Assembly: GCA_014762625.1 (NCBI GenBank)
Contig: JABURQ010000013.1
Span: 1-64,000 of the forward strand
Direction: 5' to 3'
Origin: Planctomycetaceae bacterium
GTDB lineage: Bacteria > Planctomycetota > Planctomycetia > Planctomycetales > Planctomycetaceae
DNA length: 64,000 nucleotides
Position 1 is the stretch's first letter. Each line of letters begins with the position of its first letter. The notes beneath the pieces were generated by a model. It saw only the letters and a list, made by a program, of their open reading frames with translations. It did no database searches and had not been told where the DNA came from. The translations under genes were made by a program, and so were the position numbers. Below are positions 1 through 64,000 of the stretch, one piece after another.

Positions 1-1009
1 AGATGTGGAGAAGAGACAGGAACTGTATAAGATCATAATTGTAATTTGCTTGGTTCAGTTCATTTTGCGTCATTTCTAAATAATTCTTCGCTCTCTCGAA
101 CTCTTTTTTCTTTAATGAATATTCCTGCCCACTTTCTGGCTGATTCTGAGGATTATTTACCCCCCCTGACTTCCCGCCCAATTGACCTTCAAGGAACTGT
201 AATTCCTGCTGGACCTTCTCATAATTCTGCTCTGCCTGATTCAAATCATTTGCTGCTGTTGTTCTTTCCTTGCAGATTTTATTACTCATCTCAGCAAATT
301 CTCTTCCCGTAAACACCCACACTTTTATAAAGTTGCGATACTCCGACTCGAATCTAACTTTCGGACTAGATTCCAATTGCTCGGTCAGTTGGGTCATTTT
401 CTGTGAAAATCTCTTATAAGTCTCGACGTCATTGCTCTCGACGGCGGCGATTTCCGCGGATTCATTCATCATCTCCATCATTCGGATGTATTGATGCGCC
501 ATAGGGTTCTGAAAAACAGCTTTCTGTTTTAAGTGGCTCAGTCGCTGGTTGCATGTTTGTAGATTCAGCTCCTGCTGTAGAAGTCTCAGCTGTTCTTCGT
601 CGGACAATATGACTTGAGAAGATATGGGCGTTGAATGAGCTGCCCCCTTTGGCTCCTGTCCCAGATTGCCGATTGTGGTGGAATTTAGTACAAAACCGGC
701 GCCGGCATTCTGACCGCCGACCTGCTGATTGGTTTGTTGCTGCATTCTGTTTTGGGCGAGACCGCTTCCGCCCGGTTCTGTTTGGAACTGCGATACAGTG
801 CCTCCGGGACCCGAGTGAGGTGTAAAATCCTGGATCTGGCCTGCTGGTAAATCAGCAGATCCCTGTAGAGGTGGTTGAGCGCGACCTGATGGCATGTCTG
901 ACTCCCGGTTGATTGTGGATACGGGTTCGTTGAAGTTCGAGATTCGGCCAGTCGTAGGCGGATGACGACCGAGAAAAAAACAGTCGTCCACGCAAGGTAC
1001 GTCTCGCAT
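1..1009 (-). CDS. Edge-truncated coiled-coil protein (C-terminus outside window)
   Basis: An open frame runs without a stop from an ATG at 1009 to the window edge, giving at least 336 residues. An in-frame TAA lies 9 bases upstream of that ATG, so the start is at or downstream of 1009. Residues 40-130 are rich in Gly, Gln, Pro and Ser and look disordered. From about residue 135 the sequence is charged, Gln/Glu/Lys/Asn-rich and heptad-like (for example ILSDEEQLRLLQQELN and EYSLKKKEFERAKNYLEMTQ), typical of a long coiled coil. No signal peptide or enzyme motif was seen and I do not recognise the family. The first 20 residues contain two Cys, and the true start could be a later ATG, for example the one before PSGRAQPP. 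Confidence 0.6.
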   Translation of the reverse strand, partial: MRDVPCVDDCFFLGRHPPTTGRISNFNEPVSTINRESDMPSGRAQPPLQGSADLPAGQIQDFTPHSGPGGTVSQFQTEPGGSGLAQNRMQQQTNQQVGGQNAGAGFVLNSTTIGNLGQEPKGAAHSTPISSQVILSDEEQLRLLQQELNLQTCNQRLSHLKQKAVFQNPMAHQYIRMMEMMNESAEIAAVESNDVETYKRFSQKMTQLTEQLESSPKVRFESEYRNFIKVWVFTGREFAEMSNKICKERTTAANDLNQAEQNYEKVQQELQFLEGQLGGKSGGVNNPQNQPESGQEYSLKKKEFERAKNYLEMTQNELNQANYNYDLIQFLSLLHI

Positions 1010-1205
1010 CAAGAAACCTTACAATCATCGCGGCAATTTCGCGAAAAAAGCAGGAGCGGTGGAGAGTCTGTGAGTACGACGTGAAAGTAGTACGATGACG
1101 GCAACATGACCTCCGCAAACCCTGGCGGCGTGGAAGGAAGTTGAGCTGGGTGATTACCAACGTGCTTCCGCTGTTGAAAAAGATTCCGCTCGTTATCCGC
1201 CCCCC

Positions 1206-1892
1206 TCATCGAATCCGTCTCGCGGAGCGGGAGTACTTAGTGTCGCGGACGTACTTGGTGATCGTCGCGTTTTTGAGCGTCTCATCAAACTTCCAGATGT
1301 AGATAGCTCCCTCCGATCCTCGCCCGCCCGTTAACGCTGTCTTCTCATCGGTCACAACCCAGTTCCCCGTCCGGTTCAGCCTATTGGTGGTCTTCATCTC
1401 GGGCATAAACTGCTGCCAGTCTCCCTTTCCCAGATCCCATGTGGAATCGGTGAGCGACTTGCGAAGCGGGTCCACACCTTTCGCTGTCTCGCTAGTTGTC
1501 TTTTGAGAAGAGCGACTTGCGGCACGTTCGTACTTGTTGTCCCGATTGTACTTCCAGATAATCGCCTGCCGACGTCGCCCGTCAAACTTCCAGACATAAA
1601 TCGCACCTTGATCGCCGCGTCCACCAGTCAAGGCCGTCTTTTCATCGGTGACGACCCAATTTCCCGTGCGGTTCAGCCGATTGTTGGTCTTCATGTCAGG
1701 CAGGAATTGTTGCCATTCTCCTTTTCCAAGGTCCCATCGGGAACGAGTGAGTGCCTTCTCCAGTTCTGCGATCTCTTGACCGATGGTTTGACTCTCCTCG
1801 GACTTTGAGGCTTCCTGAGCTGAAACGAATCCGATCCCGAAGAGAAATGTCATCGCGGCAAACGAGAAGTTTGAAAGAAGAGAATATTTCAT
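1206..1892 (-). CDS. Secreted protein with two near-identical ~80-residue repeats
   Basis: This 228-residue protein starts with a signal peptide (residues 1 to about 25, ending VSAQ). The mature part is almost entirely an internal duplication: residues about 45-125 and 145-225 share LGKGxWQQFxPxMKT, NRLNRTGNWVVTDEKTALTGGRG and GAIYxWKFD. The WDLGKG and NWVVTDE blocks suggest small beta-rich modules that could bind a ligand, but I do not know the family. A secreted or periplasmic location is likely. It stands alone: the upstream neighbour is a truncated sulfatase on the other strand. The high identity of the two copies suggests a recent duplication or selection on both. Confidence 0.8.
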   Translation of the reverse strand: MKYSLLSNFSFAAMTFLFGIGFVSAQEASKSEESQTIGQEIAELEKALTRSRWDLGKGEWQQFLPDMKTNNRLNRTGNWVVTDEKTALTGGRGDQGAIYVWKFDGRRRQAIIWKYNRDNKYERAASRSSQKTTSETAKGVDPLRKSLTDSTWDLGKGDWQQFMPEMKTTNRLNRTGNWVVTDEKTALTGGRGSEGAIYIWKFDETLKNATITKYVRDTKYSRSARRIR

Positions 1893-1957
1893 AGCGATCC
1901 TCCGAGTTTAATGGTGGAGTGAGCACCTGCCGCTGTCTGGAAGGGTATGGAGATTGA

Positions 1958-3259
1958 ATTTGCATAGTATCACAAATATATGCGATCAGTTATCGAAAAA
2001 TCGCGGAGGCGGTCGCCCGTCATCGCGTCACCAACTGGACGCTGCGTAAAAACGCGAGTAACGACCGCCGACACAACCAGCTCGAATTTCCCGAATGGAA
2101 CGTCAACGGCATCAGCCCGGTTCCCGGAATCGAACGAACGATCCACGCCAAATCTCTCCCTGCTTATCTGGGAGAAGTCGGCTATCGAACCATTCACGTC
2201 GGGAAAGCTCATTTCGGTGCCGTGGGGACACCCGCCGCCGATCCACGAGCCATCGGTTTCGACGTTAATATCGCCGGTCATCCCGCCGGGGGACCGGGAA
2301 GTTTTCTCGGCACGCAGAACTTCAGCGCCGCCTGGCGAAACGGAGACCGCATCTGGGATGTGCCGGGTCTGGAAAAATATCACGGCGAAGAGATCTTCCT
2401 GACGGAAGCGTTGACGCGGGAAGCGAACGCGGCCGTCGATCGAGCGGTGAACGACGGCAAACCGTTCTTCCTCTATATGTCCCACTACGCGGTACACGTT
2501 CCTTACGCCGTCGATCGTCGCTTCTACGAGACCTACAAAGAAATGGGACTCGATCATACCGAAGCGATGTACGCCGCCATGGTGGAAGGCATGGATCAAT
2601 CGCTGGGCGACATTCTGGCCAATGTGGAACGGCATGGATTGACGGACGAGACGGTGGTCCTGTTCATGTCGGATAATGGAGGCTTAAGCGCCCACGGGCG
2701 AGGTGGAAAACCTCACACTCACAACAAGCCGTTATCGAGCGGGAAAGGTTCCGCTCACGAGGGAGGAGTCCGCGTCCCGATGTTGGCCAAGTGGCCGGGC
2801 GTAACTCCCGCCGGTTCGACCTGTGAGCAGCCGGTGATCATTGAAGACTTTTTCACGACGATTCTCGACATCGCCGGCGTAAGAGAGATCGACCAAATCG
2901 GAGGCATCGTAGACGGTCAGAGCTTCCTGCCGTTCTTGAAAGGCTGCACAGTGACCACCGGCCCCAAGCGTCCTCTCTATTGGCATTTCCCCAATAACTG
3001 GGGACCAAAGGGACCGGGAATCGGAGCCTCCAGTGCGATTCTTCAGGGAGACTGGAAGCTGATCTATTACCACCTCGACCAGCGTTACGAACTATTCAAT
3101 CTCGCCGATGATCTCGGAGAAACCCACAATCTCGCTGCCGCTCGACCGGAGATCAGAAAACGACTCGCGCAACAACTCGGCGATTATCTGCAATCGATCG
3201 ACGCCCAAATGCCGACGTTGAAAGCGACCGGTCAGAAGGTGCCGTATCCGGGAGAGTAA
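1958..3259 (+). pseudogene. Sulfatase lacking its catalytic N-terminus
   Basis: From about 2015 the frame reads as a sulfatase (alkaline phosphatase superfamily), beginning with ARHRVTNWTLRKNAS, which in intact homologues lies just after the Cys-x-Pro-Ser/Thr-Arg formylglycine site. Later parts are intact: GYRTIHVGKAHFG, FLYMSHYAVHVPY, the metal-binding FMSDNGGLSAHG, and KGSAHEGGVRVPM. The frame is open only from 1958 (TGA at 1955-1957) and has no ATG before the homology begins. The signal peptide, the N-terminal Asp-Asp metal ligands and the Cys nucleophile are therefore all absent. The GTG at 2222 could start a 345-residue product, but it would be inactive as a sulfatase. Upstream DNA belongs to a different, opposite-strand gene, so the 5' part was lost by deletion or rearrangement. 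Confidence 0.85.
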
Positions 3260-3365
3260 GAACATTCACCCGACGTGGAAGAATTTGCGGCCGCGGTTAT
3301 TACAGATTGCAGCGGCTTTCCGCAGCCAGTCAGAACGCTACAGTTAAGTTGGATGTGCTCTAAAT

Positions 3366-3761
3366 TTACTGAGCCAGTTTGAGCATCATTCGGAGGCGAT
3401 CGACGCGGGCGGTTTTGGCGTCCTGGTCGGCTTCGGTCGTGGCGACCTTTTCGGTGAGTTCCGACAGTTCCGACTTCAGGGCTTCTTTGTCGATCGCATG
3501 GAGAGGGAGTGCGTCGTTCGTGAGAATCGAAACCACTTGCCCTTTGACTTGTGCGAACCCGCCATCGATGTAGAACGATTTTTCGCCGGACGAAGATTTG
3601 ATGACGAGCTCGCCGAAGCCGAGCCGTCCGACCATCGGCGCGCGTGACGGATAGATCCCCACAAGTCCGTCGAACAGAGGAAACTTTAATGAGTCCGCCG
3701 GTTCGTCGAGCAGGGTCTTTTCCGGGGTGACCAGCACCAGTTGGAGTTTTCCGTCAGCCAT
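3366..3761 (-). CDS. atpC: ATP synthase epsilon subunit
   Basis: The 131-residue F1 epsilon subunit belongs to the rotor stalk and couples gamma to the c ring; it can inhibit hydrolysis. The N-terminal beta-sandwich is recognisable (LQLVLVTPEKTLLDEPADSLKFPLFDG, with the conserved G-x-Y-P-x-R-A-P-M block), followed by a charged helical hairpin ending LRMMLKLAQ. It is the last gene of the minus-strand atp operon, 49 bases after atpD. No strong terminator hairpin with a T tract was found downstream. Confidence 0.96.
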   Translation of the reverse strand: MADGKLQLVLVTPEKTLLDEPADSLKFPLFDGLVGIYPSRAPMVGRLGFGELVIKSSSGEKSFYIDGGFAQVKGQVVSILTNDALPLHAIDKEALKSELSELTEKVATTEADQDAKTARVDRLRMMLKLAQ

Positions 3762-3810
3762 ATCTGTATTCGCTAGTTACTAGTTTCTAATTTCTAGTCA
3801 CTCAGTCTCT

Positions 3811-5316
<1,506 letters not shown>

Positions 5317-6204
5317 TTATTCGAGAGCCGCCGCACCGCCGATGATCTCGGAAAGTTCCGAAGTAATCTGCGATTGACGGGCTCGGTTGTATTTTTGTGA
5401 CAGGTCGCGAATCATTTCGCCCGCGTTTTCGGTGGCCCCCTTCATGGCGACCATTCGGGCGATTTGCTCGCTGACGGCGGCGTCGAGGAAGCACTTGAAG
5501 AGTCGGGCCTTGAAGGCGGCGGGAACAATCTCTTCCAGAATTTCCTGTGCGGACGGCAGGAATTCGTAATCGACATTCCGGCCCTCGTCGTCTGTTTCGT
5601 CTCCCTCCTCGGTCATCAAATCACCGATCGGGAGTAATGTTTCCAGAACGGCGGTCTGCTTACCGGCGGATTCAAACTTGGTATAGGCGACTTCGACGCG
5701 ATCGATTTCCCCGCTGATGAAACCGTCGATATATCGCTGGGCGATCGGTTCGATTTCGGAGAACTTCGGTTGGTCTTCAAAATGCGTATAAGCCCGTTCG
5801 AATTCGTATCCCTGAAATTTCAGAAACGCGATCCCCCGTTTCCCGGCAACTTCGAGTTCCAGCGTTTGCTCTTCGTTCTGACGCAGTTCCTTCAGTCGGG
5901 GAACCGCCTGACGCAGGACACCGCCGTTATACCCGCCGCACAGACCCCGATTTGAGGTCAGGACGAGCAGATTGACGTGTTTGGGATTGTCGCGCTGTTC
6001 GAGGAGCGGATGCGAGAATTTGAGGTCCACCTGCGAGAGGTCGGCGACGATCTCGGAAATCTTTTTCGTATAAGCGGCGGCTTCCGTCGCGCGGTCCATG
6101 GCTTTCTTGAATCGCGCGGTGGCGATCAATTCCATAGTCCGGGTGATTTTCCGGATGTTCTTGACTGATTTCAGTCGTTTGACAAGTGCCCGGGCGTTGG
6201 CCAT
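5317..6204 (-). CDS. atpG: ATP synthase gamma subunit
   Basis: The 295-residue central-shaft subunit of F1 starts with the classical MANARALVKRLKSVKNIRKIT helix and ends with the conserved C-terminal helix around MKGATENAGEMIRDLSQKYN and RARQSQITSELSEIIGGAAA. The Rossmann-like middle domain includes VNLLVLTSNRGLCGGYN. It carries an acidic stretch in the middle (MTEEGDETDDEGRN, around residues 200-213) that is not part of the usual core. It lies between atpA and atpD. Confidence 0.97.
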   Translation of the reverse strand: MANARALVKRLKSVKNIRKITRTMELIATARFKKAMDRATEAAAYTKKISEIVADLSQVDLKFSHPLLEQRDNPKHVNLLVLTSNRGLCGGYNGGVLRQAVPRLKELRQNEEQTLELEVAGKRGIAFLKFQGYEFERAYTHFEDQPKFSEIEPIAQRYIDGFISGEIDRVEVAYTKFESAGKQTAVLETLLPIGDLMTEEGDETDDEGRNVDYEFLPSAQEILEEIVPAAFKARLFKCFLDAAVSEQIARMVAMKGATENAGEMIRDLSQKYNRARQSQITSELSEIIGGAAALE

Positions 6205-6266
6205 AGGAAAAACAATTTCAAAAGGTGAAACAAATAAACTCAGTAACTCTCAGGAGCAGGCGGCGA

Positions 6267-8394
<2,128 letters not shown>

Positions 8395-8447
8395 ACCGGT
8401 CGAACTTTCTGACTTTCTGGGAGGTCACGTGAACTCGACGAGAGTTC

Positions 8448-9191
8448 TTATTGACCTGAAAACTGGGATAACGCTTCGTCGATCAAACGATTTTGATCGT
8501 CTCCATCAAGACTCCGGCCGATCACATGTTCGGTGGCGGCTGCCACCTGTGACGACATCGTGTCAAACAGTTCCTTCAAAGCCGCATCCCGAGAACGCTC
8601 GATTTCGTGAACCGCGCGGTCCTGAGTTGCTTTGGCTTCTTTTTGAGCCTGTTCGATGATGTCGTTTTTCGTGTGCTCGGCGTCCCGCCTGGCTTCATCG
8701 ATGATCGCTTTGACTTCATCCTGGACCGCATCGAGTTTGGCCGCATGCTCTTTGAGCATTTTCTCGGCCTGTATTCGGGCAGCTTCCGCCTCCGCCAACT
8801 GATTCCGGAATTTGGCTTCGCGATTGTCGAGGCCGTCAATCAACGGTCCCCAGGCAAACGTCTTCAGCACCAGAATCAGCAATCCGAAGGAAATGAACGA
8901 CCACAGCGCTAAGTCAGCTCGGAACGAAAGCGGCGGACCGCTTGGATGTTCCTCACCATGATGATCACCTTCCGCTTCCGCGTGATCATCGTGCTCGCCT
9001 GCGGGATGTTCGTCATCACCGTGCTCGCCCGACTCTTCGCCTTCTCCCTCGGTCGGTTCCTCTTCAGTCGCTTCCTGTTCGGCAGCCGGTTCTTCATCGG
9101 CAGCCCACAGGGAGGACGTAAACGGACCGGCTGAGAGCAGGCACAACCAGGCAAACATCGAACAGAAGATGAGGTGAGATCGATTCATCAT
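8448..9191 (-). CDS. atpF: ATP synthase b subunit with signal peptide and acidic/His-rich N-terminal tail
   Basis: This is the peripheral-stalk b subunit of F0 (247 residues, longer than the common ~160). Residues 1-31 form a cleavable-looking signal peptide ending SSLWAA. Residues 32-84 are almost all Glu, Asp, Gly and His, with seven histidines. A single membrane span follows at about 93-112 (ALWSFISFGLLILVLKTF), then a long charged coiled coil ending with the delta-binding C-terminus. The topology puts the acidic/His tail on the outer (periplasmic) face. Only the membrane helix and coiled coil are usual for the family. It lies between atpE and atpH, with 53 bases to the latter. Confidence 0.95.
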   Translation of the reverse strand: MMNRSHLIFCSMFAWLCLLSAGPFTSSLWAADEEPAAEQEATEEEPTEGEGEESGEHGDDEHPAGEHDDHAEAEGDHHGEEHPSGPPLSFRADLALWSFISFGLLILVLKTFAWGPLIDGLDNREAKFRNQLAEAEAARIQAEKMLKEHAAKLDAVQDEVKAIIDEARRDAEHTKNDIIEQAQKEAKATQDRAVHEIERSRDAALKELFDTMSSQVAAATEHVIGRSLDGDDQNRLIDEALSQFSGQ

Positions 9192-9240
9192 CGGTCAGCT
9201 TTCTACGGGAAAGAGACGAGTCGTGTTTTCGCGACCGGAA

Positions 9241-9546
9241 TTATCCAGCCGGAGTACCAGCGTTGTTGATGATACAGACGATCAATGCAAAGAGGGTCAC
9301 CCCTTCGATCAAAGCCGCTGCAATCAGCATCGCGGTCTGAATCTGGCCAGCAACTTCCGGTTGACGTGCCATGCTATCCACAGCTGCCGAACCGATTTTA
9401 CCGATACCGTACCCGGCACCAATGATCGTAATCGCGGCACCAATGGAGGCGGAAAACTCGATCCCACCTTCCGCGGCAAAAGCCGGGATCGACAGAGCCA
9501 CCAGTACGGCCACTGTCAAACAGAATAATTGAATCAGCTTGCTCAC
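9241..9546 (-). CDS. atpE: ATP synthase c subunit (rotor ring)
   Basis: The 101-residue c subunit has an N-terminal leader (residues 1 to about 24, ending PAFA). The mature hairpin has a Gly-rich first helix (GAAITIIGAGYGIGKIGSAA), the RQPE polar loop at 61-64, and a second helix with the ion-carrying carboxylate Glu81 (AAALIEGVTLF). Glu81 is followed by Gly and helix 1 has no Gln in the sodium-ligand position, so the ring is inferred to carry protons. A leader peptide on subunit c is a variant seen in only some bacterial lineages. Confidence 0.96.
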   Translation of the reverse strand: MSKLIQLFCLTVAVLVALSIPAFAAEGGIEFSASIGAAITIIGAGYGIGKIGSAAVDSMARQPEVAGQIQTAMLIAAALIEGVTLFALIVCIINNAGTPAG

Positions 9547-9648
9547 TTTAGATTCTCCTCTTTAGTTGAAAGAGACCCCTTATACGGGACCGTTTCGACG
9601 ATATTTCAATCGCGGGCACCGGGCCCGCACCAAACTCAAAACTTAGGA

Positions 9649-10665
9649 TCAGTGAGGATTGACGGCCGCACTGATGAACAACGTGGCCATAATCGAGAAG
9701 ACATACGCCTGCACGAAGGCCACAAACAACTCCAATAGCCCGATCGCCAACTGCCCGAATACACTCGCCGGTGTCACGGCATACCAAATGGCTCCGTGAT
9801 CGGCAGAGACGGCGATGAAACTTAAAATCACAGCCAGAACTGTATGCCCACCCATAATATTGGCGAACAGACGAATGGCTAACACGATATGTTTAATAAA
9901 CAACCCAACCACTTCGATTGCCCAGATCACGGGAACAATGATGTACCCCATGACGCCGGGAAGATCCATACTGGGAGCCTGACTCAACCAAAAACCAACA
10001 AAACCGGACCTCTGGGCTCCGTAAAACACGACCGCACAAAACACGACCAGAGCCAGAGCCCCTGTGACGTTAATACTGGAGGTCGCGGTTCCCATCGAAG
10101 GAATCGCGCCCAGCAGGTTGGAGATAAGAACGTAAAAGAAACAACTCCAAACAAACGGCAGATACTTGTCCGCTGGATGGCCGACAGCCACCGAAAGGGT
10201 GTGATCACCGACATGAATGAGATCAGCCCCTTCTTTTTCATGAGTAATCTCATCATGGCCGGTCACTTCTCGCTCAACATCCTTCATATGCTCGGTTTCG
10301 GTATCGAGCGGTTCCCCATGATAATCGGGGCCGTGACTGTTGCGCCCATGATCATCGTGCCCATGATGGGCATCGGGATCACCGATAATCGGACGCACCA
10401 TGTCGTCGCGAATAAAGAGAGCCAGAGTTTCCCAGAAGTTCCACCAGCGCCCTTTCACCGGCTGCCCGGACGCCACGCGACGAGCCAGGCCACGAAAGAT
10501 AAACACGACCAACAGAAACGTCACCACTTGCAGCACCATGAACTTGGTCGGCTGAAAGCCGCCAATCGCAGGAATCTCCAAGTGATAGCCGAACGGAAGC
10601 TCGAAAAAATCGAAGTCCCGAACGTGATGAAACGTATCGCTGTGGTCGTCAGCCGCAAGCAGCAT
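9649..10665 (-). CDS. atpB: ATP synthase a subunit with His-rich cytoplasmic loop insertion
   Basis: The proton-channel subunit of F0 has 338 residues and about five membrane spans. The essential Arg265 lies in VLAIRLFANIMGGHT, and FVWSCFFYVLISNLLGAIPS is the conserved second-span region. Between spans one and two (about residues 96-165) there is a strongly acidic, His-rich insertion with about 12 histidines (for example DAHHGHDDHGRNSHGPDYHG). By the standard topology of subunit a this loop faces the cytoplasm, opposite to the His-rich tail of subunit b. The rest matches the family. Confidence 0.95.
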   Translation of the reverse strand: MLLAADDHSDTFHHVRDFDFFELPFGYHLEIPAIGGFQPTKFMVLQVVTFLLVVFIFRGLARRVASGQPVKGRWWNFWETLALFIRDDMVRPIIGDPDAHHGHDDHGRNSHGPDYHGEPLDTETEHMKDVEREVTGHDEITHEKEGADLIHVGDHTLSVAVGHPADKYLPFVWSCFFYVLISNLLGAIPSMGTATSSINVTGALALVVFCAVVFYGAQRSGFVGFWLSQAPSMDLPGVMGYIIVPVIWAIEVVGLFIKHIVLAIRLFANIMGGHTVLAVILSFIAVSADHGAIWYAVTPASVFGQLAIGLLELFVAFVQAYVFSIMATLFISAAVNPH

Positions 10666-10686
10666 TGCTTAATCCTCAGGGGGCGA

Positions 10687-11121
10687 TCAAGTTCCGGGGG
10701 TCGGGTGAGGTGAATTGACTGAATCGGATTCCGATGGAACCACCATCGCAGTTTCCAGGGCCAGAAAGACGAAGTAGTCGATCAACAGCCACAAGTAAAA
10801 CTCTCGAATCCCCCAGCCAGGCCGCAGATCAGTCAGGACGACTGCCCCAACTAACACAAACGCCATCCGCAATCCCGTACCCAATAGCAGGGCGACAGCC
10901 TGCGAACCGGCGTCAGGATAACGCGAGGTGACATGAACAACCAGCCAACCGGGCAACAAACATAAAATAGATGCGTAAGCCGCCCCTTCAAGCCCCTCGC
11001 GACCGGCCAAAGCAAACGCTGGAGCCAACTGAACACCCCACATCAAAAACGCCACGAGTCCCAACAAACCGACCTTCCGGCCTGAAGAGAGAGACGAGAT
11101 TTTTTGGAATACAGAGTTCAT
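10687..11121 (-). CDS. AtpI-like small membrane protein of the ATP synthase operon
   Basis: The 144-residue protein has four likely membrane spans (VGLLGLVAFLMWGVQLAPAF, YASILCLLPGWLVVHV, AVALLLGTGLRMAFVLVGAV, FYLWLLIDYFVFLALETAMV) and a short polar tail. The position (first-operon segment, directly before atpB), size and span pattern fit the AtpI/AtpR class of assembly or Mg/Ca-handling partners of F0, but sequence similarity is weak to my eye. Its ATG overlaps the TGA of the upstream atpZ-like gene (ATGA), so the two are translationally coupled. Confidence 0.7.
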   Translation of the reverse strand: MNSVFQKISSLSSGRKVGLLGLVAFLMWGVQLAPAFALAGREGLEGAAYASILCLLPGWLVVHVTSRYPDAGSQAVALLLGTGLRMAFVLVGAVVLTDLRPGWGIREFYLWLLIDYFVFLALETAMVVPSESDSVNSPHPTPGT

Positions 11122-11366
11122 TTTGATCGCGGTTTAGAGGTAGGACGATTGTCTCGGGAGGACTTCGCCGCCAACTGATACATATGCCAGACGGAGAGCG
11201 TGATTCCTAAAACAGCTCCGCCAATCAACAGCCAGGGATCTGTTCCCCAGCGCCGGTCGAGGAAATAACCGGCCACAGCAGGAAAAACCATTTCCCCACC
11301 GATGGTTGTTACTTGAGAGACCCGCTCCATGGCGACTGCCATGGGAGGCCTGGGTTTTTGACTCAT
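11118..11366 (-). CDS. atpZ: AtpZ/AtpQ-like F0F1 accessory protein
   Basis: This small protein (82 residues from the ATG at 11366) has two membrane spans. The VFPAVAGYFLDRRWGTDPWL motif followed by LIGGAVLGITLSVWHMYQLA is the hallmark of the AtpZ/AtpQ family, which sits first in many atp operons and is linked to cation handling or F0 assembly. The frame is open upstream to 11450 but only with a TTG start. The ATG at 11366 is preceded by a purine-rich GAGGAAAAGGGTGG stretch, so I prefer it. It heads the atp operon. Confidence 0.75.
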   Translation of the reverse strand: MSQKPRPPMAVAMERVSQVTTIGGEMVFPAVAGYFLDRRWGTDPWLLIGGAVLGITLSVWHMYQLAAKSSRDNRPTSKPRSK

Positions 11367-11554
11367 GGCCTGACCACCCTTTTCCTCAAGATCCTCGGGC
11401 ACTTCAACGCCAAACGCCGCATAGAGCGTTCTTGGTGTCAAAGCTTGCAATAACGTAAGTTTGAACGCAACTCACGTCAAAGCAACGATCCGCGGAGTTT
11501 TAAAATTTCTCAAAGCTGAGTTGGTTCTTTCCCAGCCGTGAGGATTCAGGAGGT

Positions 11555-11719
11555 TAGCAGCGTGTTAAAAAACGGATTTATCCGCGAGAATGAGAGTTTT
11601 GAGTTGAGCACAAGGAAGAAATTCGCAGGTGAATCCCATGATTCATCGAGAATTTGTGACGAAGTGACTCAGCTCAAAAATCCATTCGCAGCAAAATCGA
11701 GTTTTTCAACGGGCTGCTA
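11555..11719. mobile_element. MITE-like element with imperfect terminal inverted repeats
   Basis: The left end TAGCAGCGTGTTAAAAAAC and the reverse complement of the right end, TAGCAGCCCGTTGAAAAAC, match over most of their length, and similarity continues weakly inward (GGATTTATCCGCG against TCGATTTTGCTGCG). The element is about 165 bases with no coding capacity. The right arm has a 26-base identical copy at 32928-32953. This suggests a non-autonomous insertion element or the ends of an IS once mobilised by a transposase elsewhere. No clear target-site duplication was seen. Confidence 0.55.
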
Positions 11720-11859
11720 GTCCGTTGTGGTGATTTGGATCCGCGGGCGTCGCGAATGTGACCTCTGGGAGCTGTCTGGCTCGTCAACTTGACGGCAGGC
11801 TCCGCCGTCTTTCAGATCCTGATGAGGTCAGCAGAACTGATCGTTAGAGACCGAAAATT

Positions 11860-11889
11860 GCCACATAGTTAGCATACTAACTATGTGGC
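11860..11889. repeat. Perfect 13-bp hairpin, 4-base loop
   Basis: GCCACATAGTTAG pairs exactly with CTAACTATGTGGC around a CATA loop. There is no T tract on either side, so it is not a standard intrinsic terminator. It lies in the non-coding stretch about 400 bases upstream of the DUF4912 gene. It could be a regulator binding site, a cruciform or a palindromic repeat. Confidence 0.6.
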
Positions 11890-12300
11890 GGGATATTCGA
11901 GAGAATTATAACCCGTTGATGCAAAGTGTCTTAGGGTTCGGAATCAAACTTGCGACGCTTCGTGTGTCAGAATGATGTTGAATCGCAACGAGTCGAGCGA
12001 TACAAGGAATCCAGTAATGGAAATGATGTTGCCGACCACACTGATGTGCTTCGGTTCTTAGGGATGAGAATTCGATAACACCCATTCCCACCTTGATGAG
12101 ACACCCTCACCCCACCCAACTCAGTCGATAGTAATACTTTACCTTGATCTACCAGCCGTGATTTTTGAGATTTTCCCAACTCGACCCGCGGAAATTTTCG
12201 TATCACATTCACACACAAGATATGAACCGTCAGGGACGACGCGATTATCGCGGTGAATAATTGGGATCGACTGAGCGTAACATGTTGGAGTAACCGAGAG

Positions 12301-13314
12301 ATGACGTTTGAAAAGCTGAAAGTTCGCACTCGCAAAGAACTCGCTGAGATGGCCAAAAAGAAACGAGTTTCCGGCTGGCACGGCATGAAGAAGGATGAGC
12401 TGATCGAAGCTCTGCTCGAGATCCACAGCGATCGCAAGAAAAGCCGTTCCGCCAAGTCATCTCCCAAATCCAAGTCAGATGACTCGACAAATTCCCGCAA
12501 ACCCCGCCGCCGTCTGGCTTCCGAAAGCCCCAACAAAAAACGCATTTTGAACGGGGCTCCTTCGGGCAGCCGTCGCGACAAACTGACAGCTCAAGCTTGC
12601 GACCCGTGGTGGATCATGGCTCAGTGGGAAATCAGTTCCGATATGATTAACCGGGTTGAAGCCGCGATGGGTGCCGAATGGCACCGCGCCTACCCGATCA
12701 TCCGCGTTTACGATGTGACTCATAAAGATCTCGGCACGAACTCCAAATCCCACGTGAAGGATATCAAAATTCACGGACAGGTCGATCACTGGTTTATTCC
12801 TGTGGACGAACCGGCCCAGCAACTCAAACTGGAAATCGGTTACACCTCTCCGAGCGGTGAGTTTTTCGGCATGGCCCGCTCCAACAAAGTGGCGACCCCC
12901 AGTCCGGGAACTCGCGGTAAAGTCTCTCTCGCCGGCAAACAAGCCGACAATCCCGAAGAGTTCCACATTCGCGAAATTCACGATACCCGTCCCACGCCGT
13001 TTGCCTTTCTCGAAGAACGGGCGAACCAGGGAGGCATGATTGACGGAACTCAGGAGTTCCCCTTCCAACTGGAAGCCGAACTGATCGTTTACGGTTCCGC
13101 CGACCCACGTTGTCCCTTTACGTTGATGGGCGAGGAAGTCCCCGTCAGCAAAGACGGCAACTTCTCCGTCCGCTTCCATCTTCCCAACGGTCGGCAGGTA
13201 ATTCCCGCCGTCACGGTGACTCCCGACGGCTCGGAAACCCGCACGATTGTGATGGCCATCGAACGCAATACGAAAGAGCTCGAGCCGCAATTGCTGGAAG
13301 AAATGACTCCTTGA
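12301..13314 (+). CDS. DUF4912 protein with N-terminal SAP/Rho-N-like domain
   Basis: This 337-residue protein begins with a SAP/Rho-N-like helical segment (TRKELAEMAKKKRVSGWHGM, KKDELIEALLEI), expected to bind nucleic acid. A basic Ser/Lys/Arg-rich linker (about 45-95) follows. The DUF4912 domain starts around residue 103 (PWWIMAQWEISSDMINRVEA) and includes IRVYDVT, HGQVDHWFIPV and LEIGYTSPSGEFFGMARSN. The last 70 residues look like a beta-rich glycogen-branching-like or Ig-like strand set (GNFSVRFHLPNGRQVIPAV). I chose the ATG at 12301, preceded by GAGAG, over an upstream in-frame ATG at 12253 because homology-like sequence starts there. The function of DUF4912 is unknown. Confidence 0.85.
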   Translation: MTFEKLKVRTRKELAEMAKKKRVSGWHGMKKDELIEALLEIHSDRKKSRSAKSSPKSKSDDSTNSRKPRRRLASESPNKKRILNGAPSGSRRDKLTAQACDPWWIMAQWEISSDMINRVEAAMGAEWHRAYPIIRVYDVTHKDLGTNSKSHVKDIKIHGQVDHWFIPVDEPAQQLKLEIGYTSPSGEFFGMARSNKVATPSPGTRGKVSLAGKQADNPEEFHIREIHDTRPTPFAFLEERANQGGMIDGTQEFPFQLEAELIVYGSADPRCPFTLMGEEVPVSKDGNFSVRFHLPNGRQVIPAVTVTPDGSETRTIVMAIERNTKELEPQLLEEMTP

Positions 13315-13345
13315 TCGGCGTCAGAATTCCCAAAACGCAGAATCC

Positions 13346-13380
13346 AAAACCGGGGTGAATTTTTCATCCCGGTTTTTTTT
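13346..13380 (+). terminator. Intrinsic terminator after the DUF4912 gene
   Basis: AACCGGGGTGA pairs with TCATCCCGGTT (one G-U pair) around a short T-rich loop and is followed by eight T residues. It is placed between the plus-strand DUF4912 gene and the convergent lipid kinase gene. Confidence 0.85.
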
Positions 13381-13396
13381 GCGCGTTCGTGGATCG

Positions 13397-14299
13397 TCAC
13401 AAGCCGGGCGAGAGTACCTGAATCCTTCCGTGAACCACCGTCGCTTCCAGCGGCGAAGAACCGAAGCGATCGCCGTCAACCGTCACCGGAAACGGAGGAC
13501 GGGAATCGACTCTCAGAGAAGTCGCCTGATGATACTCGATCAATTCATGCTCCAGGAAATCTGAGATCAGATAATTGGAAGTCAGAGAGGCGATTTGTTG
13601 AGTTTGTCCGTTCCGGACAATGATCAAGTCGATCAAGCCGTCATCCAACTTCGCCTGCGAACAGACATTCAATCCGCCTCCCGACATTTTGCCGTTCGCC
13701 ACGAAAACATTTAACGCCTCGCAGGCAATCTCTCGACCATCGGCAAGCGTCACCTCGATCTCGAAGACCTTCAGGTGTTGCAGGATATCGATCACACCTC
13801 GCAGATACGAAAACGGGCCCCAGCGATGCTTGATCTCTTCCGTCAAATGATCCATATACACCCCGGTATTTCCGGCGGTCAACATGTTCGCGAAATATCT
13901 CTCGCCGGACGAGGAGGTCAGATGAACCAGATCGACAGGCCGACTCCTCGATTCCAGAAGTTGACTGAGCGCTATCCGCGGTTTAAGCGATATCCCCAGC
14001 GAGCGCGCGAAATCATTCCCTGTTCCCAGCGGGAGGATACCGAGGATCGTCTGATGTTCGTCCGACCGCATCATCCCCTCGACCGCGGAGTTGATGGTTC
14101 CATCGCCGCCGGCCACAATCAGGCGAGAAACTCCTGCTTCGCAAGCTTCTCGAACGCATTCAATGGCGTCCTCACGGTCTTTTGATTCGTACAGTCGCCA
14201 GTGGTTCTCTTCTTCGAGGCGGGCGCGAAGATCACCGGCTTTCTGAATGGAACCTGCGGAAGGATTCCACAGTACCAGAGTCTCATCATCGGCATACAT
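13397..14299 (-). CDS. Diacylglycerol/lipid kinase family protein
   Basis: The 300-residue cytoplasmic protein matches the DAGK catalytic family (YegS/BmrU type), which phosphorylates diacylglycerol or related lipids with ATP. Diagnostic parts are LVLWNPSAGS near the N-terminus, the nucleotide-binding RLIVAGGDGTINSAVEGMM (GGDGT), LGILPLGTGNDFARSLGI, and the C-terminal beta-sandwich with DDGLIDLIIVRNG. It probably follows the membrane-anchored protein at 14318-14902 in one transcript (18-base gap). The substrate cannot be told from sequence. Confidence 0.92.
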   Translation of the reverse strand: MYADDETLVLWNPSAGSIQKAGDLRARLEEENHWRLYESKDREDAIECVREACEAGVSRLIVAGGDGTINSAVEGMMRSDEHQTILGILPLGTGNDFARSLGISLKPRIALSQLLESRSRPVDLVHLTSSSGERYFANMLTAGNTGVYMDHLTEEIKHRWGPFSYLRGVIDILQHLKVFEIEVTLADGREIACEALNVFVANGKMSGGGLNVCSQAKLDDGLIDLIIVRNGQTQQIASLTSNYLISDFLEHELIEYHQATSLRVDSRPPFPVTVDGDRFGSSPLEATVVHGRIQVLSPGL

Positions 14300-14317
14300 C
14301 GATTAACGTCATCTTTA

Positions 14318-14902
14318 TTAGGGAGATTCCTCAAGAATCGAACCGGCTTCCCGCAGGTGCAACACAGACTGATCCAGGTCCTCTGCGCCGGGGATGATGC
14401 TCCGAAACTCCACAACCAAATCCGAGTTGATCAAACTCACATGATCGTATTCACTGTGATCCACAAGATCCAGAATGGCCCGGCGTCGTTCGGGAGTCCA
14501 GTACGCGAGTAATTCCTGGGGATGCGGTCCTTTCAACAGGACGTCGTGATCGAATTCTCGATCTCCGGTTTCGATCGTTCCCTCTCTCCCTTGAATCAGA
14601 TCACCGACAAATCCGGGAATACCGACGACTTCCATCTCTTCCGGCACCTGATTGAGTCCCAGCGTCACTCGGACCACTGCAACCCCTCCCTCCGTATCCG
14701 AGCCTTGTTGATCGGTCGAAATTTCCAGAGGGTGCTGATCGACGGAGCCGACGATTTTTGGACCTTGCGGCGGACCGAGATAACTCAAACCTTGATCGGT
14801 CGCCCACCTTTCCCAGGCCTGTTCGCGCTGGCGCGAGCGGACCCTGGTCATTACGACCAGGAAAAGCAGGATCAGGGATACGCTCGCAATGGTGGTCCAC
14901 AC
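14318..14902 (-). CDS. Membrane-anchored protein of unknown function
   Basis: The 194-residue protein has one N-terminal membrane helix (TIASVSLILLFLVVM), then a soluble domain rich in Val, Glu and Asp. Features include WERWATDQGLSYLGPPQGP, VVRVTLGLNQVPEEMEVVGI and LDLVDHSEYDHVSLINSDLV. The pattern resembles proteins that compare stored profile-like beta domains, but I do not recognise a named family. It is upstream of the lipid kinase with an 18-base gap and likely cotranscribed. Confidence 0.75.
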   Translation of the reverse strand: MWTTIASVSLILLFLVVMTRVRSRQREQAWERWATDQGLSYLGPPQGPKIVGSVDQHPLEISTDQQGSDTEGGVAVVRVTLGLNQVPEEMEVVGIPGFVGDLIQGREGTIETGDREFDHDVLLKGPHPQELLAYWTPERRRAILDLVDHSEYDHVSLINSDLVVEFRSIIPGAEDLDQSVLHLREAGSILEESP

Positions 14903-15119
14903 GGAATAACGACTCCAGTTGCTGGATGGTCTTTTCGGAAAAGCGTTCGGCGGATCCCAATATAGCAGAAAAGAGTGCCGTCTCAGGCAGCGCTACGAAA
15001 AGAAAATTCGGTGGTCGTGTCTCACCCAGATGAAATGTTATCTGCGTGCCAAGTCTCAGTTGTGATTAACTCTGCAACAATCTTCTAAATATCATCACCC
15101 AAAAAATTCAGTCAGATAA

Positions 15120-15139
15120 GTACTCATGCGTTTGAGTAC
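15120..15139 (-). terminator. Hairpin just after the TPR lipoprotein gene
   Basis: GTACTCA and TGAGTAC pair around a 6-base loop, 4 bases beyond the stop of the minus-strand TPR gene. On that strand a T-rich stretch (ending TTTTTT) follows about 15 bases later, so it is at best a weak terminator. Confidence 0.4.
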
Positions 15140-15143
15140 CACA

Positions 15144-16148
15144 CTAGCTTCCTGAACGATCCGAAAGTCGAACTTCTCCCCGCAGGTTCTCCCAACCCTT
15201 CGGCGGTGGAGGAGTCATACTCACCGTCGCCGAAACCTGACGATACTCGCCGGTCAATTCGGTCTGCCTCTGTTTGACGGCCTGAGCCAGTGCCAGTGTC
15301 GGGCGATGTGCGGGGTATTGCTGTAACAGGAGGTTGATAGTTTTCGTGGCTTCGAGATCGTTTCCGGCTTGATACTGGGCGTAGGCCAGATAATACAGGT
15401 CTTCCGCGCCGGGAGGGTCCATAATCTCGGTGGCAATTTTCAGCGATTCGACCGACTCCTCCCAACGGTGTTCCTGACCGTAGGCGATTCCCAACAGCCA
15501 CCGCGCTTCGGCGATCTGCGCGGGAGCGGCCCCACGGCAATAACAAACGGACCGTAACAGAATACTGGCGCGAACCGGTTCTTCGTTCCGCATATGAATC
15601 CGTGCAATCCCCAATAAGGCCGGCGGATAGTTTTCTTCAATCGCCAGCACACGATAATAATATTCGAGCGCCTGGGATTCGAATCGCCGCTGTTCCTCAA
15701 TCTCGGCTTTGATCATCAACGCCTTGATGTTGCGGGGATCGAGTTGCAAGCTCGCATCGAGCGACGCTTCCGCATGATGATAGTTTCCCTTCTCGTAATA
15801 CAGCTCTCCCAGTTCGAACCAGGCGCGGGTGTCGTCGGGAGTGAGAGAGACCACTTCCCGTAAGCTCTTGATCGCTTCGTCGATTTGTCCCCTTTCGCGA
15901 TGCAGTCGAGCCAACTCCAATCGTGCCGCGACGTCCGCTTGATCGATCTTGGCGATTTTAGCCAGCGAGTCGGTCGCTTCCACCAGATCTCCCGCTTCCT
16001 CAGATCGGCGAGCATGCTCGCTCAGTTCCTGAGTCATCTCATCTTTCTTCGTATCGCCGAATCCATACCACGAACAGCCACCCAGCGCCGTCACGGCGCA
16101 GGCGGAAATCATCAGCAGGGATCGGGTTCGGATGGAAAGTGGAAACAC
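15144..16148 (-). CDS. TPR-repeat lipoprotein
   Basis: From a GTG at 16148 the product is 334 residues and begins with a textbook lipoprotein signal (RTRSLLMISACAVTALGGC, lipid-anchored Cys25). An open frame extends further upstream to 16289, but the extra residues would bury the signal peptide, so the GTG start is preferred. The mature part is a row of tetratricopeptide repeats (for example AWFELGELYYEKGNYHHAEA, SLDASLQLDPRNIKAL, ALEYYYRVLAIEENYPPALL) up to about residue 300, then a polar Pro-rich tail. The likely role is a protein-protein scaffold at the outer or inner membrane. The partner is unknown. Confidence 0.85.
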   Translation of the reverse strand: MFPLSIRTRSLLMISACAVTALGGCSWYGFGDTKKDEMTQELSEHARRSEEAGDLVEATDSLAKIAKIDQADVAARLELARLHRERGQIDEAIKSLREVVSLTPDDTRAWFELGELYYEKGNYHHAEASLDASLQLDPRNIKALMIKAEIEEQRRFESQALEYYYRVLAIEENYPPALLGIARIHMRNEEPVRASILLRSVCYCRGAAPAQIAEARWLLGIAYGQEHRWEESVESLKIATEIMDPPGAEDLYYLAYAQYQAGNDLEATKTINLLLQQYPAHRPTLALAQAVKQRQTELTGEYRQVSATVSMTPPPPKGWENLRGEVRLSDRSGS

Positions 16149-16292
16149 GTGGTGATTCCCGCAGGGGAGATCAGAATTGATCGATGGGGGAAGGGTGGAT
16201 TTCTCCGCGGGAATCGTAGTACATCTCGACGCTCCCTTCCAGATCGTTTCACCAACGGCAACAGAAGCCGTAAACCCAATCATCATCAATGT

Positions 16293-17324
16293 TTAAATGA
16301 GCGAGATACGAATGGCCTGCATCCGGGGAATGATCTCAGACAAGCGATCCGAAACCGTCCCCCAATCGGCCAATCGCTTCCCTTCAAACACCAGTCGTTC
16401 GATCCAGGCCATACCCGCCAACAATCGCTGACTGAGATCCAGCGCCACAAACAAATTCCTCTCTGCGGAGGAGAGGGAACGTATCTCGCCGTACCATTCC
16501 ATGGCTCGTCGATAACTGGCGGGGTCATCAATATAATAACTTCCCAACAAACGGGACAAGTCGATCATCGGATTCTCGGCGCGACACGCTCCAAAATCGA
16601 TCAGCCCAGTCACTTCATTTTCGGTGAACAAGACATGATCGCTCCAGAGATCCCGCAAACAGGGAACCAGTCGATACTGATGGGATAATTGTTCGTGGAG
16701 CTCGGCCTGGACGGTATGGGCACGCGTTTGGAACAACTCAACGATCTCCCGCAGCGCCTCCTTGATCGACTCCGGCAATGGCTTGTTCTGAATCAAACGC
16801 AAGACCGTGTCGGGATTGGTATCGCTCCACTGGTCGAGAATACGGACGCGGTCGATTACCGCGGGAGAAGTCGCCGCAGGCGTGACTGAAAACCACTGGG
16901 CAGCTCGATCGGGTGGCTTAAATTGTTCCGCGACGAGATGCACTCTCGCCAGTAATTGCATCGCCGATTTTAACTTGGCATCGTTGGGCTCATCCAGAAA
17001 ACTCGCCTCTCCCGGCATCCACGGTTCCAGTTGCCAGCAGCGATTCTCCCCGGCGACGATCGTTCGTCCATCCGACGCGGGAACCGGAACACTCACTTGA
17101 GTGATCCAGCGATCGAACAGAAACTTCTGAAACTGATGCAGGCCCTCCAATCGCTCCACCGACAAACTCTCAGGCGGCCAGCCTCTGAGGGCGAACTGTT
17201 CCCCGGCGATTTCCAGTCGCTCAATGATGGCTCCGCTGAATCCCGCATGCGAATCGATCAACCTCGCTTGCGCGAAGAACGCGGGCCACTGTTTCAAAAT
17301 GCGTTGTCGATCTGTGGGGGGCAT
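16293..17324 (-). CDS. Aminoglycoside-phosphotransferase-fold kinase
   Basis: The 343-residue protein has the APH/choline-kinase fold. The catalytic-loop segment reads LVPCLRDLWSDHVLF, with the catalytic Asp kept but the usual His-Gly-Asp replaced by Leu-Arg-Asp. It is followed by the metal-binding GLIDFGACRAENPMIDLSRL. The N-terminal lobe is recognisable from ALRGWPP. Such proteins phosphorylate small molecules or sugars, and there is no reason to assume antibiotic resistance. It ends 145 bases upstream of the TPR lipoprotein start on the same strand and could share its transcript. Confidence 0.8.
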   Translation of the reverse strand: MPPTDRQRILKQWPAFFAQARLIDSHAGFSGAIIERLEIAGEQFALRGWPPESLSVERLEGLHQFQKFLFDRWITQVSVPVPASDGRTIVAGENRCWQLEPWMPGEASFLDEPNDAKLKSAMQLLARVHLVAEQFKPPDRAAQWFSVTPAATSPAVIDRVRILDQWSDTNPDTVLRLIQNKPLPESIKEALREIVELFQTRAHTVQAELHEQLSHQYRLVPCLRDLWSDHVLFTENEVTGLIDFGACRAENPMIDLSRLLGSYYIDDPASYRRAMEWYGEIRSLSSAERNLFVALDLSQRLLAGMAWIERLVFEGKRLADWGTVSDRLSEIIPRMQAIRISLI

Positions 17325-17490
17325 AAACGCTCGCTGAATTGACGGAAATGGAGACGGGAACCATTTTACTCAGTCACGATCGGTCTTCCGAGCCGGAATC
17401 AGCATTGCGGGTCGTTAGAAAACTCGTTATCTCGGAAGGACATTCGCTTCAAACATCTTTGACCGGTGCAACCGGCTTCCGGGAGTTACT

Positions 17491-18489
17491 ATGTTCGGTC
17501 TCATTCTGGAATTTCTCGCCGAATCGGCTGTGATCGTGATCGCGGGGACGTTTCTCGTCCGCTATTCCGACCTCCTCGGCGAACGATTGAAGATGGGGCG
17601 ATCTCTGGCGGGACTGTTACTTCTGGCGATCGCGACGAGTCTCCCGGAGCTGTTGGTGGGATGTCACGCGTCGTTGTTGGGAGCCGTGGATCTGGCGGTC
17701 GGGGATCTATTGGGAAGTTCGTTGTTCAATCTGTTGATTCTCGCCATCCTCGACCTCGCCACCCGCACGCGTGGACGAATGCTGAACCGCACCGTCAGCG
17801 CTCACGCGCTCTCCGCAGTCACAAGCATTCTGCTGACCGGACTGGTTCTGATGTTCATTCTGCTCGATGTCGATTGGAGTTTTTATGGCGTGGGAGCTGG
17901 TTCCTTCGCCATTGCGGTGGCGTACCTGTTTTCGTTGCGGTTAGTGTTTTTCGATCAACAGTTCTCCCGGCAACAAGAGACGGATGAATTTGAGGAAGCG
18001 GTTGAGGAAATGTCGTTGCCCCGCGCCCTGACCGGATATTTGCTGGCGACCGGCGCAATTTTTTTGGCCGCTCCCCGACTGGCGCAGACCTCGGACGCGC
18101 TGGCCCTCGAAACAGGATTGGGAGGCACGATCGTCGGCACAATTCTCGTCGCACTGGTCACCTCCCTCCCCGAAGCGACCACCACCTTCTCCGCGCTCCG
18201 CCTCGGCATGACCGACATGGCGATCGGGAATATCCTCGGCAGTAATACGTTTAACATGGTCATTATGATCGGTCTCGATCTGAGCTACGGCAGTCCGATT
18301 CTGTCGTCCGTCACTTCGGTGCATGCGATCACGGCGGCTTCCGTCATGCTCATCACCTGCGTAGCGACGCAGGGGATGTTGTATCGTGTAGAGCAAAGAA
18401 TCTGGCTGATCGAACCGGACGCATTCCTGATGATTCTCCTGGTCCTGGGAGCTTTGGGACTGGTCGTTTCCCTCGGCGGCGTGGCTTGA
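17491..18489 (+). CDS. Calcium/cation antiporter (CaCA family)
   Basis: The 332-residue inner-membrane protein has about ten spans and the two alpha-repeats that define Ca2+:cation antiporters: GLLLLAIATSLPELLVG (around residue 50) with GDLLGSSLFNLLILAI, and GTILVALVTSLPEATTT (around residue 215) with GNILGSNTFNMVIMI. The acidic residues in each SLPE motif bind the ion. It is expected to exchange Ca2+ or another divalent cation for Na+ or H+. The start at ATG 17491 gives the first hydrophobic helix directly. Confidence 0.9.
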   Translation: MFGLILEFLAESAVIVIAGTFLVRYSDLLGERLKMGRSLAGLLLLAIATSLPELLVGCHASLLGAVDLAVGDLLGSSLFNLLILAILDLATRTRGRMLNRTVSAHALSAVTSILLTGLVLMFILLDVDWSFYGVGAGSFAIAVAYLFSLRLVFFDQQFSRQQETDEFEEAVEEMSLPRALTGYLLATGAIFLAAPRLAQTSDALALETGLGGTIVGTILVALVTSLPEATTTFSALRLGMTDMAIGNILGSNTFNMVIMIGLDLSYGSPILSSVTSVHAITAASVMLITCVATQGMLYRVEQRIWLIEPDAFLMILLVLGALGLVVSLGGVA

Positions 18490-18616
18490 GTTCCCGAGGA
18501 ATTGGGCCATCTTGCCGGAGAGTGATTTGCGACGGCTTACCTCTCTCGTTTACACTGGAAGTTCGCCTTTTTCGGCGAGGCCCTCACCCAATTTACTCCC
18601 ACCAGATTGACTTGCC

Positions 18617-19789
18617 ATGAGCGACGATCTCTTTGCTTCCCTGGAAGAACTTTCTCAAAATTCCGGACCCGATGCGGTCATTGATAAACTGATTGAAACC
18701 GAACGGGTCGAGAAACAGTTTCACAAGCTATTTGACGCTTTGCTGATGAAGAAAAAATTCGAATGGGGTTTGTCGGTCACACGACCGACGACGTTTGACG
18801 AAGTTCCCGACGACAAGCGGCAGGAGTTCGAAGAATATTATGTGGACTGTGCTCGCGAAGTAGGACAACTGCTGATCGACGACGGACAAATCGCCCAAGC
18901 CTGGGTCTATTTCAAAACGATCCAGGAATCCGAACCGATCAAAAAGGCGCTGGAGAAGTTGGGGGACGACGCTCAAAATCTCGAAAACTACGACGAATTG
19001 ATGAACATCGCATTGTACGAAGGCGCGCATCCTCTGCTGGGAGTCAAATGGCTGCTGGAATCTCACGGTACCTGTAACACGATCACCTCCCTCGATCAGA
19101 TGATGGGGCAGTTCGATCAGGAGACCCGACACGATTCCGCCGAACTGATGGTCAATCATCTGTATGACGAACTCCGTACCTCCCTGGAATACAACATCAA
19201 ACAATCGGAAGCCGATCTTGCCGAAGGCCTCTCCATTCGCGAACTGCTCGCCGATCGCGAATGGCTGTTTGAAAACGGGAATTATCACATCGATGTCTCC
19301 CATCTGAACGCGGTCGTTCGCTTCGCCCGCTTCCTGAACGGAGATGACCCGGAATTGAAAAAAGCGATTGAACTGGCCGAATATGGTTCGAACCTCGATA
19401 AACAACTCCAATACGGCGGCGAACCTCCTTTTAACGATTTTTATACGGCTCACGTTCACTATCTGAATATCCTGGCGGGAGAAAATGTGGAGGAAGGGTT
19501 TGCCTACTTCCGCCAAGAAATGGATAACGATCCCGATCTGCCCGACAAGCAGTTGATCGCCTACGTGATGGTCGACCTGATGATGCGCATCGACCGTCTC
19601 AATGCGGCGGTCGATCTGGCCAAAGAATATCTGGCGGAGGTCGAAGACCCGAACGGCTTTTCGTTTGCCGATCTGTGTCGGAAAGCGGGGCGACCGGAAG
19701 TTCTTCAGGAAGTCGCCAAACAACAGCACGATCCGCTCCGATTTGTGTACGGTCTCGTTTCCGGGGCGTCGAAAACGGCTCCCGCATGA
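18617..19789 (+). CDS. Helical-repeat protein of unknown function
   Basis: The 390-residue soluble acidic protein has no signal peptide. It is almost all helix-forming, with TPR-like helices in the C-terminal half (AVDLAKEYLAEVEDPNGFSF, ADLCRKAGRPEVLQEVAKQQ). Other recognisable segments are ADREWLFENGNYHIDVSHL and FNDFYTAHVHYLNILAGENV. I do not recognise a named family. Its TGA overlaps the ATG of the following methyltransferase gene (ATGA), so the two are translationally coupled and may act together. Confidence 0.85.
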   Translation: MSDDLFASLEELSQNSGPDAVIDKLIETERVEKQFHKLFDALLMKKKFEWGLSVTRPTTFDEVPDDKRQEFEEYYVDCAREVGQLLIDDGQIAQAWVYFKTIQESEPIKKALEKLGDDAQNLENYDELMNIALYEGAHPLLGVKWLLESHGTCNTITSLDQMMGQFDQETRHDSAELMVNHLYDELRTSLEYNIKQSEADLAEGLSIRELLADREWLFENGNYHIDVSHLNAVVRFARFLNGDDPELKKAIELAEYGSNLDKQLQYGGEPPFNDFYTAHVHYLNILAGENVEEGFAYFRQEMDNDPDLPDKQLIAYVMVDLMMRIDRLNAAVDLAKEYLAEVEDPNGFSFADLCRKAGRPEVLQEVAKQQHDPLRFVYGLVSGASKTAPA

Positions 19790-20589
19790 ACTGGCGCGAA
19801 CAGAATCGTCAGGCCTGGAACAAAATCGCCGCCGGCGACAATCAATTCGCCCGCGTCGCCACCGATGACGAATGCTCTCGTCCGTTTGAGATCCTCGACG
19901 GGCGCGGCTGGTTGCCGCGCGACATGGTGGGACGCAAAGTGCTCTGTCTGGCGGCGGGAGGAGGTTGGCAATCGGTCCTCTATGCCATGACGGGGGCGGA
20001 CGTCACGGTGGTCGATATTTCGGATGCGATGCTCGATCTCGATCGACGGGAAGCCGAACGACGGGGATTATCGATCCGGACCGTACGCGCGAGTATGGAC
20101 GATCTTTCGGAGCTGCCCGAGGCGATGTTCGAGATCGTCCACCAACCGGTCAGCACCTGTTACGTCCCGCAGCTCTTGCCCGTGTATCGGGAGATCGCTC
20201 GCGTCACCAAAGAGGACGGTCTCTATATCAGCCAGCACAAACAACCGGCCAGCCTGCAAGTGACCCGTCGCAACGCCGACGACCATTTCGTCATCGGCCT
20301 GGAATATTATCGAGAAGGTCCGCTCCCGCCGGTTTCCGATACCAGTTATCGCGAAACCGGTACCACCGAATATCTGCACCGTTGGGAGCAACTGGTCGGC
20401 GACTTGTGCGTGGCCGGCTTTGTGATTGAAGACTTGCGCGAGCCGTTGCGGGCCAATGTGAACGCCCCGGTCAACAGTTACAAATACCGAGGACGTTTTC
20501 TGCCCCCTTATTTGCGAATGAAAGCCCGCCGTCGTCCGCGCCTCGAAGAGAAATCGGACCACGAAAAACCGTCACTCTGGACGCCTTGA
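19786..20589 (+). CDS. SAM-dependent methyltransferase
   Basis: The 267-residue class I methyltransferase carries the SAM-binding motif I in VLCLAAGGGWQSVLYAMTGA and motif II in VTVVDISDAMLDLDRR. The segment EMFEIVHQPVSTCYVPQLLP occupies the substrate-side position. The start is the ATG at 19786, overlapping the previous stop by ATGA; the longer frame upstream would run inside the previous gene. The substrate is unknown. Coupling to the helical-repeat gene suggests a shared role. Confidence 0.88.
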   Translation: MNWREQNRQAWNKIAAGDNQFARVATDDECSRPFEILDGRGWLPRDMVGRKVLCLAAGGGWQSVLYAMTGADVTVVDISDAMLDLDRREAERRGLSIRTVRASMDDLSELPEAMFEIVHQPVSTCYVPQLLPVYREIARVTKEDGLYISQHKQPASLQVTRRNADDHFVIGLEYYREGPLPPVSDTSYRETGTTEYLHRWEQLVGDLCVAGFVIEDLREPLRANVNAPVNSYKYRGRFLPPYLRMKARRRPRLEEKSDHEKPSLWTP

Positions 20590-20616
20590 TTCCAAGCAGC
20601 ACTCTCAGTTCATCGA

Positions 20617-23600
20617 TTACCAGATGAACTCGGTTCCCCATTGACCGGAGTGCAAGTTGGCTTGTTCTCCGATGGCGGCCTGATACTCGACATAAGTTCG
20701 GAAAGGCCCCATCATCCAGTTCATGGAAGGTCCGAACTGGAACCAGTTTTCGCCGAGGTCGATTCCACGAGCTGAAAATTGGGAACCGGGTGTGCTGGTT
20801 AATCCGGCTTGATAGTCGGCGACTGAGTTTCCGACTTCATAAACCCAGGCTCCCTCAAAATCGACGCTCAGGAGTCTCCGAAAATGATACATGTTCAACC
20901 GGCTTCCCAATTTTGTCCGGAAGCTGTTGAGATCGATATCACTCACACGAAGTGGCGTAACCGAGCCGCCCGTTTCCGTGAAGTCCTGGGCTTGAGCGTG
21001 GAGATACTGTAGGGCGAAGAAGGGTTGAACTCGGACGTTATCCGTTCCAACGGTCACCCCCTGCTCCAACAGGAAGCCGGTATTCCAACCGCGATAGCTT
21101 CCGACATTGTGTTCGGCCAACGCATTCACGACCACCGTTCGATCGGAATCCGAGTCCATCCACCCCGTGAATCCGGTGAAGACCGTGTGCAACATTCCTC
21201 GCTGATCGCGGAGATACAAACCAATTCGGTGTGCGTCGGTATCCACCTTGGAACCCACTTTTGAGGCTTGCACTTGCTGATCTTCGTAGTTGTAGAAGGC
21301 TCCCATGATGGTCTGAGGCCCCAGACACCAGCTCTTCCCAAAGGTATGTCCGATGGTATCCACATCCGTCGAGTTTGCGTTTCCATCGCTGTCAAGCTGG
21401 CCGGCTGTTGCGTATCCGGAATACCATAACTCATCCATACAAGGAAACGCGGGGGAATGATTGTGATGGACCTGATTGCCCAACACGTCCATCAGGTGAC
21501 TCATACTTTGAATTTGATAAGCCGCACTCGTTCCGTAAATCTCGCCGCTTAACTGATCCAGGGCCATTCGGACGGCCGCCGTATTCGGCAACAGGTCGAG
21601 TTGGGTACGCAAGGACTGGATCTGAGCATTGCCCATGTCGAGTTTCACGACATCGAGATACGCTCCGACTCGTTTCTGGTTGTAGGTTCCCCCCTGGGGG
21701 CCATAGGGTGCATCATTCGCCAGCATGAAACCGGCGGAATTGAGCGTAAAGAATGGCAGGGTCCGATAATTGATCAGGTCCTCGGTAAAAGTCGGAGCGG
21801 TATTGACGACCACGCCATTCGATGCAGTGACGTAGGTGTAGCTCGTCCCCGCCGTATAAGCACCATTATTAGGTAGACCGATGACATCGACACTCCCGCC
21901 GTTGAAGGTCGCCATCCCGTTGATTTGAATCAGGTCGTTATCGGTTCCCGCGACAGGACTCGCGGAGGGCTGAATTTCAATTTCTTCCATTGAAGTCGGT
22001 GAGAAGATCACATCCGAATCGATCATGATCGTTCCGATACTGTTCCCAGGAGCGGTCGTTCCGTTGAGTGTGATCGGGTCGCTGGAATTAATCAAACCGT
22101 TCCCTTCGATCCGTGAGTTGGCCTCCGTCACAAAGGAGTTGGAGTTGACCACTCCGTTGTTGACGAGCAGACCGCCATTCATCAGATTCAACGTTGATGA
22201 ATTGAAGGTTCCGCTGGTAGCGAGAGACGCACCGGAGAGAATTTCGGCGTCATCAAAAGTCGTGGTTCCCCCAAGATTTGTTTGACCGCCAGCGAAGGTG
22301 GCGTCGAAGAGGGTCGAACCTCCAATGTCATCATTATAGGTCATGGAGAAGGCGTTGTCCGGGGTATTGGTGACTTGGCCGTTCATGTCCGCCTCGTAAC
22401 CGAATGTCATCAGCGGCTGGAAAAGATTGTCCCCCGGTGAAACGATTGCATTGCTGATAATGTTACCGGAAATCGAGGCACCGTTCATGAAGTTCAGACG
22501 ATTCAGCCCGGCCGTGTCGGCGATCACAATGGCGTCTGTTTCTCCCGATACGCTTCCCGAAATATCGAGATCATTTACTAACGCTGCGTTATAGTCGGTG
22601 GAGTCAATTGTATTGCTGGCAAAAATGAATCCCCCTCCAAAATCCATCATAATTCCGACGCCGTTGGTTCCCGTCGCGGAAACATCACCTCTGACCACAA
22701 TGTCGTGAGAGGCACCACCGCTGGCAAAAATACCAACTCCATTAGTTCCGTTCGCATTGATACTGGTTGCCGTACCGATGTTGACCGTGTTGCCAGTCCC
22801 TCCGACGAAACGGATTCCAGTCCCCGCATCCCCAGAAGCGTTCAGATCCCCGTTCTGAGTGATACTATTGTTACTGGAAAGTATGTAGAGACCGAGACCG
22901 AAGCGATTTCCCGGTGAATAGGAATTATTGTCGGTGACAGTCTGATTGTCTTGATAGTAAGCTCGTCCGAAGTTGTCGCTGAGGACGACGTTGAATCCAA
23001 GGTCGGCAAGAATCGCCAACTCCGCGGGAGAAGCATGGGGAACATTGCGATAATCCTGCCCGAAGACGAGTCCTCGCGTGATGTTTTCATAAGGAATCGC
23101 GGTATGTCCGCCGTCTCCCGCGAGCGGAATCCCACTGCCGCCATAGACATTTACCGCGTTCATTCCCGTAAAGGTGTCGACGCCGCTGATATTCATTACC
23201 TGGCTGAGGAATGGCGAATGGCTATAAGTGGCGACCCCAAGTGTATGTCCAAGTTCGTGGATCGCGATCATTTCCATTGAGGTAGGACTATCGGGAAGCT
23301 GCGTGATCTCACCGGTTCCGAAGCCAAGATTCGCAGGAAAGAAGACATTCCGACCGTCGATGCCTCCATCACGCGCTGGTGTCCCACCCTGTAGTCGTGA
23401 AATTACGTTATGGCTACCACCTGTGACCGCTGACAGCGCGTTGGCGTTAAAAAATGGAGCTGCCGTCACATTAATCATCCGCATGATCGGCGCATCCGCG
23501 TCGGCGGGGTCGAGATTCAATACATCCGACCAATACAGGAACGCGCGATTCATCGCATCAATTTCTGCTTGAGAAAAGACGCTCATCTCGTTGACCTGAT

Positions 23601-23763
23601 AGGTCGTATTGATTGCGTAGGCCGGGCCGTCGGCAGGATCCCAATATTGGACGTTGAAGCCGCCGACTTGAATGGTGGTTTGTGCGTTTGCGGTTGTGGT
23701 CGCAACAAACACCAATAAGAAGATCGGCAAAAAAAGTCTGGTCAATTTTCGGCCCTGAAACAT
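20617..23763 (-). CDS. Autotransporter-like surface metalloprotease
   Basis: The 1048-residue protein has a signal peptide (1 to about 27, ending ANA). A zinc-metalloprotease domain has the HExxH site at residues 169-173 in AIHELGHTLGVATYSH. A passenger of repeated beta-helix-like turns follows (about 270-660: NNSITQNGDLNASGDAGTGI, ATSINANGTNGVGIFASGG), containing many Asn/Gly/Ser residues. The C-terminal ~280 residues look like an outer-membrane beta-barrel with alternating aromatic strands, ending in Trp (GTEFIW), the autotransporter end signature. It would be exported by the Sec system and then cross the outer membrane through its own barrel. It is convergent with the methyltransferase gene and divergent from the SGNH gene. 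Confidence 0.85.
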   Translation of the reverse strand: MFQGRKLTRLFLPIFLLVFVATTTANAQTTIQVGGFNVQYWDPADGPAYAINTTYQVNEMSVFSQAEIDAMNRAFLYWSDVLNLDPADADAPIMRMINVTAAPFFNANALSAVTGGSHNVISRLQGGTPARDGGIDGRNVFFPANLGFGTGEITQLPDSPTSMEMIAIHELGHTLGVATYSHSPFLSQVMNISGVDTFTGMNAVNVYGGSGIPLAGDGGHTAIPYENITRGLVFGQDYRNVPHASPAELAILADLGFNVVLSDNFGRAYYQDNQTVTDNNSYSPGNRFGLGLYILSSNNSITQNGDLNASGDAGTGIRFVGGTGNTVNIGTATSINANGTNGVGIFASGGASHDIVVRGDVSATGTNGVGIMMDFGGGFIFASNTIDSTDYNAALVNDLDISGSVSGETDAIVIADTAGLNRLNFMNGASISGNIISNAIVSPGDNLFQPLMTFGYEADMNGQVTNTPDNAFSMTYNDDIGGSTLFDATFAGGQTNLGGTTTFDDAEILSGASLATSGTFNSSTLNLMNGGLLVNNGVVNSNSFVTEANSRIEGNGLINSSDPITLNGTTAPGNSIGTIMIDSDVIFSPTSMEEIEIQPSASPVAGTDNDLIQINGMATFNGGSVDVIGLPNNGAYTAGTSYTYVTASNGVVVNTAPTFTEDLINYRTLPFFTLNSAGFMLANDAPYGPQGGTYNQKRVGAYLDVVKLDMGNAQIQSLRTQLDLLPNTAAVRMALDQLSGEIYGTSAAYQIQSMSHLMDVLGNQVHHNHSPAFPCMDELWYSGYATAGQLDSDGNANSTDVDTIGHTFGKSWCLGPQTIMGAFYNYEDQQVQASKVGSKVDTDAHRIGLYLRDQRGMLHTVFTGFTGWMDSDSDRTVVVNALAEHNVGSYRGWNTGFLLEQGVTVGTDNVRVQPFFALQYLHAQAQDFTETGGSVTPLRVSDIDLNSFRTKLGSRLNMYHFRRLLSVDFEGAWVYEVGNSVADYQAGLTSTPGSQFSARGIDLGENWFQFGPSMNWMMGPFRTYVEYQAAIGEQANLHSGQWGTEFIW

Positions 23764-24130
23764 CGTCTTCCTCCTTGAGCGACTGTTTCGCTGTTATCCC
23801 CTCAAAACGAGCGTCCGTACCCGCGCCATTCGAGATAACACACCCCCTTCTTCGGACTTTCCTATTCAGAGCATTCACTGGGGTTCCGACGATCACTACT
23901 GTGCGTGCAGCAAAAACTCTTACATGCGGAACAACTACCCCAGCCCCCCCAAACTCTCAGAAAAACACTTCCCCATTTTCTGGAAGCATCGGCTGCGAAT
24001 CATCCGCGCGCGAATGATCATCCGGAATCACCGTGTCGTGTAGGAGAAAATCGCCGTTTGCGATCCGGCGTGCGGGGAAGTATCGTGAGAAATTCACTCT
24101 GTTTGATTCGACCGATGGAAATTCTGACTC
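23764..24130. other. Intergenic region between divergent autotransporter and SGNH genes
   Basis: This 367-base region separates two divergently transcribed genes and must hold both promoters. It contains a C-rich stretch (around 23940) but no recognisable operator, repeat or small gene. No convincing promoter elements were seen. Confidence 0.5.
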
Positions 24131-24820
24131 ATGCTCCGATTGCTGACAGTCTGGTGTCTCCTGCTGAACGGGACAGCGTTTTTCCTGCAGGCGCAAGAGG
24201 TTCCGGAAGCAACCCTTCCCAAAGTGGTGCTGCTTGGTGATTCGATTCGTCTCAGCTACACGTCAACTGTGAAGCAAGAACTCGCTGGGCAAGCGATCAT
24301 TGTGAGTCCCAAACCGAACGGACAGGACAGCCGCAATCTCCTGAAACATTTAGAAGCGTGGGCCATCAAACAACAACCTGACGTCGTACATTTCAACTGC
24401 GGCATTCACGACACAAAAAAGTTTAAAGCGACCGGGAAGTTTCAGGTCTCTCCCGCGGAGTACGAAGCGAACCTACGTCAAATCGTAAAGCGGTTGCGCG
24501 ACGGGACGGAAGCGAAGATCATCTTCGCCACCTCCACCCCCATCCTTGATGACCGCGCCGCCGAGGTCCGCGCCGATCGAGACTACGAACTGCTCAACGC
24601 CAGCATCGAACAATACAACAGCATCGCCAAAAAAGTGATGCGAGAACTCAAGGTTCCGGTCAACGATCTCCATGCGGCCCTTTCAAAACCAATGTCCCCC
24701 GCCACCACAGAATCGTTGATTGTCAACGACGGCGTCCACCTCACTCCCGCAGGGCAACTGCTTCTGGGACGACAGGTCGCTCGGAAGATTCAATCGACAT
24801 GGAAAGAGAACTCGAAATGA
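24131..24820 (+). CDS. Secreted SGNH/GDSL hydrolase
   Basis: The 229-residue protein has a signal peptide (1 to about 22). The block-I GDSI nucleophile is in PKVVLLGDSIRLSYTS, with VVHFNCGIHD in block III and DGVHLTPAGQ in block V, giving the catalytic Ser-Asp-His set. It is likely an esterase or deacetylase acting on acylated polysaccharide. It overlaps the next gene by ATGA. It is related in sequence to the SGNH hydrolase at 34226-34936, for example in IIFATSTPIL against LIFATTTPVP. Confidence 0.9.
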   Translation: MLRLLTVWCLLLNGTAFFLQAQEVPEATLPKVVLLGDSIRLSYTSTVKQELAGQAIIVSPKPNGQDSRNLLKHLEAWAIKQQPDVVHFNCGIHDTKKFKATGKFQVSPAEYEANLRQIVKRLRDGTEAKIIFATSTPILDDRAAEVRADRDYELLNASIEQYNSIAKKVMRELKVPVNDLHAALSKPMSPATTESLIVNDGVHLTPAGQLLLGRQVARKIQSTWKENSK

Positions 24821-25866
24821 AATTCGCCGCACTTTGTTTACTGGCTCTCGTGGGACTGCAAACGCCACCGTCTCTATCGGCTCAGGAAACGACGTTACAA
24901 ACTCACGTCGTGACCATCGAACGTATCTGGGATCGTGCCGCTCATTCGGCGTTCACCGACATCATTCGCTTCCGGGACGATTTCTACTGCACGTTTCGCG
25001 AAGGCTCGGGGCACATTCCGGGACGCAACGGACTCATCCGCGTCATTCGATCTTCGGACGGCATGAACTGGGAATCAGTGGCGCTCCTCGACGAACGGCA
25101 CGTCGATCTGCGCGATCCGAAGTTGAGCGTGACCGCGGATGGGCGTCTGATGGTGAATTGCGGAGCGTCCTATTATCACGACAGCAAACGAGTCGGCATC
25201 GAATCGCGGGTCGCCTTTTACGATCCCGACACCGATAAGTTCAGCAAGCCTCAAAAGGTCATACTGCCGAAAGAGGCCCGGGTTGGCTTCGACTGGCTGT
25301 GGCGAGTGACCTGGCATCAGGGATGGGCATGGGGATGCGTCCAACAGGTTCCCAACGACGGCGAGAGAGCATTGCATCTTGTCCGTAGCCGGGACGCCAT
25401 CCATTACGAATACGTCACTGAATTAGAAATCCCGTTCCCCACCGAAACGACGTTACGGTTCACTGAGGATGGGACCATGCTGGCGATGATGCGTCGTACC
25501 GGAGAGGATCCTCATGGCTGGATCGGCCGCGCGGAGCCCCCTTATATCGACTGGACCTACAAAACGTCGAACCAGTTTTTCGGCGGTCCGAACTTCGTAC
25601 AATTACCGAATGGAGACTGGCTCGCGGGGAGCCGGGTCTATCGTAAGAAAACACCCCGCACCGGGCTTTGGAGACTCGATCCCCAGACCGCTCAGTTCAC
25701 CGACATTCTCGAACTCCCCAGCAACGGCGACACCAGCTATCCGGGATTTGTGATCGATGAGGAGAATAACCGCGTGTGGGTTTCGTATTATTCGTCGCAC
25801 GAAGGGAAGACGGCGATCTATCTGGCCACCTTGAGACTGGACGTCTTAATGTCATCCGAGCCGTGA
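24817..25866 (+). CDS. Secreted sialidase-like beta-propeller protein
   Basis: The 349-residue protein starts at the ATG overlapping the previous TGA. A signal peptide (MKFAALCLLALVGLQTPPSL up to SAQ) is followed by a propeller with BNR-like turns (RVIRSSDGMNWESVALLDE, LRDPKLSVTADGRLMVN, FPTETTLRFTEDGTMLA). The residue pattern fits the sialidase/exo-alpha-sialidase-like superfamily seen widely in planctomycetes. Whether it cleaves sialic acid or another glycan is not evident. It is translationally coupled to the SGNH hydrolase, which suggests joint work on one secreted or environmental glycan. Confidence 0.8.
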   Translation: MKFAALCLLALVGLQTPPSLSAQETTLQTHVVTIERIWDRAAHSAFTDIIRFRDDFYCTFREGSGHIPGRNGLIRVIRSSDGMNWESVALLDERHVDLRDPKLSVTADGRLMVNCGASYYHDSKRVGIESRVAFYDPDTDKFSKPQKVILPKEARVGFDWLWRVTWHQGWAWGCVQQVPNDGERALHLVRSRDAIHYEYVTELEIPFPTETTLRFTEDGTMLAMMRRTGEDPHGWIGRAEPPYIDWTYKTSNQFFGGPNFVQLPNGDWLAGSRVYRKKTPRTGLWRLDPQTAQFTDILELPSNGDTSYPGFVIDEENNRVWVSYYSSHEGKTAIYLATLRLDVLMSSEP

Positions 25867-25910
25867 TCTCCTAACCGGACCTCACCTCTCCTACTGCTTC
25901 ATTGATCCAA

Positions 25911-27272
25911 TCACGTCGGCGGATGAAGTGAGAGCTTGACCCGTTTGACGGCGATCGATTTCTCTCTTTTATCGGAACTACGATTGAGCGCATATTCCGT
26001 CGTGGTGTGGTCAGCTCTGATGGCGAGTTCCACCACCCCGCTATTTGTGTCTGCTGGATCAACCGCGAACGTCACGACCGTGCAACCCTCGGCAGTCGAA
26101 CAGACGGGCGCAACTTCGCGACCGTTGATGAAATAGGTGGTCTTCGAAAACATCTCCGGCGTGATGAAGGCGAGCAAGTAAACCGAAATCCAATGCGGAA
26201 CGCCGGGGCGGACGGGAAGATAGAGATGCGATTCCCGGTCAGGACCCATCCAGCGAAACGTTTCCTTCCCCTTTCCTTCTCGTCCGTGGAAATTATCGCC
26301 AAACAGCTCATCTTCAAAGTTGAGTTCCCACTCGTCTTCCGAGAGGAACCGTTGATCACGTTGGTGACTGTTTCTCCATAATTCCAGGGTCGCCTTCTGG
26401 AGAACTTTTTCCCGCCAGGCAGCATATTTCTTCAGTCCCTCTTCGTAGAGGACCTGATCGAGCGCGACGAGGGAATCGGGAACCTGCGAGATCAGATCCG
26501 CCTCGGTTTGCGAGCTATGCTCTCCCGCGTTAAGAGCCCCCAACCGGCCGGGTGGTAACCAATGACTGTCGAGACTGATGAGACGCGCGAATTCATTGAG
26601 ATCTTTCACGTCGGCGACATATTCAATCCGCGACAAGTTTTTTAGGGCATCTTCGAGAATCGCTTGTTCTCCAAGTTGACTCCATATGACACGATTCAAA
26701 TGATGGCTGCTCAGGAAACGCGTTTGCAGGTTGTAGAAGTTGGACCAGATATAGAACTGATCGATTTGACGACAAAATTCTCCAAACGATAATTCACGAG
26801 CTAACCGATAAGCCGCCATCTGGTCATGACTCAATCCCTTCGAATCATCGAGCGGAATCCGACGAAGATGTTTGTAATGTGAAACGATTCGTTCTCGAGG
26901 GTCGCGCAGCAGAGTATAAAGCACCAATTTTCGCGATTTCACCAACGATTGCATGACGATCCACTCAAAATGGTTCTCAACGATGAGGTCGCAGGACTGC
27001 ATCGACTCGACGTAACGTTGAGACAGGAGCCGAAAGTTGTCCTTAGAAGAGATCTGACCAGCCGCTTTGAGTTGCTGATGTATTTGATAGTCGGCGATCG
27101 ACTTATCGGCCGTGTAAATCGCCGAACGAGGAAAGTGTCGCGACAGGTAATCGGAAAAAGTGGTGCCGCCGCACTTCGGAATGTGCAGGAAGAAATGCAT
27201 CGGTTTCGAGTCTGATGCCTCCGCCGATTCTTCTTGAGAGGCGGAGACTTTGGGCAGGCTTTGAGTGATCAT
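25911..27272 (-). CDS. Sulfotransferase family 2 protein
   Basis: The 453-residue protein has the P-loop-like PAPS-binding segment HIPKCGGTTFSDYLS at residues 30-44 and the 3'-phosphate-binding RDPRERIVSHYKHL region further on, both hallmarks of sulfotransferases that move sulfate from PAPS to carbohydrate. The ATG at 27272 is preferred to the upstream in-frame ATG (13 residues earlier). The C-terminal ~130 residues (from about EEDELFGDNFHGREG-like sequence onward) look like an additional beta-rich domain. It follows the FkbM methyltransferase gene by about 40 bases in the same direction, so the two are probably cotranscribed. Confidence 0.85.
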   Translation of the reverse strand: MITQSLPKVSASQEESAEASDSKPMHFFLHIPKCGGTTFSDYLSRHFPRSAIYTADKSIADYQIHQQLKAAGQISSKDNFRLLSQRYVESMQSCDLIVENHFEWIVMQSLVKSRKLVLYTLLRDPRERIVSHYKHLRRIPLDDSKGLSHDQMAAYRLARELSFGEFCRQIDQFYIWSNFYNLQTRFLSSHHLNRVIWSQLGEQAILEDALKNLSRIEYVADVKDLNEFARLISLDSHWLPPGRLGALNAGEHSSQTEADLISQVPDSLVALDQVLYEEGLKKYAAWREKVLQKATLELWRNSHQRDQRFLSEDEWELNFEDELFGDNFHGREGKGKETFRWMGPDRESHLYLPVRPGVPHWISVYLLAFITPEMFSKTTYFINGREVAPVCSTAEGCTVVTFAVDPADTNSGVVELAIRADHTTTEYALNRSSDKREKSIAVKRVKLSLHPPT

Positions 27273-27313
27273 GATGACATCCCTAACGCTACAGTAACAT
27301 TTTTTCGGCAAGT

Positions 27314-28297
27314 TTATTTTTGACGCCGTAAGTAGATGTCCGAGTGCGGAACGTTATACAGCGATTCTCGATTGAGCGGCGTCAGTTCCGGCAGATGCCC
27401 TTTCCCCTTGAATCCTTCGTGACAGATCCGGAACGGCTCAAATTTCTGTTCGTCGAGCAGGAAATCCCACATCGAGTTGATGTAAGGTGTTCTCTCCGGA
27501 ATGAGCTGCGACGTTGAGGGATCCCACTCCACGATCATTTCCAGTTCCGGAGAACGGCGGATCAATTCCTGAGCTCCCGCAATGACGTAACTCTCCGAGC
27601 CTTCGGCATCAATCAGCATCGATTTGACAGACGAGGCATCCGCAGTAATTCGGTCGAGGGTCCTGCCTTCCGTTTCCACCTCACACAAAATGCCAGTCGG
27701 AACGAACATGCGTTCGGCGTTGAGAGTGCTGGGGGTATTCTTTCCCGACCAAAACGCATCCTCAATCTGTTCCGCCTGCTCGGTCGACGTAAACATATTT
27801 CCTCCGCCGATAAACTGCGGATCGAAGGTGAACCGAATCGGTTGTTCGTCCATGTCTGGAGCCGCGGCAGCACAGAGATATGGAGAGACAATGCCCGGAA
27901 CTCCCCCCCAGAAAATCGATTTTAATAAGTAGCGGAAGACGTGGGGATTGGCTTCGACGGCATAGACCTTCCCCTCACCTCCAACTCGATGGCCTGCCAT
28001 GACTGAGTAGTAGCCGAAGTTGGCTCCAACGTTGACGACAGTGTCGCCGGTGGAAAACGTGGAGAGAAACATCTCGTTCGTCCAGGGCTCGATCTGGCCG
28101 TCCCGGACAATCCCGATCGCCACGTCGATGTTCCAGTTCGGAACGACCAGATAAAATCCGCGCTTCGTTTCCACGAGTAACTCGTCTTCATAAAGCGGGA
28201 CGATTCGACGCGCGGACTTACCGACCAGGGACTGTAGACGTTGCATCAGACTCTCCACAAGGCCGTTCGATTCTTCTGCGGTCGCTTCATCTTCCAT
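27314..28297 (-). CDS. FkbM family methyltransferase
   Basis: The 327-residue cytoplasmic protein has the SAM-binding motif VVNVGANFGYYSVMAG (87-102) and KVYAVEANPHVFRYLLKS, typical of FkbM methyltransferases that methylate sugar hydroxyls or related groups. The C-terminal part includes LIDAEGSESYVIAGAQELIR, another FkbM signature. An AGGAAG ribosome-binding site precedes the ATG. It is upstream of the sulfotransferase and divergent from the glycosyltransferase at 28643. Confidence 0.9.
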   Translation of the reverse strand: MEDEATAEESNGLVESLMQRLQSLVGKSARRIVPLYEDELLVETKRGFYLVVPNWNIDVAIGIVRDGQIEPWTNEMFLSTFSTGDTVVNVGANFGYYSVMAGHRVGGEGKVYAVEANPHVFRYLLKSIFWGGVPGIVSPYLCAAAAPDMDEQPIRFTFDPQFIGGGNMFTSTEQAEQIEDAFWSGKNTPSTLNAERMFVPTGILCEVETEGRTLDRITADASSVKSMLIDAEGSESYVIAGAQELIRRSPELEMIVEWDPSTSQLIPERTPYINSMWDFLLDEQKFEPFRICHEGFKGKGHLPELTPLNRESLYNVPHSDIYLRRQK

Positions 28298-28642
28298 AAC
28301 AACTCTTCCTCAAAACTCAGCGGATCGTTTGACGGCGGAAGTTTAGAGGTGACTCGCCTACTCTGCAATATCCATTTATTCTGATGGAATTCTCTGAACA
28401 TCAGAGGGTTTTACTCAGAACAATCACCACTCTCGTTGTCGTTTGTGGAATTCGAGGGAACGGTTTCATCCTCTGAGAGGAAAGCACTCGAACCACTCTA
28501 GGGATTCCCACCTTGACAGTCTCTGAGATTACTGGTTTCATTGTCGCCCATTGTTCGATAAGCAGGATTCCCAGGCGCTCTGATCTCGGCCAACAGAAAG
28601 CCAGGATGGTCAATTTGCAAATTTGAAGTAGGAAGATTTTCG
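28298..28642. other. Divergent promoter region of the glycan cluster
   Basis: This 345-base region lies between the divergent FkbM and glycosyltransferase genes. It is likely to hold both promoters. I saw no clear -35/-10 pair, repeat, operator palindrome or small gene in it. Confidence 0.45.
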
Positions 28643-29887
28643 ATGGATCGAAAACCTACGGTGCTTCACGTCTCGACATGGAAAGTTCCTTGCGGGATCG
28701 CCACTTACTGCGAGAATCTGGTCCTCTCACTGGAGAGAATTGGGTGGAACAATGAAATTGCCCAATTACACCCCCATGAATGGCCCACCTGTCTGCCCCA
28801 GGAAATCGATCATTGGCGAGATCAGATCGTCAAACAGGCCGAGTCCGCGGACCTCGTCCACGTCCAACACGAGCACGGGCTCTTCGGAAACGCGGTCAGT
28901 AACGGATTTGCCGTCAAACGTTACGGCAGCCTGCTCAAAGAGCTCCATCGGATTAAAAAACCGGTCGTCACGACGTTCCATACCGATGTCTGTACGAATC
29001 CGAAACGAGGGCTTTCCGGAAAACTGAAGCGAATTCGTCTTACTGCTCGCTGGAAAAAGCACGTGACCGGTTATTTCGGCGCGGGACCGGGAAAGAATCA
29101 CGCCATCGTCCACGCCAGAGACACCCGGAAATCGATGGTGAAGCACAGCTTCCCCGCCGACGCCGTCCACGTTCTCCCTCACGCCTGCCTGCCGCCGCGC
29201 AACATCACACTGAGTCAAGCCGACGCCAAGCAGCAATTGGGACTTCCTCGCATCTCCAAAATCATCTCGATTTTTGGATTCGTCGGTCGCTACAAAGGTC
29301 ACGATCTCGCCATCGAGGCACTCGAAAAACTTCCCCAAAAGTATCATCTGGCGATTGTGGGTGGCGCTCATCCGGAGTCGCGGGAGGAGTTCCTGGATGA
29401 GATTCTCACAAACATTCCGGAAAAATTGAAGTCACGGGTTCATATTACCGGCTGGGTGGATCGAGCGACTGCCGATCTCTACTTCGCCGCAACCGATGTT
29501 TGCCTGGCTCCTTATCGGGGCAATACGCTGCTCTCCGGCTCCGGAGCGATTACCTGGGCTTTGAGCTCCGGTCGACCTGTGATCGCCAGCAAAATTGAAG
29601 CGTTTCAACACGTCAATCGTATCGGCGACTGCATGTTTATGGTCTCGCCCGACAACACTAACGAACTGGCGTGGGCTGTTGAAAAAGTTGTCGCTGACCG
29701 GCCTCTACGCGAACGACTTGTCGAGAACGCCAGAAAGTTTACTGAAGAATATTCCTGGGAAAACAGCCTCTCCAAATTGCTGGGTGTCTACCGACAGTGT
29801 GCTCCAGAACTGGCCACACACTGCGAACTGCCAACGATGAAGCCCGATCAGGAAATCGTGAGCTACGACTGGAAAAAAGCCTCGTAG
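28643..29887 (+). CDS. Group 1 (GT4-type) glycosyltransferase
   Basis: The 414-residue protein has a two-domain GT-B fold. The N-terminal half begins TVLHVSTWKVPCGIATYCEN, typical of sugar-nucleotide-dependent glycosyltransferases, and contains VHVQHEHGLFGNAV. The C-terminal GT4 signature includes FVGRYKGHDLAIEALEKLP, VCLAPYRGNTLLSGSGAITW and a conserved donor-binding Glu region. It is preceded by an AGGAAG ribosome-binding site. It is first of three plus-strand genes with an ABC exporter and a second glycosyltransferase. Confidence 0.9.
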   Translation: MDRKPTVLHVSTWKVPCGIATYCENLVLSLERIGWNNEIAQLHPHEWPTCLPQEIDHWRDQIVKQAESADLVHVQHEHGLFGNAVSNGFAVKRYGSLLKELHRIKKPVVTTFHTDVCTNPKRGLSGKLKRIRLTARWKKHVTGYFGAGPGKNHAIVHARDTRKSMVKHSFPADAVHVLPHACLPPRNITLSQADAKQQLGLPRISKIISIFGFVGRYKGHDLAIEALEKLPQKYHLAIVGGAHPESREEFLDEILTNIPEKLKSRVHITGWVDRATADLYFAATDVCLAPYRGNTLLSGSGAITWALSSGRPVIASKIEAFQHVNRIGDCMFMVSPDNTNELAWAVEKVVADRPLRERLVENARKFTEEYSWENSLSKLLGVYRQCAPELATHCELPTMKPDQEIVSYDWKKAS

Positions 29888-29936
29888 TCGGGCGTCTTCA
29901 TCTGGGTTCACGAAACACCTCAAAAACAGCGACACC

Positions 29937-31856
29937 ATGAAAAACTTTTTTCGCGCCTTAAACCAGACACGCAAACATTGGCCGTCATTGACGGCTTCCG
30001 CTGCCTGCTCGTTGATCGTCGCCGCATTGTGGGGAGCGAATATCGGTGCGTTTTTCCCGATTCTCGAAGTGACGATTCGAGGCCAGTCAGCGTTGGAATG
30101 GGTGGAAACGGAAATCGAGAAACATCAATCCGAAGTAACGCGACTCTCACAACAGAAGGAAGAGGCGGAAGTCGATCAGCTGGGTCCGGAGAATCTGGCG
30201 GCGATCCAGCAGGAGATCGACATTCACAAAGCCCAAGAGGCAAGTTTTTTGAAAATGAAACCCTGGATCGAAGCATACGTGCCGCGAGATCCGTTTCACA
30301 CCATCTGCTGGATCGTGGGTTTTCTCATCATTTCAACTCTGATCAAACACTTATTTCTGATCTCGAGCGAGTTACTGGTGGGACGCGTTTCGATCGATGT
30401 TTCCTGTAACCTGCGGAATCAGATCTTCGAAAAAGCGCTGCATATGGACCGGATCTCTTTTGAGAACTACGGACATGCCAATTTCATGACCACGACAGTC
30501 CATACCACCGAAATGCTCTCAAGCGGGCTGATGATGACGATGGGTGCGGCTCTCCGCGAACCGTTGAAAATTATCTCCTGTGTGATCGGGGCGTGTTACA
30601 TCTGCTGGAGATTGATGGTCTTGAGTTGTCTCGTTGCACCGCTAGTCGCGGTCATGCTTTATTTCACGACTCGAGCTTTGAAAGGAATCTCTCAAAGCGT
30701 CCTGGAGCGTGCCACCGGCTTTCATCACGTGCTTCATGAATCACTCAGCAATATCCAAACCGTCCAGGCCTTTCAGGGAGAAAAAGCCGAGCAGGAACGC
30801 TTCGAGAAATCCACGAACCTCGTGCGCATTTTCGGCCTGCGATTCATTTTTTACAGCTCACTCTCCAAACCGATCATTGAATTCCTGGGCGTCAGTATGC
30901 TCGGGATCAGCATCGTCTCCGGAGCGTATCTTGTCCTCAATCAACAGGATTCCATTCTGGGAATCCAGATCAGTGACGGCCAATTGGGCGTTTCATCGCT
31001 GCTCGTCTTTTTTGGAATGTTGATTGGGATCAGTGATCCACTGCGCAAACTTTCCACCGTTTATTCTTCAATTTATACGGGAACGGTAGCCGCCGATCAT
31101 CTCTTTAGATTGCTGGATCAATCAAGCCAGATTCAGGATCCTGAATCTCCGATACAAATCCCGAAACCTCACCAAAAAATTACGCTGGATAGCCTGGGGT
31201 TTCATTATTTACCAAACAACAAAGTTCTCCAGGGGGTTTCTCTAGAGATCCCCTATGGATCGACGGTCGCCATCATTGGAGCAAACGGTAGCGGAAAATC
31301 CACTTTGATCAATCTTCTCTGCCGGTTTTACGACCCGACTGAAGGAGGCATTCAGCTGGACGAGGTCGATTACCGCCAGATGACGATCGACGAAATTCGC
31401 TCCCGAATTGCCTTAGTGAATCAGCATACTCAGTTATTCAACGAAACCGTTCGATTCAACATCAAATACGGACACCCCGAAGCAACCGACGAAGAAATGA
31501 TGGCGGCCTCACAAGCCGCCCACGCAGATGAATTTATCAACACAGTGCTCCATAACGGTTACGACACGAATGTCGGACAGAACGGCAGTCGTCTCAGCGG
31601 CGGTCAACGACAACGCGTGGCATTGGCCAGAGCCCTGCTACGCGATCCCGAAATTCTGATCCTGGATGAGGCCACCAGCCAGATCGATATGCAAAGTGAA
31701 GAACTGATCCGACAATCTCTCGCCGAGCATAAAGGGGAACGAACCATGATCATCATCACCCACCGGGAAAAACTGCTCGAACTGGCGGACGAAATCTATC
31801 AGCTCGATCACGGCGTGCTCTCGCCCGTGGATGTGCCCTTTCGAAAAGCCGCCTGA
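29937..31856 (+). CDS. ABC exporter (membrane and ATPase domains fused)
   Basis: The 639-residue half-transporter of the MsbA/exporter type has an N-terminal six-helix membrane domain and a C-terminal nucleotide-binding domain with Walker A GANGSGKST (about residue 448), the signature LSGGQRQRVALARALL, and Walker B ILILDEATSQID. A charged helical insertion between the first two membrane helices (about residues 60-100, EVTRLSQQKEEAEVDQLG) looks like a periplasmic coiled coil. It most likely moves a lipid-linked glycan or lipid and works as a dimer. It sits 49 bases after the GT4 gene. Confidence 0.9.
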   Translation: MKNFFRALNQTRKHWPSLTASAACSLIVAALWGANIGAFFPILEVTIRGQSALEWVETEIEKHQSEVTRLSQQKEEAEVDQLGPENLAAIQQEIDIHKAQEASFLKMKPWIEAYVPRDPFHTICWIVGFLIISTLIKHLFLISSELLVGRVSIDVSCNLRNQIFEKALHMDRISFENYGHANFMTTTVHTTEMLSSGLMMTMGAALREPLKIISCVIGACYICWRLMVLSCLVAPLVAVMLYFTTRALKGISQSVLERATGFHHVLHESLSNIQTVQAFQGEKAEQERFEKSTNLVRIFGLRFIFYSSLSKPIIEFLGVSMLGISIVSGAYLVLNQQDSILGIQISDGQLGVSSLLVFFGMLIGISDPLRKLSTVYSSIYTGTVAADHLFRLLDQSSQIQDPESPIQIPKPHQKITLDSLGFHYLPNNKVLQGVSLEIPYGSTVAIIGANGSGKSTLINLLCRFYDPTEGGIQLDEVDYRQMTIDEIRSRIALVNQHTQLFNETVRFNIKYGHPEATDEEMMAASQAAHADEFINTVLHNGYDTNVGQNGSRLSGGQRQRVALARALLRDPEILILDEATSQIDMQSEELIRQSLAEHKGERTMIIITHREKLLELADEIYQLDHGVLSPVDVPFRKAA

Positions 31857-31975
31857 CAGTGAATGCGATTTGAGACGACCAAAATGAGGTTGGCAAGAAG
31901 CCGGGTCTCTGATAGAAGTCCAGAGAATGACTTCAGTCCGCTCGTCCGTGATACTCTACAGATTGTGGTAGCCCG

Positions 31976-32902
31976 ATGTTTGACCAATTCTGGGACGAAC
32001 TCCAACCCATCGCGCATTGGCGTCTCGACGACTATCAGGCGAGGGTCTCCACCGGATACGCGCGCATGAAAAATGCGCGAGTTGTGATCTGCGGACTCAC
32101 GAGAAATACCAGTCGCTATCTCCCCCAGACAATCCAGCGCATTGAGGCCCTGGGAGAGCAGTTTCAGGATTATCGAGTCGTGATTTATGAAAACGACTCG
32201 ATCGATAATACCCTCAGCATGCTGACGGACTGGGAACGACATAACCCCAACGTCACCATTCTCTCCGAAGAACGGCATGATCCCGTCAATCCCATGATGC
32301 GTTGTCCCTCGCGCGGCGATCGCATGGCGCGATACCGTAACGTCTATCGACAATATATCGCCGAGCATTTCAGCGATTTCGACTACGGAATCGTCGTCGA
32401 TACCGACTTGCCGGGAGGGTGGTCGCTGGAAGGAATCGCCAATTCATTCGGTCATTCTCGCTGGGATTTCATGGCTTCGAACGGCATCATCCGTAAGCAA
32501 TGCTTCCTGAATCAGAAAGAGTTTCAGTACGACGCCTGGGCATTCCGCCAGGACGAAGATTTTGAACCATTGTCTACAAAATACGTCAATCATCTCTCCT
32601 GGAACCGTGGAGAGCCGTTGGTTTCCGTCACCTCAGCGTTCGGAGGACTGGGCATTTATCGGATGCCCGCATTGGTCGAATGCGAATATCGGGGAGGAGA
32701 CTGCGAACACGTCGCCTTACATCGACAGATGAAGGAACGTGGGATGAATCGCCTCTATCTGAACCCGAGTCAGGTTGTCTATTACGGGCAGAAATACAGT
32801 CGCGTCTGGAGATGGGTGCGTTCCACGCAAAACCAGACGGCCTCGCTGCAGGAATTGGTAAAAACGAACCTGGCCCACGAAAAACAACTTGTGAATAACT
32901 GA
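31976..32902 (+). CDS. Glycosyltransferase (GT-A/CAP59-like)
   Basis: The 308-residue protein has a nucleotide-sugar-transferase-like fold. It includes ARVVICGLTRNTSRYLPQTI near the N-terminus, YRVVIYENDSIDNTLSMLTD, and a DxD-like acidic site in YGIVVDTDLPGGWSLEGI. The pattern resembles the CAP59/CMT1 mannosyltransferase group found mostly in fungi and in some bacteria, an assignment I hold loosely. It is the third gene of the glycan module, 120 bases after the ABC exporter. Confidence 0.75.
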   Translation: MFDQFWDELQPIAHWRLDDYQARVSTGYARMKNARVVICGLTRNTSRYLPQTIQRIEALGEQFQDYRVVIYENDSIDNTLSMLTDWERHNPNVTILSEERHDPVNPMMRCPSRGDRMARYRNVYRQYIAEHFSDFDYGIVVDTDLPGGWSLEGIANSFGHSRWDFMASNGIIRKQCFLNQKEFQYDAWAFRQDEDFEPLSTKYVNHLSWNRGEPLVSVTSAFGGLGIYRMPALVECEYRGGDCEHVALHRQMKERGMNRLYLNPSQVVYYGQKYSRVWRWVRSTQNQTASLQELVKTNLAHEKQLVNN

Positions 32903-32927
32903 AAGTCTTCTGACAAATCAGTGCGTC

Positions 32928-32953
32928 GCAAAATCGAGTTTTTCAACGGGCTG
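32928..32953. repeat. Copy of an IS/MITE end fragment
   Basis: These 26 bases are identical to 11691-11716, the right end of the MITE-like element. It abuts the stop codon of the MFS gene: the next bases TTAGGC supply its TAA stop. The copy probably marks an earlier insertion, and the end of the MFS protein may have been set by it. Confidence 0.7.
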
Positions 32954-34165
32954 TTAGGCATCCCGATCCGCTCGAGGGACACGCCAGAGCGTGAATGAGA
33001 TGAGTCCCGAAAAAGTAGCGATGGCGGCCAACGTGAGATACATGGCTCGATCGGTGAGGATCAGACCCGTCAATCCCGGTCCGAATGCGCCGATTCCAAA
33101 ACACATCAGGTTGCTGAATCCGTAGCCGGTACTCCGTCGTGAATCGGGAATCATCTCCGCGATGAGACTGTTGTAAATCGGCTGATTCATAAAGTGAATC
33201 AACGCCAGTAAGCAGGTCGCCAGTAAACGGAACGGCCCATCTGCAAACGCCATCCAGACCAAGGGCGGAACGTTCAGCAGCAGAATGGTCGTGAGTTGAC
33301 GATGTAAGCGAGAAGGGTCGGCAATCCGACCTGCGATCCCTTGCCCCACCGCCGCGCACAACAGCGTGATGGTTGCGAGCGAATTACGAAAACTTTCCGC
33401 CGACCAGCCATCGGGACGCAAGCCAGTCTTGTCGAGATAGCGGGGAAGAAAGTGCAGGAAAGAAGCGTAGACAAATCCGGACAACGCTCCCGCCATCACC
33501 AGTAACAAAAACCGCTTCCACGGAATCGGATGATTCGATGGAGGTTCGGTCGCTTTGGAATCCGTTCGCGGTTGGTCTCTCGCCGGTTCGGAAGTCACTT
33601 TAAGCCGTAAGAGTAAAACAGCGATCAGAAACGCCGGCGGGATTAAGACCAGATAGTATTCCCGCCAATCGACCGTTCCGGTCGAAAAGACCACCGAAGC
33701 CAGAAAAGGAGCCAACGCAATTCCCAGCGATCCGAAGATCCCGTGCCAGCCGAGCGCTTTTCCGCGCGTTTCTGGAGTGGTTTCGCGAGAGAGGAGCGAA
33801 AGACCGGCGGGATGATAGATACTGGCGAACGTTCCCATCGCCAGCATCATGACAAACAGCCAGAGCCAACTCGGAGCCCACCACACCCCCAACGCAGTCA
33901 TCATGCAACCAACCAGATAGACCAACAGCATCCGCTTCGAGCCATAACGATCCGTCAACCAACCCGCCAGCAGCGCTCCCAGACCGAACGGCAATCTCCA
34001 AGCGGTCCCCAATACGCCGGTTTGAGTTTTGGTGACTTCCAGGTCGTCGGCAATCATCAATTCGACCGCCGGCAAAGCATGTTCGAACATATGCACCATC
34101 GCGTGAGCGAACGATACCAGCAGAACAAGTCGGAAGGTCTGGGAGTTCATCGACGAATTTGCCAA
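32954..34165 (-). CDS. MFS transporter
   Basis: The 403-residue inner-membrane protein has about 12 spans. MFS loop motifs are visible after span two (AGWLTDRYGSKRMLLV) and in the second half (GQGIAGRIADPSRLHRQL). The substrate cannot be told from sequence; drug or sugar transport would be guesses. It sits next to the glycan cluster but on the opposite strand. Its stop codon overlaps an IS-end-like repeat. Confidence 0.9.
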   Translation of the reverse strand: MANSSMNSQTFRLVLLVSFAHAMVHMFEHALPAVELMIADDLEVTKTQTGVLGTAWRLPFGLGALLAGWLTDRYGSKRMLLVYLVGCMMTALGVWWAPSWLWLFVMMLAMGTFASIYHPAGLSLLSRETTPETRGKALGWHGIFGSLGIALAPFLASVVFSTGTVDWREYYLVLIPPAFLIAVLLLRLKVTSEPARDQPRTDSKATEPPSNHPIPWKRFLLLVMAGALSGFVYASFLHFLPRYLDKTGLRPDGWSAESFRNSLATITLLCAAVGQGIAGRIADPSRLHRQLTTILLLNVPPLVWMAFADGPFRLLATCLLALIHFMNQPIYNSLIAEMIPDSRRSTGYGFSNLMCFGIGAFGPGLTGLILTDRAMYLTLAAIATFSGLISFTLWRVPRADRDA

Positions 34166-34225
34166 CCGGATCGAGACCGGAACTCAGGAGAAAAAGGGGA
34201 GAGATTTCGGGGAGGGCGAGGAGGC

Positions 34226-34936
34226 TTACTTGTCTCGGATCGCGGCGCGTAAATGGGTGACGACCTGGGCTGCCAACTGTTGGGATCCCTCGGGGGTAAA
34301 ATGAACGTTTACGGGGCGCTGGATTTTCTCCAGTCGAGGTAGCGCGAACGAATACAAATCGTTGACGGAACCGCCCGCCTCCCGGACGATTTTTTTCGCC
34401 ACCGCGTTATAGCGTTCCACATCCTCCGGATCGCGATGCGGTTTGACCCCTCCCTCGGGAACGGGTGTGGTCGTGGCGAAAATGAGTTTGGCTCCGGTTG
34501 CCTGAAGCTTCTTCGTAATCTCGCGTAACTGCTTCTCGTAGTCCTCGAGTTCCGCCTGTCGCGGATCGTCGGGGTTGTTGGAATTCTGCCCGGAATCCGC
34601 CTGCACGCGTTTCAAATCGTGTAAGCCGAAGTTGAAATGAATGACGTCCCAGTTCCCGCCGTCGATCTTTAACCAACGGTCAATCTGCTTGACGCCGTTA
34701 TTCGTTCCGGCGCAATTTTCGGGACGAGTTTTTCCCGTTTTGGGATTTGGTTTCCCCATCGGTCGAATCACGACCGCTTCGTCCTTCATCATTTCCTGAA
34801 CGTAGGGGGTATAACCGATCGAGATCGAATCACCCAACAGCAGAACCCTCGGAAGCTTCTGATCTTCCGCGCTCAAAGTCGCCGTGAGTTGGCCCGCGAA
34901 GATAGACAAAACGCCAATCATCAATAACGTACGCAT
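34226..34936 (-). CDS. Secreted SGNH/GDSL hydrolase
   Basis: The product is 236 residues from the ATG at 34936, which follows AGGAAAGAG; an upstream frame would put a long polar tail before the signal peptide. The signal peptide is MRTLLMIGVLSIFAGQLTAT to about residue 25. Block I is PRVLLLGDSISIGYTPYVQ; WDVIHFNFGLHDLKRVQ and NVHFTPEGSQQLAAQV supply the other catalytic residues. It resembles the SGNH hydrolase at 24131, and the two lie on opposite sides of the glycan cluster. Confidence 0.88.
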   Translation of the reverse strand: MRTLLMIGVLSIFAGQLTATLSAEDQKLPRVLLLGDSISIGYTPYVQEMMKDEAVVIRPMGKPNPKTGKTRPENCAGTNNGVKQIDRWLKIDGGNWDVIHFNFGLHDLKRVQADSGQNSNNPDDPRQAELEDYEKQLREITKKLQATGAKLIFATTTPVPEGGVKPHRDPEDVERYNAVAKKIVREAGGSVNDLYSFALPRLEKIQRPVNVHFTPEGSQQLAAQVVTHLRAAIRDK

Positions 34937-35071
34937 GAGGTTCTCTTTCCTGAGAGAGTGAGCGATCAAAACAGACCACCACCATAGAGCGGAAAGATTG
35001 TGGAAGTCAATTCGCGACGACAACCTTTACCGCTGAGTCGCCCGAATCGAGAGCGGTTGACTACCTGCATT

Positions 35072-35521
35072 TCAGTCAACCGGATTACATTCCACGCACA
35101 CCCCTTTGATCAGAATTTCCTTAATCTCGCCGACTCTCGAAGTCGCACGGCGGCTGGGGGCGTCAAAATCGAGATCGGAAAGACACGTCACTCCCCCGCA
35201 ATCGAGACAGACAAAATGCGGGTGGGCCTGTTCGGCTTCTGTGCCCGGACCTCGGACTTCAAACCTCCAAACGTGATCGCCGAGCTCCGTTCGCGACAGA
35301 ATTTCCGCATCGACGAGATCGACCAAATTCCGAAACACGGTCGCCTTATCAATCCCCTGGGAGACCAGACGCTCGGAAACGTCCGCATGCGTTAGGGGGG
35401 ATTGCGCGCGGCTTAACTCTTTCAACACAGCCAACCGCGCGGCCGTACATCGCAAACCCGCCGCACGAATGCGGGACTGCATCGCTTCCACTTCCGTTTG
35501 GTCGGGGGAGTAAGAATTCAT
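35072..35521 (-). CDS. Fur-family metal or redox regulator
   Basis: The 149-residue DNA-binding protein has the N-terminal winged helix (LRCTAARLAVLKELSRAQSP, then SQGIDKATVFRNLVDLVDAEI) and the dimerisation half with a zinc site: CLDC at 105-108 and CVEC at 142-145, plus His100/His102 next to HPHFVCLDCGG. It could be Fur, Zur or PerR; the exact metal or signal cannot be told from the sequence alone. Confidence 0.88.
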   Translation of the reverse strand: MNSYSPDQTEVEAMQSRIRAAGLRCTAARLAVLKELSRAQSPLTHADVSERLVSQGIDKATVFRNLVDLVDAEILSRTELGDHVWRFEVRGPGTEAEQAHPHFVCLDCGGVTCLSDLDFDAPSRRATSRVGEIKEILIKGVCVECNPVD

Positions 35522-35675
35522 AGTTTTGCGAACTTGCCTGGAGCCGAAGAAGACTCTCGGCAGTATAACAGATCGATCTCAACAACGGGACTTGAGAGTT
35601 CTCCCGTTTCACATCAACACCGGAAGATTACCAACGCTTCAGAACGGATTCAGCGGAAAGCCCGCTGAAGGGCGT

Positions 35676-37535
35676 TCATTTCTCGCTAGAGGCGATCGGA
35701 TTCTTTCCCAAGAGGAGCGCCAGATCGAAGAGTAAGGTTTCGGCAGGGGTCATGGCTTGCTGACGTTGCAAAACATCTTTCGCCAACGCAGGATGATCGG
35801 TAATCAAACTATCCGCTCCGCGACGAATCATCGTGGCCATGGTCAATTCATCATTAACCGTCCAGGTCGCCACCTCTTTGCCGCGTAAGTGAGCCTGTTG
35901 AATGAACAATGGTGTCGCTAATGTGGTTTTAACGGCGTAAAAATCGACATCCACCCGTGTCAAATCGCTCATGGTGACGGCGGTCAACAGGCCAACCTCC
36001 CAATCTGGTCGCAATTTCTGGATCTTCTGAATTCCTTTGAGCTTCAAGGACATGACCTTCACATTGTCCTGCATACCGTATTCCTCAACCAGCTCGACCA
36101 CCCGCTGTTCGAGGTTTTGATCGTGTCCGTAATATTTCAGCTCGATATTCAAACCGACTTTGCCGCGGCAGACTTCGAGCACTTCCTCCAACGTCGGAAC
36201 GCGTTCCCGATGAAACTTGGGATCGAAGTAAGATCCGATATCAATTTGACGAAGTTCTTCCGCGGTCGCCTCCCAGATTTTGACATCCGCTCCTGACACT
36301 TTTTTCAGATCACTGTCGTGTGCCACGACAACCACACCATCTTTGGTTTCTTGCACGTCGATTTCGACCCAATCAGTTCCCTGCTCGATCGCTAATCTGA
36401 CCGCTGCCAACGTATTCTCGGGAGCTTCGCCGGACGCTCCGCGATGCGCGGTGACTTGCGTTTCGATGTCCCGATCGAGAGCGGCAAACCCCATCACCAC
36501 CAGGAAACCGGCCAACAAAGCAGCGATGCCCAGACCGAGTGTAAATCTGAGTCTCACCTTCCGTCGCCGGGAGGTGTCGGTCAATTGATCCATCTCGGGC
36601 AAAGTCAGTCTCTCTTCGTTGGCGAAGCGTAAAAACAGGTGAGTGATGACGATCGCCAGCGACAAACTGGCGACGACTTGACTGATTAAGTGGCCGATCA
36701 AGGTGATGAGCAGAATCAAAATGGCACTCACCACCAACATCGTCACGGAACCTCCACGGCCGGGATCCAGAATCCAGGCGACGAACAAGATCATCACCGC
36801 CAGACAAAAACCCAAGGCAAGGTTTGCTCCCGCCCAGGCCCCCATCGTCATGAGGACCCTGGCTTGCTGTCCCTGAAGACGATCCCGACTGATACCGAGC
36901 GCTCGTTGTGGGGAGCTATTTTCAAACAGGAGTAGCTGTATTGCGAAAGCCCAAATCACGATCTGTCTCAGGAGAACAATCAGCATCGCCAGCAAGTCGA
37001 TGCCGATTAAAACCACCGCCCACCAAAACCGGGGCGGTTTCTCGCTGAGATAATAATTGATGTCATGATTCGTCAGCAGCGCCAGGTACAAACCACCGCC
37101 CACAATCAGAAACGGGGCGACGCACCATAAAGCTTGTGCGATGATCCGCGACGTCAAGCGAAACAGATCAGCCGACCGTCTCACCAGAAAACGAAAGATA
37201 TCAATCACGCCGGATTTTCGCTGACGCGAATCGGCAAGCAGAAGAGACATCAAAGCGGCATACTTGAAAGCCAGAACCGCGAGAAATGCACCGCCGACAA
37301 TGATCGCTGTCAACCAACCCAGCGGATGAATCAGAAACAGGGCAATCTCGGTATCCGCCAGAACCTCCCGACCCGACAGCCGTAAAAATAGACGAAACAA
37401 TAAACTGACAATCGGCGAGAGCGCGATCAGGGCAATCAGTCTGAAGATTAAATCGGTGCTGAAGAGCGAGACGAAATTCCTCTTAAGATCCTTCCAGACG
37501 AGAGGAATCGTAATTTTTTGAGAGCTATCTACCAT
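35676..37535 (-). CDS. Glycerophosphodiester phosphodiesterase with N-terminal membrane domain
   Basis: The 619-residue protein has an N-terminal half with about eight membrane helices, matching the GDPD membrane-associated domain. The C-terminal catalytic half starts around residue 360 (VTAHRGASGEAPENTLAAVR, WVEIDVQETKDGVVVVAHDS). His, Arg, Glu and Asp active-site residues of the family are visible. It hydrolyses glycerophosphodiesters from lipids to glycerol-3-phosphate plus an alcohol. The later glpD gene (51521) might use the product. Confidence 0.9.
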   Translation of the reverse strand: MVDSSQKITIPLVWKDLKRNFVSLFSTDLIFRLIALIALSPIVSLLFRLFLRLSGREVLADTEIALFLIHPLGWLTAIIVGGAFLAVLAFKYAALMSLLLADSRQRKSGVIDIFRFLVRRSADLFRLTSRIIAQALWCVAPFLIVGGGLYLALLTNHDINYYLSEKPPRFWWAVVLIGIDLLAMLIVLLRQIVIWAFAIQLLLFENSSPQRALGISRDRLQGQQARVLMTMGAWAGANLALGFCLAVMILFVAWILDPGRGGSVTMLVVSAILILLITLIGHLISQVVASLSLAIVITHLFLRFANEERLTLPEMDQLTDTSRRRKVRLRFTLGLGIAALLAGFLVVMGFAALDRDIETQVTAHRGASGEAPENTLAAVRLAIEQGTDWVEIDVQETKDGVVVVAHDSDLKKVSGADVKIWEATAEELRQIDIGSYFDPKFHRERVPTLEEVLEVCRGKVGLNIELKYYGHDQNLEQRVVELVEEYGMQDNVKVMSLKLKGIQKIQKLRPDWEVGLLTAVTMSDLTRVDVDFYAVKTTLATPLFIQQAHLRGKEVATWTVNDELTMATMIRRGADSLITDHPALAKDVLQRQQAMTPAETLLFDLALLLGKNPIASSEK

Positions 37536-37923
37536 GCGCTCTTTCTACCCGAAGTGTCGATGGCTTTTGCCCGGCCCATTTCAGACAGACTCACGAATCA
37601 GCCCATCTGTTGCCGCAATCAGACAGATTATCTGTCGCTCAAAGTCTTCTCCGCTGGACACAATCTCCGCCTGCAAATCTTAGGCGAGCAGAGCTGGAAA
37701 ACAATTATCGAGAAGACGAGATTGATGGATTCAACCCACAATCGGCGACCAAACAAAGAGTGTTTTGGCTCATGAAATGGAGAATGTGTTCCACCGGCCG
37801 CTTTCTTCCGAAAGCCGTTCTCGCCCCGAAAAGTGAATTCAGAGGATATCTTCTATATCAACGTAGTGCAAAAGACGGTCAGCCAATGTATTGGTCGACT
37901 GATCTCGGAGAAACTGCGTTGAC
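37536..37923. other. Gene-free stretch between GDPD and cysE genes
   Basis: This 388-base stretch shows no convincing gene. It holds the upstream region of the minus-strand GDPD gene and the downstream side of cysE. No terminator hairpin, repeat or RNA gene was seen. Confidence 0.45.
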
Positions 37924-38859
37924 TTACGACGCGTCGCGGAATCGCAATTGCGGCTTCTCGATCGTCACCATCGTATTCGCGGGCACGCTCTTCATCAGCG
38001 ACACGCTCGCCCCGACCACCGAATTCCTCCCGATCACGGTGTCGCCGCCGAGGATCGTCGCGTTGGCGTAGATCACCACGTTCTCTTCAATCGTCGGGTG
38101 GCGTTTCTGACCTCTGATAAGGTTCCCCGACTCGTCCTTCGGAAAGCTCAACGCCCCCAGGGTGACCCCCTGATAGATCTTTACGTTGGCGGCGATCTCG
38201 CAGGTCTCACCCACCACCACACCGGTTCCGTGATCGATGAAGAAGGACGATCCGATCCGGGCTCCCGGATGAATGTCGATACCGGTCAGTGAATGCGACC
38301 ATTCGGAGATCATGCGCGGAATCAACGGCACATCAAGCAGATAGAGTTCGTGAGCCAGGCGATGCATGGTAATCGCTTCGAGTCCCGGATAGCAGAAAAT
38401 GATTTCATCGAGGCCACTGGCGGCGGGATCGCCGACATAAGCGGCTTCCACATCGGAAGAGATCAGTTCCCGCAACTGCGGGATTTTTTCGAGAAAGCGG
38501 ATCGTTTTTTCCTGGCCGACGGCTTCGAAGTCGGTCTCTTTATTATCTTCGCATTTGAGATGATGTTCGATCTGGTGAGTATGTCGCAGTGCGCGGGCGA
38601 TTTGCTGGGTCAATCGATCGTGCAGGCTGTCGATCATGTCACCGACGTAGAAGGTGACGTTTCCCAGATGCAGATTTTGCCGCTTCCGATAGCCCGGAAA
38701 GATAATTTCTTTCAGATCTTCGGCGATCTGGTAAATCGTTTCGCGATTGGGAAGCGGACAGTGGCCGAGCTGATTGATGTTTCCGATTTCGTGATAGGTG
38801 GCCACGATCCGGTCGGTCAGTTCGGGGAGTTGTTCTTTCAGTCGAATGTCGGTGGCCAT
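37924..38859 (-). CDS. cysE: Serine O-acetyltransferase
   Basis: The 311-residue protein makes O-acetylserine from serine and acetyl-CoA in cysteine synthesis. The C-terminal hexapeptide-repeat beta-helix includes [39 protein letters not shown] and [19 protein letters not shown]. The N-terminal helical region (about 1-150) fits the long EpsC/CysE form. The catalytic His-Asp pair (DIHPG and DHGTG) is present. No O-acetylserine sulfhydrylase gene follows in this window. Confidence 0.9.
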
Positions 38860-39238
38860 GGCCGCTTCCTCTGTCTATCAAACGCGAAAATCTGTCGGTC
38901 CAGCGGGCGTTCCTGGAAAGAATATCCGGGTTTTGCGGAGTTTTTGGACAAACAGCCTTACTCAAGATCGACGAAAATCGGGCCTGGATTCAGCCAGAGT
39001 CCCTTCCTGAACGAGTCGCTCGACCGTTTTTGTCGCTACTGCCGTTATATCTTGACACATCTCGCGAGGAAAAGTCGCCCGCAAACGGCTATTTTTTTGT
39101 AACCCGTTAATTCCAAACGACTTTCATCTTGTGAAGAGTCAACGATCCGATTCAGGAATTGAACGCGACACGCCGATAACAGAAAGAGAATCCGATGAAC
39201 CCCCTCTCCGCGCCGGCCGTGCGCCGCCCTCCTGAATC
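38860..39238. other. Divergent upstream region of cysE and the CPBP gene
   Basis: This 379-base stretch separates cysE (minus) from the CPBP protease gene (plus) and should hold both promoters. A TTGACA hexamer lies at about 39052 but has no matching -10 at proper spacing. Nothing else stands out. Confidence 0.4.
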
Positions 39239-40012
39239 ATGCCCGACGAACAACGTTCCCTCTACGCTGCGAAATCCGCTGACGTTGCTCCCGATTACTG
39301 GGAGTTAACCCGGCAACCGCTGCCGTCTGCACTCTTTCTGTTGCCGCTGTTACTGGTCTACGAACTCGGTGTGATCTGGTTTGCTCACGCGGGAGAACTG
39401 ACGGTTCGGAACGGTGCCGATCACTGGATTCGCGAAGGCTTGCTGTCGGTCGGTTTTCAACAGGTACATCTTTTGCCGACGCTGGTTTTGCTGGCGTTGG
39501 GAGCGTGGCATCTGATCGGCAAGTACCCGCATAAAGTCTCGGGGGAATTGATGACGGGCATGCTGGCGGAGAGCGTCCTGTTTGCGGTCTTGCTGGTCGT
39601 CATCGGACAAACTCAGGACCTTCTCTTTCATCAATGGTCGATTCCCGATCCGTTGTCATTCCTGCCGGAACGAGCCGGCGCCACCGCCATCAGTTACATC
39701 GGCGCGGGGATCTACGAAGAAGTGCTGTTTCGCGGCATGCTCTGCACCTTGATTTACGCCGGGGGACGGAGCCTGAAGATCCCGGTGTCAGCCTGTCTTA
39801 TCTTCGCGATGATCTCGTCGAGCGTCTTGTTTTCGTACGCGCACTACATCGGACCGGCCGCCGATCAGTATTCGCACTTCAGCTTTTTATTTCGTGCCTG
39901 TGCGGGGATGTACTTCGCGGGACTTTATTTCTGCCGGGGACTGGGGATCGCCATCGGCGCTCATACGGCGTACGACCTGCTGGTTGGTTTGTTACTGCCC
40001 GCCATGATGTGA
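39239..40012 (+). CDS. CPBP family intramembrane metalloprotease
   Basis: The 257-residue membrane protein has about six to seven helices and the Abi/CAAX (Rce1-type) signature: EEVLFR at residues 160-165 with ICS-like context GAGIYEEVLFRGMLCTLIYA, FSYAHYIGPAAD (His) and GAHTAYDLLVG (His). These residues form the metal-dependent active site. The likely role is membrane-protein or prenyl-type proteolysis. The target is unknown. It converges with the membrane protein at 40025. Confidence 0.88.
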   Translation: MPDEQRSLYAAKSADVAPDYWELTRQPLPSALFLLPLLLVYELGVIWFAHAGELTVRNGADHWIREGLLSVGFQQVHLLPTLVLLALGAWHLIGKYPHKVSGELMTGMLAESVLFAVLLVVIGQTQDLLFHQWSIPDPLSFLPERAGATAISYIGAGIYEEVLFRGMLCTLIYAGGRSLKIPVSACLIFAMISSSVLFSYAHYIGPAADQYSHFSFLFRACAGMYFAGLYFCRGLGIAIGAHTAYDLLVGLLLPAMM

Positions 40013-40024
40013 ATCTGAGAGCGT

Positions 40025-40849
40025 TCAATCGTCTCGGGGAAACTCGTGCGATTCTTTTTTTGACGCGTCCGCTTCTGGAAGATTTGAGGCAGCTTCCTCC
40101 TGCTGTTTGGTCCAGCGCCAGGCGAACGCGATCAAACCTGCAATCACCACCAGGGCTAGCAGATAAGTTCCGATCGAGAGATCGAGCTTCAACCGCACCC
40201 AAGCGGTCCAGAGCAGAAAACCGAACGAGATCCGGACCATCGTATGGAACGATTGATAACGAAGCTGTTCGATGAACATGCTGCGCAGCCATTGCATCGT
40301 GTCGGCGACGCGCGATTCGACGATCTGTTGCGGATCGACTTTATTGAACGTCAAACGACGCACCCACTTCGAGACATTGGAATTCAACGCCAGCTCGCCG
40401 TGACGCAAATTGGTTTCGAGGTCGGTGAAATTGACCGGCGTGACCTGAAACAGCCCCTTGAAGTCGAAGTAAAACATCGCCGACATCAGGCCGATGACCG
40501 GCAGAAAGACTTCCGCCGAGGCCCATAAATCGGGGGGAGAAATCTCCGCGTCGGTCCAGATCAGGCGATAGCTGAGCATATGGATCAGATAAATCGCCAG
40601 CATGATGCCGACCGGTATCGTCATCGTCCAGTTAAGAAACGCGCGGGAATGTTTTTTCACGACATCGTACATGGCGGGCCAGCGTTCGGGCATCGACCAG
40701 AACAGCGCCACATAGGAACGATAAAGCTGATAGCGAATCGCCAGACTGAACAGAAACGTCACGAGCAGATACCACTCGAACAGCGTAATCAGATTCAGAT
40801 GGTCGAGGGTGGCTTCCTGTCCGCAAACGGGACAACTCCACAACAACAT
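40025..40849 (-). CDS. Membrane protein with N-terminal CxxC
   Basis: The 274-residue product from the ATG at 40849 begins WSCPVCGQEATLDHLNLITL: an N-terminal CxxC that could bind zinc or form a disulfide. Three to four membrane helices (FEWYLLVTFLFSLAIRY, TMTIPVGIMLAIYLIHML, AEVFLPVIGLMSAMFYF, IGTYLLALVVIAGLIAF) follow, with a soluble segment in the second half. A frame upstream of that ATG is open but overlaps the small coiled-coil gene, so it is rejected. It is downstream of the 59-residue gene and probably cotranscribed. I do not know the family. Confidence 0.75.
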   Translation of the reverse strand: MLLWSCPVCGQEATLDHLNLITLFEWYLLVTFLFSLAIRYQLYRSYVALFWSMPERWPAMYDVVKKHSRAFLNWTMTIPVGIMLAIYLIHMLSYRLIWTDAEISPPDLWASAEVFLPVIGLMSAMFYFDFKGLFQVTPVNFTDLETNLRHGELALNSNVSKWVRRLTFNKVDPQQIVESRVADTMQWLRSMFIEQLRYQSFHTMVRISFGFLLWTAWVRLKLDLSIGTYLLALVVIAGLIAFAWRWTKQQEEAASNLPEADASKKESHEFPRDD

Positions 40850-40869
40850 CGCGAGGTCTCCCGAGAGAG

Positions 40870-41049
40870 TTACGCTTCGGATTTGATCTTCTCGATGGCC
40901 GCTTCCTGCTCGGCGATGGCGGCTTCCAGGCTGCGGACTTCTTCGGGATCGTCCATTTGCTGTTTGCAACCGGCCAATTTCTGTTGCAGATTCTGGATCT
41001 TCTTGCGGGCCACATCGATCTGCTTTTTCTGCTTCTTGTTCAATCCCAT
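40870..41049 (-). CDS. 59-residue coiled-coil protein
   Basis: The ATG at 41049 follows AGGAG at good spacing. The 59 residues are nearly all charged helix-formers (NKKQKKQIDVARKKIQNLQQ, then EEVRSLEAAIAEQEAAIEK) with one Cys, matching a single coiled coil. It ends 20 bases before the CxxC membrane protein on the same strand. It is short and easily missed. Codon pattern and the ribosome-binding site support it. The function is unknown; it could be a partner of the membrane protein. Confidence 0.75.
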   Translation of the reverse strand: MGLNKKQKKQIDVARKKIQNLQQKLAGCKQQMDDPEEVRSLEAAIAEQEAAIEKIKSEA

Positions 41050-41153
41050 GGTGGACTCCTCTCAAAAGTCGGTTTCTCTGGCGAGATTGTAACCGTTCGG
41101 CATGGTAAGATGCGACTCTCACACCTGAACTCCGCTGGCCGATTGAGACGTTC

Positions 41154-42314
41154 ATGTCCGAAATTGTCGATTCCTTTCCCGAAGAGCCGCTGGAAGAACT
41201 CCGTCGGGGAGCTCTCTATCGCTGGACTCTGTCTCGCAGAACCGAATCCGCTTCCCAGGAACTTCCCGACCGGATCACCGGACGTCTCATCGAAACCAAA
41301 GAAGGATTCGTGTATCAGAACGCCCTCCAGCGCGGCAAACAGGAACTCCACGAAAATCGGTCCCCCGCGGAAACTGCGGAATTCGTCAAAAGCTCGTTTG
41401 GCGAGAGCTATCGACAGCTCAATCTGCACGGACCCACCGCCGACTACGAACTGAAAGCCAAACCGAACGGACGCATCAAACTGAAGCGGATGAAACCCTC
41501 GATCAAGGATTATGTCGCGTCGCACGATCGCTCGAAGAATTACCTGCTTCCCGACGATCGTCCGATTCCGTTTCTGATCGAAGCGGGTCTGATGACGAAA
41601 GAGGGAAAACTGAAATCTTCCGGGCGGGCCAAATTCCGACAGATCAACCGCTATCTCGAATTCCTGAAAGACATCCTGCCCGAGCTTCCCGTCGATAGAC
41701 CGCTGCGGATCATTGACTTCGGTTGCGGCAAAAGTTACCTCACCTTCGCACTGCATCATTGGTTGACTGAGATCGAGCAGCGTGACGCGGACATCGTCGG
41801 CCTCGACCGCGAAGCCTCCGTCATCGATCATTGCCGTTCGGTGGTCAAAAAACTGTCGCTCGAGCATCTTTCCTTTGAGCAGGGAGAGATCGCCGGTTAT
41901 CAGCCTGAGGGACCGGTCGATCTGGTGATCTCTCTACACGCCTGCGACACCGCCACCGATGACGCCCTCATTCAGGCAGTCGCCTGGGACGCCAAAGTCA
42001 TCCTCGCAGTTCCGTGTTGTCAGCACGAACTCTTCTCGCAACTCCACAATGAAACGCTCCAGCCTCTCCTCTCGCACGGCATTCTGAAAGAACGCTTCGC
42101 GGCGATGGCGACCGACACCTTACGCGCGCTGGCGCTGGAAGCGGTCGGTTACGATACGCAACTGGTCGAATTCATCGACATGGAACACACACCCAAGAAC
42201 ATCTTGCTGCGTGCCGTCAAAGGGCAGGGGAGCGAGGGGCGTTCTCACGCCGAATTCGAGAGCTTTCGCGCCTCACTCGGAGCGCCGCAACTGCGGATCG
42301 AAAAACTGCTCTAA
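41154..42314 (+). CDS. SAM-dependent methyltransferase
   Basis: The 386-residue protein has a class I SAM-binding motif in RIIDFGCGKSYLTFALHHW (about residues 183-201) followed by ADIVGLDREASVIDHCRSVV. The VISLHACDTATDDALIQAV and AVPCCQHELFSQLH blocks resemble the METTL25/GSTCD-like group of bacterial methyltransferases. The N-terminal ~150 residues form an extra domain. The substrate is unknown, perhaps RNA or protein. Its end overlaps the convergent PSCyt1 gene by 4 bases. Confidence 0.85.
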   Translation: MSEIVDSFPEEPLEELRRGALYRWTLSRRTESASQELPDRITGRLIETKEGFVYQNALQRGKQELHENRSPAETAEFVKSSFGESYRQLNLHGPTADYELKAKPNGRIKLKRMKPSIKDYVASHDRSKNYLLPDDRPIPFLIEAGLMTKEGKLKSSGRAKFRQINRYLEFLKDILPELPVDRPLRIIDFGCGKSYLTFALHHWLTEIEQRDADIVGLDREASVIDHCRSVVKKLSLEHLSFEQGEIAGYQPEGPVDLVISLHACDTATDDALIQAVAWDAKVILAVPCCQHELFSQLHNETLQPLLSHGILKERFAAMATDTLRALALEAVGYDTQLVEFIDMEHTPKNILLRAVKGQGSEGRSHAEFESFRASLGAPQLRIEKLL

Positions 42315-45300
42315 TCCACGAACAGAAACTCATTCGTCAGCATCAGTGCCTGAATCACCTGCTCCCAAGCCCCCAGCGGCGGGGGAGGAGGAGGCTGGAA
42401 GTCGCGACGCGCGTTCCAGACTTTCACTTCACTGGTGGGACCGCCCGTTTGTTCGAGCAACGTAATCACCGGCGTCCACCGACTCGCGTCGGAGTTCGTG
42501 TTGCCGTTTTTGTCGAGGACGAAATCGATCGTCTCCCCGACGGAAACCGTGTACTCCTCAACCTCGGTCGTCGCCGATGATTTCAGAACGCTCCATTCGC
42601 CCAAGCGTCCTCCCTCACCGGCGATGATTTGGACGTGAACGCCGTCCCCTTTGTCGCGCAGATGTTCCAGTTCGCCGGTGATCTTGATTTTCCCGGCGAC
42701 CGGAGAAACCCAGCGTTTGATGGCCGCGTATTCATCGAGACGTCCCGGATGCCAGACGGCATCCCCAAGACGCAGGTGTCCGACGGTCGGGTGAGGAAAC
42801 TCGTTTGCGTATTGATAGTTCTGTCCGGTGAAGAGTTCCAGTTCGTGAAATCCGTCCGCCCGCAAAGAGTCTGGATCGGGAGATCCGTAGCCGTAGCGCC
42901 ACGGACCGCTAAGCGGGGAAGTTCCGGAGTCGGTCGATTTGATAAATCCGACCGTCAGGCGAACTTCCTCGGAGGTCGCTTCTCGTCCGAAAAGATGACG
43001 GTAAAGAAACTGGACCTTCTCTTCCGGAGTCTGCTGTACCTGAAACTCGGAACTGTTCGCCAGTTTGCGAGCCTGATCGATCACGAACGGATGGTTCATC
43101 GCGAACAGCGCCTGTTGGGGGACCATCGTTTCCGCACGTTCGGGGGTGCTTTGATCGGGCGTTGCGAAATCGAACGTTGAATAGATCGGATCGAGATTCA
43201 CACGGTCGATGAAGCCGTACACGGTTCGTCGCGTGGTGAACGGTTCCGCCGTCAGGTCTTCCGGTTTCCCGCCGACCGAGAGATCGATCTCTCCCCCCGC
43301 GACTAGCATGGCGTCCCGCATCGCTTCAAAGTCGAGACGTTTGCGATTCGCCCGCCACAGGTAACGATTGTCGGGATCGATGGACGCCCGCTGTTCGTCA
43401 ATCTCGCTCGACTGACGATACGTTCGCGAGAGGACGATGGTGCGAATCAGTTGTTTGACCGACCAGTCCTGCTGAATGAAATCGTTCGAGAGCCAGTCGA
43501 GAAGTTCCGGATGCGTAGGAGCATCGCTGCGAAGCCCGAAATCGCCCGGCGTACTCACCAGTCCCTGATCGAAGAGGTGCATCCAGACCCGATTGACCAT
43601 CACGCGGGTCGTGAGCGGATTATCTTTCGCGACGATCGCTTCCGCCAGTTCTCGTCGTCCCGAAGCATCCTTCGGGAACGGCTGTCGATCCTCTCCCGCG
43701 AGCACTTCCAGAAACTGTCTCGGAACGCGATCTCCCCGTCGTCGGGAATCGCCGCGCAGGAAGACCGAGGGAGTGATCGGTCGCTCGGCATCTTCCATCA
43801 CCATCGCCCGCGCGGGAGAACCGGGATGCGAGACTTCCACCTCCTTGACTGCGTTCTGCACTTTGGCCAACGCCACGCGTCCTTTTCCTAACAGACGAGA
43901 CGCCCTCGTCACCGCTTCCACATCCAGCACAAACGGGCTTTTCGGATCGTAGAGAACCTGTCGCACCTGTTCCCAGTTCGGATCGTCGAGCGCGACTTCG
44001 GACGGTTTGGAATCTTTTTGCTCCTGTTGCGTTTGCGCAAACTTCTCCTGCGCCTGTTTCAACAGTTCGCCGAATGTTTGTTGTAACTCGATGGAATTGT
44101 GGGGCGGATTTTCGGTCAGCGCCTGTTTGACGAGCGGATTGATTTGATTGCCGTACGTTTTCAGCAACTCGTCGCGTTTGGCGTCGAACTGCTTCTCGGG
44201 AACACGAACGAGCACCAGATACGCCCCCAGCACCGGATGTTCCCGCCACGGCTTCTGTCGCGCGGCCCGATCGAGATTCTGAGCGAGCGGCGTCATCGCC
44301 GTCTCTTTGAGTTGGCGTTTCGAGATCAGCGATCGCATCGATTCCTTTTTGGTCACGTTCATCTCGTAGTAGCCGATCAGATAGTCGGCGGGACGCTTCC
44401 GCAAGTCGCGATGAGCGTCGACGCGCAGACTCTGTTTGTATTCGTCGAGAGCGGTCTGCTTTTCGGCCCGCACTTTCTGAAAGTCTCGCAACTCTTTTTC
44501 GGGAACCGGAAAGCCTTCGACGAGCGGCAGGTCGTCTGGAATCTGGCTGCTGGCAAAGACGCCGTAGAGTGAATAGTAATCCTCGATCGGAATCGGATCG
44601 TACTTATGATCGTGACAGCGGGCGCAGGTGACGGTCAGTCCCAAAATTCCGCGGCTGACGACGTCGATCCGGTCGCTGATTTGTTCCTGTTGGTTGTTTC
44701 GAAATCTCGGACCGACCGTCAGTAAACCCAACGCCGCCAGATGCTGAGAATTCTCCTGATCGACGAGCTGGTCCGCGGCGATCTGATACTTCGCAAACTG
44801 ATCGTACGGCATGTCTTCATTGAAGGCCCGAATCACCCAGTCCCGATACGTCCAGGCGTAAGGATAACGGGGATCGATTTGCGGGAACCAGTCCCTGGTG
44901 TCGGCGTAGCGGGCGATGTCGAGCCAGTGACGTCCCCAGCGTTCTCCGAAATGCGGCGACGCCAGTAGGCGATCGACCACTTTACGATACGCATCGGTAC
45001 CTTCGTCGTTCACGAAATCGGCGATTTCCCCTTCGGTCGGCGGCAAACCGGTGAGATCGAAAGTGAGTCGCCGAATCAGCGTGCGGCGGTCCGCCTCTCT
45101 CGAGAGCGATAAATTATGTTCGCGTAGTTTCGCGACCACGAAACGGTCGACCGGATTCCGGACCGGCAACTCTTCGGGAAGATCGGGGAACTCCGGCTTC
45201 CGGATCGGTTGAAACGCCCAGTGGTCGGCGGCCTGCTTGCCAATGTATTCCTGATCTCCGAGCATCGGACCGGCGGGCATATCGTCCGCCGGCCAGGGGG

Positions 45301-45652
45301 CTCCCATCTTGATCCACCGGGAGAGCGCACCGATATCTCCTTCACTGAGCGGATCCGCCGGCGCGGGAGGCATCTCGAACGATTCGTGGCGAACCGCCTC
45401 GATCAGCAAACTGTCGTCCGGTTTTCCGAGGACCATCGCCGGTCCGCTGTCGCCTCCTTTGAGAACGAATTCGCGCGCGTCGAGACGCAGTCCCGATTCC
45501 TGCTTCTTCACACCGTGACATTCCTGACAATGTTGAGCGAGGACAGGGCGAATCCTTTTTTCGAAGAACTCGATCTGCTTCGGAGTCGGACCCGCCGCAT
45601 TTGCGGTGAGTACGGAACCGAACAGAATCGCCATGGTGCTGAGCAACTTCAT
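42311..45652 (-). CDS. PSCyt1/DUF1549/DUF1553 planctomycete cytochrome-type protein
   Basis: The 1113-residue protein begins at ATG 45652 (MKLLSTMAILFGSVLTANA signal peptide). The heme-type CxxCH motif is CQECH at residues 42-46, part of the PSCyt1 domain. It is followed by DUF1549 (ADRRTLIRRLTFDLTGLPPT) and DUF1553 (ELAEAIVAKDNPLTTRVMVN, RVWMHLFDQGLVSTPGDFGL). These large proteins are characteristic of planctomycetes and usually sit beside a DUF1501 gene, which is not next to it here. The role is not established. The C-terminal ~200 residues include an added beta-rich domain. Confidence 0.92.
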   Translation of the reverse strand: MKLLSTMAILFGSVLTANAAGPTPKQIEFFEKRIRPVLAQHCQECHGVKKQESGLRLDAREFVLKGGDSGPAMVLGKPDDSLLIEAVRHESFEMPPAPADPLSEGDIGALSRWIKMGAPWPADDMPAGPMLGDQEYIGKQAADHWAFQPIRKPEFPDLPEELPVRNPVDRFVVAKLREHNLSLSREADRRTLIRRLTFDLTGLPPTEGEIADFVNDEGTDAYRKVVDRLLASPHFGERWGRHWLDIARYADTRDWFPQIDPRYPYAWTYRDWVIRAFNEDMPYDQFAKYQIAADQLVDQENSQHLAALGLLTVGPRFRNNQQEQISDRIDVVSRGILGLTVTCARCHDHKYDPIPIEDYYSLYGVFASSQIPDDLPLVEGFPVPEKELRDFQKVRAEKQTALDEYKQSLRVDAHRDLRKRPADYLIGYYEMNVTKKESMRSLISKRQLKETAMTPLAQNLDRAARQKPWREHPVLGAYLVLVRVPEKQFDAKRDELLKTYGNQINPLVKQALTENPPHNSIELQQTFGELLKQAQEKFAQTQQEQKDSKPSEVALDDPNWEQVRQVLYDPKSPFVLDVEAVTRASRLLGKGRVALAKVQNAVKEVEVSHPGSPARAMVMEDAERPITPSVFLRGDSRRRGDRVPRQFLEVLAGEDRQPFPKDASGRRELAEAIVAKDNPLTTRVMVNRVWMHLFDQGLVSTPGDFGLRSDAPTHPELLDWLSNDFIQQDWSVKQLIRTIVLSRTYRQSSEIDEQRASIDPDNRYLWRANRKRLDFEAMRDAMLVAGGEIDLSVGGKPEDLTAEPFTTRRTVYGFIDRVNLDPIYSTFDFATPDQSTPERAETMVPQQALFAMNHPFVIDQARKLANSSEFQVQQTPEEKVQFLYRHLFGREATSEEVRLTVGFIKSTDSGTSPLSGPWRYGYGSPDPDSLRADGFHELELFTGQNYQYANEFPHPTVGHLRLGDAVWHPGRLDEYAAIKRWVSPVAGKIKITGELEHLRDKGDGVHVQIIAGEGGRLGEWSVLKSSATTEVEEYTVSVGETIDFVLDKNGNTNSDASRWTPVITLLEQTGGPTSEVKVWNARRDFQPPPPPPLGAWEQVIQALMLTNEFLFVD

Positions 45653-45917
45653 GGAACACAAACTCCGGTAGGTCATCATAGAGGCGGGAAATCGTCAAAC
45701 GATTCGTCAAAAGGTGGGACTTTCCATTATACCGTTTGACCGAGACCGCGTCAGGGAGAAAGTCTATTTCGGGTGATTTCAAAGGTCCGATTATGAAGTT
45801 TCGCAGGTCCGGGAAAGCCTTTCGGATCACGAAATTCGATCGTTATTGACAGTTTTTCCCGGCCTCTGTTACTCTTCCCCCTCCCTTCTGAAATCGTACC
45901 GAACGGAAGCGACATTG

Positions 45918-46622
45918 ATGTCTGACTCTCCACAAGCCATTGCGATCCCCGGCAAACACAATCTGCTGATGAAAGTCGTCCAGCGGTATGTCCCCCCGGC
46001 GGAAACGATCAAGGTGCTCGACCTGGGGGCCGGGGAAGGTGCGTTTTCTCAGAAACTCGACGATGCCGGATACGAAGTCGCCGCCTGCGATCTCTTTCCC
46101 GAGATGTTCCGTTATTCCAAAGTCGAATGTCGGAAAGCCGACCTTCACGAACCGCTCCCTTATGACGACGGCGAATTCGATCTGGTGATCGCGGTGGAAG
46201 TGATGGAGCATCTGGAAAATCATTTGCGATTATTTAAAGACATCTCCCGCATTTTGAAACCAGGTGGAACTTTTATGTTCTCCACCCCCAATATCATGTC
46301 GCTCAAATCGCGGATGCGGTTTCTGTTCTCCGGATTTTTCTACTCGCATGGGCCACTGGAGCCGGGGGTCGACGAACCCGTTCATCAGCACATTGCTGCG
46401 TTCACGCCGAATCGCTACCGTTTTATTCTCGAGAAAGCGGGCCTCGAACTGACAAATATTGATACCGATAAGTATCAGAAGTATTCGCAGTTGATGTGCT
46501 GGCTTGCGCCGTTCATCCGGTTCTATACGAAAAAGAAATTCGGCACGGAACTGACACAGTTCGAAAATTGCCCGGCAGCGCTCTACGGTCGTACGATGGT
46601 CGGTGTCTCAACAAAGAAATAA
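45918..46622 (+). CDS. SAM-dependent methyltransferase
   Basis: The 234-residue class I methyltransferase has motif I KVLDLGAGEGAFSQKL and motif II AACDLFPEMFRYSKV. AVEVMEHLENHLRLFKDISR carries the catalytic-side motif, then LKPGGTFMFSTPNI follows. It resembles UbiE/COQ5-like or other small-molecule methyltransferases. The ATG at 45918 starts directly with the catalytic domain; an upstream in-frame ATG at 45846 adds a non-homologous tail. The substrate is unknown. Confidence 0.88.
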   Translation: MSDSPQAIAIPGKHNLLMKVVQRYVPPAETIKVLDLGAGEGAFSQKLDDAGYEVAACDLFPEMFRYSKVECRKADLHEPLPYDDGEFDLVIAVEVMEHLENHLRLFKDISRILKPGGTFMFSTPNIMSLKSRMRFLFSGFFYSHGPLEPGVDEPVHQHIAAFTPNRYRFILEKAGLELTNIDTDKYQKYSQLMCWLAPFIRFYTKKKFGTELTQFENCPAALYGRTMVGVSTKK

Positions 46623-46634
46623 TACCGGCACGCC

Positions 46635-48152
46635 TCACCAGAGATAAGAAGGTGACTCGACACCGGGAGTGATCGCCAAACACCCGCAGCACCACATATC
46701 TTCTATTGTACAGCGGGGCATGTAACGATGCAGTTGATAACAAACCTGCTGGCTGACATTGCTGCCGTACATTCCCAAATGTCGCAGATTCCATAAATGA
46801 CGAAGCTGCATCATCCCGATATCGGTGACGCTTGAGGTCCCCAGAACAAGGACTTCCAGTGTCGTGATGCGTCCGAGGACGCCGAGCATCTCGTCGTCGA
46901 TCCCCCAGTTGCTCATCCAGAGTATTTTGAGGTGGGGGAGCTTGGTGAGATGCTTCAATCCCTCGACCGTAAAGCCCTCCGGTCTCACAGGAACGGCACG
47001 GTAGCCGCTGCCTGTTTTCTTGATCGGGTAACTCCGTTCCAGCGTCAGTTTCTCCAGAGGTTTCACCCGCGAAATAATTTCCAGCAACTCCTCGCTCACC
47101 AGCTTTTCGTGAACCCAAATCTCTTTCAGATGGGGCATGGTCGTAATGACTTCCAGCCCCTCGGACGACAGAAATTCATTGGGACCGAGACTGATTTTTT
47201 CGATCGTCGGGCACATGGCCCGCGCGGCGAGGAATCGATCTTCCGTAGGAACCGATAATCGTTTCAAGTTGGGAAGCGTCGCCAGAACTTCAAAACCGGT
47301 CAGATCGAGCGGGCCGTTATTCGGGATGTAAGGCTGCGGGTATTTGTAATCCTGCAGACTCACATCATCCAGCCGGGGGAGGTCGGCGAGATGCTTCAAC
47401 TCCGAGGTGTCACTCCAGCCTTTCGTCAGGACGATTTCCAGTTGCGTGCGATATTTGAGATGTGGTTTGAGGTGTTTCAGGTCGGTATCGCGGATTTTGC
47501 GATAGGAGGCGAGCGGAAGCGACTGCAAGGTGGGGAGTTCGGCGAAGAGATGCAGATCCTCGTCCGCGACTTTCAACCCCTTGACGACCTTCAGCTTCAT
47601 CTGCTGAAAGTAAGGCAGCGTCTCTTCGTTCAAGGGATCGTAAGATAGGGTCAGATAATCAAGCCGGGGGATTTTCGTCAGAGACGTCAGACAACCGGAA
47701 TCAGTGTTGGTGCTGGCGAGATTGAGCTTTCGCAAACGGCTGCAACCCGCCAGATGCTCAATGCCGGCATTGGTGATCGAGCCGTTTGCGGAGAGATTCA
47801 GATTCACTAACTTTTTTAGCGATCCCACGTGTTTCAATCCGGCGTTGGAAAACCGATACCCCTTATGAACGTTGATCCCGCGAAGGTTCAACAATCCGAG
47901 ATGGGGAAGTTCGTCAAGAATCTGCAGATCGTCATCGGAAATCGGCAGGCACTTCAGATTCAGCCAGTTCACCTGCCCGAGGTCGTTGAGTTTGTAGGTT
48001 CCGCCCAGTTCATCCAGACGCGCAAGCACATTGGCAGATGTCGGTTTGTCGGACGTTCGATCGACGGGAGATTCGTGTTCCAGAACGCGAACACTCACCA
48101 CAAGAGCCGTCGCCGTGAGAACTAGAGCGAGTTTTGTCAGCGTATTTCGCAT
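46635..48152 (-). CDS. Leucine-rich-repeat protein
   Basis: The 505-residue secreted or periplasmic protein has an N-terminal hydrophobic leader (LTKLALVLTATALVVSV). Fifteen or so LRR units follow, of the bacterial type (LQILDELPHLGLLNLRGINV, LKHLADLPRLDDVSLQDYKY, LKHLTKLPHLKILWMSNWGI). The final section has two to three Cys (MPRCTIEDMWCCGCLAITPG), possibly structural. It is likely a recognition or scaffold protein in the envelope. It is convergent with the methyltransferase gene. Confidence 0.85.
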   Translation of the reverse strand: MRNTLTKLALVLTATALVVSVRVLEHESPVDRTSDKPTSANVLARLDELGGTYKLNDLGQVNWLNLKCLPISDDDLQILDELPHLGLLNLRGINVHKGYRFSNAGLKHVGSLKKLVNLNLSANGSITNAGIEHLAGCSRLRKLNLASTNTDSGCLTSLTKIPRLDYLTLSYDPLNEETLPYFQQMKLKVVKGLKVADEDLHLFAELPTLQSLPLASYRKIRDTDLKHLKPHLKYRTQLEIVLTKGWSDTSELKHLADLPRLDDVSLQDYKYPQPYIPNNGPLDLTGFEVLATLPNLKRLSVPTEDRFLAARAMCPTIEKISLGPNEFLSSEGLEVITTMPHLKEIWVHEKLVSEELLEIISRVKPLEKLTLERSYPIKKTGSGYRAVPVRPEGFTVEGLKHLTKLPHLKILWMSNWGIDDEMLGVLGRITTLEVLVLGTSSVTDIGMMQLRHLWNLRHLGMYGSNVSQQVCYQLHRYMPRCTIEDMWCCGCLAITPGVESPSYLW

Positions 48153-48228
48153 GACGTTATTTTAGCGGTATTGTGAGATGATGTCATGATTTGATCGGCG
48201 AAGTGTGGCTGATCTGTCGGAAGAGCAT

Positions 48229-49098
48229 TCACTCTCCCGCTGCGAGGCGGGCCGCCAGCAAGGTATTTTTCAGCAGCATCGTGATCGTCATCGGACCGAC
48301 TCCTCCCGGAACCGGACTGATCGCTCCCGCGACTTCTTTCACGTCATCAAACGCGACATCCCCCACCAGTTTTTTCTCTCCCACGCGATTCGTGCCGACG
48401 TCGATCACAGTCGCCCCTGGCTTCACCATCTCCGCCGTCACAAACTCCGGCTTCCCGATGGCGGCGATCAAAATGTCGGCGGTGCGGGTGATCTCGGCGA
48501 GATTCTGTGTACGAGAATGACAGACCGTCACAGTCGCATTCGCGGCCGCTCCCTTTTGCATTAAGAGTAAGGCCATCGGTTTCCCGACAATTTCGCTACG
48601 TCCTAAAACGACGGCGTGTTTGCCGGCAATTTCCGTTCCCGATTCGATCAACATCTGCTGGACGCCGTGCGGCGTACAAGGCAGAAACCGCGGACGTCCC
48701 TGGACGATGAGACCGACGTTTTCGGGATGGAACGCATCGACATCCTTCAGCGGCGTGACGGCGTCGAGGATCGCCAGTTCGTCGATCTGTTCGGGAAGCG
48801 GAAGCTGACAGAGAATTCCGTGAACGGTCTCGTCGTTGTTGAGCTGGTGGACGAGTTGCAGAAGTTCGTCCTGAGTGGTTTCAGCGGGCAGCCTGTGAAG
48901 GGTGCTGCCGATTCCAGTCTGCTCGCAAGCCCGCTGTTTATTGCGGACGTAAACCGCGGAAGCGGGGTCATCGCCGACGAGAACCGCGGCGAGATGTGGT
49001 TGAACACCGGTCTTGGCTTGTAGCGCGGCGACTTCTTCGGCAAGGCCCGATCGAACCTTCTGAGCAATTGCTTTCCCGTCGATAATCTGCGCAGACAT
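48229..49098 (-). CDS. folD: Methylenetetrahydrofolate dehydrogenase/cyclohydrolase
   Basis: The 289-residue FolD converts 5,10-methylene-THF to 5,10-methenyl-THF and then to 10-formyl-THF. Conserved elements are VYVRNKQRACEQTGIGS, GILCQLPLPEQID, the NADP-binding HAVVLGRSEIVGKPMALLLM, TRTADILIAAIGKPEFV, and ISPVPGGVGPMTITMLL at the C-terminus. Size and motifs match the family. It stands alone on the minus strand between the LRR and the membrane-fusion genes. Confidence 0.96.
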   Translation of the reverse strand: MSAQIIDGKAIAQKVRSGLAEEVAALQAKTGVQPHLAAVLVGDDPASAVYVRNKQRACEQTGIGSTLHRLPAETTQDELLQLVHQLNNDETVHGILCQLPLPEQIDELAILDAVTPLKDVDAFHPENVGLIVQGRPRFLPCTPHGVQQMLIESGTEIAGKHAVVLGRSEIVGKPMALLLMQKGAAANATVTVCHSRTQNLAEITRTADILIAAIGKPEFVTAEMVKPGATVIDVGTNRVGEKKLVGDVAFDDVKEVAGAISPVPGGVGPMTITMLLKNTLLAARLAAGE

Positions 49099-49202
49099 AG
49101 CGTCAATGCTCCTTTTCGAGTGTCACCTGGAAGAACGCCGGAGTCCGAACCGACGTCTGCCTCAGGCTACGAAGTGACCGCGAAAAAGACCAGTCTGCGA
49201 GA

Positions 49203-51164
49203 TCAATCCCCTTCGGAACTCTGCACAGAAGTCGTGGAGGTGACCCGAGCTTCCGAATGAACATCGTCGGAGTTCTTTGCCGAAACTTCTTCCGACGGAT
49301 CCTCCTGTACCGTTTCAGCCTCAGGCAGGTAACCGATCATTGCGAAGAATTCTTCTTCGCTCTGGGGAATGTCGTCTTCTTTGGCCAGCTCTTCGACGCG
49401 CCAGTTTTCATCGGCGACCGGCTCATTCCTGTACTGTTCCCGGAGTGAGGCGATTTCGTCGGGGAAATGATTGAACGGTTTGAGAATCACGTCATCCCCG
49501 GCACTCACCCCATCGCGAATCACAAACGATTCGTCGTTGGAATGCACCACGGTGATTTCTTTCCGCAGAAACGATTCACCGAACGGAACCCAGACGAAAT
49601 ATTTGTGTCCCGTCTGCACGACCGCGTCGACCGGAACCTGCGTCACCGGTTCGTCGATTTCATCCACCAGCACTTCCACCTGAGCCGACATTCCCGGACG
49701 AAGTTCTTCGGAGAGATGATCCGGAATATCGATGTGAAATTTCGCGATATACTCTTTTTGATCGTAATTCGGACGACGTCCCGGAACCGGCAGGGCCGAA
49801 AGTTCGCTTAGTCGGCAAGGGAAAATTTCATTCGGCAGAGAATCGATCAAAACAGTCGCGGGCAAGCCTTCGCGAATTTGTGCGATCATCGACTCGTGAA
49901 TCCGGGCTTCCACCTGCATCTTCGCCAGATTCGGCAGGTGAATAATTTTCTGCCGCTCTCTTACAACTGAACCTTCCTCGATCATTTCGGGACTGCGAGA
50001 CGAACTGTTATTGGCGTAGACGACTTCTCCCGCCTGGGGGGCCACCAGGGTACAGGCTTTGATCTGATCTCGGATCCAGTTCAGACGACGCAGATAAATA
50101 TTGTAAACGCGTTCGCGAGAGGCCAGAAAGGCCCGCAATTGAGCCATCGATGCTTCACCCGCCAAACGAACCCGCTTGGCATGGCGTTTCAGATGCTCGG
50201 CGCGCTCCGTCAATTCCAGCAGTTTGCGTTCGTGCGTGAAGTCCTCCATCACTTGCTGCGAACGTTCCTGATTGGCGACGGTGTTTTCCAGCTTCAAGAC
50301 TTTCAAACGTTCCTTCTCGACATCGTCGATCGTCTTGTATCCTTTGGAGGCCAAACGCTCGGTAAATTCGAGCGACTCCTCGGCGCGGGTCAAATCTTCT
50401 TTACTGGACTGAAGATTCCCTTCCAGTTGCTCGACTTGTTGCGGATAAGTACCTTCCTGATATTTTTTCAGGTCCAGTTCGGCCAGATGGGCGTTCAGTT
50501 CCGCTTGGGAGTTGTTGCTCTCATTGATCGTCTGACGAATTTCCACATCCTTGATTGCTTTTTGATACTGAGCGTAGAAATCGTTGACGCGTATCTCATA
50601 TTTTTGTTCGTCTTTTTCCAATTCGGTCGGATCGAGTCGGCAGACGACGTCGCCTGCCAGAATCTCGCGTCGTCGAATCTCTTCACCCGGCGTGACGACA
50701 ACTTCCGAAGAGGGGTTTTGTTTCTGATAAGTGAAGCGGTGTGCTTCGCCGTCCCGATCTTCAACCACGATGACGGATGATTTTTCGCTAGTGTGACGAA
50801 CCGTCTTCACAACACCATCCACCGGGCTCAACAGAGGTTCCGCTACTTCATCCCCGGCAGGAATCAGCCAGAGAATGGTGGTCCGTTCATCGACTTCACT
50901 GGCGAGCGTCGATTTTTCCTGACTATCGATCTCACCGCGCGTGTCGATCGTCTGGCGGAACGGTGCTTTCTCGACCTGAGCCGTCTGAATCACATTCCCG
51001 GTGGGACCGAGAAGACTTTCTTCCGGCGCCTCACTCAACAGAGGCAAGGTCATCACCAAAAGAGCAACGACGACGGAACTCAGGAGTGCCAATTTGCGAA
51101 CGTTCTGCGCGAGGAATTGACGTGTACGGGAGGAGTAGGTCATGGCGGGATTCGAATTCGACAA
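49203..51164 (-). CDS. Efflux-type periplasmic adaptor (HlyD/RND membrane-fusion protein)
   Basis: The 653-residue protein has an N-terminal membrane anchor (LALLSSVVVALLVMTLPLL) and lipoyl/barrel-sandwich halves (VEKAPFRQTIDTRGEIDSQE near the start, then IKACTLVAPQAGEVVYANNS). A very long central coiled coil spans about residues 190-390. It resembles HlyD-type adaptors that link an inner-membrane pump to an outer-membrane channel. No pump or outer-membrane partner is adjacent. The start could also be the ATG before TYSSRTRQF. Confidence 0.82.
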   Translation of the reverse strand: MSNSNPAMTYSSRTRQFLAQNVRKLALLSSVVVALLVMTLPLLSEAPEESLLGPTGNVIQTAQVEKAPFRQTIDTRGEIDSQEKSTLASEVDERTTILWLIPAGDEVAEPLLSPVDGVVKTVRHTSEKSSVIVVEDRDGEAHRFTYQKQNPSSEVVVTPGEEIRRREILAGDVVCRLDPTELEKDEQKYEIRVNDFYAQYQKAIKDVEIRQTINESNNSQAELNAHLAELDLKKYQEGTYPQQVEQLEGNLQSSKEDLTRAEESLEFTERLASKGYKTIDDVEKERLKVLKLENTVANQERSQQVMEDFTHERKLLELTERAEHLKRHAKRVRLAGEASMAQLRAFLASRERVYNIYLRRLNWIRDQIKACTLVAPQAGEVVYANNSSSRSPEMIEEGSVVRERQKIIHLPNLAKMQVEARIHESMIAQIREGLPATVLIDSLPNEIFPCRLSELSALPVPGRRPNYDQKEYIAKFHIDIPDHLSEELRPGMSAQVEVLVDEIDEPVTQVPVDAVVQTGHKYFVWVPFGESFLRKEITVVHSNDESFVIRDGVSAGDDVILKPFNHFPDEIASLREQYRNEPVADENWRVEELAKEDDIPQSEEEFFAMIGYLPEAETVQEDPSEEVSAKNSDDVHSEARVTSTTSVQSSEGD

Positions 51165-51520
51165 TCAATCCAGGTGGGCGTCCTGCGACAGGGAAATTGT
51201 CGATTATTTGGAGGTTAAGTTAGGTGGGTCAATTTTGAGGGATTTTGGAAAATCTAGTCCGAGAAACACAAACGTCAATGTTCAAATGCCTGTGGGAGGC
51301 GGGGTAGGAGAACTAACGAAGCGTCCTTTCATACGGATCCGAGAATCCTGATGCATCAATGTTGGTTTATTATAACACCATCATCGTCTTAAGGGGACCC
51401 CGGAATCCAGAAATTGGGGGAGAACCCCATAGAACCGTCCGGAAATTTTCCCCTCAGTGCGATATGACGCTTCAAGTTTTCCGGTTGCCGACCTGCGTCA
51501 GCTCGGTCACTATAAGAACC
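51165..51520. other. Divergent region upstream of the adaptor and glpD genes
   Basis: This 356-base stretch lies between the divergent adaptor (minus) and glpD (plus) genes and must hold both promoters. A TTGGTT/TATAAC-like pair near 51362-51380 could serve glpD, with unproved spacing. The sequence is G-rich in places. No gene or repeat was seen. Confidence 0.4.
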
Positions 51521-53113
51521 ATGATGTCAGATACCTCATTTCAGCGCGATCAGCTCCTCTCGCAAGTTGACACTTCCGACATCTGGGACATTGTCATTAT
51601 CGGAGGTGGAGCTACCGGAGGTGGAATCGCCGTCGATGCCGCCTCGCGCGGCTATCGGACATTACTGCTGGAACAATCCGACTTCGGGAAAGGGACCTCC
51701 AGTCGCTCCACAAAACTGATTCACGGCGGTGTCCGCTATCTCGAACAGGGGAATCTCAAACTCGTTACGGAAGCGTTGCGGGAGCGGGAGCGTCTACTCC
51801 ATAACGCCCCTCATCTGGTACACGATCTCTCGTTTGTCATTCCGACTAGTTCCAGATGGTCCCGTTTTTATTACGGGCTCGGCTTGAAGGCGTACGACTG
51901 GCTGGCAGGACGTCAGTCATTCGGTCGATCGCAGAAAATTTCCGCCGGCGAAACTCGCAACCACCTCCCCGGCCTCAAACAGGGTATTTTCTCGGGGGGA
52001 GTGCTCTATCACGATGGTCAATTCGACGACGCGCGCCTTGTTATCAACTTGATGCAAACGGCCGTCGAGCAGGGAGCCGTCACGCTCAATTACTGTGAGG
52101 TGAACGAGTTGCGGAAAGATTCCCAAAACCGCATCTCGGGGGTGGAGTTCGTCGATCGGGAATCTCAGCAGAATTACCAGGTCCACGCGAACTGCGTGAT
52201 CAACGCGACCGGACCGTTCAGTGACGCCATTCGCCGACTCGATGATTCCCAGGCCCCTCCACTCATCCTGCCGAGCCGGGGCATTCATCTGGTTCTGGAC
52301 CGAAAATTTTTGGGTGGGTCCACTGCGATGCTGGTCCCCAAAACGCGCGATGGACGGGTGGTGTTCGCCATTCCCTGGCACGACCACTGCGTTTTGGGCA
52401 CCACCGATACTCCCGTCAGCGAACCGCTGCTCGAACCGGGCGTCTCACCGGAAGAAATTGACTTTCTGCTCGAAACGGCTGCCGACTATTTCGATCCCGC
52501 ACCGACACGCGACGACATCCTGTCCACCTTTTCCGGCTTACGTCCGCTGGTGAATCCCAGCGGCACCATGAAGTCATCGAAGGTCTCCCGCGAACATACC
52601 CTGGAGGTGAGCGAATCGGGCCTCCTCTCCATCGCCGGGGGTAAATGGACCACCTACCGCGAAATGGCCGAGGATTGTGTGAACCAGGCGGCGGAAGTCG
52701 CCGACCTTCCGCGAACGCCCTCCGTCACGGCGAATCTCAAATTGCGGGGAGCCGATATCGATCCCTCTTCTTCGCATCATTCCGGGGAGTGGGACACCTT
52801 CGGCGGCGATCGTCGAGGGATCGACGAACTGGTGAAATCTCACCCTGACTGGGGCAAACGGCTGATTGAAGAGCATCAACTGACAAGAGCCGAGGTGATC
52901 TGGTCTGTTCGGCAGGAGATGGCCAGAACGGTGGAAGATATTCTCACTCGACGGGAGCGAATACTACTTCTGAATGTCAGGGTTGCAAAATTGCTCGCCG
53001 AACCGGTCGCCGACATCCTGGCGGAAGAAATGGGACGGGACCCTCAGTGGCGGAACCAACAAATCGCGGAGTTCAACAAGTTAGCAGACAGCTATCTTCC
53101 TTCGAGCGATTGA
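51521..53113 (+). CDS. glpD: FAD-dependent glycerol-3-phosphate dehydrogenase
   Basis: The 530-residue flavoprotein oxidises glycerol-3-phosphate to dihydroxyacetone phosphate at the membrane, passing electrons to quinone. The FAD-binding GGGATGGG is at residues 28-35, followed by FGKGTSSRSTKLIHGGVRYL and GRVVFAIPWHDHCVLGTTDT, all typical of GlpD. I chose the ATG at 51521 (or 51524) rather than a far-upstream ATG because the upstream residues are not homologous. It is on the opposite strand to the adaptor. Confidence 0.94.
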   Translation: MMSDTSFQRDQLLSQVDTSDIWDIVIIGGGATGGGIAVDAASRGYRTLLLEQSDFGKGTSSRSTKLIHGGVRYLEQGNLKLVTEALRERERLLHNAPHLVHDLSFVIPTSSRWSRFYYGLGLKAYDWLAGRQSFGRSQKISAGETRNHLPGLKQGIFSGGVLYHDGQFDDARLVINLMQTAVEQGAVTLNYCEVNELRKDSQNRISGVEFVDRESQQNYQVHANCVINATGPFSDAIRRLDDSQAPPLILPSRGIHLVLDRKFLGGSTAMLVPKTRDGRVVFAIPWHDHCVLGTTDTPVSEPLLEPGVSPEEIDFLLETAADYFDPAPTRDDILSTFSGLRPLVNPSGTMKSSKVSREHTLEVSESGLLSIAGGKWTTYREMAEDCVNQAAEVADLPRTPSVTANLKLRGADIDPSSSHHSGEWDTFGGDRRGIDELVKSHPDWGKRLIEEHQLTRAEVIWSVRQEMARTVEDILTRRERILLLNVRVAKLLAEPVADILAEEMGRDPQWRNQQIAEFNKLADSYLPSSD

Positions 53114-53176
53114 CTCAGCTCTCAATCAGACAAATGATAGAAGCACAGCAAGCTAACGAATTTAAAGGAAACCATC

Positions 53177-53551
53177 ATGGCAAAAAATCACGCCCCCCGT
53201 TTTCTCGCCATCGTCGACGACGCCCGTAAGAACATCGAGGAATGCGCGGTTGATGACGTCAAAACCCGACTCGATAACGGCGAAGAACTGTTACTGATCG
53301 ATGTCCGCGAAGAGAGCGAATTTGCGAACGCCCATATCCCCGGTGCGAAACATCTCGGCAAGGGAATCATCGAACGGGATATCGAGAAAGAAGTCCCCGA
53401 GACCGACACCGAGATGATTCTGTATTGCGGCGGTGGTTATCGTTCCGCGCTGGCTGCCGACAACCTACGCAAGATGGGATACACAAAGGCGATTTCGATG
53501 GATGGGGGTTTTCGGGGGTGGAAGGAAGCCGGCTTGCCGACCGAGTCCTGA
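53177..53551 (+). CDS. Rhodanese-like sulfurtransferase domain protein
   Basis: The 124-residue single-domain protein starts after AAAGGAAAC. The rhodanese fold is clear from ELLLIDVREESEFANAHIPG (about 37-56) and MILYCGGGYRSALAADNLRK, with active-site Cys84 in the CGGGYR loop. Such proteins bind or move sulfane sulfur. The partner is unknown. No signal peptide is present, so it is cytoplasmic. Confidence 0.93.
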   Translation: MAKNHAPRFLAIVDDARKNIEECAVDDVKTRLDNGEELLLIDVREESEFANAHIPGAKHLGKGIIERDIEKEVPETDTEMILYCGGGYRSALAADNLRKMGYTKAISMDGGFRGWKEAGLPTES

Positions 53552-53685
53552 ATTTCCGCGAACTGACTAGAGGAATTCGATCCCGGCTGAAGGCTGGTTG
53601 CCTGAACGGTCGATGAGAGGGAAGGACCGGTTTTTCCGATTATGCCGGTCAGACCAACCTCCTCGAATGGCGTCAGGATCGTCCC

Positions 53686-53994
53686 ATGTGCAAGCCTCTC
53701 CTGAAACGGATGCTGTCTCTCTTTGCGTGTCTGGCCATGATCGGTCTCGCGACCGGCTGTCAGTGTACGTCACTTACCGATCATTACGGCGACACCATCG
53801 ACGACATCAGCGATTACGGCTTCTGCATGGACTGTTTCTACAATCCGTGCTGGGACCTGACGCGCATCGGCCATTCCGACTGGGAGAGGTGCAAGTTCAA
53901 TCGTGCCTGGTGTGGCAAATGCCGCCAGCACCACTGCGAGAACGGTTGCGAATACTGCGACGGTTGCCCTCCCGCAGAGCTCTCAACCCGGTAG
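53686..53994 (+). CDS. Small cysteine-rich lipoprotein
   Basis: The 102-residue protein has a lipoprotein signal ending ATGC (lipidated Cys25). The mature part has 12 cysteines (25, 27, 47, 50, 55, 69, 76, 79, 84, 88, 91, 94), many as CxxC pairs, plus two His in QHHC. It may bind metal or form several disulfides. I do not know the family. It sits between the rhodanese gene and the Lys-rich protein and is probably envelope-located. Confidence 0.7.
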   Translation: MCKPLLKRMLSLFACLAMIGLATGCQCTSLTDHYGDTIDDISDYGFCMDCFYNPCWDLTRIGHSDWERCKFNRAWCGKCRQHHCENGCEYCDGCPPAELSTR

Positions 53995-54018
53995 AAGAGG
54001 TGGAAGAGGCCGATTGGC

Positions 54019-54348
54019 CTATTCCTCTTCGCCGCTCCCTTTTTTCTTCTTCTTCTTTTTCTTCTTCTTCGGCGCTTCGTTAATGATCTCTTTGATCGGC
54101 TGAATGAAGAACGGTTTTTTCGATTTGGAAGAGAGCTGTTCGAGCTTCTTCTCGGCTTCTTTCCGTTGATCGTACGGGAAGCGGGCTTCTTCCTTCATAC
54201 TGCTGCTGAAGACACCCCAGACGAGTCTTTTACGAGCTTCGGCAACAGCTTTCTTGCTGCGCGACTTCCGTTTTGACTTCTTTTTCTTTTTCTTCTTTTT
54301 GGTCGCGGTGGTCTTCTTCGCAGTCTTTTTTGCAGCTTTTTTGGCCAT
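54019..54348 (-). CDS. Lysine-rich basic protein
   Basis: The 109-residue protein has poly-Lys at both ends (KKTTATKKKKKKKK near the N-terminus and PKKKKKKKKKKG near the C-terminus). A short folded middle section is AEARKRLVWGVFSSSMKEEA and FPYDQRKEAEKKLEQLSSKS. Such proteins in planctomycetes may bind nucleic acid like histone-like proteins, but function is unproved. The poly-Lys codons form a near-perfect trinucleotide tract that may slip during replication. Confidence 0.7.
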   Translation of the reverse strand: MAKKAAKKTAKKTTATKKKKKKKKSKRKSRSKKAVAEARKRLVWGVFSSSMKEEARFPYDQRKEAEKKLEQLSSKSKKPFFIQPIKEIINEAPKKKKKKKKKKGSGEEE

Positions 54349-54817
54349 TTTCGGCAGCTTTCCCGAGAATTAGGTCGATCAAAATCAGCCTGAGAGGAGC
54401 TTAAAATAGCAAGTTTCTCCGCAATTCTCCACTGATCCGGGGGTTGGCAGCCTGATCCGAGCCGGTTTTCCTCTCCAGTAACGAGTCTGTCAACAGGGCG
54501 AAATCGCCAAATCCGGCCTCAAATCACGTAAGTCAATTATTAACAGGAGGATATGAGCATTTACGTCGTCCATCGACCTGGCGATCCGAGGCAATTTTTC
54601 CGAAATAACCAGAATAGTTTGTGCAATCGGACCTGATCTGCCGATCAAAGTATTGAGTCTTCATGGTTTGGAGATTCGATGCGCGAGGCTCCTCAGGGTG
54701 AGGAACTCGGGCACTTATACCGATAACTGATTAAATGAGACATCTCATCTGATGTCACAGGCGACTCTGCGGGGAGTCCGCCGCTCCCTTCGAACGGATT
54801 CATAAGGAGAGCTGTTC
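54349..54817. other. Gene-poor stretch before the BON-domain gene
   Basis: This 469-base stretch has no firm gene. It contains a possible 27-codon frame at 54553 after AGGAGG and a 6-bp hairpin (GACATC, 6-base loop, GATGTC; 54739-54756) about 60 bases before the BON gene, which could be an operator. No promoter is certain. Confidence 0.4.
54553..54636 (+). CDS. Possible 27-residue small open frame
   Basis: An ATG follows AGGAGG after only 2 bases and opens a 27-codon frame (MSIYVVHRPGDPRQFFRNNQ...). The spacing is short for a ribosome-binding site, and I have no further support, so this is a weak candidate only. Confidence 0.15.
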   Translation: MSIYVVHRPGDPRQFFRNNQNSLCNRT

Positions 54818-55873
54818 ATGCGTAAGTTACGAGAATGGGTATTGACGTTGGGGGTCATGGCGGCTGCTCCTGCGGTTGGCTTGGCTGGTCCCTTTTCACT
54901 TCCTTCACTTCCCTTTACACAAGAGAAGGTCAGCAACCAGGATGTCGCGGAAAACATCGCCGCCTCACTCCAGGAAGCTCGACTCCAGGGAACCGATATT
55001 CAAATCGAGTTCAAAGGTGGCGTCGCCACTCTGGAAGGGAAAGTGACGGATGGCGGTCAGAAAGCCAAAGCGACACAAGTCGTGTCACAGGTGTCCGGCG
55101 TGAAAACCGTCGACAACCGTCTGCAGGTTCAATCGGCAAACGCTCCCTCCAGAGGTGGAATTCAGCAAGCGTCGTTTTCTAACGGAGCGACCGGGCCGAA
55201 CTTCTCACCGATTCAACAAGTGAGCGGTGAAGCACCGGCACCCGCTCAATCGAATCAGGCAGTTGCCGAAAACATCGCCGGAGCACTCGGCTCCGCAGGC
55301 CTTAACGGCTTCGACATTCAGATCAGCTACCAGGATGGTACGGCAACCCTGACCGGTTCCGTCGCCAACAGTCAGCAACGTCTGGTCGCTGAAAAAGCTG
55401 CTTCCAGTGTGGGTGGTGTCAAATTGGTCTCGAACCAACTGAAAGTCCCGTCCGCTCCGCAAACTGCGGCTGCCGGACCTCAAATGGGCCCCGGTCCGCA
55501 GATGGGACCTGGTCCGCAAATGGGACCTGGACCACAATCGCCGTATATCCCCGCCGGATATCAGGGACAACCGGTCCCGACGGCTGGCTACGGAATCCCC
55601 GGTGCCGCGGCCTCTCACACGGTTCACAACTCACCGAACCTTCCGCCGCACTCTTACCCCACCTACGGGGCCTATCCGAACTACGCCAATGTGAGCTATC
55701 CGAAGCAATACTCAGCCTCGGCCTTCCCTTACATCGGACCGTTCTACCCCTATCCTCAAGTTCCGCTGGGCTGGAGAAAAGCCTCGCTGGAATGGAAAGA
55801 CGGCTCCTGGGCTCTCGACTTCGATTCCCGGACCGACAAATGGTGGTGGTTCATGTCTCCCAAGAACTGGTGA
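54818..55873 (+). CDS. Secreted protein with two BON domains
   Basis: The 351-residue protein has a signal peptide (LTLGVMAAAPAVGLAG). Two BON domains follow (about 38-105: DVAENIAASLQEARLQGTDI, GGVATLEGKVTDGGQKAKA; and about 150-215: AVAENIAGALGSAGLNGFDI, GTATLTGSVANSQQRLVAEK). A Pro/Gly-rich linker with GPQM/GPGPQM repeats leads to a Tyr/Pro-rich C-terminus ending FMSPKNW. BON domains usually bind phospholipid or hold envelope proteins. It lies alone between the Lys-rich gene and a lipoprotein gene. Confidence 0.85.
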   Translation: MRKLREWVLTLGVMAAAPAVGLAGPFSLPSLPFTQEKVSNQDVAENIAASLQEARLQGTDIQIEFKGGVATLEGKVTDGGQKAKATQVVSQVSGVKTVDNRLQVQSANAPSRGGIQQASFSNGATGPNFSPIQQVSGEAPAPAQSNQAVAENIAGALGSAGLNGFDIQISYQDGTATLTGSVANSQQRLVAEKAASSVGGVKLVSNQLKVPSAPQTAAAGPQMGPGPQMGPGPQMGPGPQSPYIPAGYQGQPVPTAGYGIPGAAASHTVHNSPNLPPHSYPTYGAYPNYANVSYPKQYSASAFPYIGPFYPYPQVPLGWRKASLEWKDGSWALDFDSRTDKWWWFMSPKNW

Positions 55874-56193
55874 TCCGGTTCTGAGACAAAAAAAACGAAC
55901 TCAACGCCTCCCGGAGATTCCGGGGGGCGTTTTTTCATGGGCCCAGCACCGACTTCACCCGAATACAGGCTTCTTTCGAAAATACTCGCGGAAAAATCCT
56001 TAAAACCGGAAAAAGCTCACAAGTGCGACGCCCGAATGATCGATATAGAAGATACCACGGTCATATTCGGACCGGGGGATTCGAAAGAGTCCGGCCAAAT
56101 CACGGAAGCGGATTCTTCAGATCGAATTCAGCAGAACGAGCAAACGAGATCGGATCGAGCCAGGAGGCTCGACACAGTCACCGGAGGACATTT
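55874..56193. other. Terminator and upstream region of a lipoprotein gene
   Basis: This 320-base stretch holds the intrinsic terminator of the BON gene (55903-55936) and the upstream part of the next gene, with a ribosome-binding GGAGGA right before its ATG. An open frame inside shows no support as a gene. Confidence 0.5.
55903..55936 (+). terminator. Intrinsic terminator after the BON-domain gene
   Basis: AACGCCTCCCGG pairs with the CCGGGGGGCGTT arm around a short loop and is followed by a run of T residues. It is placed about 30 bases after the BON stop codon. Confidence 0.85.
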
Positions 56194-56778
56194 ATGTTCA
56201 ATCACAACAGCAGATTCAAACGCTTTCTTTTGTTGACCGGACTCTGTCTGGTTACCGTCGTCAACAGCGGTTGTAACGTCTCACTCGGCTTCGTCGAAGT
56301 CATGTGGGAAGGGATGACCTTCTGGCAAGTCGCCCCCCTCGTCCCCGTACCCGCTTACTGGAGCCAGAAAATCGAAGATGGCTACCATGAAGAAGAACGG
56401 TACGGACGCGTCCCTGTCCTCGATCCTGTCGAAGGAGAACACGCTCCGCTGTTTTGTATCGATCCCCCGTCTGATGATGAAGTCATGCGAGCCTTGCCGG
56501 ATTCCGTCACCGGCGGCATCCCCTTCATCGCCGAAACACAACGCAACAACGTCCGCATCGTCGTCGAGCCGATCGTCGACAAACTGGAAGACTGCCGCTT
56601 CTATCCGATGGTCGGACCGGCTCGTCTCCACAAATGTCACTACAAGTGCACCGTCTACTTCGACGAAGTCAAACGTTCGGACTGGCCGATTCCTTTCTCT
56701 AACACCGACCAGCGTCAGGAAGTCGTCTACATCGACCACGATCACCTGATCCGGTGTGCCGGACCGGCGGCTCCTTAA
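56194..56778 (+). CDS. Lipoprotein of unknown function
   Basis: The 194-residue product begins at the ATG after GGAGGA. The lipobox VVNSGC gives a lipidated Cys27; a 57-residue upstream extension without this signal is rejected. The mature part is acidic and Pro-rich (FWQVAPLVPVPAYWSQKIED, PLFCIDPPSDDEVMRALPDS) with a possible small disulfide (CHYKCTVYFDEV). I do not recognise the family. A terminator follows at 56841-56875. Confidence 0.75.
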   Translation: MFNHNSRFKRFLLLTGLCLVTVVNSGCNVSLGFVEVMWEGMTFWQVAPLVPVPAYWSQKIEDGYHEEERYGRVPVLDPVEGEHAPLFCIDPPSDDEVMRALPDSVTGGIPFIAETQRNNVRIVVEPIVDKLEDCRFYPMVGPARLHKCHYKCTVYFDEVKRSDWPIPFSNTDQRQEVVYIDHDHLIRCAGPAAP

Positions 56779-56840
56779 GAAACAGACGTCGGCATCTCGC
56801 CGACCTCTCCGATTGCTCGTCGATCTGCTGATCGATCGTG

Positions 56841-56875
56841 CGGCACCCCGGTCTCCGGCCGGGTTGCCGTTTTTT
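56841..56875 (+). terminator. Intrinsic terminator after the lipoprotein gene
   Basis: CGGCACCCCGG pairs with CCGGGTTGCCG (with a mismatch) around a short loop and is followed by a T run of about six bases. It separates the lipoprotein gene from the convergent GNAT gene. Confidence 0.8.
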
Positions 56876-56909
56876 ATGCGCTCGCCATTTTCACCACGCC
56901 GCAATAGTT

Positions 56910-57413
56910 TCACCACGCCGCAAAAGCGTCGTGATAACGAACCGTCCCTGAACTCCCATCGAACGCGTTCGGAATCAATTCCGTCGCCATGAACGCTTCC
57001 TCTGGAACGTCGTATTCGCAACCGATCCCGAATTGCGATGCGGGGACGAAACCGAACCGCGGATAAAATTCCGGATGGCCGAGCACCACCACACCGGCCG
57101 CACCGATCTCCCGACACGCGGCCAACCCCGCTTCAACCAGCGCCGACCCGATCCCCTGTCGTTGATGATCGGGATGGACGGCCATCGGCCCCAGTCCCAC
57201 CAGAGGAAGTTCCGGATGATCGTCGAGCGTGACCGGCGTGAAGAGAATGTGTCCGACGATCTCCCCCTCGATTTCCGCCACCTGAGAAACCACAGGTCCC
57301 GCTTCCTCCCGAAGCCGGTCCACCAGCCGCGCTTCCGCCAGAGTCTCAAACGCCGCCCGGTTTACGGCGTAGACTCGAAAGATATCATTCCGGTCTTCGG
57401 ATCGAACAATCAT
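56910..57413 (-). CDS. GNAT family acetyltransferase
   Basis: The 167-residue product starts at the ATG at 57413, which overlaps the stop of the sulfatase (TAATG). It has the GNAT acetyl-CoA-binding segment GLGPMAVHPDHQRQGIGSAL and IGAAGVVVLGHPEFYPRFGF. The 82-residue in-frame upstream extension runs inside the sulfatase gene and is rejected. The substrate is unknown. The one-base overlap suggests translational coupling to the sulfatase. Confidence 0.92.
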   Translation of the reverse strand: MIVRSEDRNDIFRVYAVNRAAFETLAEARLVDRLREEAGPVVSQVAEIEGEIVGHILFTPVTLDDHPELPLVGLGPMAVHPDHQRQGIGSALVEAGLAACREIGAAGVVVLGHPEFYPRFGFVPASQFGIGCEYDVPEEAFMATELIPNAFDGSSGTVRYHDAFAAW

Positions 57414-59182
57414 TATTCCACCCTCTCCAGAGTCAGTAACCGGAACTCCATCGCTTCCCGACCGGGAATCTCTGTCGCCAGCAGCGACAACGTCCCGGTT
57501 CCTTGTTCCAATTGAATATTGCCGATCGGAACCGCTTTGAAATTCTTGACGTACGATTCCTGGCGCTCGTAACGATCGTGTTCCGCGCCGAGGAGGGGAA
57601 CGTCGTGGGCCTCCTCGATCTGGAATTTCAAAACAGAGTCCTGGAATCGCAATTCGCATTTCGCTCCCGCGTCCTTTGCCGCGTAGTAAAGCACGACTTG
57701 ATACGTTCCACTCTCACCCACTTCGGCATCCCAGGTAATCTTGCCGTCCGTCGAGGTCCAGTTGCGGAAGAACGAACAGTTCGGGAACTTATTCGACCGT
57801 TCGATCCCGCCGTGAGCCACTCCGTCCCGGGCCGGAAGCTGCGTCAGCGGAGAGCCCGGATGCGCGATCACGAACGGGCGATTGTCTTTTTCGTAGTCGG
57901 CCATAAATTCGAGACGATGATGATTGACGGCTTGCTGGAGCCGCTTCGCAATCTCCGGATGCTCCTTCGTCACTTCCTGCCGTTGTCCCGGATCGGCCAC
58001 CATATCGTACAGACGCCCCTGATGGTCGAGTCGGAACCGCTGACTCCGGGCGCTGATTCGGTTCTTCCAATGATTGATCAACGGGCGATTCGGCCAGCCC
58101 TCCGGATGCCCCAGCAAGAGCGGCTTGAGACTCCTGCCGTCGAGTCGCTTCTCCGTCCGATAATCAACGCTCGCCAGATCGCACAACGTCGGCAACAGAT
58201 CGCGGGCACAGGCGATCTGCGGAATCTTCATTCCCGCGTCGATCTCTTGAGGCCAGCGGATAAAGAGCGGACTGCGAACCCCTCCTTCATCCGTGGAGCC
58301 CTTCCGACCCCGCATCCCTCCGTTCCAGCGAATCCCGTTCGGTCCGTTATCGTGAAACCAGACCACAATCGTATTGTCGGCCACCCCCATCTGCTGAAGT
58401 TTGTCGAGCACGCGACCCACGTTCCAATCCAGATTCTCGCACATCGCCAGCGCACACCGTTTGTGATGATCCTTGTCGGGCGGCTCTTTCTGTTGCTCGT
58501 TGGAGAACTTCAACTCCTTGTCGGCGAACTTGTTCCAGAATCGATCGGGCACCTGCATCGGCGAGTGCGGCGTGTTGTAAGGTAGATAGGCGAAGAACGG
58601 CTTGCCTTTCTTGTGAGCCGATTCGATAAACGAGATCGCATGATTGGTAAAGTCGTCGATGCAAAAGCCTTCTCCCTCGACAATCCGCCCGTTATGCTCC
58701 AGCATCGGATCGAAATAGTTCCCCCAGTGACCGCTGCAAAAGCCGTAAAACTCATCGAACCCCCGACCGTTGGGATGATACGGATACTGCATCCCGTTAT
58801 GCCATTTCCCGAACGCAGCCGTCGTATAACCGGCCTTCTTGAACAGATCGGCGATCGTCGTCTCATCGAGATTCATCCGCTCGCCGCCCGCCGACGTCGA
58901 ATAAACGCCCGAGCGGGCGTGATGCCGACCGGTCAGAAACTCCGCCCGCGTCGGCGAACAGACCGGACAGACGTAAAACCGCTCGAAGCTGGCTCCGTCC
59001 CGGGCGAGCGAATCGATGTGCGGCGTCGAGAGGTCACTGTTCCCGGAGGAGGTCAAATCGCCCCACCCCTGATCGTCGCTCAGGAACACGACGACATTGG
59101 GAGCGTCGGCGGCAGTCAGACGGGAGGTAATGGATAGAAGCAGGACGAACACGAGGGCGAGCAGCGGTCGAACAATCATCAT
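57413..59182 (-). CDS. Secreted sulfatase
   Basis: The 589-residue protein has a signal peptide (1 to about 25, ending TAADA). The Asp-Asp metal ligands are in [13 protein letters not shown] (36, 37). The formylglycine site is CSPTR with Cys75, so it needs maturation by a formylglycine-generating or anaerobic sulfatase-maturing enzyme. [17 protein letters not shown] and [10 protein letters not shown] supply other active-site residues. The C-terminal 130 residues form a beta-sandwich-like extra domain. It removes sulfate from sulfated glycans, probably for carbon use. It overlaps the GNAT gene by one base. Confidence 0.95.
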
Positions 59183-59366
59183 CGGTCTCTCGAAAACGTT
59201 TCAGAGTCTCAATCCCCGAGCCGGGGAAAGCTCGACTCCACTGTAACGCATCCGCTCTCAAATTGCCGGGTTCAAATTGTGATTGAGACTGACGTCCCGT
59301 TGGCAATGGAGAGTATTGAACCACCTACACTCTGACCGGCCACACCAACTGCCATCAATCGCATAG

Positions 59367-59665
59367 CCAATCCGCCAGCGATACGATGAATACACTTCAG
59401 AAAATCAGCAGAGGTCCATTCTCCCACAGTTCGTAATCGACAACTCCGTTGATGGAACGCGAGTCCGCACCGTCACGCTGGAATCAGATGGAAATCCAAG
59501 ACCAAAGTCGGTTCGGTGCAAGCCGATCGAATTGTGGTCAACCTGGCTGACACTGATGTCCCATTACACAAATTGAGAGAAGCTTGGGCTGAATATGGAT
59601 CGAGCGATTTAATGGAAATGATTGTTATCGATCGACACGGTAATATAATCAAGTTTTTCCCATGA
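59367..59665 (+). pseudogene. Frameshifted C-terminal fragment, likely of a large polymorphic protein
   Basis: Two frames read as one protein. From 59379 the first reads RYDEYTSENQQRSILPQFVI and DNSVDGTRVRTVTLESDGNP. From about 59500 a second frame (shifted) reads VGSVQADRIVVNLADTDVPL, then HKLREAWAEYGSS, and ends with VIDRHGNIIKFFP at a TGA (59663-59665). Together they look like the end of a C-terminal domain of the type seen in large secreted or Rhs-like proteins. The immunity-like gene follows 12 bases later. The rest of the parent gene is not present. This reading is inference. Confidence 0.5.
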
Positions 59666-59677
59666 GGAACTGTCAAC

Positions 59678-60136
59678 ATGTCGACAATCTATAGATTACG
59701 ATTCGATTCTCGCAATATTCCCGAAAATAAGCTCGAATCAATTCTTCGAGAATGGGGTGAACCGAAGACCATAGAAGGTAGGCTAGAAATAGCAAAAACA
59801 GGGATTCGTTGTAGTATATCTTCTGAATCCGTCCTTGGAAAAGAATTAATCGAAGAGACCTATGGGGTTTTCGTTGACACTAGCCTTTCTTGCATTGCTG
59901 ATAAATCTGACAATCATACGCAAGGTATCAAGAATCTTGTTGAACTAGTAGTTCTCATATTAAATCGAACATGCTGTGACTTTATCTTTATGGCAGATGA
60001 CCGTACGAGACTCATGCGAGTTGCGGAGAATATTCTAGTTGACTCACGTGACGATTCGTGGTGGGAAATACGTTTCCATGACTTGCTTGTTCGACACGGG
60101 CTGCGCTATGAAGTGGAGGAGATGACTGATATATGA
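59678..60136 (+). CDS. Small protein resembling a toxin-immunity protein
   Basis: The 152-residue protein starts after a GAGGA site, 12 bases after the broken C-terminal fragment. It is acidic with a beta-rich start (STIYRLRFDSRNIPENKLES) and a helical C-terminal half (NLVELVVLILNRTCCDFIFM, RLMRVAENILVDSRDDSWWE). The form, including the hydrophobic helix then ADDRT stretch, loosely recalls the SitI3 immunity family of myxobacteria; I hold this weakly. No signal peptide is seen. Likely role, by position: immunity against the lost toxin. Confidence 0.6.
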   Translation: MSTIYRLRFDSRNIPENKLESILREWGEPKTIEGRLEIAKTGIRCSISSESVLGKELIEETYGVFVDTSLSCIADKSDNHTQGIKNLVELVVLILNRTCCDFIFMADDRTRLMRVAENILVDSRDDSWWEIRFHDLLVRHGLRYEVEEMTDI

Positions 60137-60166
60137 GCCGGGTGCCATCTTCCACATTTTGGGTGC

Positions 60167-60190
60167 CATGCCCTCGCTCGCGTGGGCATG
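60167..60190 (+). repeat. REP palindrome 1L, flanking RAYT1
   Basis: CATGCCC-T-CGC-TC-GCG-T-GGGCATG folds as a 7-bp outer and 3-bp inner stem. It is preceded by the header GGGTGC (60161-60166) and lies 9 bases after the stop of RAYT1 (60200). The partner 60836-60859 is its inverted copy with a compensatory stem change. Confidence 0.8.
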
Positions 60191-60199
60191 CAAAACTCT

Positions 60200-60802
60200 T
60201 CACTCAAACAAACTCGAATCGATACAATCATCCATGTTGGTCAACACGGGGACTGAATGACGTTGGATTGAAATCGGTTCGTCCTCACCAATCTTCCAGG
60301 CAGACGCACTCGACCATCTCCAGTCCTCCATTCTCTCGACAAGACCGCGTCTCACAGGATTTTCGTGAACGTAACGGATCTTCTCGTGAATATCGCGCGT
60401 GGACCGCAAGTTTCGATCGTAACCACCTCCCCGTTGCCAGAATCGATACGAAGATTTCCGGTTCGGTTGTTGGTCGCAGAGTTCGGACAAGTACTCGGGA
60501 GAGTGTTCCCTCAACCACAGAATCGAACGTCTTGAGACCGATTGTTTCATCGTTGTCAAAATCGACGAAATGCGAACATCGGTATGCGGCCACAACACCA
60601 GATGTACGTGTTCCGGCATGATCACCCATGCCCACAAATCGAACGGATACTTTGATCGAGAAAGACTAATGGCATCGACCATCCACTGACAACTCCTGTC
60701 TTTACTCAACAACGGCAATCGACGAAAACAGGAGAATGTGAGAAGGTGGGCATCGCCGTCACGGTCGTAGACTTTTCTGGTTTTTCGATGACCGGAATTC
60801 AT
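60200..60802 (-). CDS. REP-associated tyrosine transposase (RAYT1)
   Basis: The 200-residue Y1/HUH transposase from the ATG at 60802 has the HUH motif HVH at residues 65-67 in WVIMPEHVHLVLWPH. The C-terminal block SSYRFWQRGGGYDRNLRSTR, then IRYVHENPVRRGLVERMEDW, is typical of RAYTs. RAYTs are single-copy domesticated relatives of IS200/IS605 transposases that act on REP palindromes. The start at 60802 is favoured because an upstream ATG overlaps the REP sequence and because the HUH then falls at the same residue as in RAYT2. Flanked by inverted REPs on both sides. Confidence 0.88.
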   Translation of the reverse strand: MNSGHRKTRKVYDRDGDAHLLTFSCFRRLPLLSKDRSCQWMVDAISLSRSKYPFDLWAWVIMPEHVHLVLWPHTDVRISSILTTMKQSVSRRSILWLREHSPEYLSELCDQQPNRKSSYRFWQRGGGYDRNLRSTRDIHEKIRYVHENPVRRGLVERMEDWRWSSASAWKIGEDEPISIQRHSVPVLTNMDDCIDSSLFE

Positions 60803-60835
60803 GAGGTCGATGATATCATGCCAGACAGAGAAAGG

Positions 60836-60859
60836 CATGCTCACGCAAGCGAGAGCATG
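60836..60859 (-). repeat. REP palindrome 1R, flanking RAYT1
   Basis: Read on the minus strand this is CATGCTC-T-CGC-TT-GCG-T-GAGCATG. It matches REP 1L at 21 of 24 positions. Two of the three differences form a compensated stem pair (C-G to T-A). It lies about 34 bases upstream of the RAYT1 start. Confidence 0.8.
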
Positions 60860-60945
60860 AAGATATAGGAAGCCGGGGTCCCATTTGTTGTACATTCGGA
60901 GTGGTTCAAAACATTCCCAATCATCAACACAGAGGAGACCCCGAC

Positions 60946-61430
60946 ATGACTGATTATTTTATCGCACTCGACGTTCATTGTGCATTCTCGGAAATGGCTG
61001 TCATGACACAATCTGGAAAACTTATCCATCGCCAGAGGCTCCCGACTTCTATTCCCAATTTGAGAGAAGCGATTGCCAACGTTCGTCGTCCACGGAAACT
61101 CACTTTTGAGGAAGGGCCGCTGGCAGACTGGTTGTCACGAGAACTGCACGATCATGTTAATGAACTTGTTGTCTGTGATCCCTGTCGCAATCATTGGATT
61201 GCCAGAGAAGGAGATAAAGACGACCCTATTGACGCGCTCAAACTTGCCGATCTTTATCGAGGTGGCTATCTCAAGAAAGTCCATCAACCGAATACCCTGA
61301 AGCGTTCGTTGCTCAAACAACAAGTCTCGATGTACCACAGCCGGGTTCGCGAACGGGTTCGACAAAGCAATCAACTGGCCGTTTCGGCCCGTCGAACGGG
61401 TCTCCGCCGTCGATGGAAAACTGGCCCCGC
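60946..61430 (+). pseudogene. Truncated IS110-family transposase
   Basis: From the ATG at 60946 (after GAGGAG), about 150-160 residues match the N-terminal DEDD domain of IS110 transposases: Asp in DYFIALDVHCAFSEMAV, Glu in LTFEEGPLADWL, and Asp in LVVCDPCRNHWIAREGDKDD. The C-terminal serine-containing half of the enzyme (normally to about 340-400 residues) is missing. The frame runs on into unrelated sequence and the REP 2L region, ending by chance at 61557. It is an inactive remnant; the exact break point is uncertain. Confidence 0.8.
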
Positions 61431-61479
61431 CGCCACACGGTTGGACGCAGGGACGAGGGGCCTGGGGATGTTATCGCTC

Positions 61480-61507
61480 GCCGGGTGCCACTGGCGTCTC
61501 GCCAGTG
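61480..61507 (+). repeat. REP palindrome 2L, flanking RAYT2
   Basis: Header GCCGGGTGC is followed by CACTGGCG-TCT-CGCCAGTG, an 8-bp perfect stem. The inverted copy at 62224-62251 is identical over all 28 bases. It lies about 90 bases before the RAYT2 start. Confidence 0.88.
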
Positions 61508-61595
61508 CCTGGGAGACTATGATAAAATTTGCTTGTCTTCCTGTCCCTGGGACATGATGATCATGTGGGAACATACCCATCAGCAAAGATGTCTC

Positions 61596-62213
61596 ATGTG
61601 CCCCCCTCATCGAAAACAAGTCAAGCACTACCACGAACCTGGTGACCTGCACGAACTCACCTTCTCCACTTATCGTCGACAACCATTGCTGACGAATCAT
61701 GTCTGGCAGTCCTGGCTGTCTCAACACATTGAAGAAGCCTCTCGTTCTCAACAGTGCCGATTGATCGCCTTTGTCTTTATGCCCGAGCATCTCCATCTGT
61801 TAATTTTACCGGAGCAGCCAGATCCCAAAACCATTTCACGCTTTCTGGCTGCCGTCAAACGCCCTGTCTCCGTAAAAGTTAAAGAAGCATTGCACTCTTC
61901 AGGGAGTCCGTTGTTGGAGAAATTAACAATCCAGGAGAGGCCGGGGAAAACCGTATTTCGTTTCTGGCAAGAAGGAGCGGGTTACGATCGAAATCTGAAT
62001 CGGGAGCAGACCGTGATGTCGGCCATCGATTACATTCATGAAAATCCTGTCCGTCGTGGTTTGGTCGTTCGTGCGTCGGACTGGAAGTGGTCGAGTGCTC
62101 GGTGGTATGAAACCGAAGGGTCCGTTGTTGATGCCGATTTGCCTGAGCTTCAGCATTTACCAGCGGAATATTTTGTCCGAGATAGCCAAAATCAGATAAG
62201 ATCGGACGAGTAA
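61596..62213 (+). CDS. REP-associated tyrosine transposase (RAYT2)
   Basis: The 205-residue Y1/HUH transposase from ATG 61596 has the HUH motif HLH at residues 65-67 in FVFMPEHLHLLILPE. The C-terminal block TVFRFWQEGAGYDRNLNREQ, then IDYIHENPVRRGLVVRASDW, is present. It is clearly different in sequence from RAYT1 (for example LTFSTYRRQPLL against LTFSCFRRLPLL), so the two are distinct family members. ATG 61563 is a possible alternative start. REPs 2L and 2R flank it as an inverted pair. Confidence 0.88.
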   Translation: MCPPHRKQVKHYHEPGDLHELTFSTYRRQPLLTNHVWQSWLSQHIEEASRSQQCRLIAFVFMPEHLHLLILPEQPDPKTISRFLAAVKRPVSVKVKEALHSSGSPLLEKLTIQERPGKTVFRFWQEGAGYDRNLNREQTVMSAIDYIHENPVRRGLVVRASDWKWSSARWYETEGSVVDADLPELQHLPAEYFVRDSQNQIRSDE

Positions 62214-62223
62214 GGAGCACTCA

Positions 62224-62251
62224 CACTGGCGAGACGCCAGTGGCACCCGGC
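62224..62251 (-). repeat. REP palindrome 2R, flanking RAYT2
   Basis: The 28 bases are the exact inverted copy of 61480-61507. They begin 10 bases after the RAYT2 stop codon. The C-terminal protein fragment that follows starts right at the edge of this repeat. Confidence 0.88.
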
Positions 62252-62515
62252 GCGATAGCAGGATTTGCTGTTCTTGCACTTAAAGCCAAAGAAATCTATG
62301 CCGCGGAAGACTCACCCGAGCTCAATGATCTGATGGCTAAGTATCAAACTGCGTTATATTATGAAGATACTTATGGATATATTCCTCAAGAAGTGATGCT
62401 GGATGTATGGGATTCAGCTGACAAATATTTGGCAACTTATGATATCAGTGAGGCAGCACGATATTCACTTAAATCAAAATTCTATTTGCAAGTATTGGGC
62501 GGCAAAATTAAATAA
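62252..62515 (+). pseudogene. C-terminal fragment of an unknown protein, cut by REP 2R
   Basis: The open frame enters from inside the REP (GTG at 62240) and has no convincing start of its own. Readable parts are AIAGFAVLALKAKEIYAAED, LNDLMAKYQTALYYEDTYGY and RYSLKSKFYLQVLGGKIK, with a hydrophobic helix first. The pattern resembles the tail of a larger secreted or toxin-type protein cut by the RAYT2 unit. The sequence is AT-rich compared with the rest of the window. The ATG at 62333 could start a 61-residue product. Confidence 0.45.
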
Positions 62516-62536
62516 ATTGCTTTAAGGATACTGATT

Positions 62537-63406
62537 ATGACAGATAGTTACACAATCATCTCGTATCCCATTGGTGAGTATGTCTATGGGTACTTCTATA
62601 TTCTTCTTGAAACTAGATTTCTTGGCGTTTTAGATTTAACTTCCGATCTTTCAGAATTGGAAAAAGAATATGTTCTTTGCTCAGAAAATAATGGTCAAGC
62701 CAACAAAATGATGAAGAATCAAGAATTTTCGTGGGTTGACGTTATTGATTACAGCGAGGATACAACCAAGTGCGGAAAGTGCGTGAATGGATATATAGAA
62801 CGACACACAAAGAATATGCAATTAGAGGTTCTTGGTGATCTGCCGTTTGACCCTATTATATCAGGGGCACAAGGGTTTACTCTGTTTTCGGATGAATTAC
62901 ACAATCAACTTAAAGCAACCAATGTGAATAATTACCGGACAATAATTCCCGAATTACAATATCAACACCCACCAGAATCAGGTAATCCTCGAATCCATTT
63001 GGTCAATTACCATGGAAATAAGATTACGCTAAATCGCATTGTTGCAGGTGGGATGACCAATAGGTGTCCAAAGTGCATGAAAATTCCAGTTGTATGTGAT
63101 TGTGGAAAAATTCATTACAAATGCCCGAATTGTAACACTTTAAATGTGTTTTATGATAACAATACAACTCCGCCTGAGGAGGCATCATTCAAATTATGTA
63201 AATCCACAATAACCAATACTCCTGTTGATGTCAGATTATGGGATAAATCTGACTTTATTGCACCTTTCTATGTAACTCGAAGTGTAATCGATTGGCTTCA
63301 ATCAGTGCACGCATACCCTTTCGTTGCGATACCAGTTCCATTTTATTCAGACTTACCTACATGCCAACTTGACAGCATTAAAAAACAAGCCTCCAGACCT
63401 CTATGA
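62537..63406 (+). CDS. AT-rich Zn-ribbon protein, possible immunity protein
   Basis: The 289-residue protein starts after AAGGA. It has paired Cys motifs: CGKC (79-82), CPKC (177-180), CDC (187-189) and CPNC (196-199), which may form two zinc ribbons. The rest contains beta-rich segments such as YTIISYPIGEYVYGYFYILL and GFTLFSDELHNQLKATNVNN. The cysteine layout recalls double-CXXCG immunity proteins of myxobacteria, but this is a weak match from memory. The base composition is visibly AT-richer than most of the window, suggesting transfer. Confidence 0.6.
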   Translation: MTDSYTIISYPIGEYVYGYFYILLETRFLGVLDLTSDLSELEKEYVLCSENNGQANKMMKNQEFSWVDVIDYSEDTTKCGKCVNGYIERHTKNMQLEVLGDLPFDPIISGAQGFTLFSDELHNQLKATNVNNYRTIIPELQYQHPPESGNPRIHLVNYHGNKITLNRIVAGGMTNRCPKCMKIPVVCDCGKIHYKCPNCNTLNVFYDNNTTPPEEASFKLCKSTITNTPVDVRLWDKSDFIAPFYVTRSVIDWLQSVHAYPFVAIPVPFYSDLPTCQLDSIKKQASRPL

Positions 63407-63421
63407 GTGACATTTTCCGCA

Positions 63422-63449
63422 GGGTGGCCCGACCGATAGATCGGTCGGG
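63422..63449 (+). repeat. REP-like palindrome 3
   Basis: Header GGGTGG is followed by CCCGACCGA-TAGA-TCGGTCGGG, a perfect 9-bp stem with a 4-base loop. It shares the G-rich header position with REPs 1 and 2 but has a different stem. No RAYT is adjacent. Confidence 0.6.
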
Positions 63450-63761
63450 TGACGTCTGTCACAAGAATCTTCCCATCATGCGGCTGCGAATTGAGACCAG
63501 ACTTCCCAATTCCATCTCTCTGCGCCGCCGCGCCTCTGCGCGAGTCTCCTTTTCTCTTCCTTCCGTGAGTCTCCGTTGGCTTCCGTTTCCTCCGTGTTCT
63601 TACTGATTCCCTTCGCGTGATCGCTACAGCCTGCTCGTCGCTGAATGGTGGTCGTTGATACTTCAATTTCTATCCGAGAAATCCGCGTCATCGGCGGTCT
63701 TTCCATTAGGGGTTTTTGATTTCTGATTTTGGAACGGTGCCTGGCCTCTTGTGCTCACGCA

Positions 63762-63793
63762 CCCCGTTTGGCGACCAAACGGGGCTACCCGGC
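63762..63793 (-). repeat. REP-like palindrome 4
   Basis: Read on the minus strand: header GCCGGGTAG followed by CCCCGTTTGG-TCG-CCAAACGGGG, a perfect 10-bp stem. The header closely matches the GCCGGGTGC header of REP 2. Confidence 0.6.
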
Positions 63794-63859
63794 TGCGTGT
63801 CAATGTCTGACAACAATCCTGCATTAGGGTAGAGAGAGTTTGATCTTTGGCAAGTTGAT

Positions 63860-63943
63860 TTGTTGTTAGTTGTGATTGGTCAGTGGTCAGTTGCGGTTTG
63901 CTGTGTGCGCGACAACTGACTACGGACAACGAACCACGGACAA
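63860..63943. repeat. Degenerate inverted repeat of TGGTCAG/ACTGAC-like words
   Basis: The left arm (63860-63893) contains repeated TTGTTAGTTG and GGTCAGTGGTCAGTTG words. The right arm (63913-63943) is CAACTGAC then TACGGACAACGAACCACGGACAA, its imperfect complement. The two could form one large imperfect hairpin with a 19-base spacer. It is a non-coding dispersed-repeat type of sequence. Confidence 0.45.
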
Positions 63944-64000
63944 ACGACTGTGGTGACCAGACTCACTGAAAACGTAGACTCTGCCTGCTTTCTCAAACAG

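Follow-up and report, generated by a model that had tools for sequence, protein, structure and literature searches.

The closest described counterparts of the protein analysed here are the subtilisin-type autotransporters NalP, Ssp and SphB1 (NCBIfam family EprS), in which an N-terminal protease is followed by a beta-helix, a linker helix and a 12-stranded PF03797 barrel. Our protein has the same order of parts, but its N-terminal domain is an HExxH metzincin-like one, whereas that of NalP, Ssp and SphB1 is a serine peptidase. Leishmanolysin (MEROPS M8) resembles this domain in its HExxHxxG motif and distant third histidine and is its best structural match, but has no barrel; in Leishmania it is anchored by other means. 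A metallopeptidase has been found on a type Va barrel before: AaaA of Pseudomonas aeruginosa, in the portions of its description covered here, is an M28 aminopeptidase autotransporter that is uncleaved and surface-bound (PMC3426542). M28, however, is a two-zinc family of another fold, while our protein combines HExxH with a further histidine, and the AaaA structure 9oqa, matched at Z 28.7, aligns with it over residues 718-1046 only.

An earlier note on this DNA had regarded a metalloprotease head joined to an autotransporter end as an uncommon layout, and planctomycete type V secretion as little studied. The latter view agrees with the main texts of the autotransporter reviews and surveys examined, none of which contains the string 'planctomycet'; the former is taken up with the homologue searches below. 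A different metallopeptidase autotransporter, AaaA, was already on record (PMC3426542). No HExxH metalloprotease appears among the type Va passengers named in the portions of PMC3419190, PMC6555100 and PMC9289746 that were covered. Type Va proteases in the literature covered are serine enzymes and one M28 aminopeptidase, to which a metzincin-headed class adds a catalytic type; searches of an open-access library yielded no account of this protease-autotransporter family.

The gene lies in a window of 64,000 nucleotides (positions 1 to 64,000 of contig JABURQ010000013.1 from a Planctomycetaceae bacterium), to which all coordinates refer. A complete ORF of 1048 amino acids with an ATG start, which we annotate as a metzincin-headed type Va autotransporter, occupies exactly positions 20617-23763, as the earlier note had read it, on the minus strand; a ribosome-binding-site-like AGGAGG (23770-23775, minus strand) is located 6 nt 5' of the ATG. 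The chain starts with what by eye looks like a clear Sec signal peptide (residues 1-28; 23680-23763, minus strand), comprising an RK pair, a hydrophobic core and ANAQ. Searches of PHROGs returned no family, and the whole chain gave no significant match among PDB sequences. Taken together with the structural data below, the type Va autotransporter anatomy of the ORF (a signal-peptide-like start, an HExxH head, a beta-helix, linker helices and a 12-strand barrel) is confirmed.

The C-terminal barrel (residues 778-1048; 20620-21432, minus strand) matches PF03797 over residues 779-1027 with 123 bits (E 2e-35; cut-off 26). A full-length AlphaFold2 model computed from 28 aligned sequences (mean pLDDT 81.5) places twelve long strands at residues 778-1047, with block pLDDT values mostly above 90, so that a barrel is indeed predicted in the last 280 residues. 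In VIA-align it superimposes on EstA (Z 35.3) and, with an rmsd of 1.5 Å over 277 residues, on NalP (Z 33.9). Its final residue is Trp, as had been noted, and is also W in the orthologues from the same genus; in the two fused proteins of another genome (G008) it is Y and F. Preceding the barrel are linker helices (residues 694-766; 21466-21684, minus strand), the last of which continues into it; the structural alignments to EstA, NalP and EspP begin at residues 683-759. The passenger proposed as beta-helix-like is modelled with strands over residues of about 275-683 (21715-22941, minus strand) and matches Ssp (Z 19.8), UpaB (Z 16.9 over 342 residues), IcsA and Ag43. NCBIfam EprS matches part of the beta-helix, the linker and the barrel with 102 bits against a curated cut-off of 1700. 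The distal helix, linker and barrel also occur in headless paralogues of G008.

The protease head comprises residues 29-268 (22960-23679, minus strand) and contains the zinc-protease motif HELGHTLG that had drawn attention to this ORF (residues 169-176; 23236-23259, minus strand), which would provide two zinc ligands and the catalytic Glu. The H, E, H and G of HExxHxxG are invariant in all 11 fused heads, which had been collected by overall similarity and not by motif; the motif is likewise present in 43/43 planctomycete heads, 38 of them unfused rows that had been chosen by it. A third histidine, H220 (GDGGH; 23104-23106, minus strand), located 47 residues past H173, was no selection criterion, and its column is conserved in at least 90% of the 43 planctomycete heads. 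It is absent from the invariant columns of the 11-head alignment, in which MAFFT puts the third-His candidate of the proteobacterial heads outside the H220 column; the two were paired by eye. From these patterns of conservation, H169, H173 and H220 are the putative zinc ligands. The head has no cysteines and thus no cysteine switch, and it follows the signal peptide too closely to leave space for a pro-domain. An FGxxxY signature at the junction of head and helix (residues 265-270; 22954-22971, minus strand) is invariant in the 11 fused heads.

Assignment of the head to a family is less straightforward, as it stays under every curated family cut-off tried, with NF038122, M10 and M8 being the nearest. 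A sub-threshold match to PF00413 (19.2 bits for the whole chain and 22.3 bits for the head, against a gathering score of 24) prompted us to consider a matrixin (M10), which was ruled out by the wrong position of the third ligand: residue 179 is Thr, and the matrixin spacing HExxHxxGxxH is therefore lacking. NF038122 is matched at E 1 or better by 9 of the 11 fused heads (best E 1.4e-6), the scores of the window protein, L121 and L122 being 12.9-23.6 bits (13.1 and 12.9 for the window head) against a cut-off of 80. PF01457 (M8) matched one of five heads, with E 0.12; no S6 or S8 protease domain was detected in the ORF by Pfam at E 1. Profiles built from the heads gave weak metalloprotease matches among PDB sequences, and Foldseek with the head by itself was likewise weak, no match reaching E 0.001. 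In the full-length AlphaFold2 model the head part is poor (residues 178-238 with pLDDT below 50); modelled on its own, the head reached a moderate pLDDT of 70.6, with values below 50 at head residues 199-214, just past H220. The best structural match of this moderate model in VIA-align is leishmanolysin (Z 10.4, 197 residues, rmsd 3.8, 14% identity), and the remaining 49 matches listed are serralysins and matrix metalloproteases with Z values of 7.9 or lower. On this structural ranking and the arrangement of histidines, we would place the head in a leishmanolysin-like metzincin lineage.

One element of the leishmanolysin signature departs from expectation. The likely Met-turn position, counted by eye 8 residues past H220, is Ile in the window protein (I228; 23080-23082, minus strand) and in its relative G001, while 7 of the 11 fused heads have Met. 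The head might therefore be an adhesive binding module built on a metzincin scaffold instead of an active protease, and the probable exchange of heads described below would also suit diversifying pressure on an adhesin or phage receptor. We consider this very improbable: the catalytic Glu and both HExxH histidines persist in all 11 fused heads, none of which was selected by motif, and the solved M226A mutants of PrtC (3hbv, 3hda), altered at what we take to be its Met-turn residue, show the enzyme still folded after such a change.

Homologue searches, which the earlier note had recommended, recovered fused relatives not only in planctomycetes but also in Enterobacterales, Pandoraea, Selenomonas and E. 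coli. A full-length head is present in 4 of the 170 genomes of the planctomycete family, a count that refers to full-length heads; the loci of weaker head matches elsewhere in the family carry short flanks only, and those genomes may hold further fusions. The same layout occurs on plasmids of Enterobacterales, Pandoraea and Selenomonas, the enterobacterial head being matched in 16 of 72,556 plasmid records (the barrel was checked in part of them). Among E. coli genomes, 6 of 5,426 have it. PF03797 was confirmed in the Erwinia, Salmonella, E. coli and Selenomonas proteins and is given by the record annotation for Pandoraea. The suspected rarity of the layout is thus borne out, but the plasmid search rules out its confinement to planctomycetes. 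These 'autotransporter domain-containing' entries from Enterobacterales, Pandoraea, Selenomonas and E. coli share head lineage and layout with the window protein, but are set apart by a long insertion that separates HExxH from the third His and by their distantly related barrels.

In the head tree, the 11 fused heads, which come from three phyla, lie together on one side of a branch (99/93) and 36 unfused heads on the other when two odd matrixin-type rows (L074, L076) are dropped; if this pair is retained, an open fork (97/90) unites it with the fused heads. The unfused rows are all planctomycete and were chosen by the fused profile plus the HExxHxxG motif: the motif filter admitted 41 of 52 loci whose head matches were weak or unfused (some of the remaining 11 hold HExxH), and alignment A3 took 38 of the 41, leaving out L083, L088 and L090. 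The copies from Bradyrhizobium and Serratia are broken and therefore do not enter alignment A5 or the trees. The NF038122 metalloproteases and the related unfused planctomycete heads follow the same plan of HExxH plus a distant His, but the fused heads branch apart from the 36 unfused ones and have the FGxxxY junction as a signature of their own. In the barrel tree, planctomycete and proteobacterial barrels join weakly (62/82) and the Selenomonas barrel is placed elsewhere; hence it is the heads that argue for a single fusion. Independent fusions in each phylum are disfavoured by the heads forming one side of a branch, though the barrel tree does not settle the matter. The grouping of the heads points to one old protease-autotransporter family.

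We assign a probability of roughly 0.7 to the reading that the window gene encodes a self-displaying surface protease, with a leishmanolysin-like head on a type Va autotransporter that was fused once and whose enzyme half is exchangeable. The Sec system would carry the chain over the inner membrane, BamA would fold the 12 strands at the C-terminus into an outer-membrane barrel, and the passenger would be threaded out in an unfolded state. The beta-helix would then fold outward from the barrel and bear the N-terminal head to the tip of the stalk, where the head would fold extracellularly, bind zinc via H169, H173 and H220, and use E170 to hydrolyse peptide bonds in extracellular proteins. Since the linker lacks an EspP-like Asn-Asn pair, the passenger probably stays attached to the barrel.

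A search for BAM and TAM genes, suggested along with the original observation, had a divided outcome. The genome encodes a single Omp85 with four POTRA matches, which would serve as BamA. It also has an OmpH/Skp match, and matches to the YfiO/BamD family that may represent other TPR proteins; no recognisable TamB was found in it. TAM aids autotransporter secretion in E. coli. Across the phylum, a protein exceeding the PF03797 cut-off occurs in 44 of 392 genomes, and TamB over its own cut-off is present in 3 of these 44 versus 75 of the 348 others (Fisher p 0.025, ignoring relatedness). Planctomycetes that combine a single PF03797 autotransporter with a single Omp85 and lack TamB could serve to test the dependence of autotransport on a TAM-like system.

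The genome search bears as well on what the head would cut. Certain serine-protease autotransporters are described, in the covered part of PMC6555100, as processing their own or neighbouring passengers, and the head might likewise, as in NalP or an autoreleasing IgA protease, serve chiefly in maturation and release and not in attacking foreign protein; NalP is among the closest translocator structures, and the serine-peptidase family EprS is matched, although far under its cut-off. Two observations make this improbable: the genome encodes no second PF03797 protein on which the head could act, and the headless G008 paralogues, with the same distal helix, linker and barrel, would need another protease.

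The exchangeable enzyme half of the surface protease that we favour is suggested by a mosaic orthologue. At one locus in two sister species (G001, G002), identity falls to only about 40% in the head and proximal beta-helix, compared with 72-96% in the signal peptide, the barrel and the flanking genes; in the comparison with G002, similarity at the DNA level breaks off near codon 25 and is regained near codon 450. The corresponding segment of the window protein comprises residues 29-445 (22429-23679, minus strand). Such a pattern might also reflect fast divergence or an assembly chimera: G001 is apparently a metagenome-assembled genome, G002 is a draft of 230 contigs, and a long G002 branch would also yield sites at which the window and G001 agree against G002. 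We judge this explanation rather unlikely, as the shift in identity is abrupt at both ends, the G002 head is longer (273 versus 240 residues), and G001 and G002 retain 82-96% identity in the barrel and the flanking genes. The enzyme half has probably been exchanged between close relatives and the export half retained, pointing to target specificity as the variable trait; the mosaic orthologue amounts to a natural head-swap that is directly testable.

Between the window and G001, the head is the best conserved part (82% identity versus 62% in the barrel), which suggests purifying selection on it; dN/dS is unusable because synonymous sites are saturated in every region except the G001 signal peptide. 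On a broader scale, the head lineage would have been fused to autotransporters once, long ago, and would now be thinly spread in Planctomycetota, Proteobacteria and Negativicutes, its enzyme-bearing half being swapped while the export half remains. That all of this holds jointly, i.e., a hitherto undescribed cross-phylum leishmanolysin-like type Va class from one ancient fusion that functions in planctomycetes without a recognisable TamB and whose enzyme half is swapped at a fixed chromosomal locus to yield interchangeable surface proteases, falls in our estimation somewhat short of even odds.

The synteny of G001 and G002 with the window refers to the upstream side, where a divergent gene pair is located on the plus strand. 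Its first member (24131-24820), which adjoins in G001 and G002 as well, encodes an SGNH/GDSL hydrolase according to Pfam and lies outside the system; the second (24799-25866), also present in both relatives, has no Pfam family at E 1. This shared gene pair and the base composition of the autotransporter gene (GC 0.526 and GC3 0.596, versus 0.504-0.595 and 0.582-0.715 in 21 other ORFs compared) disfavour its recent transfer.

The autotransporter gene is a complete open reading frame on the minus strand (20617-23763) whose 1048 codons begin with an ATG preceded, 6 nt upstream, by AGGAGG. Standing alone, it has a methyltransferase gene on one side, arranged tail to tail, and on the other a divergently oriented gene for an SGNH hydrolase (24131-24820); a second SGNH hydrolase is encoded at 34226-35023, and the orthologue of the first in the sister species G001 is 67% identical to the first and 32% to the second. 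The deduced protein comprises a signal-peptide-like stretch (residues 1-28, judged by eye), a head carrying HELGHTLG (residues 29-268) and, in the AlphaFold2 model, a beta-helix (residues about 275-683), linker helices (residues 694-766) and a barrel ending in Trp (residues 778-1048). Its only Cys residues are at 775 and 813, none of them in the head. The arrangement of head, beta-helix and barrel described in the earlier note was borne out by the ORF check, Pfam and AlphaFold2.

The Pfam autotransporter beta-domain (PF03797) was recognized at 123 bits (cut-off 26). The full-length AlphaFold2 model, built from 28 sequences, has a mean pLDDT of 81.5; block means are mostly above 90 in the distal helix and barrel, and the head is poorly modelled (residues 178-238 below 50). 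VIA-align superposed the barrel on EstA (Z 35.3) and NalP (Z 33.9; rmsd 1.5 over 277 residues), with further matches to AIDA-I, EspP and AaaA, and the beta-helix on Ssp (Z 19.8), then UpaB, IcsA and Ag43. This modelled anatomy settles the assignment to type Va, with export as a predicted property. EspP-type cleavage takes place at an Asn-Asn pair in the linker; inspection of residues 725-780 revealed no such pair, and cleavage of this type would therefore be unlikely. As for BAM and TAM genes, a search for which had been proposed earlier, the organism's own genome (99.99% complete, 208 contigs) yielded one Omp85 protein with four POTRA hits, one OmpH/Skp match over cut-off, BamD-family matches over cut-off in two frames that may be other TPR proteins, a single PF03797 protein and no TamB. 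Among 392 Planctomycetota genomes, 78 have TamB over cut-off; it is seldom recognizable in genomes that bear autotransporters (3 of the 44 genomes with PF03797 over cut-off vs. 75 of the remaining 348).

HELGHTLG (residues 169-176), taken in the earlier note for a zinc-protease motif, is present, and HExxHxxG is kept in all 11 heads joined to a barrel, which were found by overall similarity; zinc binding through H169, H173 and H220 is predicted. We aligned 43 planctomycete heads, 5 fused to a barrel and 38 unfused. Invariance of HExxHxxG in the unfused heads says little, because they were chosen by this very motif; W78 is invariant and H220 is kept in at least 90% of the 43, neither having been a selection criterion. 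A matrixin was ruled out, since H220 lies 47 residues past H173, which is the wrong spacing. When a head model of moderate quality (pLDDT 70.6) was realigned with 405 chains, leishmanolysin came out on top (Z 10.4, rmsd 3.8 over 197 residues); the remaining 49 of the best 50 matches were serralysins and matrix metalloproteases with Z 7.9 or lower. Foldseek returned no match for this model at E 0.001 or better. The head stayed below the curated cut-offs of the M10 profile (22.3 vs. 24 bits) and NF038122 (13.1 vs. 80 bits), and the M8 profile matched one of five heads (E 0.12) short of its curated cut-off. At the putative Met-turn position, which follows the third His by 8 residues, the window protein and G001 have Ile; Met stands there in five proteobacterial heads and in the relatives' loci L023 and L024, Leu in L025, and Selenomonas has neither. 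For the proteobacterial heads the third His was paired by eye, since MAFFT shifts this residue.

The autotransporter genes of the sister species G001 and G002 have common neighbours on both sides (82-96% identity, five genes matched). The window has the same divergent upstream pair, plus the MFS gene, 9 kb off in the window; the neighbour on the opposite side is not shared. Between G001 and G002, the signal peptide (72%), distal helix (78%) and linker plus barrel (86%) are conserved, whereas identity is low in the head (42%) and proximal helix (38%); DNA similarity is lost at about codon 25 and returns at about codon 450. The window protein shows the reverse pattern towards G001 (head 82%, barrel 62%). 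Sites joining window and G001 outnumber those joining G001 and G002 by 102 to 8 in the head, whereas in the barrel the counts are 11 and 77. In our reading, these sequence patterns mean that a segment of about residues 29-445 was replaced in the G002 lineage. The head and barrel site counts would be the same if G002 had diverged fast, and a mosaic created during assembly is possible. The three loci (G002 contig C135, G001 contig C54 and window 20617-25866) have the look of a natural mosaic, the enzyme half being about 40% identical in G002.

A whole-protein search of 59 genomes (the own genome and 58 relatives) gave matches in 12. Full-length heads (E below 1e-98) occurred in 4 of 170 family genomes, namely the own genome, both sister species and G008, which has two copies, and PF03797 exceeded its cut-off in all five of these proteins. 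In the phylum sample of 392 genomes, PF03797 was over cut-off in 44, the head profile matched 28 at E 0.001, and seven had both, at one and the same place only in the own genome and G008. In tblastn against 72,556 plasmid records, the window head found five, all from Enterobacterales (96% of the head covered, 24% identity), and an enterobacterial head found 16, among them Pandoraea, Bradyrhizobium and Selenomonas; PF03797 was verified in the Erwinia, Salmonella, E. coli and Selenomonas proteins. A further member occurs as a near-identical chromosomal copy in 6 of 5,426 E. coli genomes. The layout called uncommon in the earlier note is thus indeed rare, yet it extends to Enterobacterales, Pandoraea and Selenomonas. 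The copies in Erwinia, Pandoraea and E. coli adjoin genes for transposases or recombinases, which suggests mobility of these copies. In Serratia the copy is interrupted by an internal stop, and the Bradyrhizobium copy that was retrieved is broken into several annotated ORFs.

The 11 fused heads (five planctomycete, five proteobacterial, one from Selenomonas) have in common HExxHxxG, an ELA...D.G stretch and the junction FGxxxY. They form one side of a branch (support 99/93) against 36 unfused planctomycete heads when two matrixin-type rows are left out; with these rows kept, the fused heads share an open fork with that pair (97/90). In the barrel tree, the five fused planctomycete proteins form a group together with a degenerate G002 copy and four headless paralogues of G008 (100/99); this group joins the five proteobacterial barrels weakly (62/82), and the Selenomonas barrel sits on a long branch in another part of the tree. 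The simplest reading of these trees would be a single old fusion, after which some G008 copies lost the head; the barrel may also have been replaced long ago. G008 has nine open frames with a match to the autotransporter, part of them in tandem; the head is present in two, and several others are headless yet have a related helix and barrel. G002 has extra degenerate copies: a barrel whose frame is broken and a short piece of the head that contains stops. One unfused relative of the head (L080; G398 C1:461315) lies within an open frame of 19,806 residues.

Among protease autotransporters, the literature yielded those with a serine protease and AaaA, an M28 enzyme. The window head is of the HExxH type; the open-access literature searched yielded no description of an HExxH metalloprotease on a type Va barrel. 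As groups with type Va proteins, PMC9289746 names Fusobacteria, Chlamydiales and Proteobacteria. We infer that the product of the window gene is an endopeptidase tethered at the surface, with a head that can be exchanged. Either nutrient digestion or a role in attacking or warding off neighbours would fit as its predicted function; exchange of heads, as read from the sequences, would favour a variable target.

Within the window, a cluster encoding sulfotransferase, FkbM methyltransferase, glycosyltransferase and ABC transporter domains (25911-31856) sits between genes that adjoin each other in G001 and G002.
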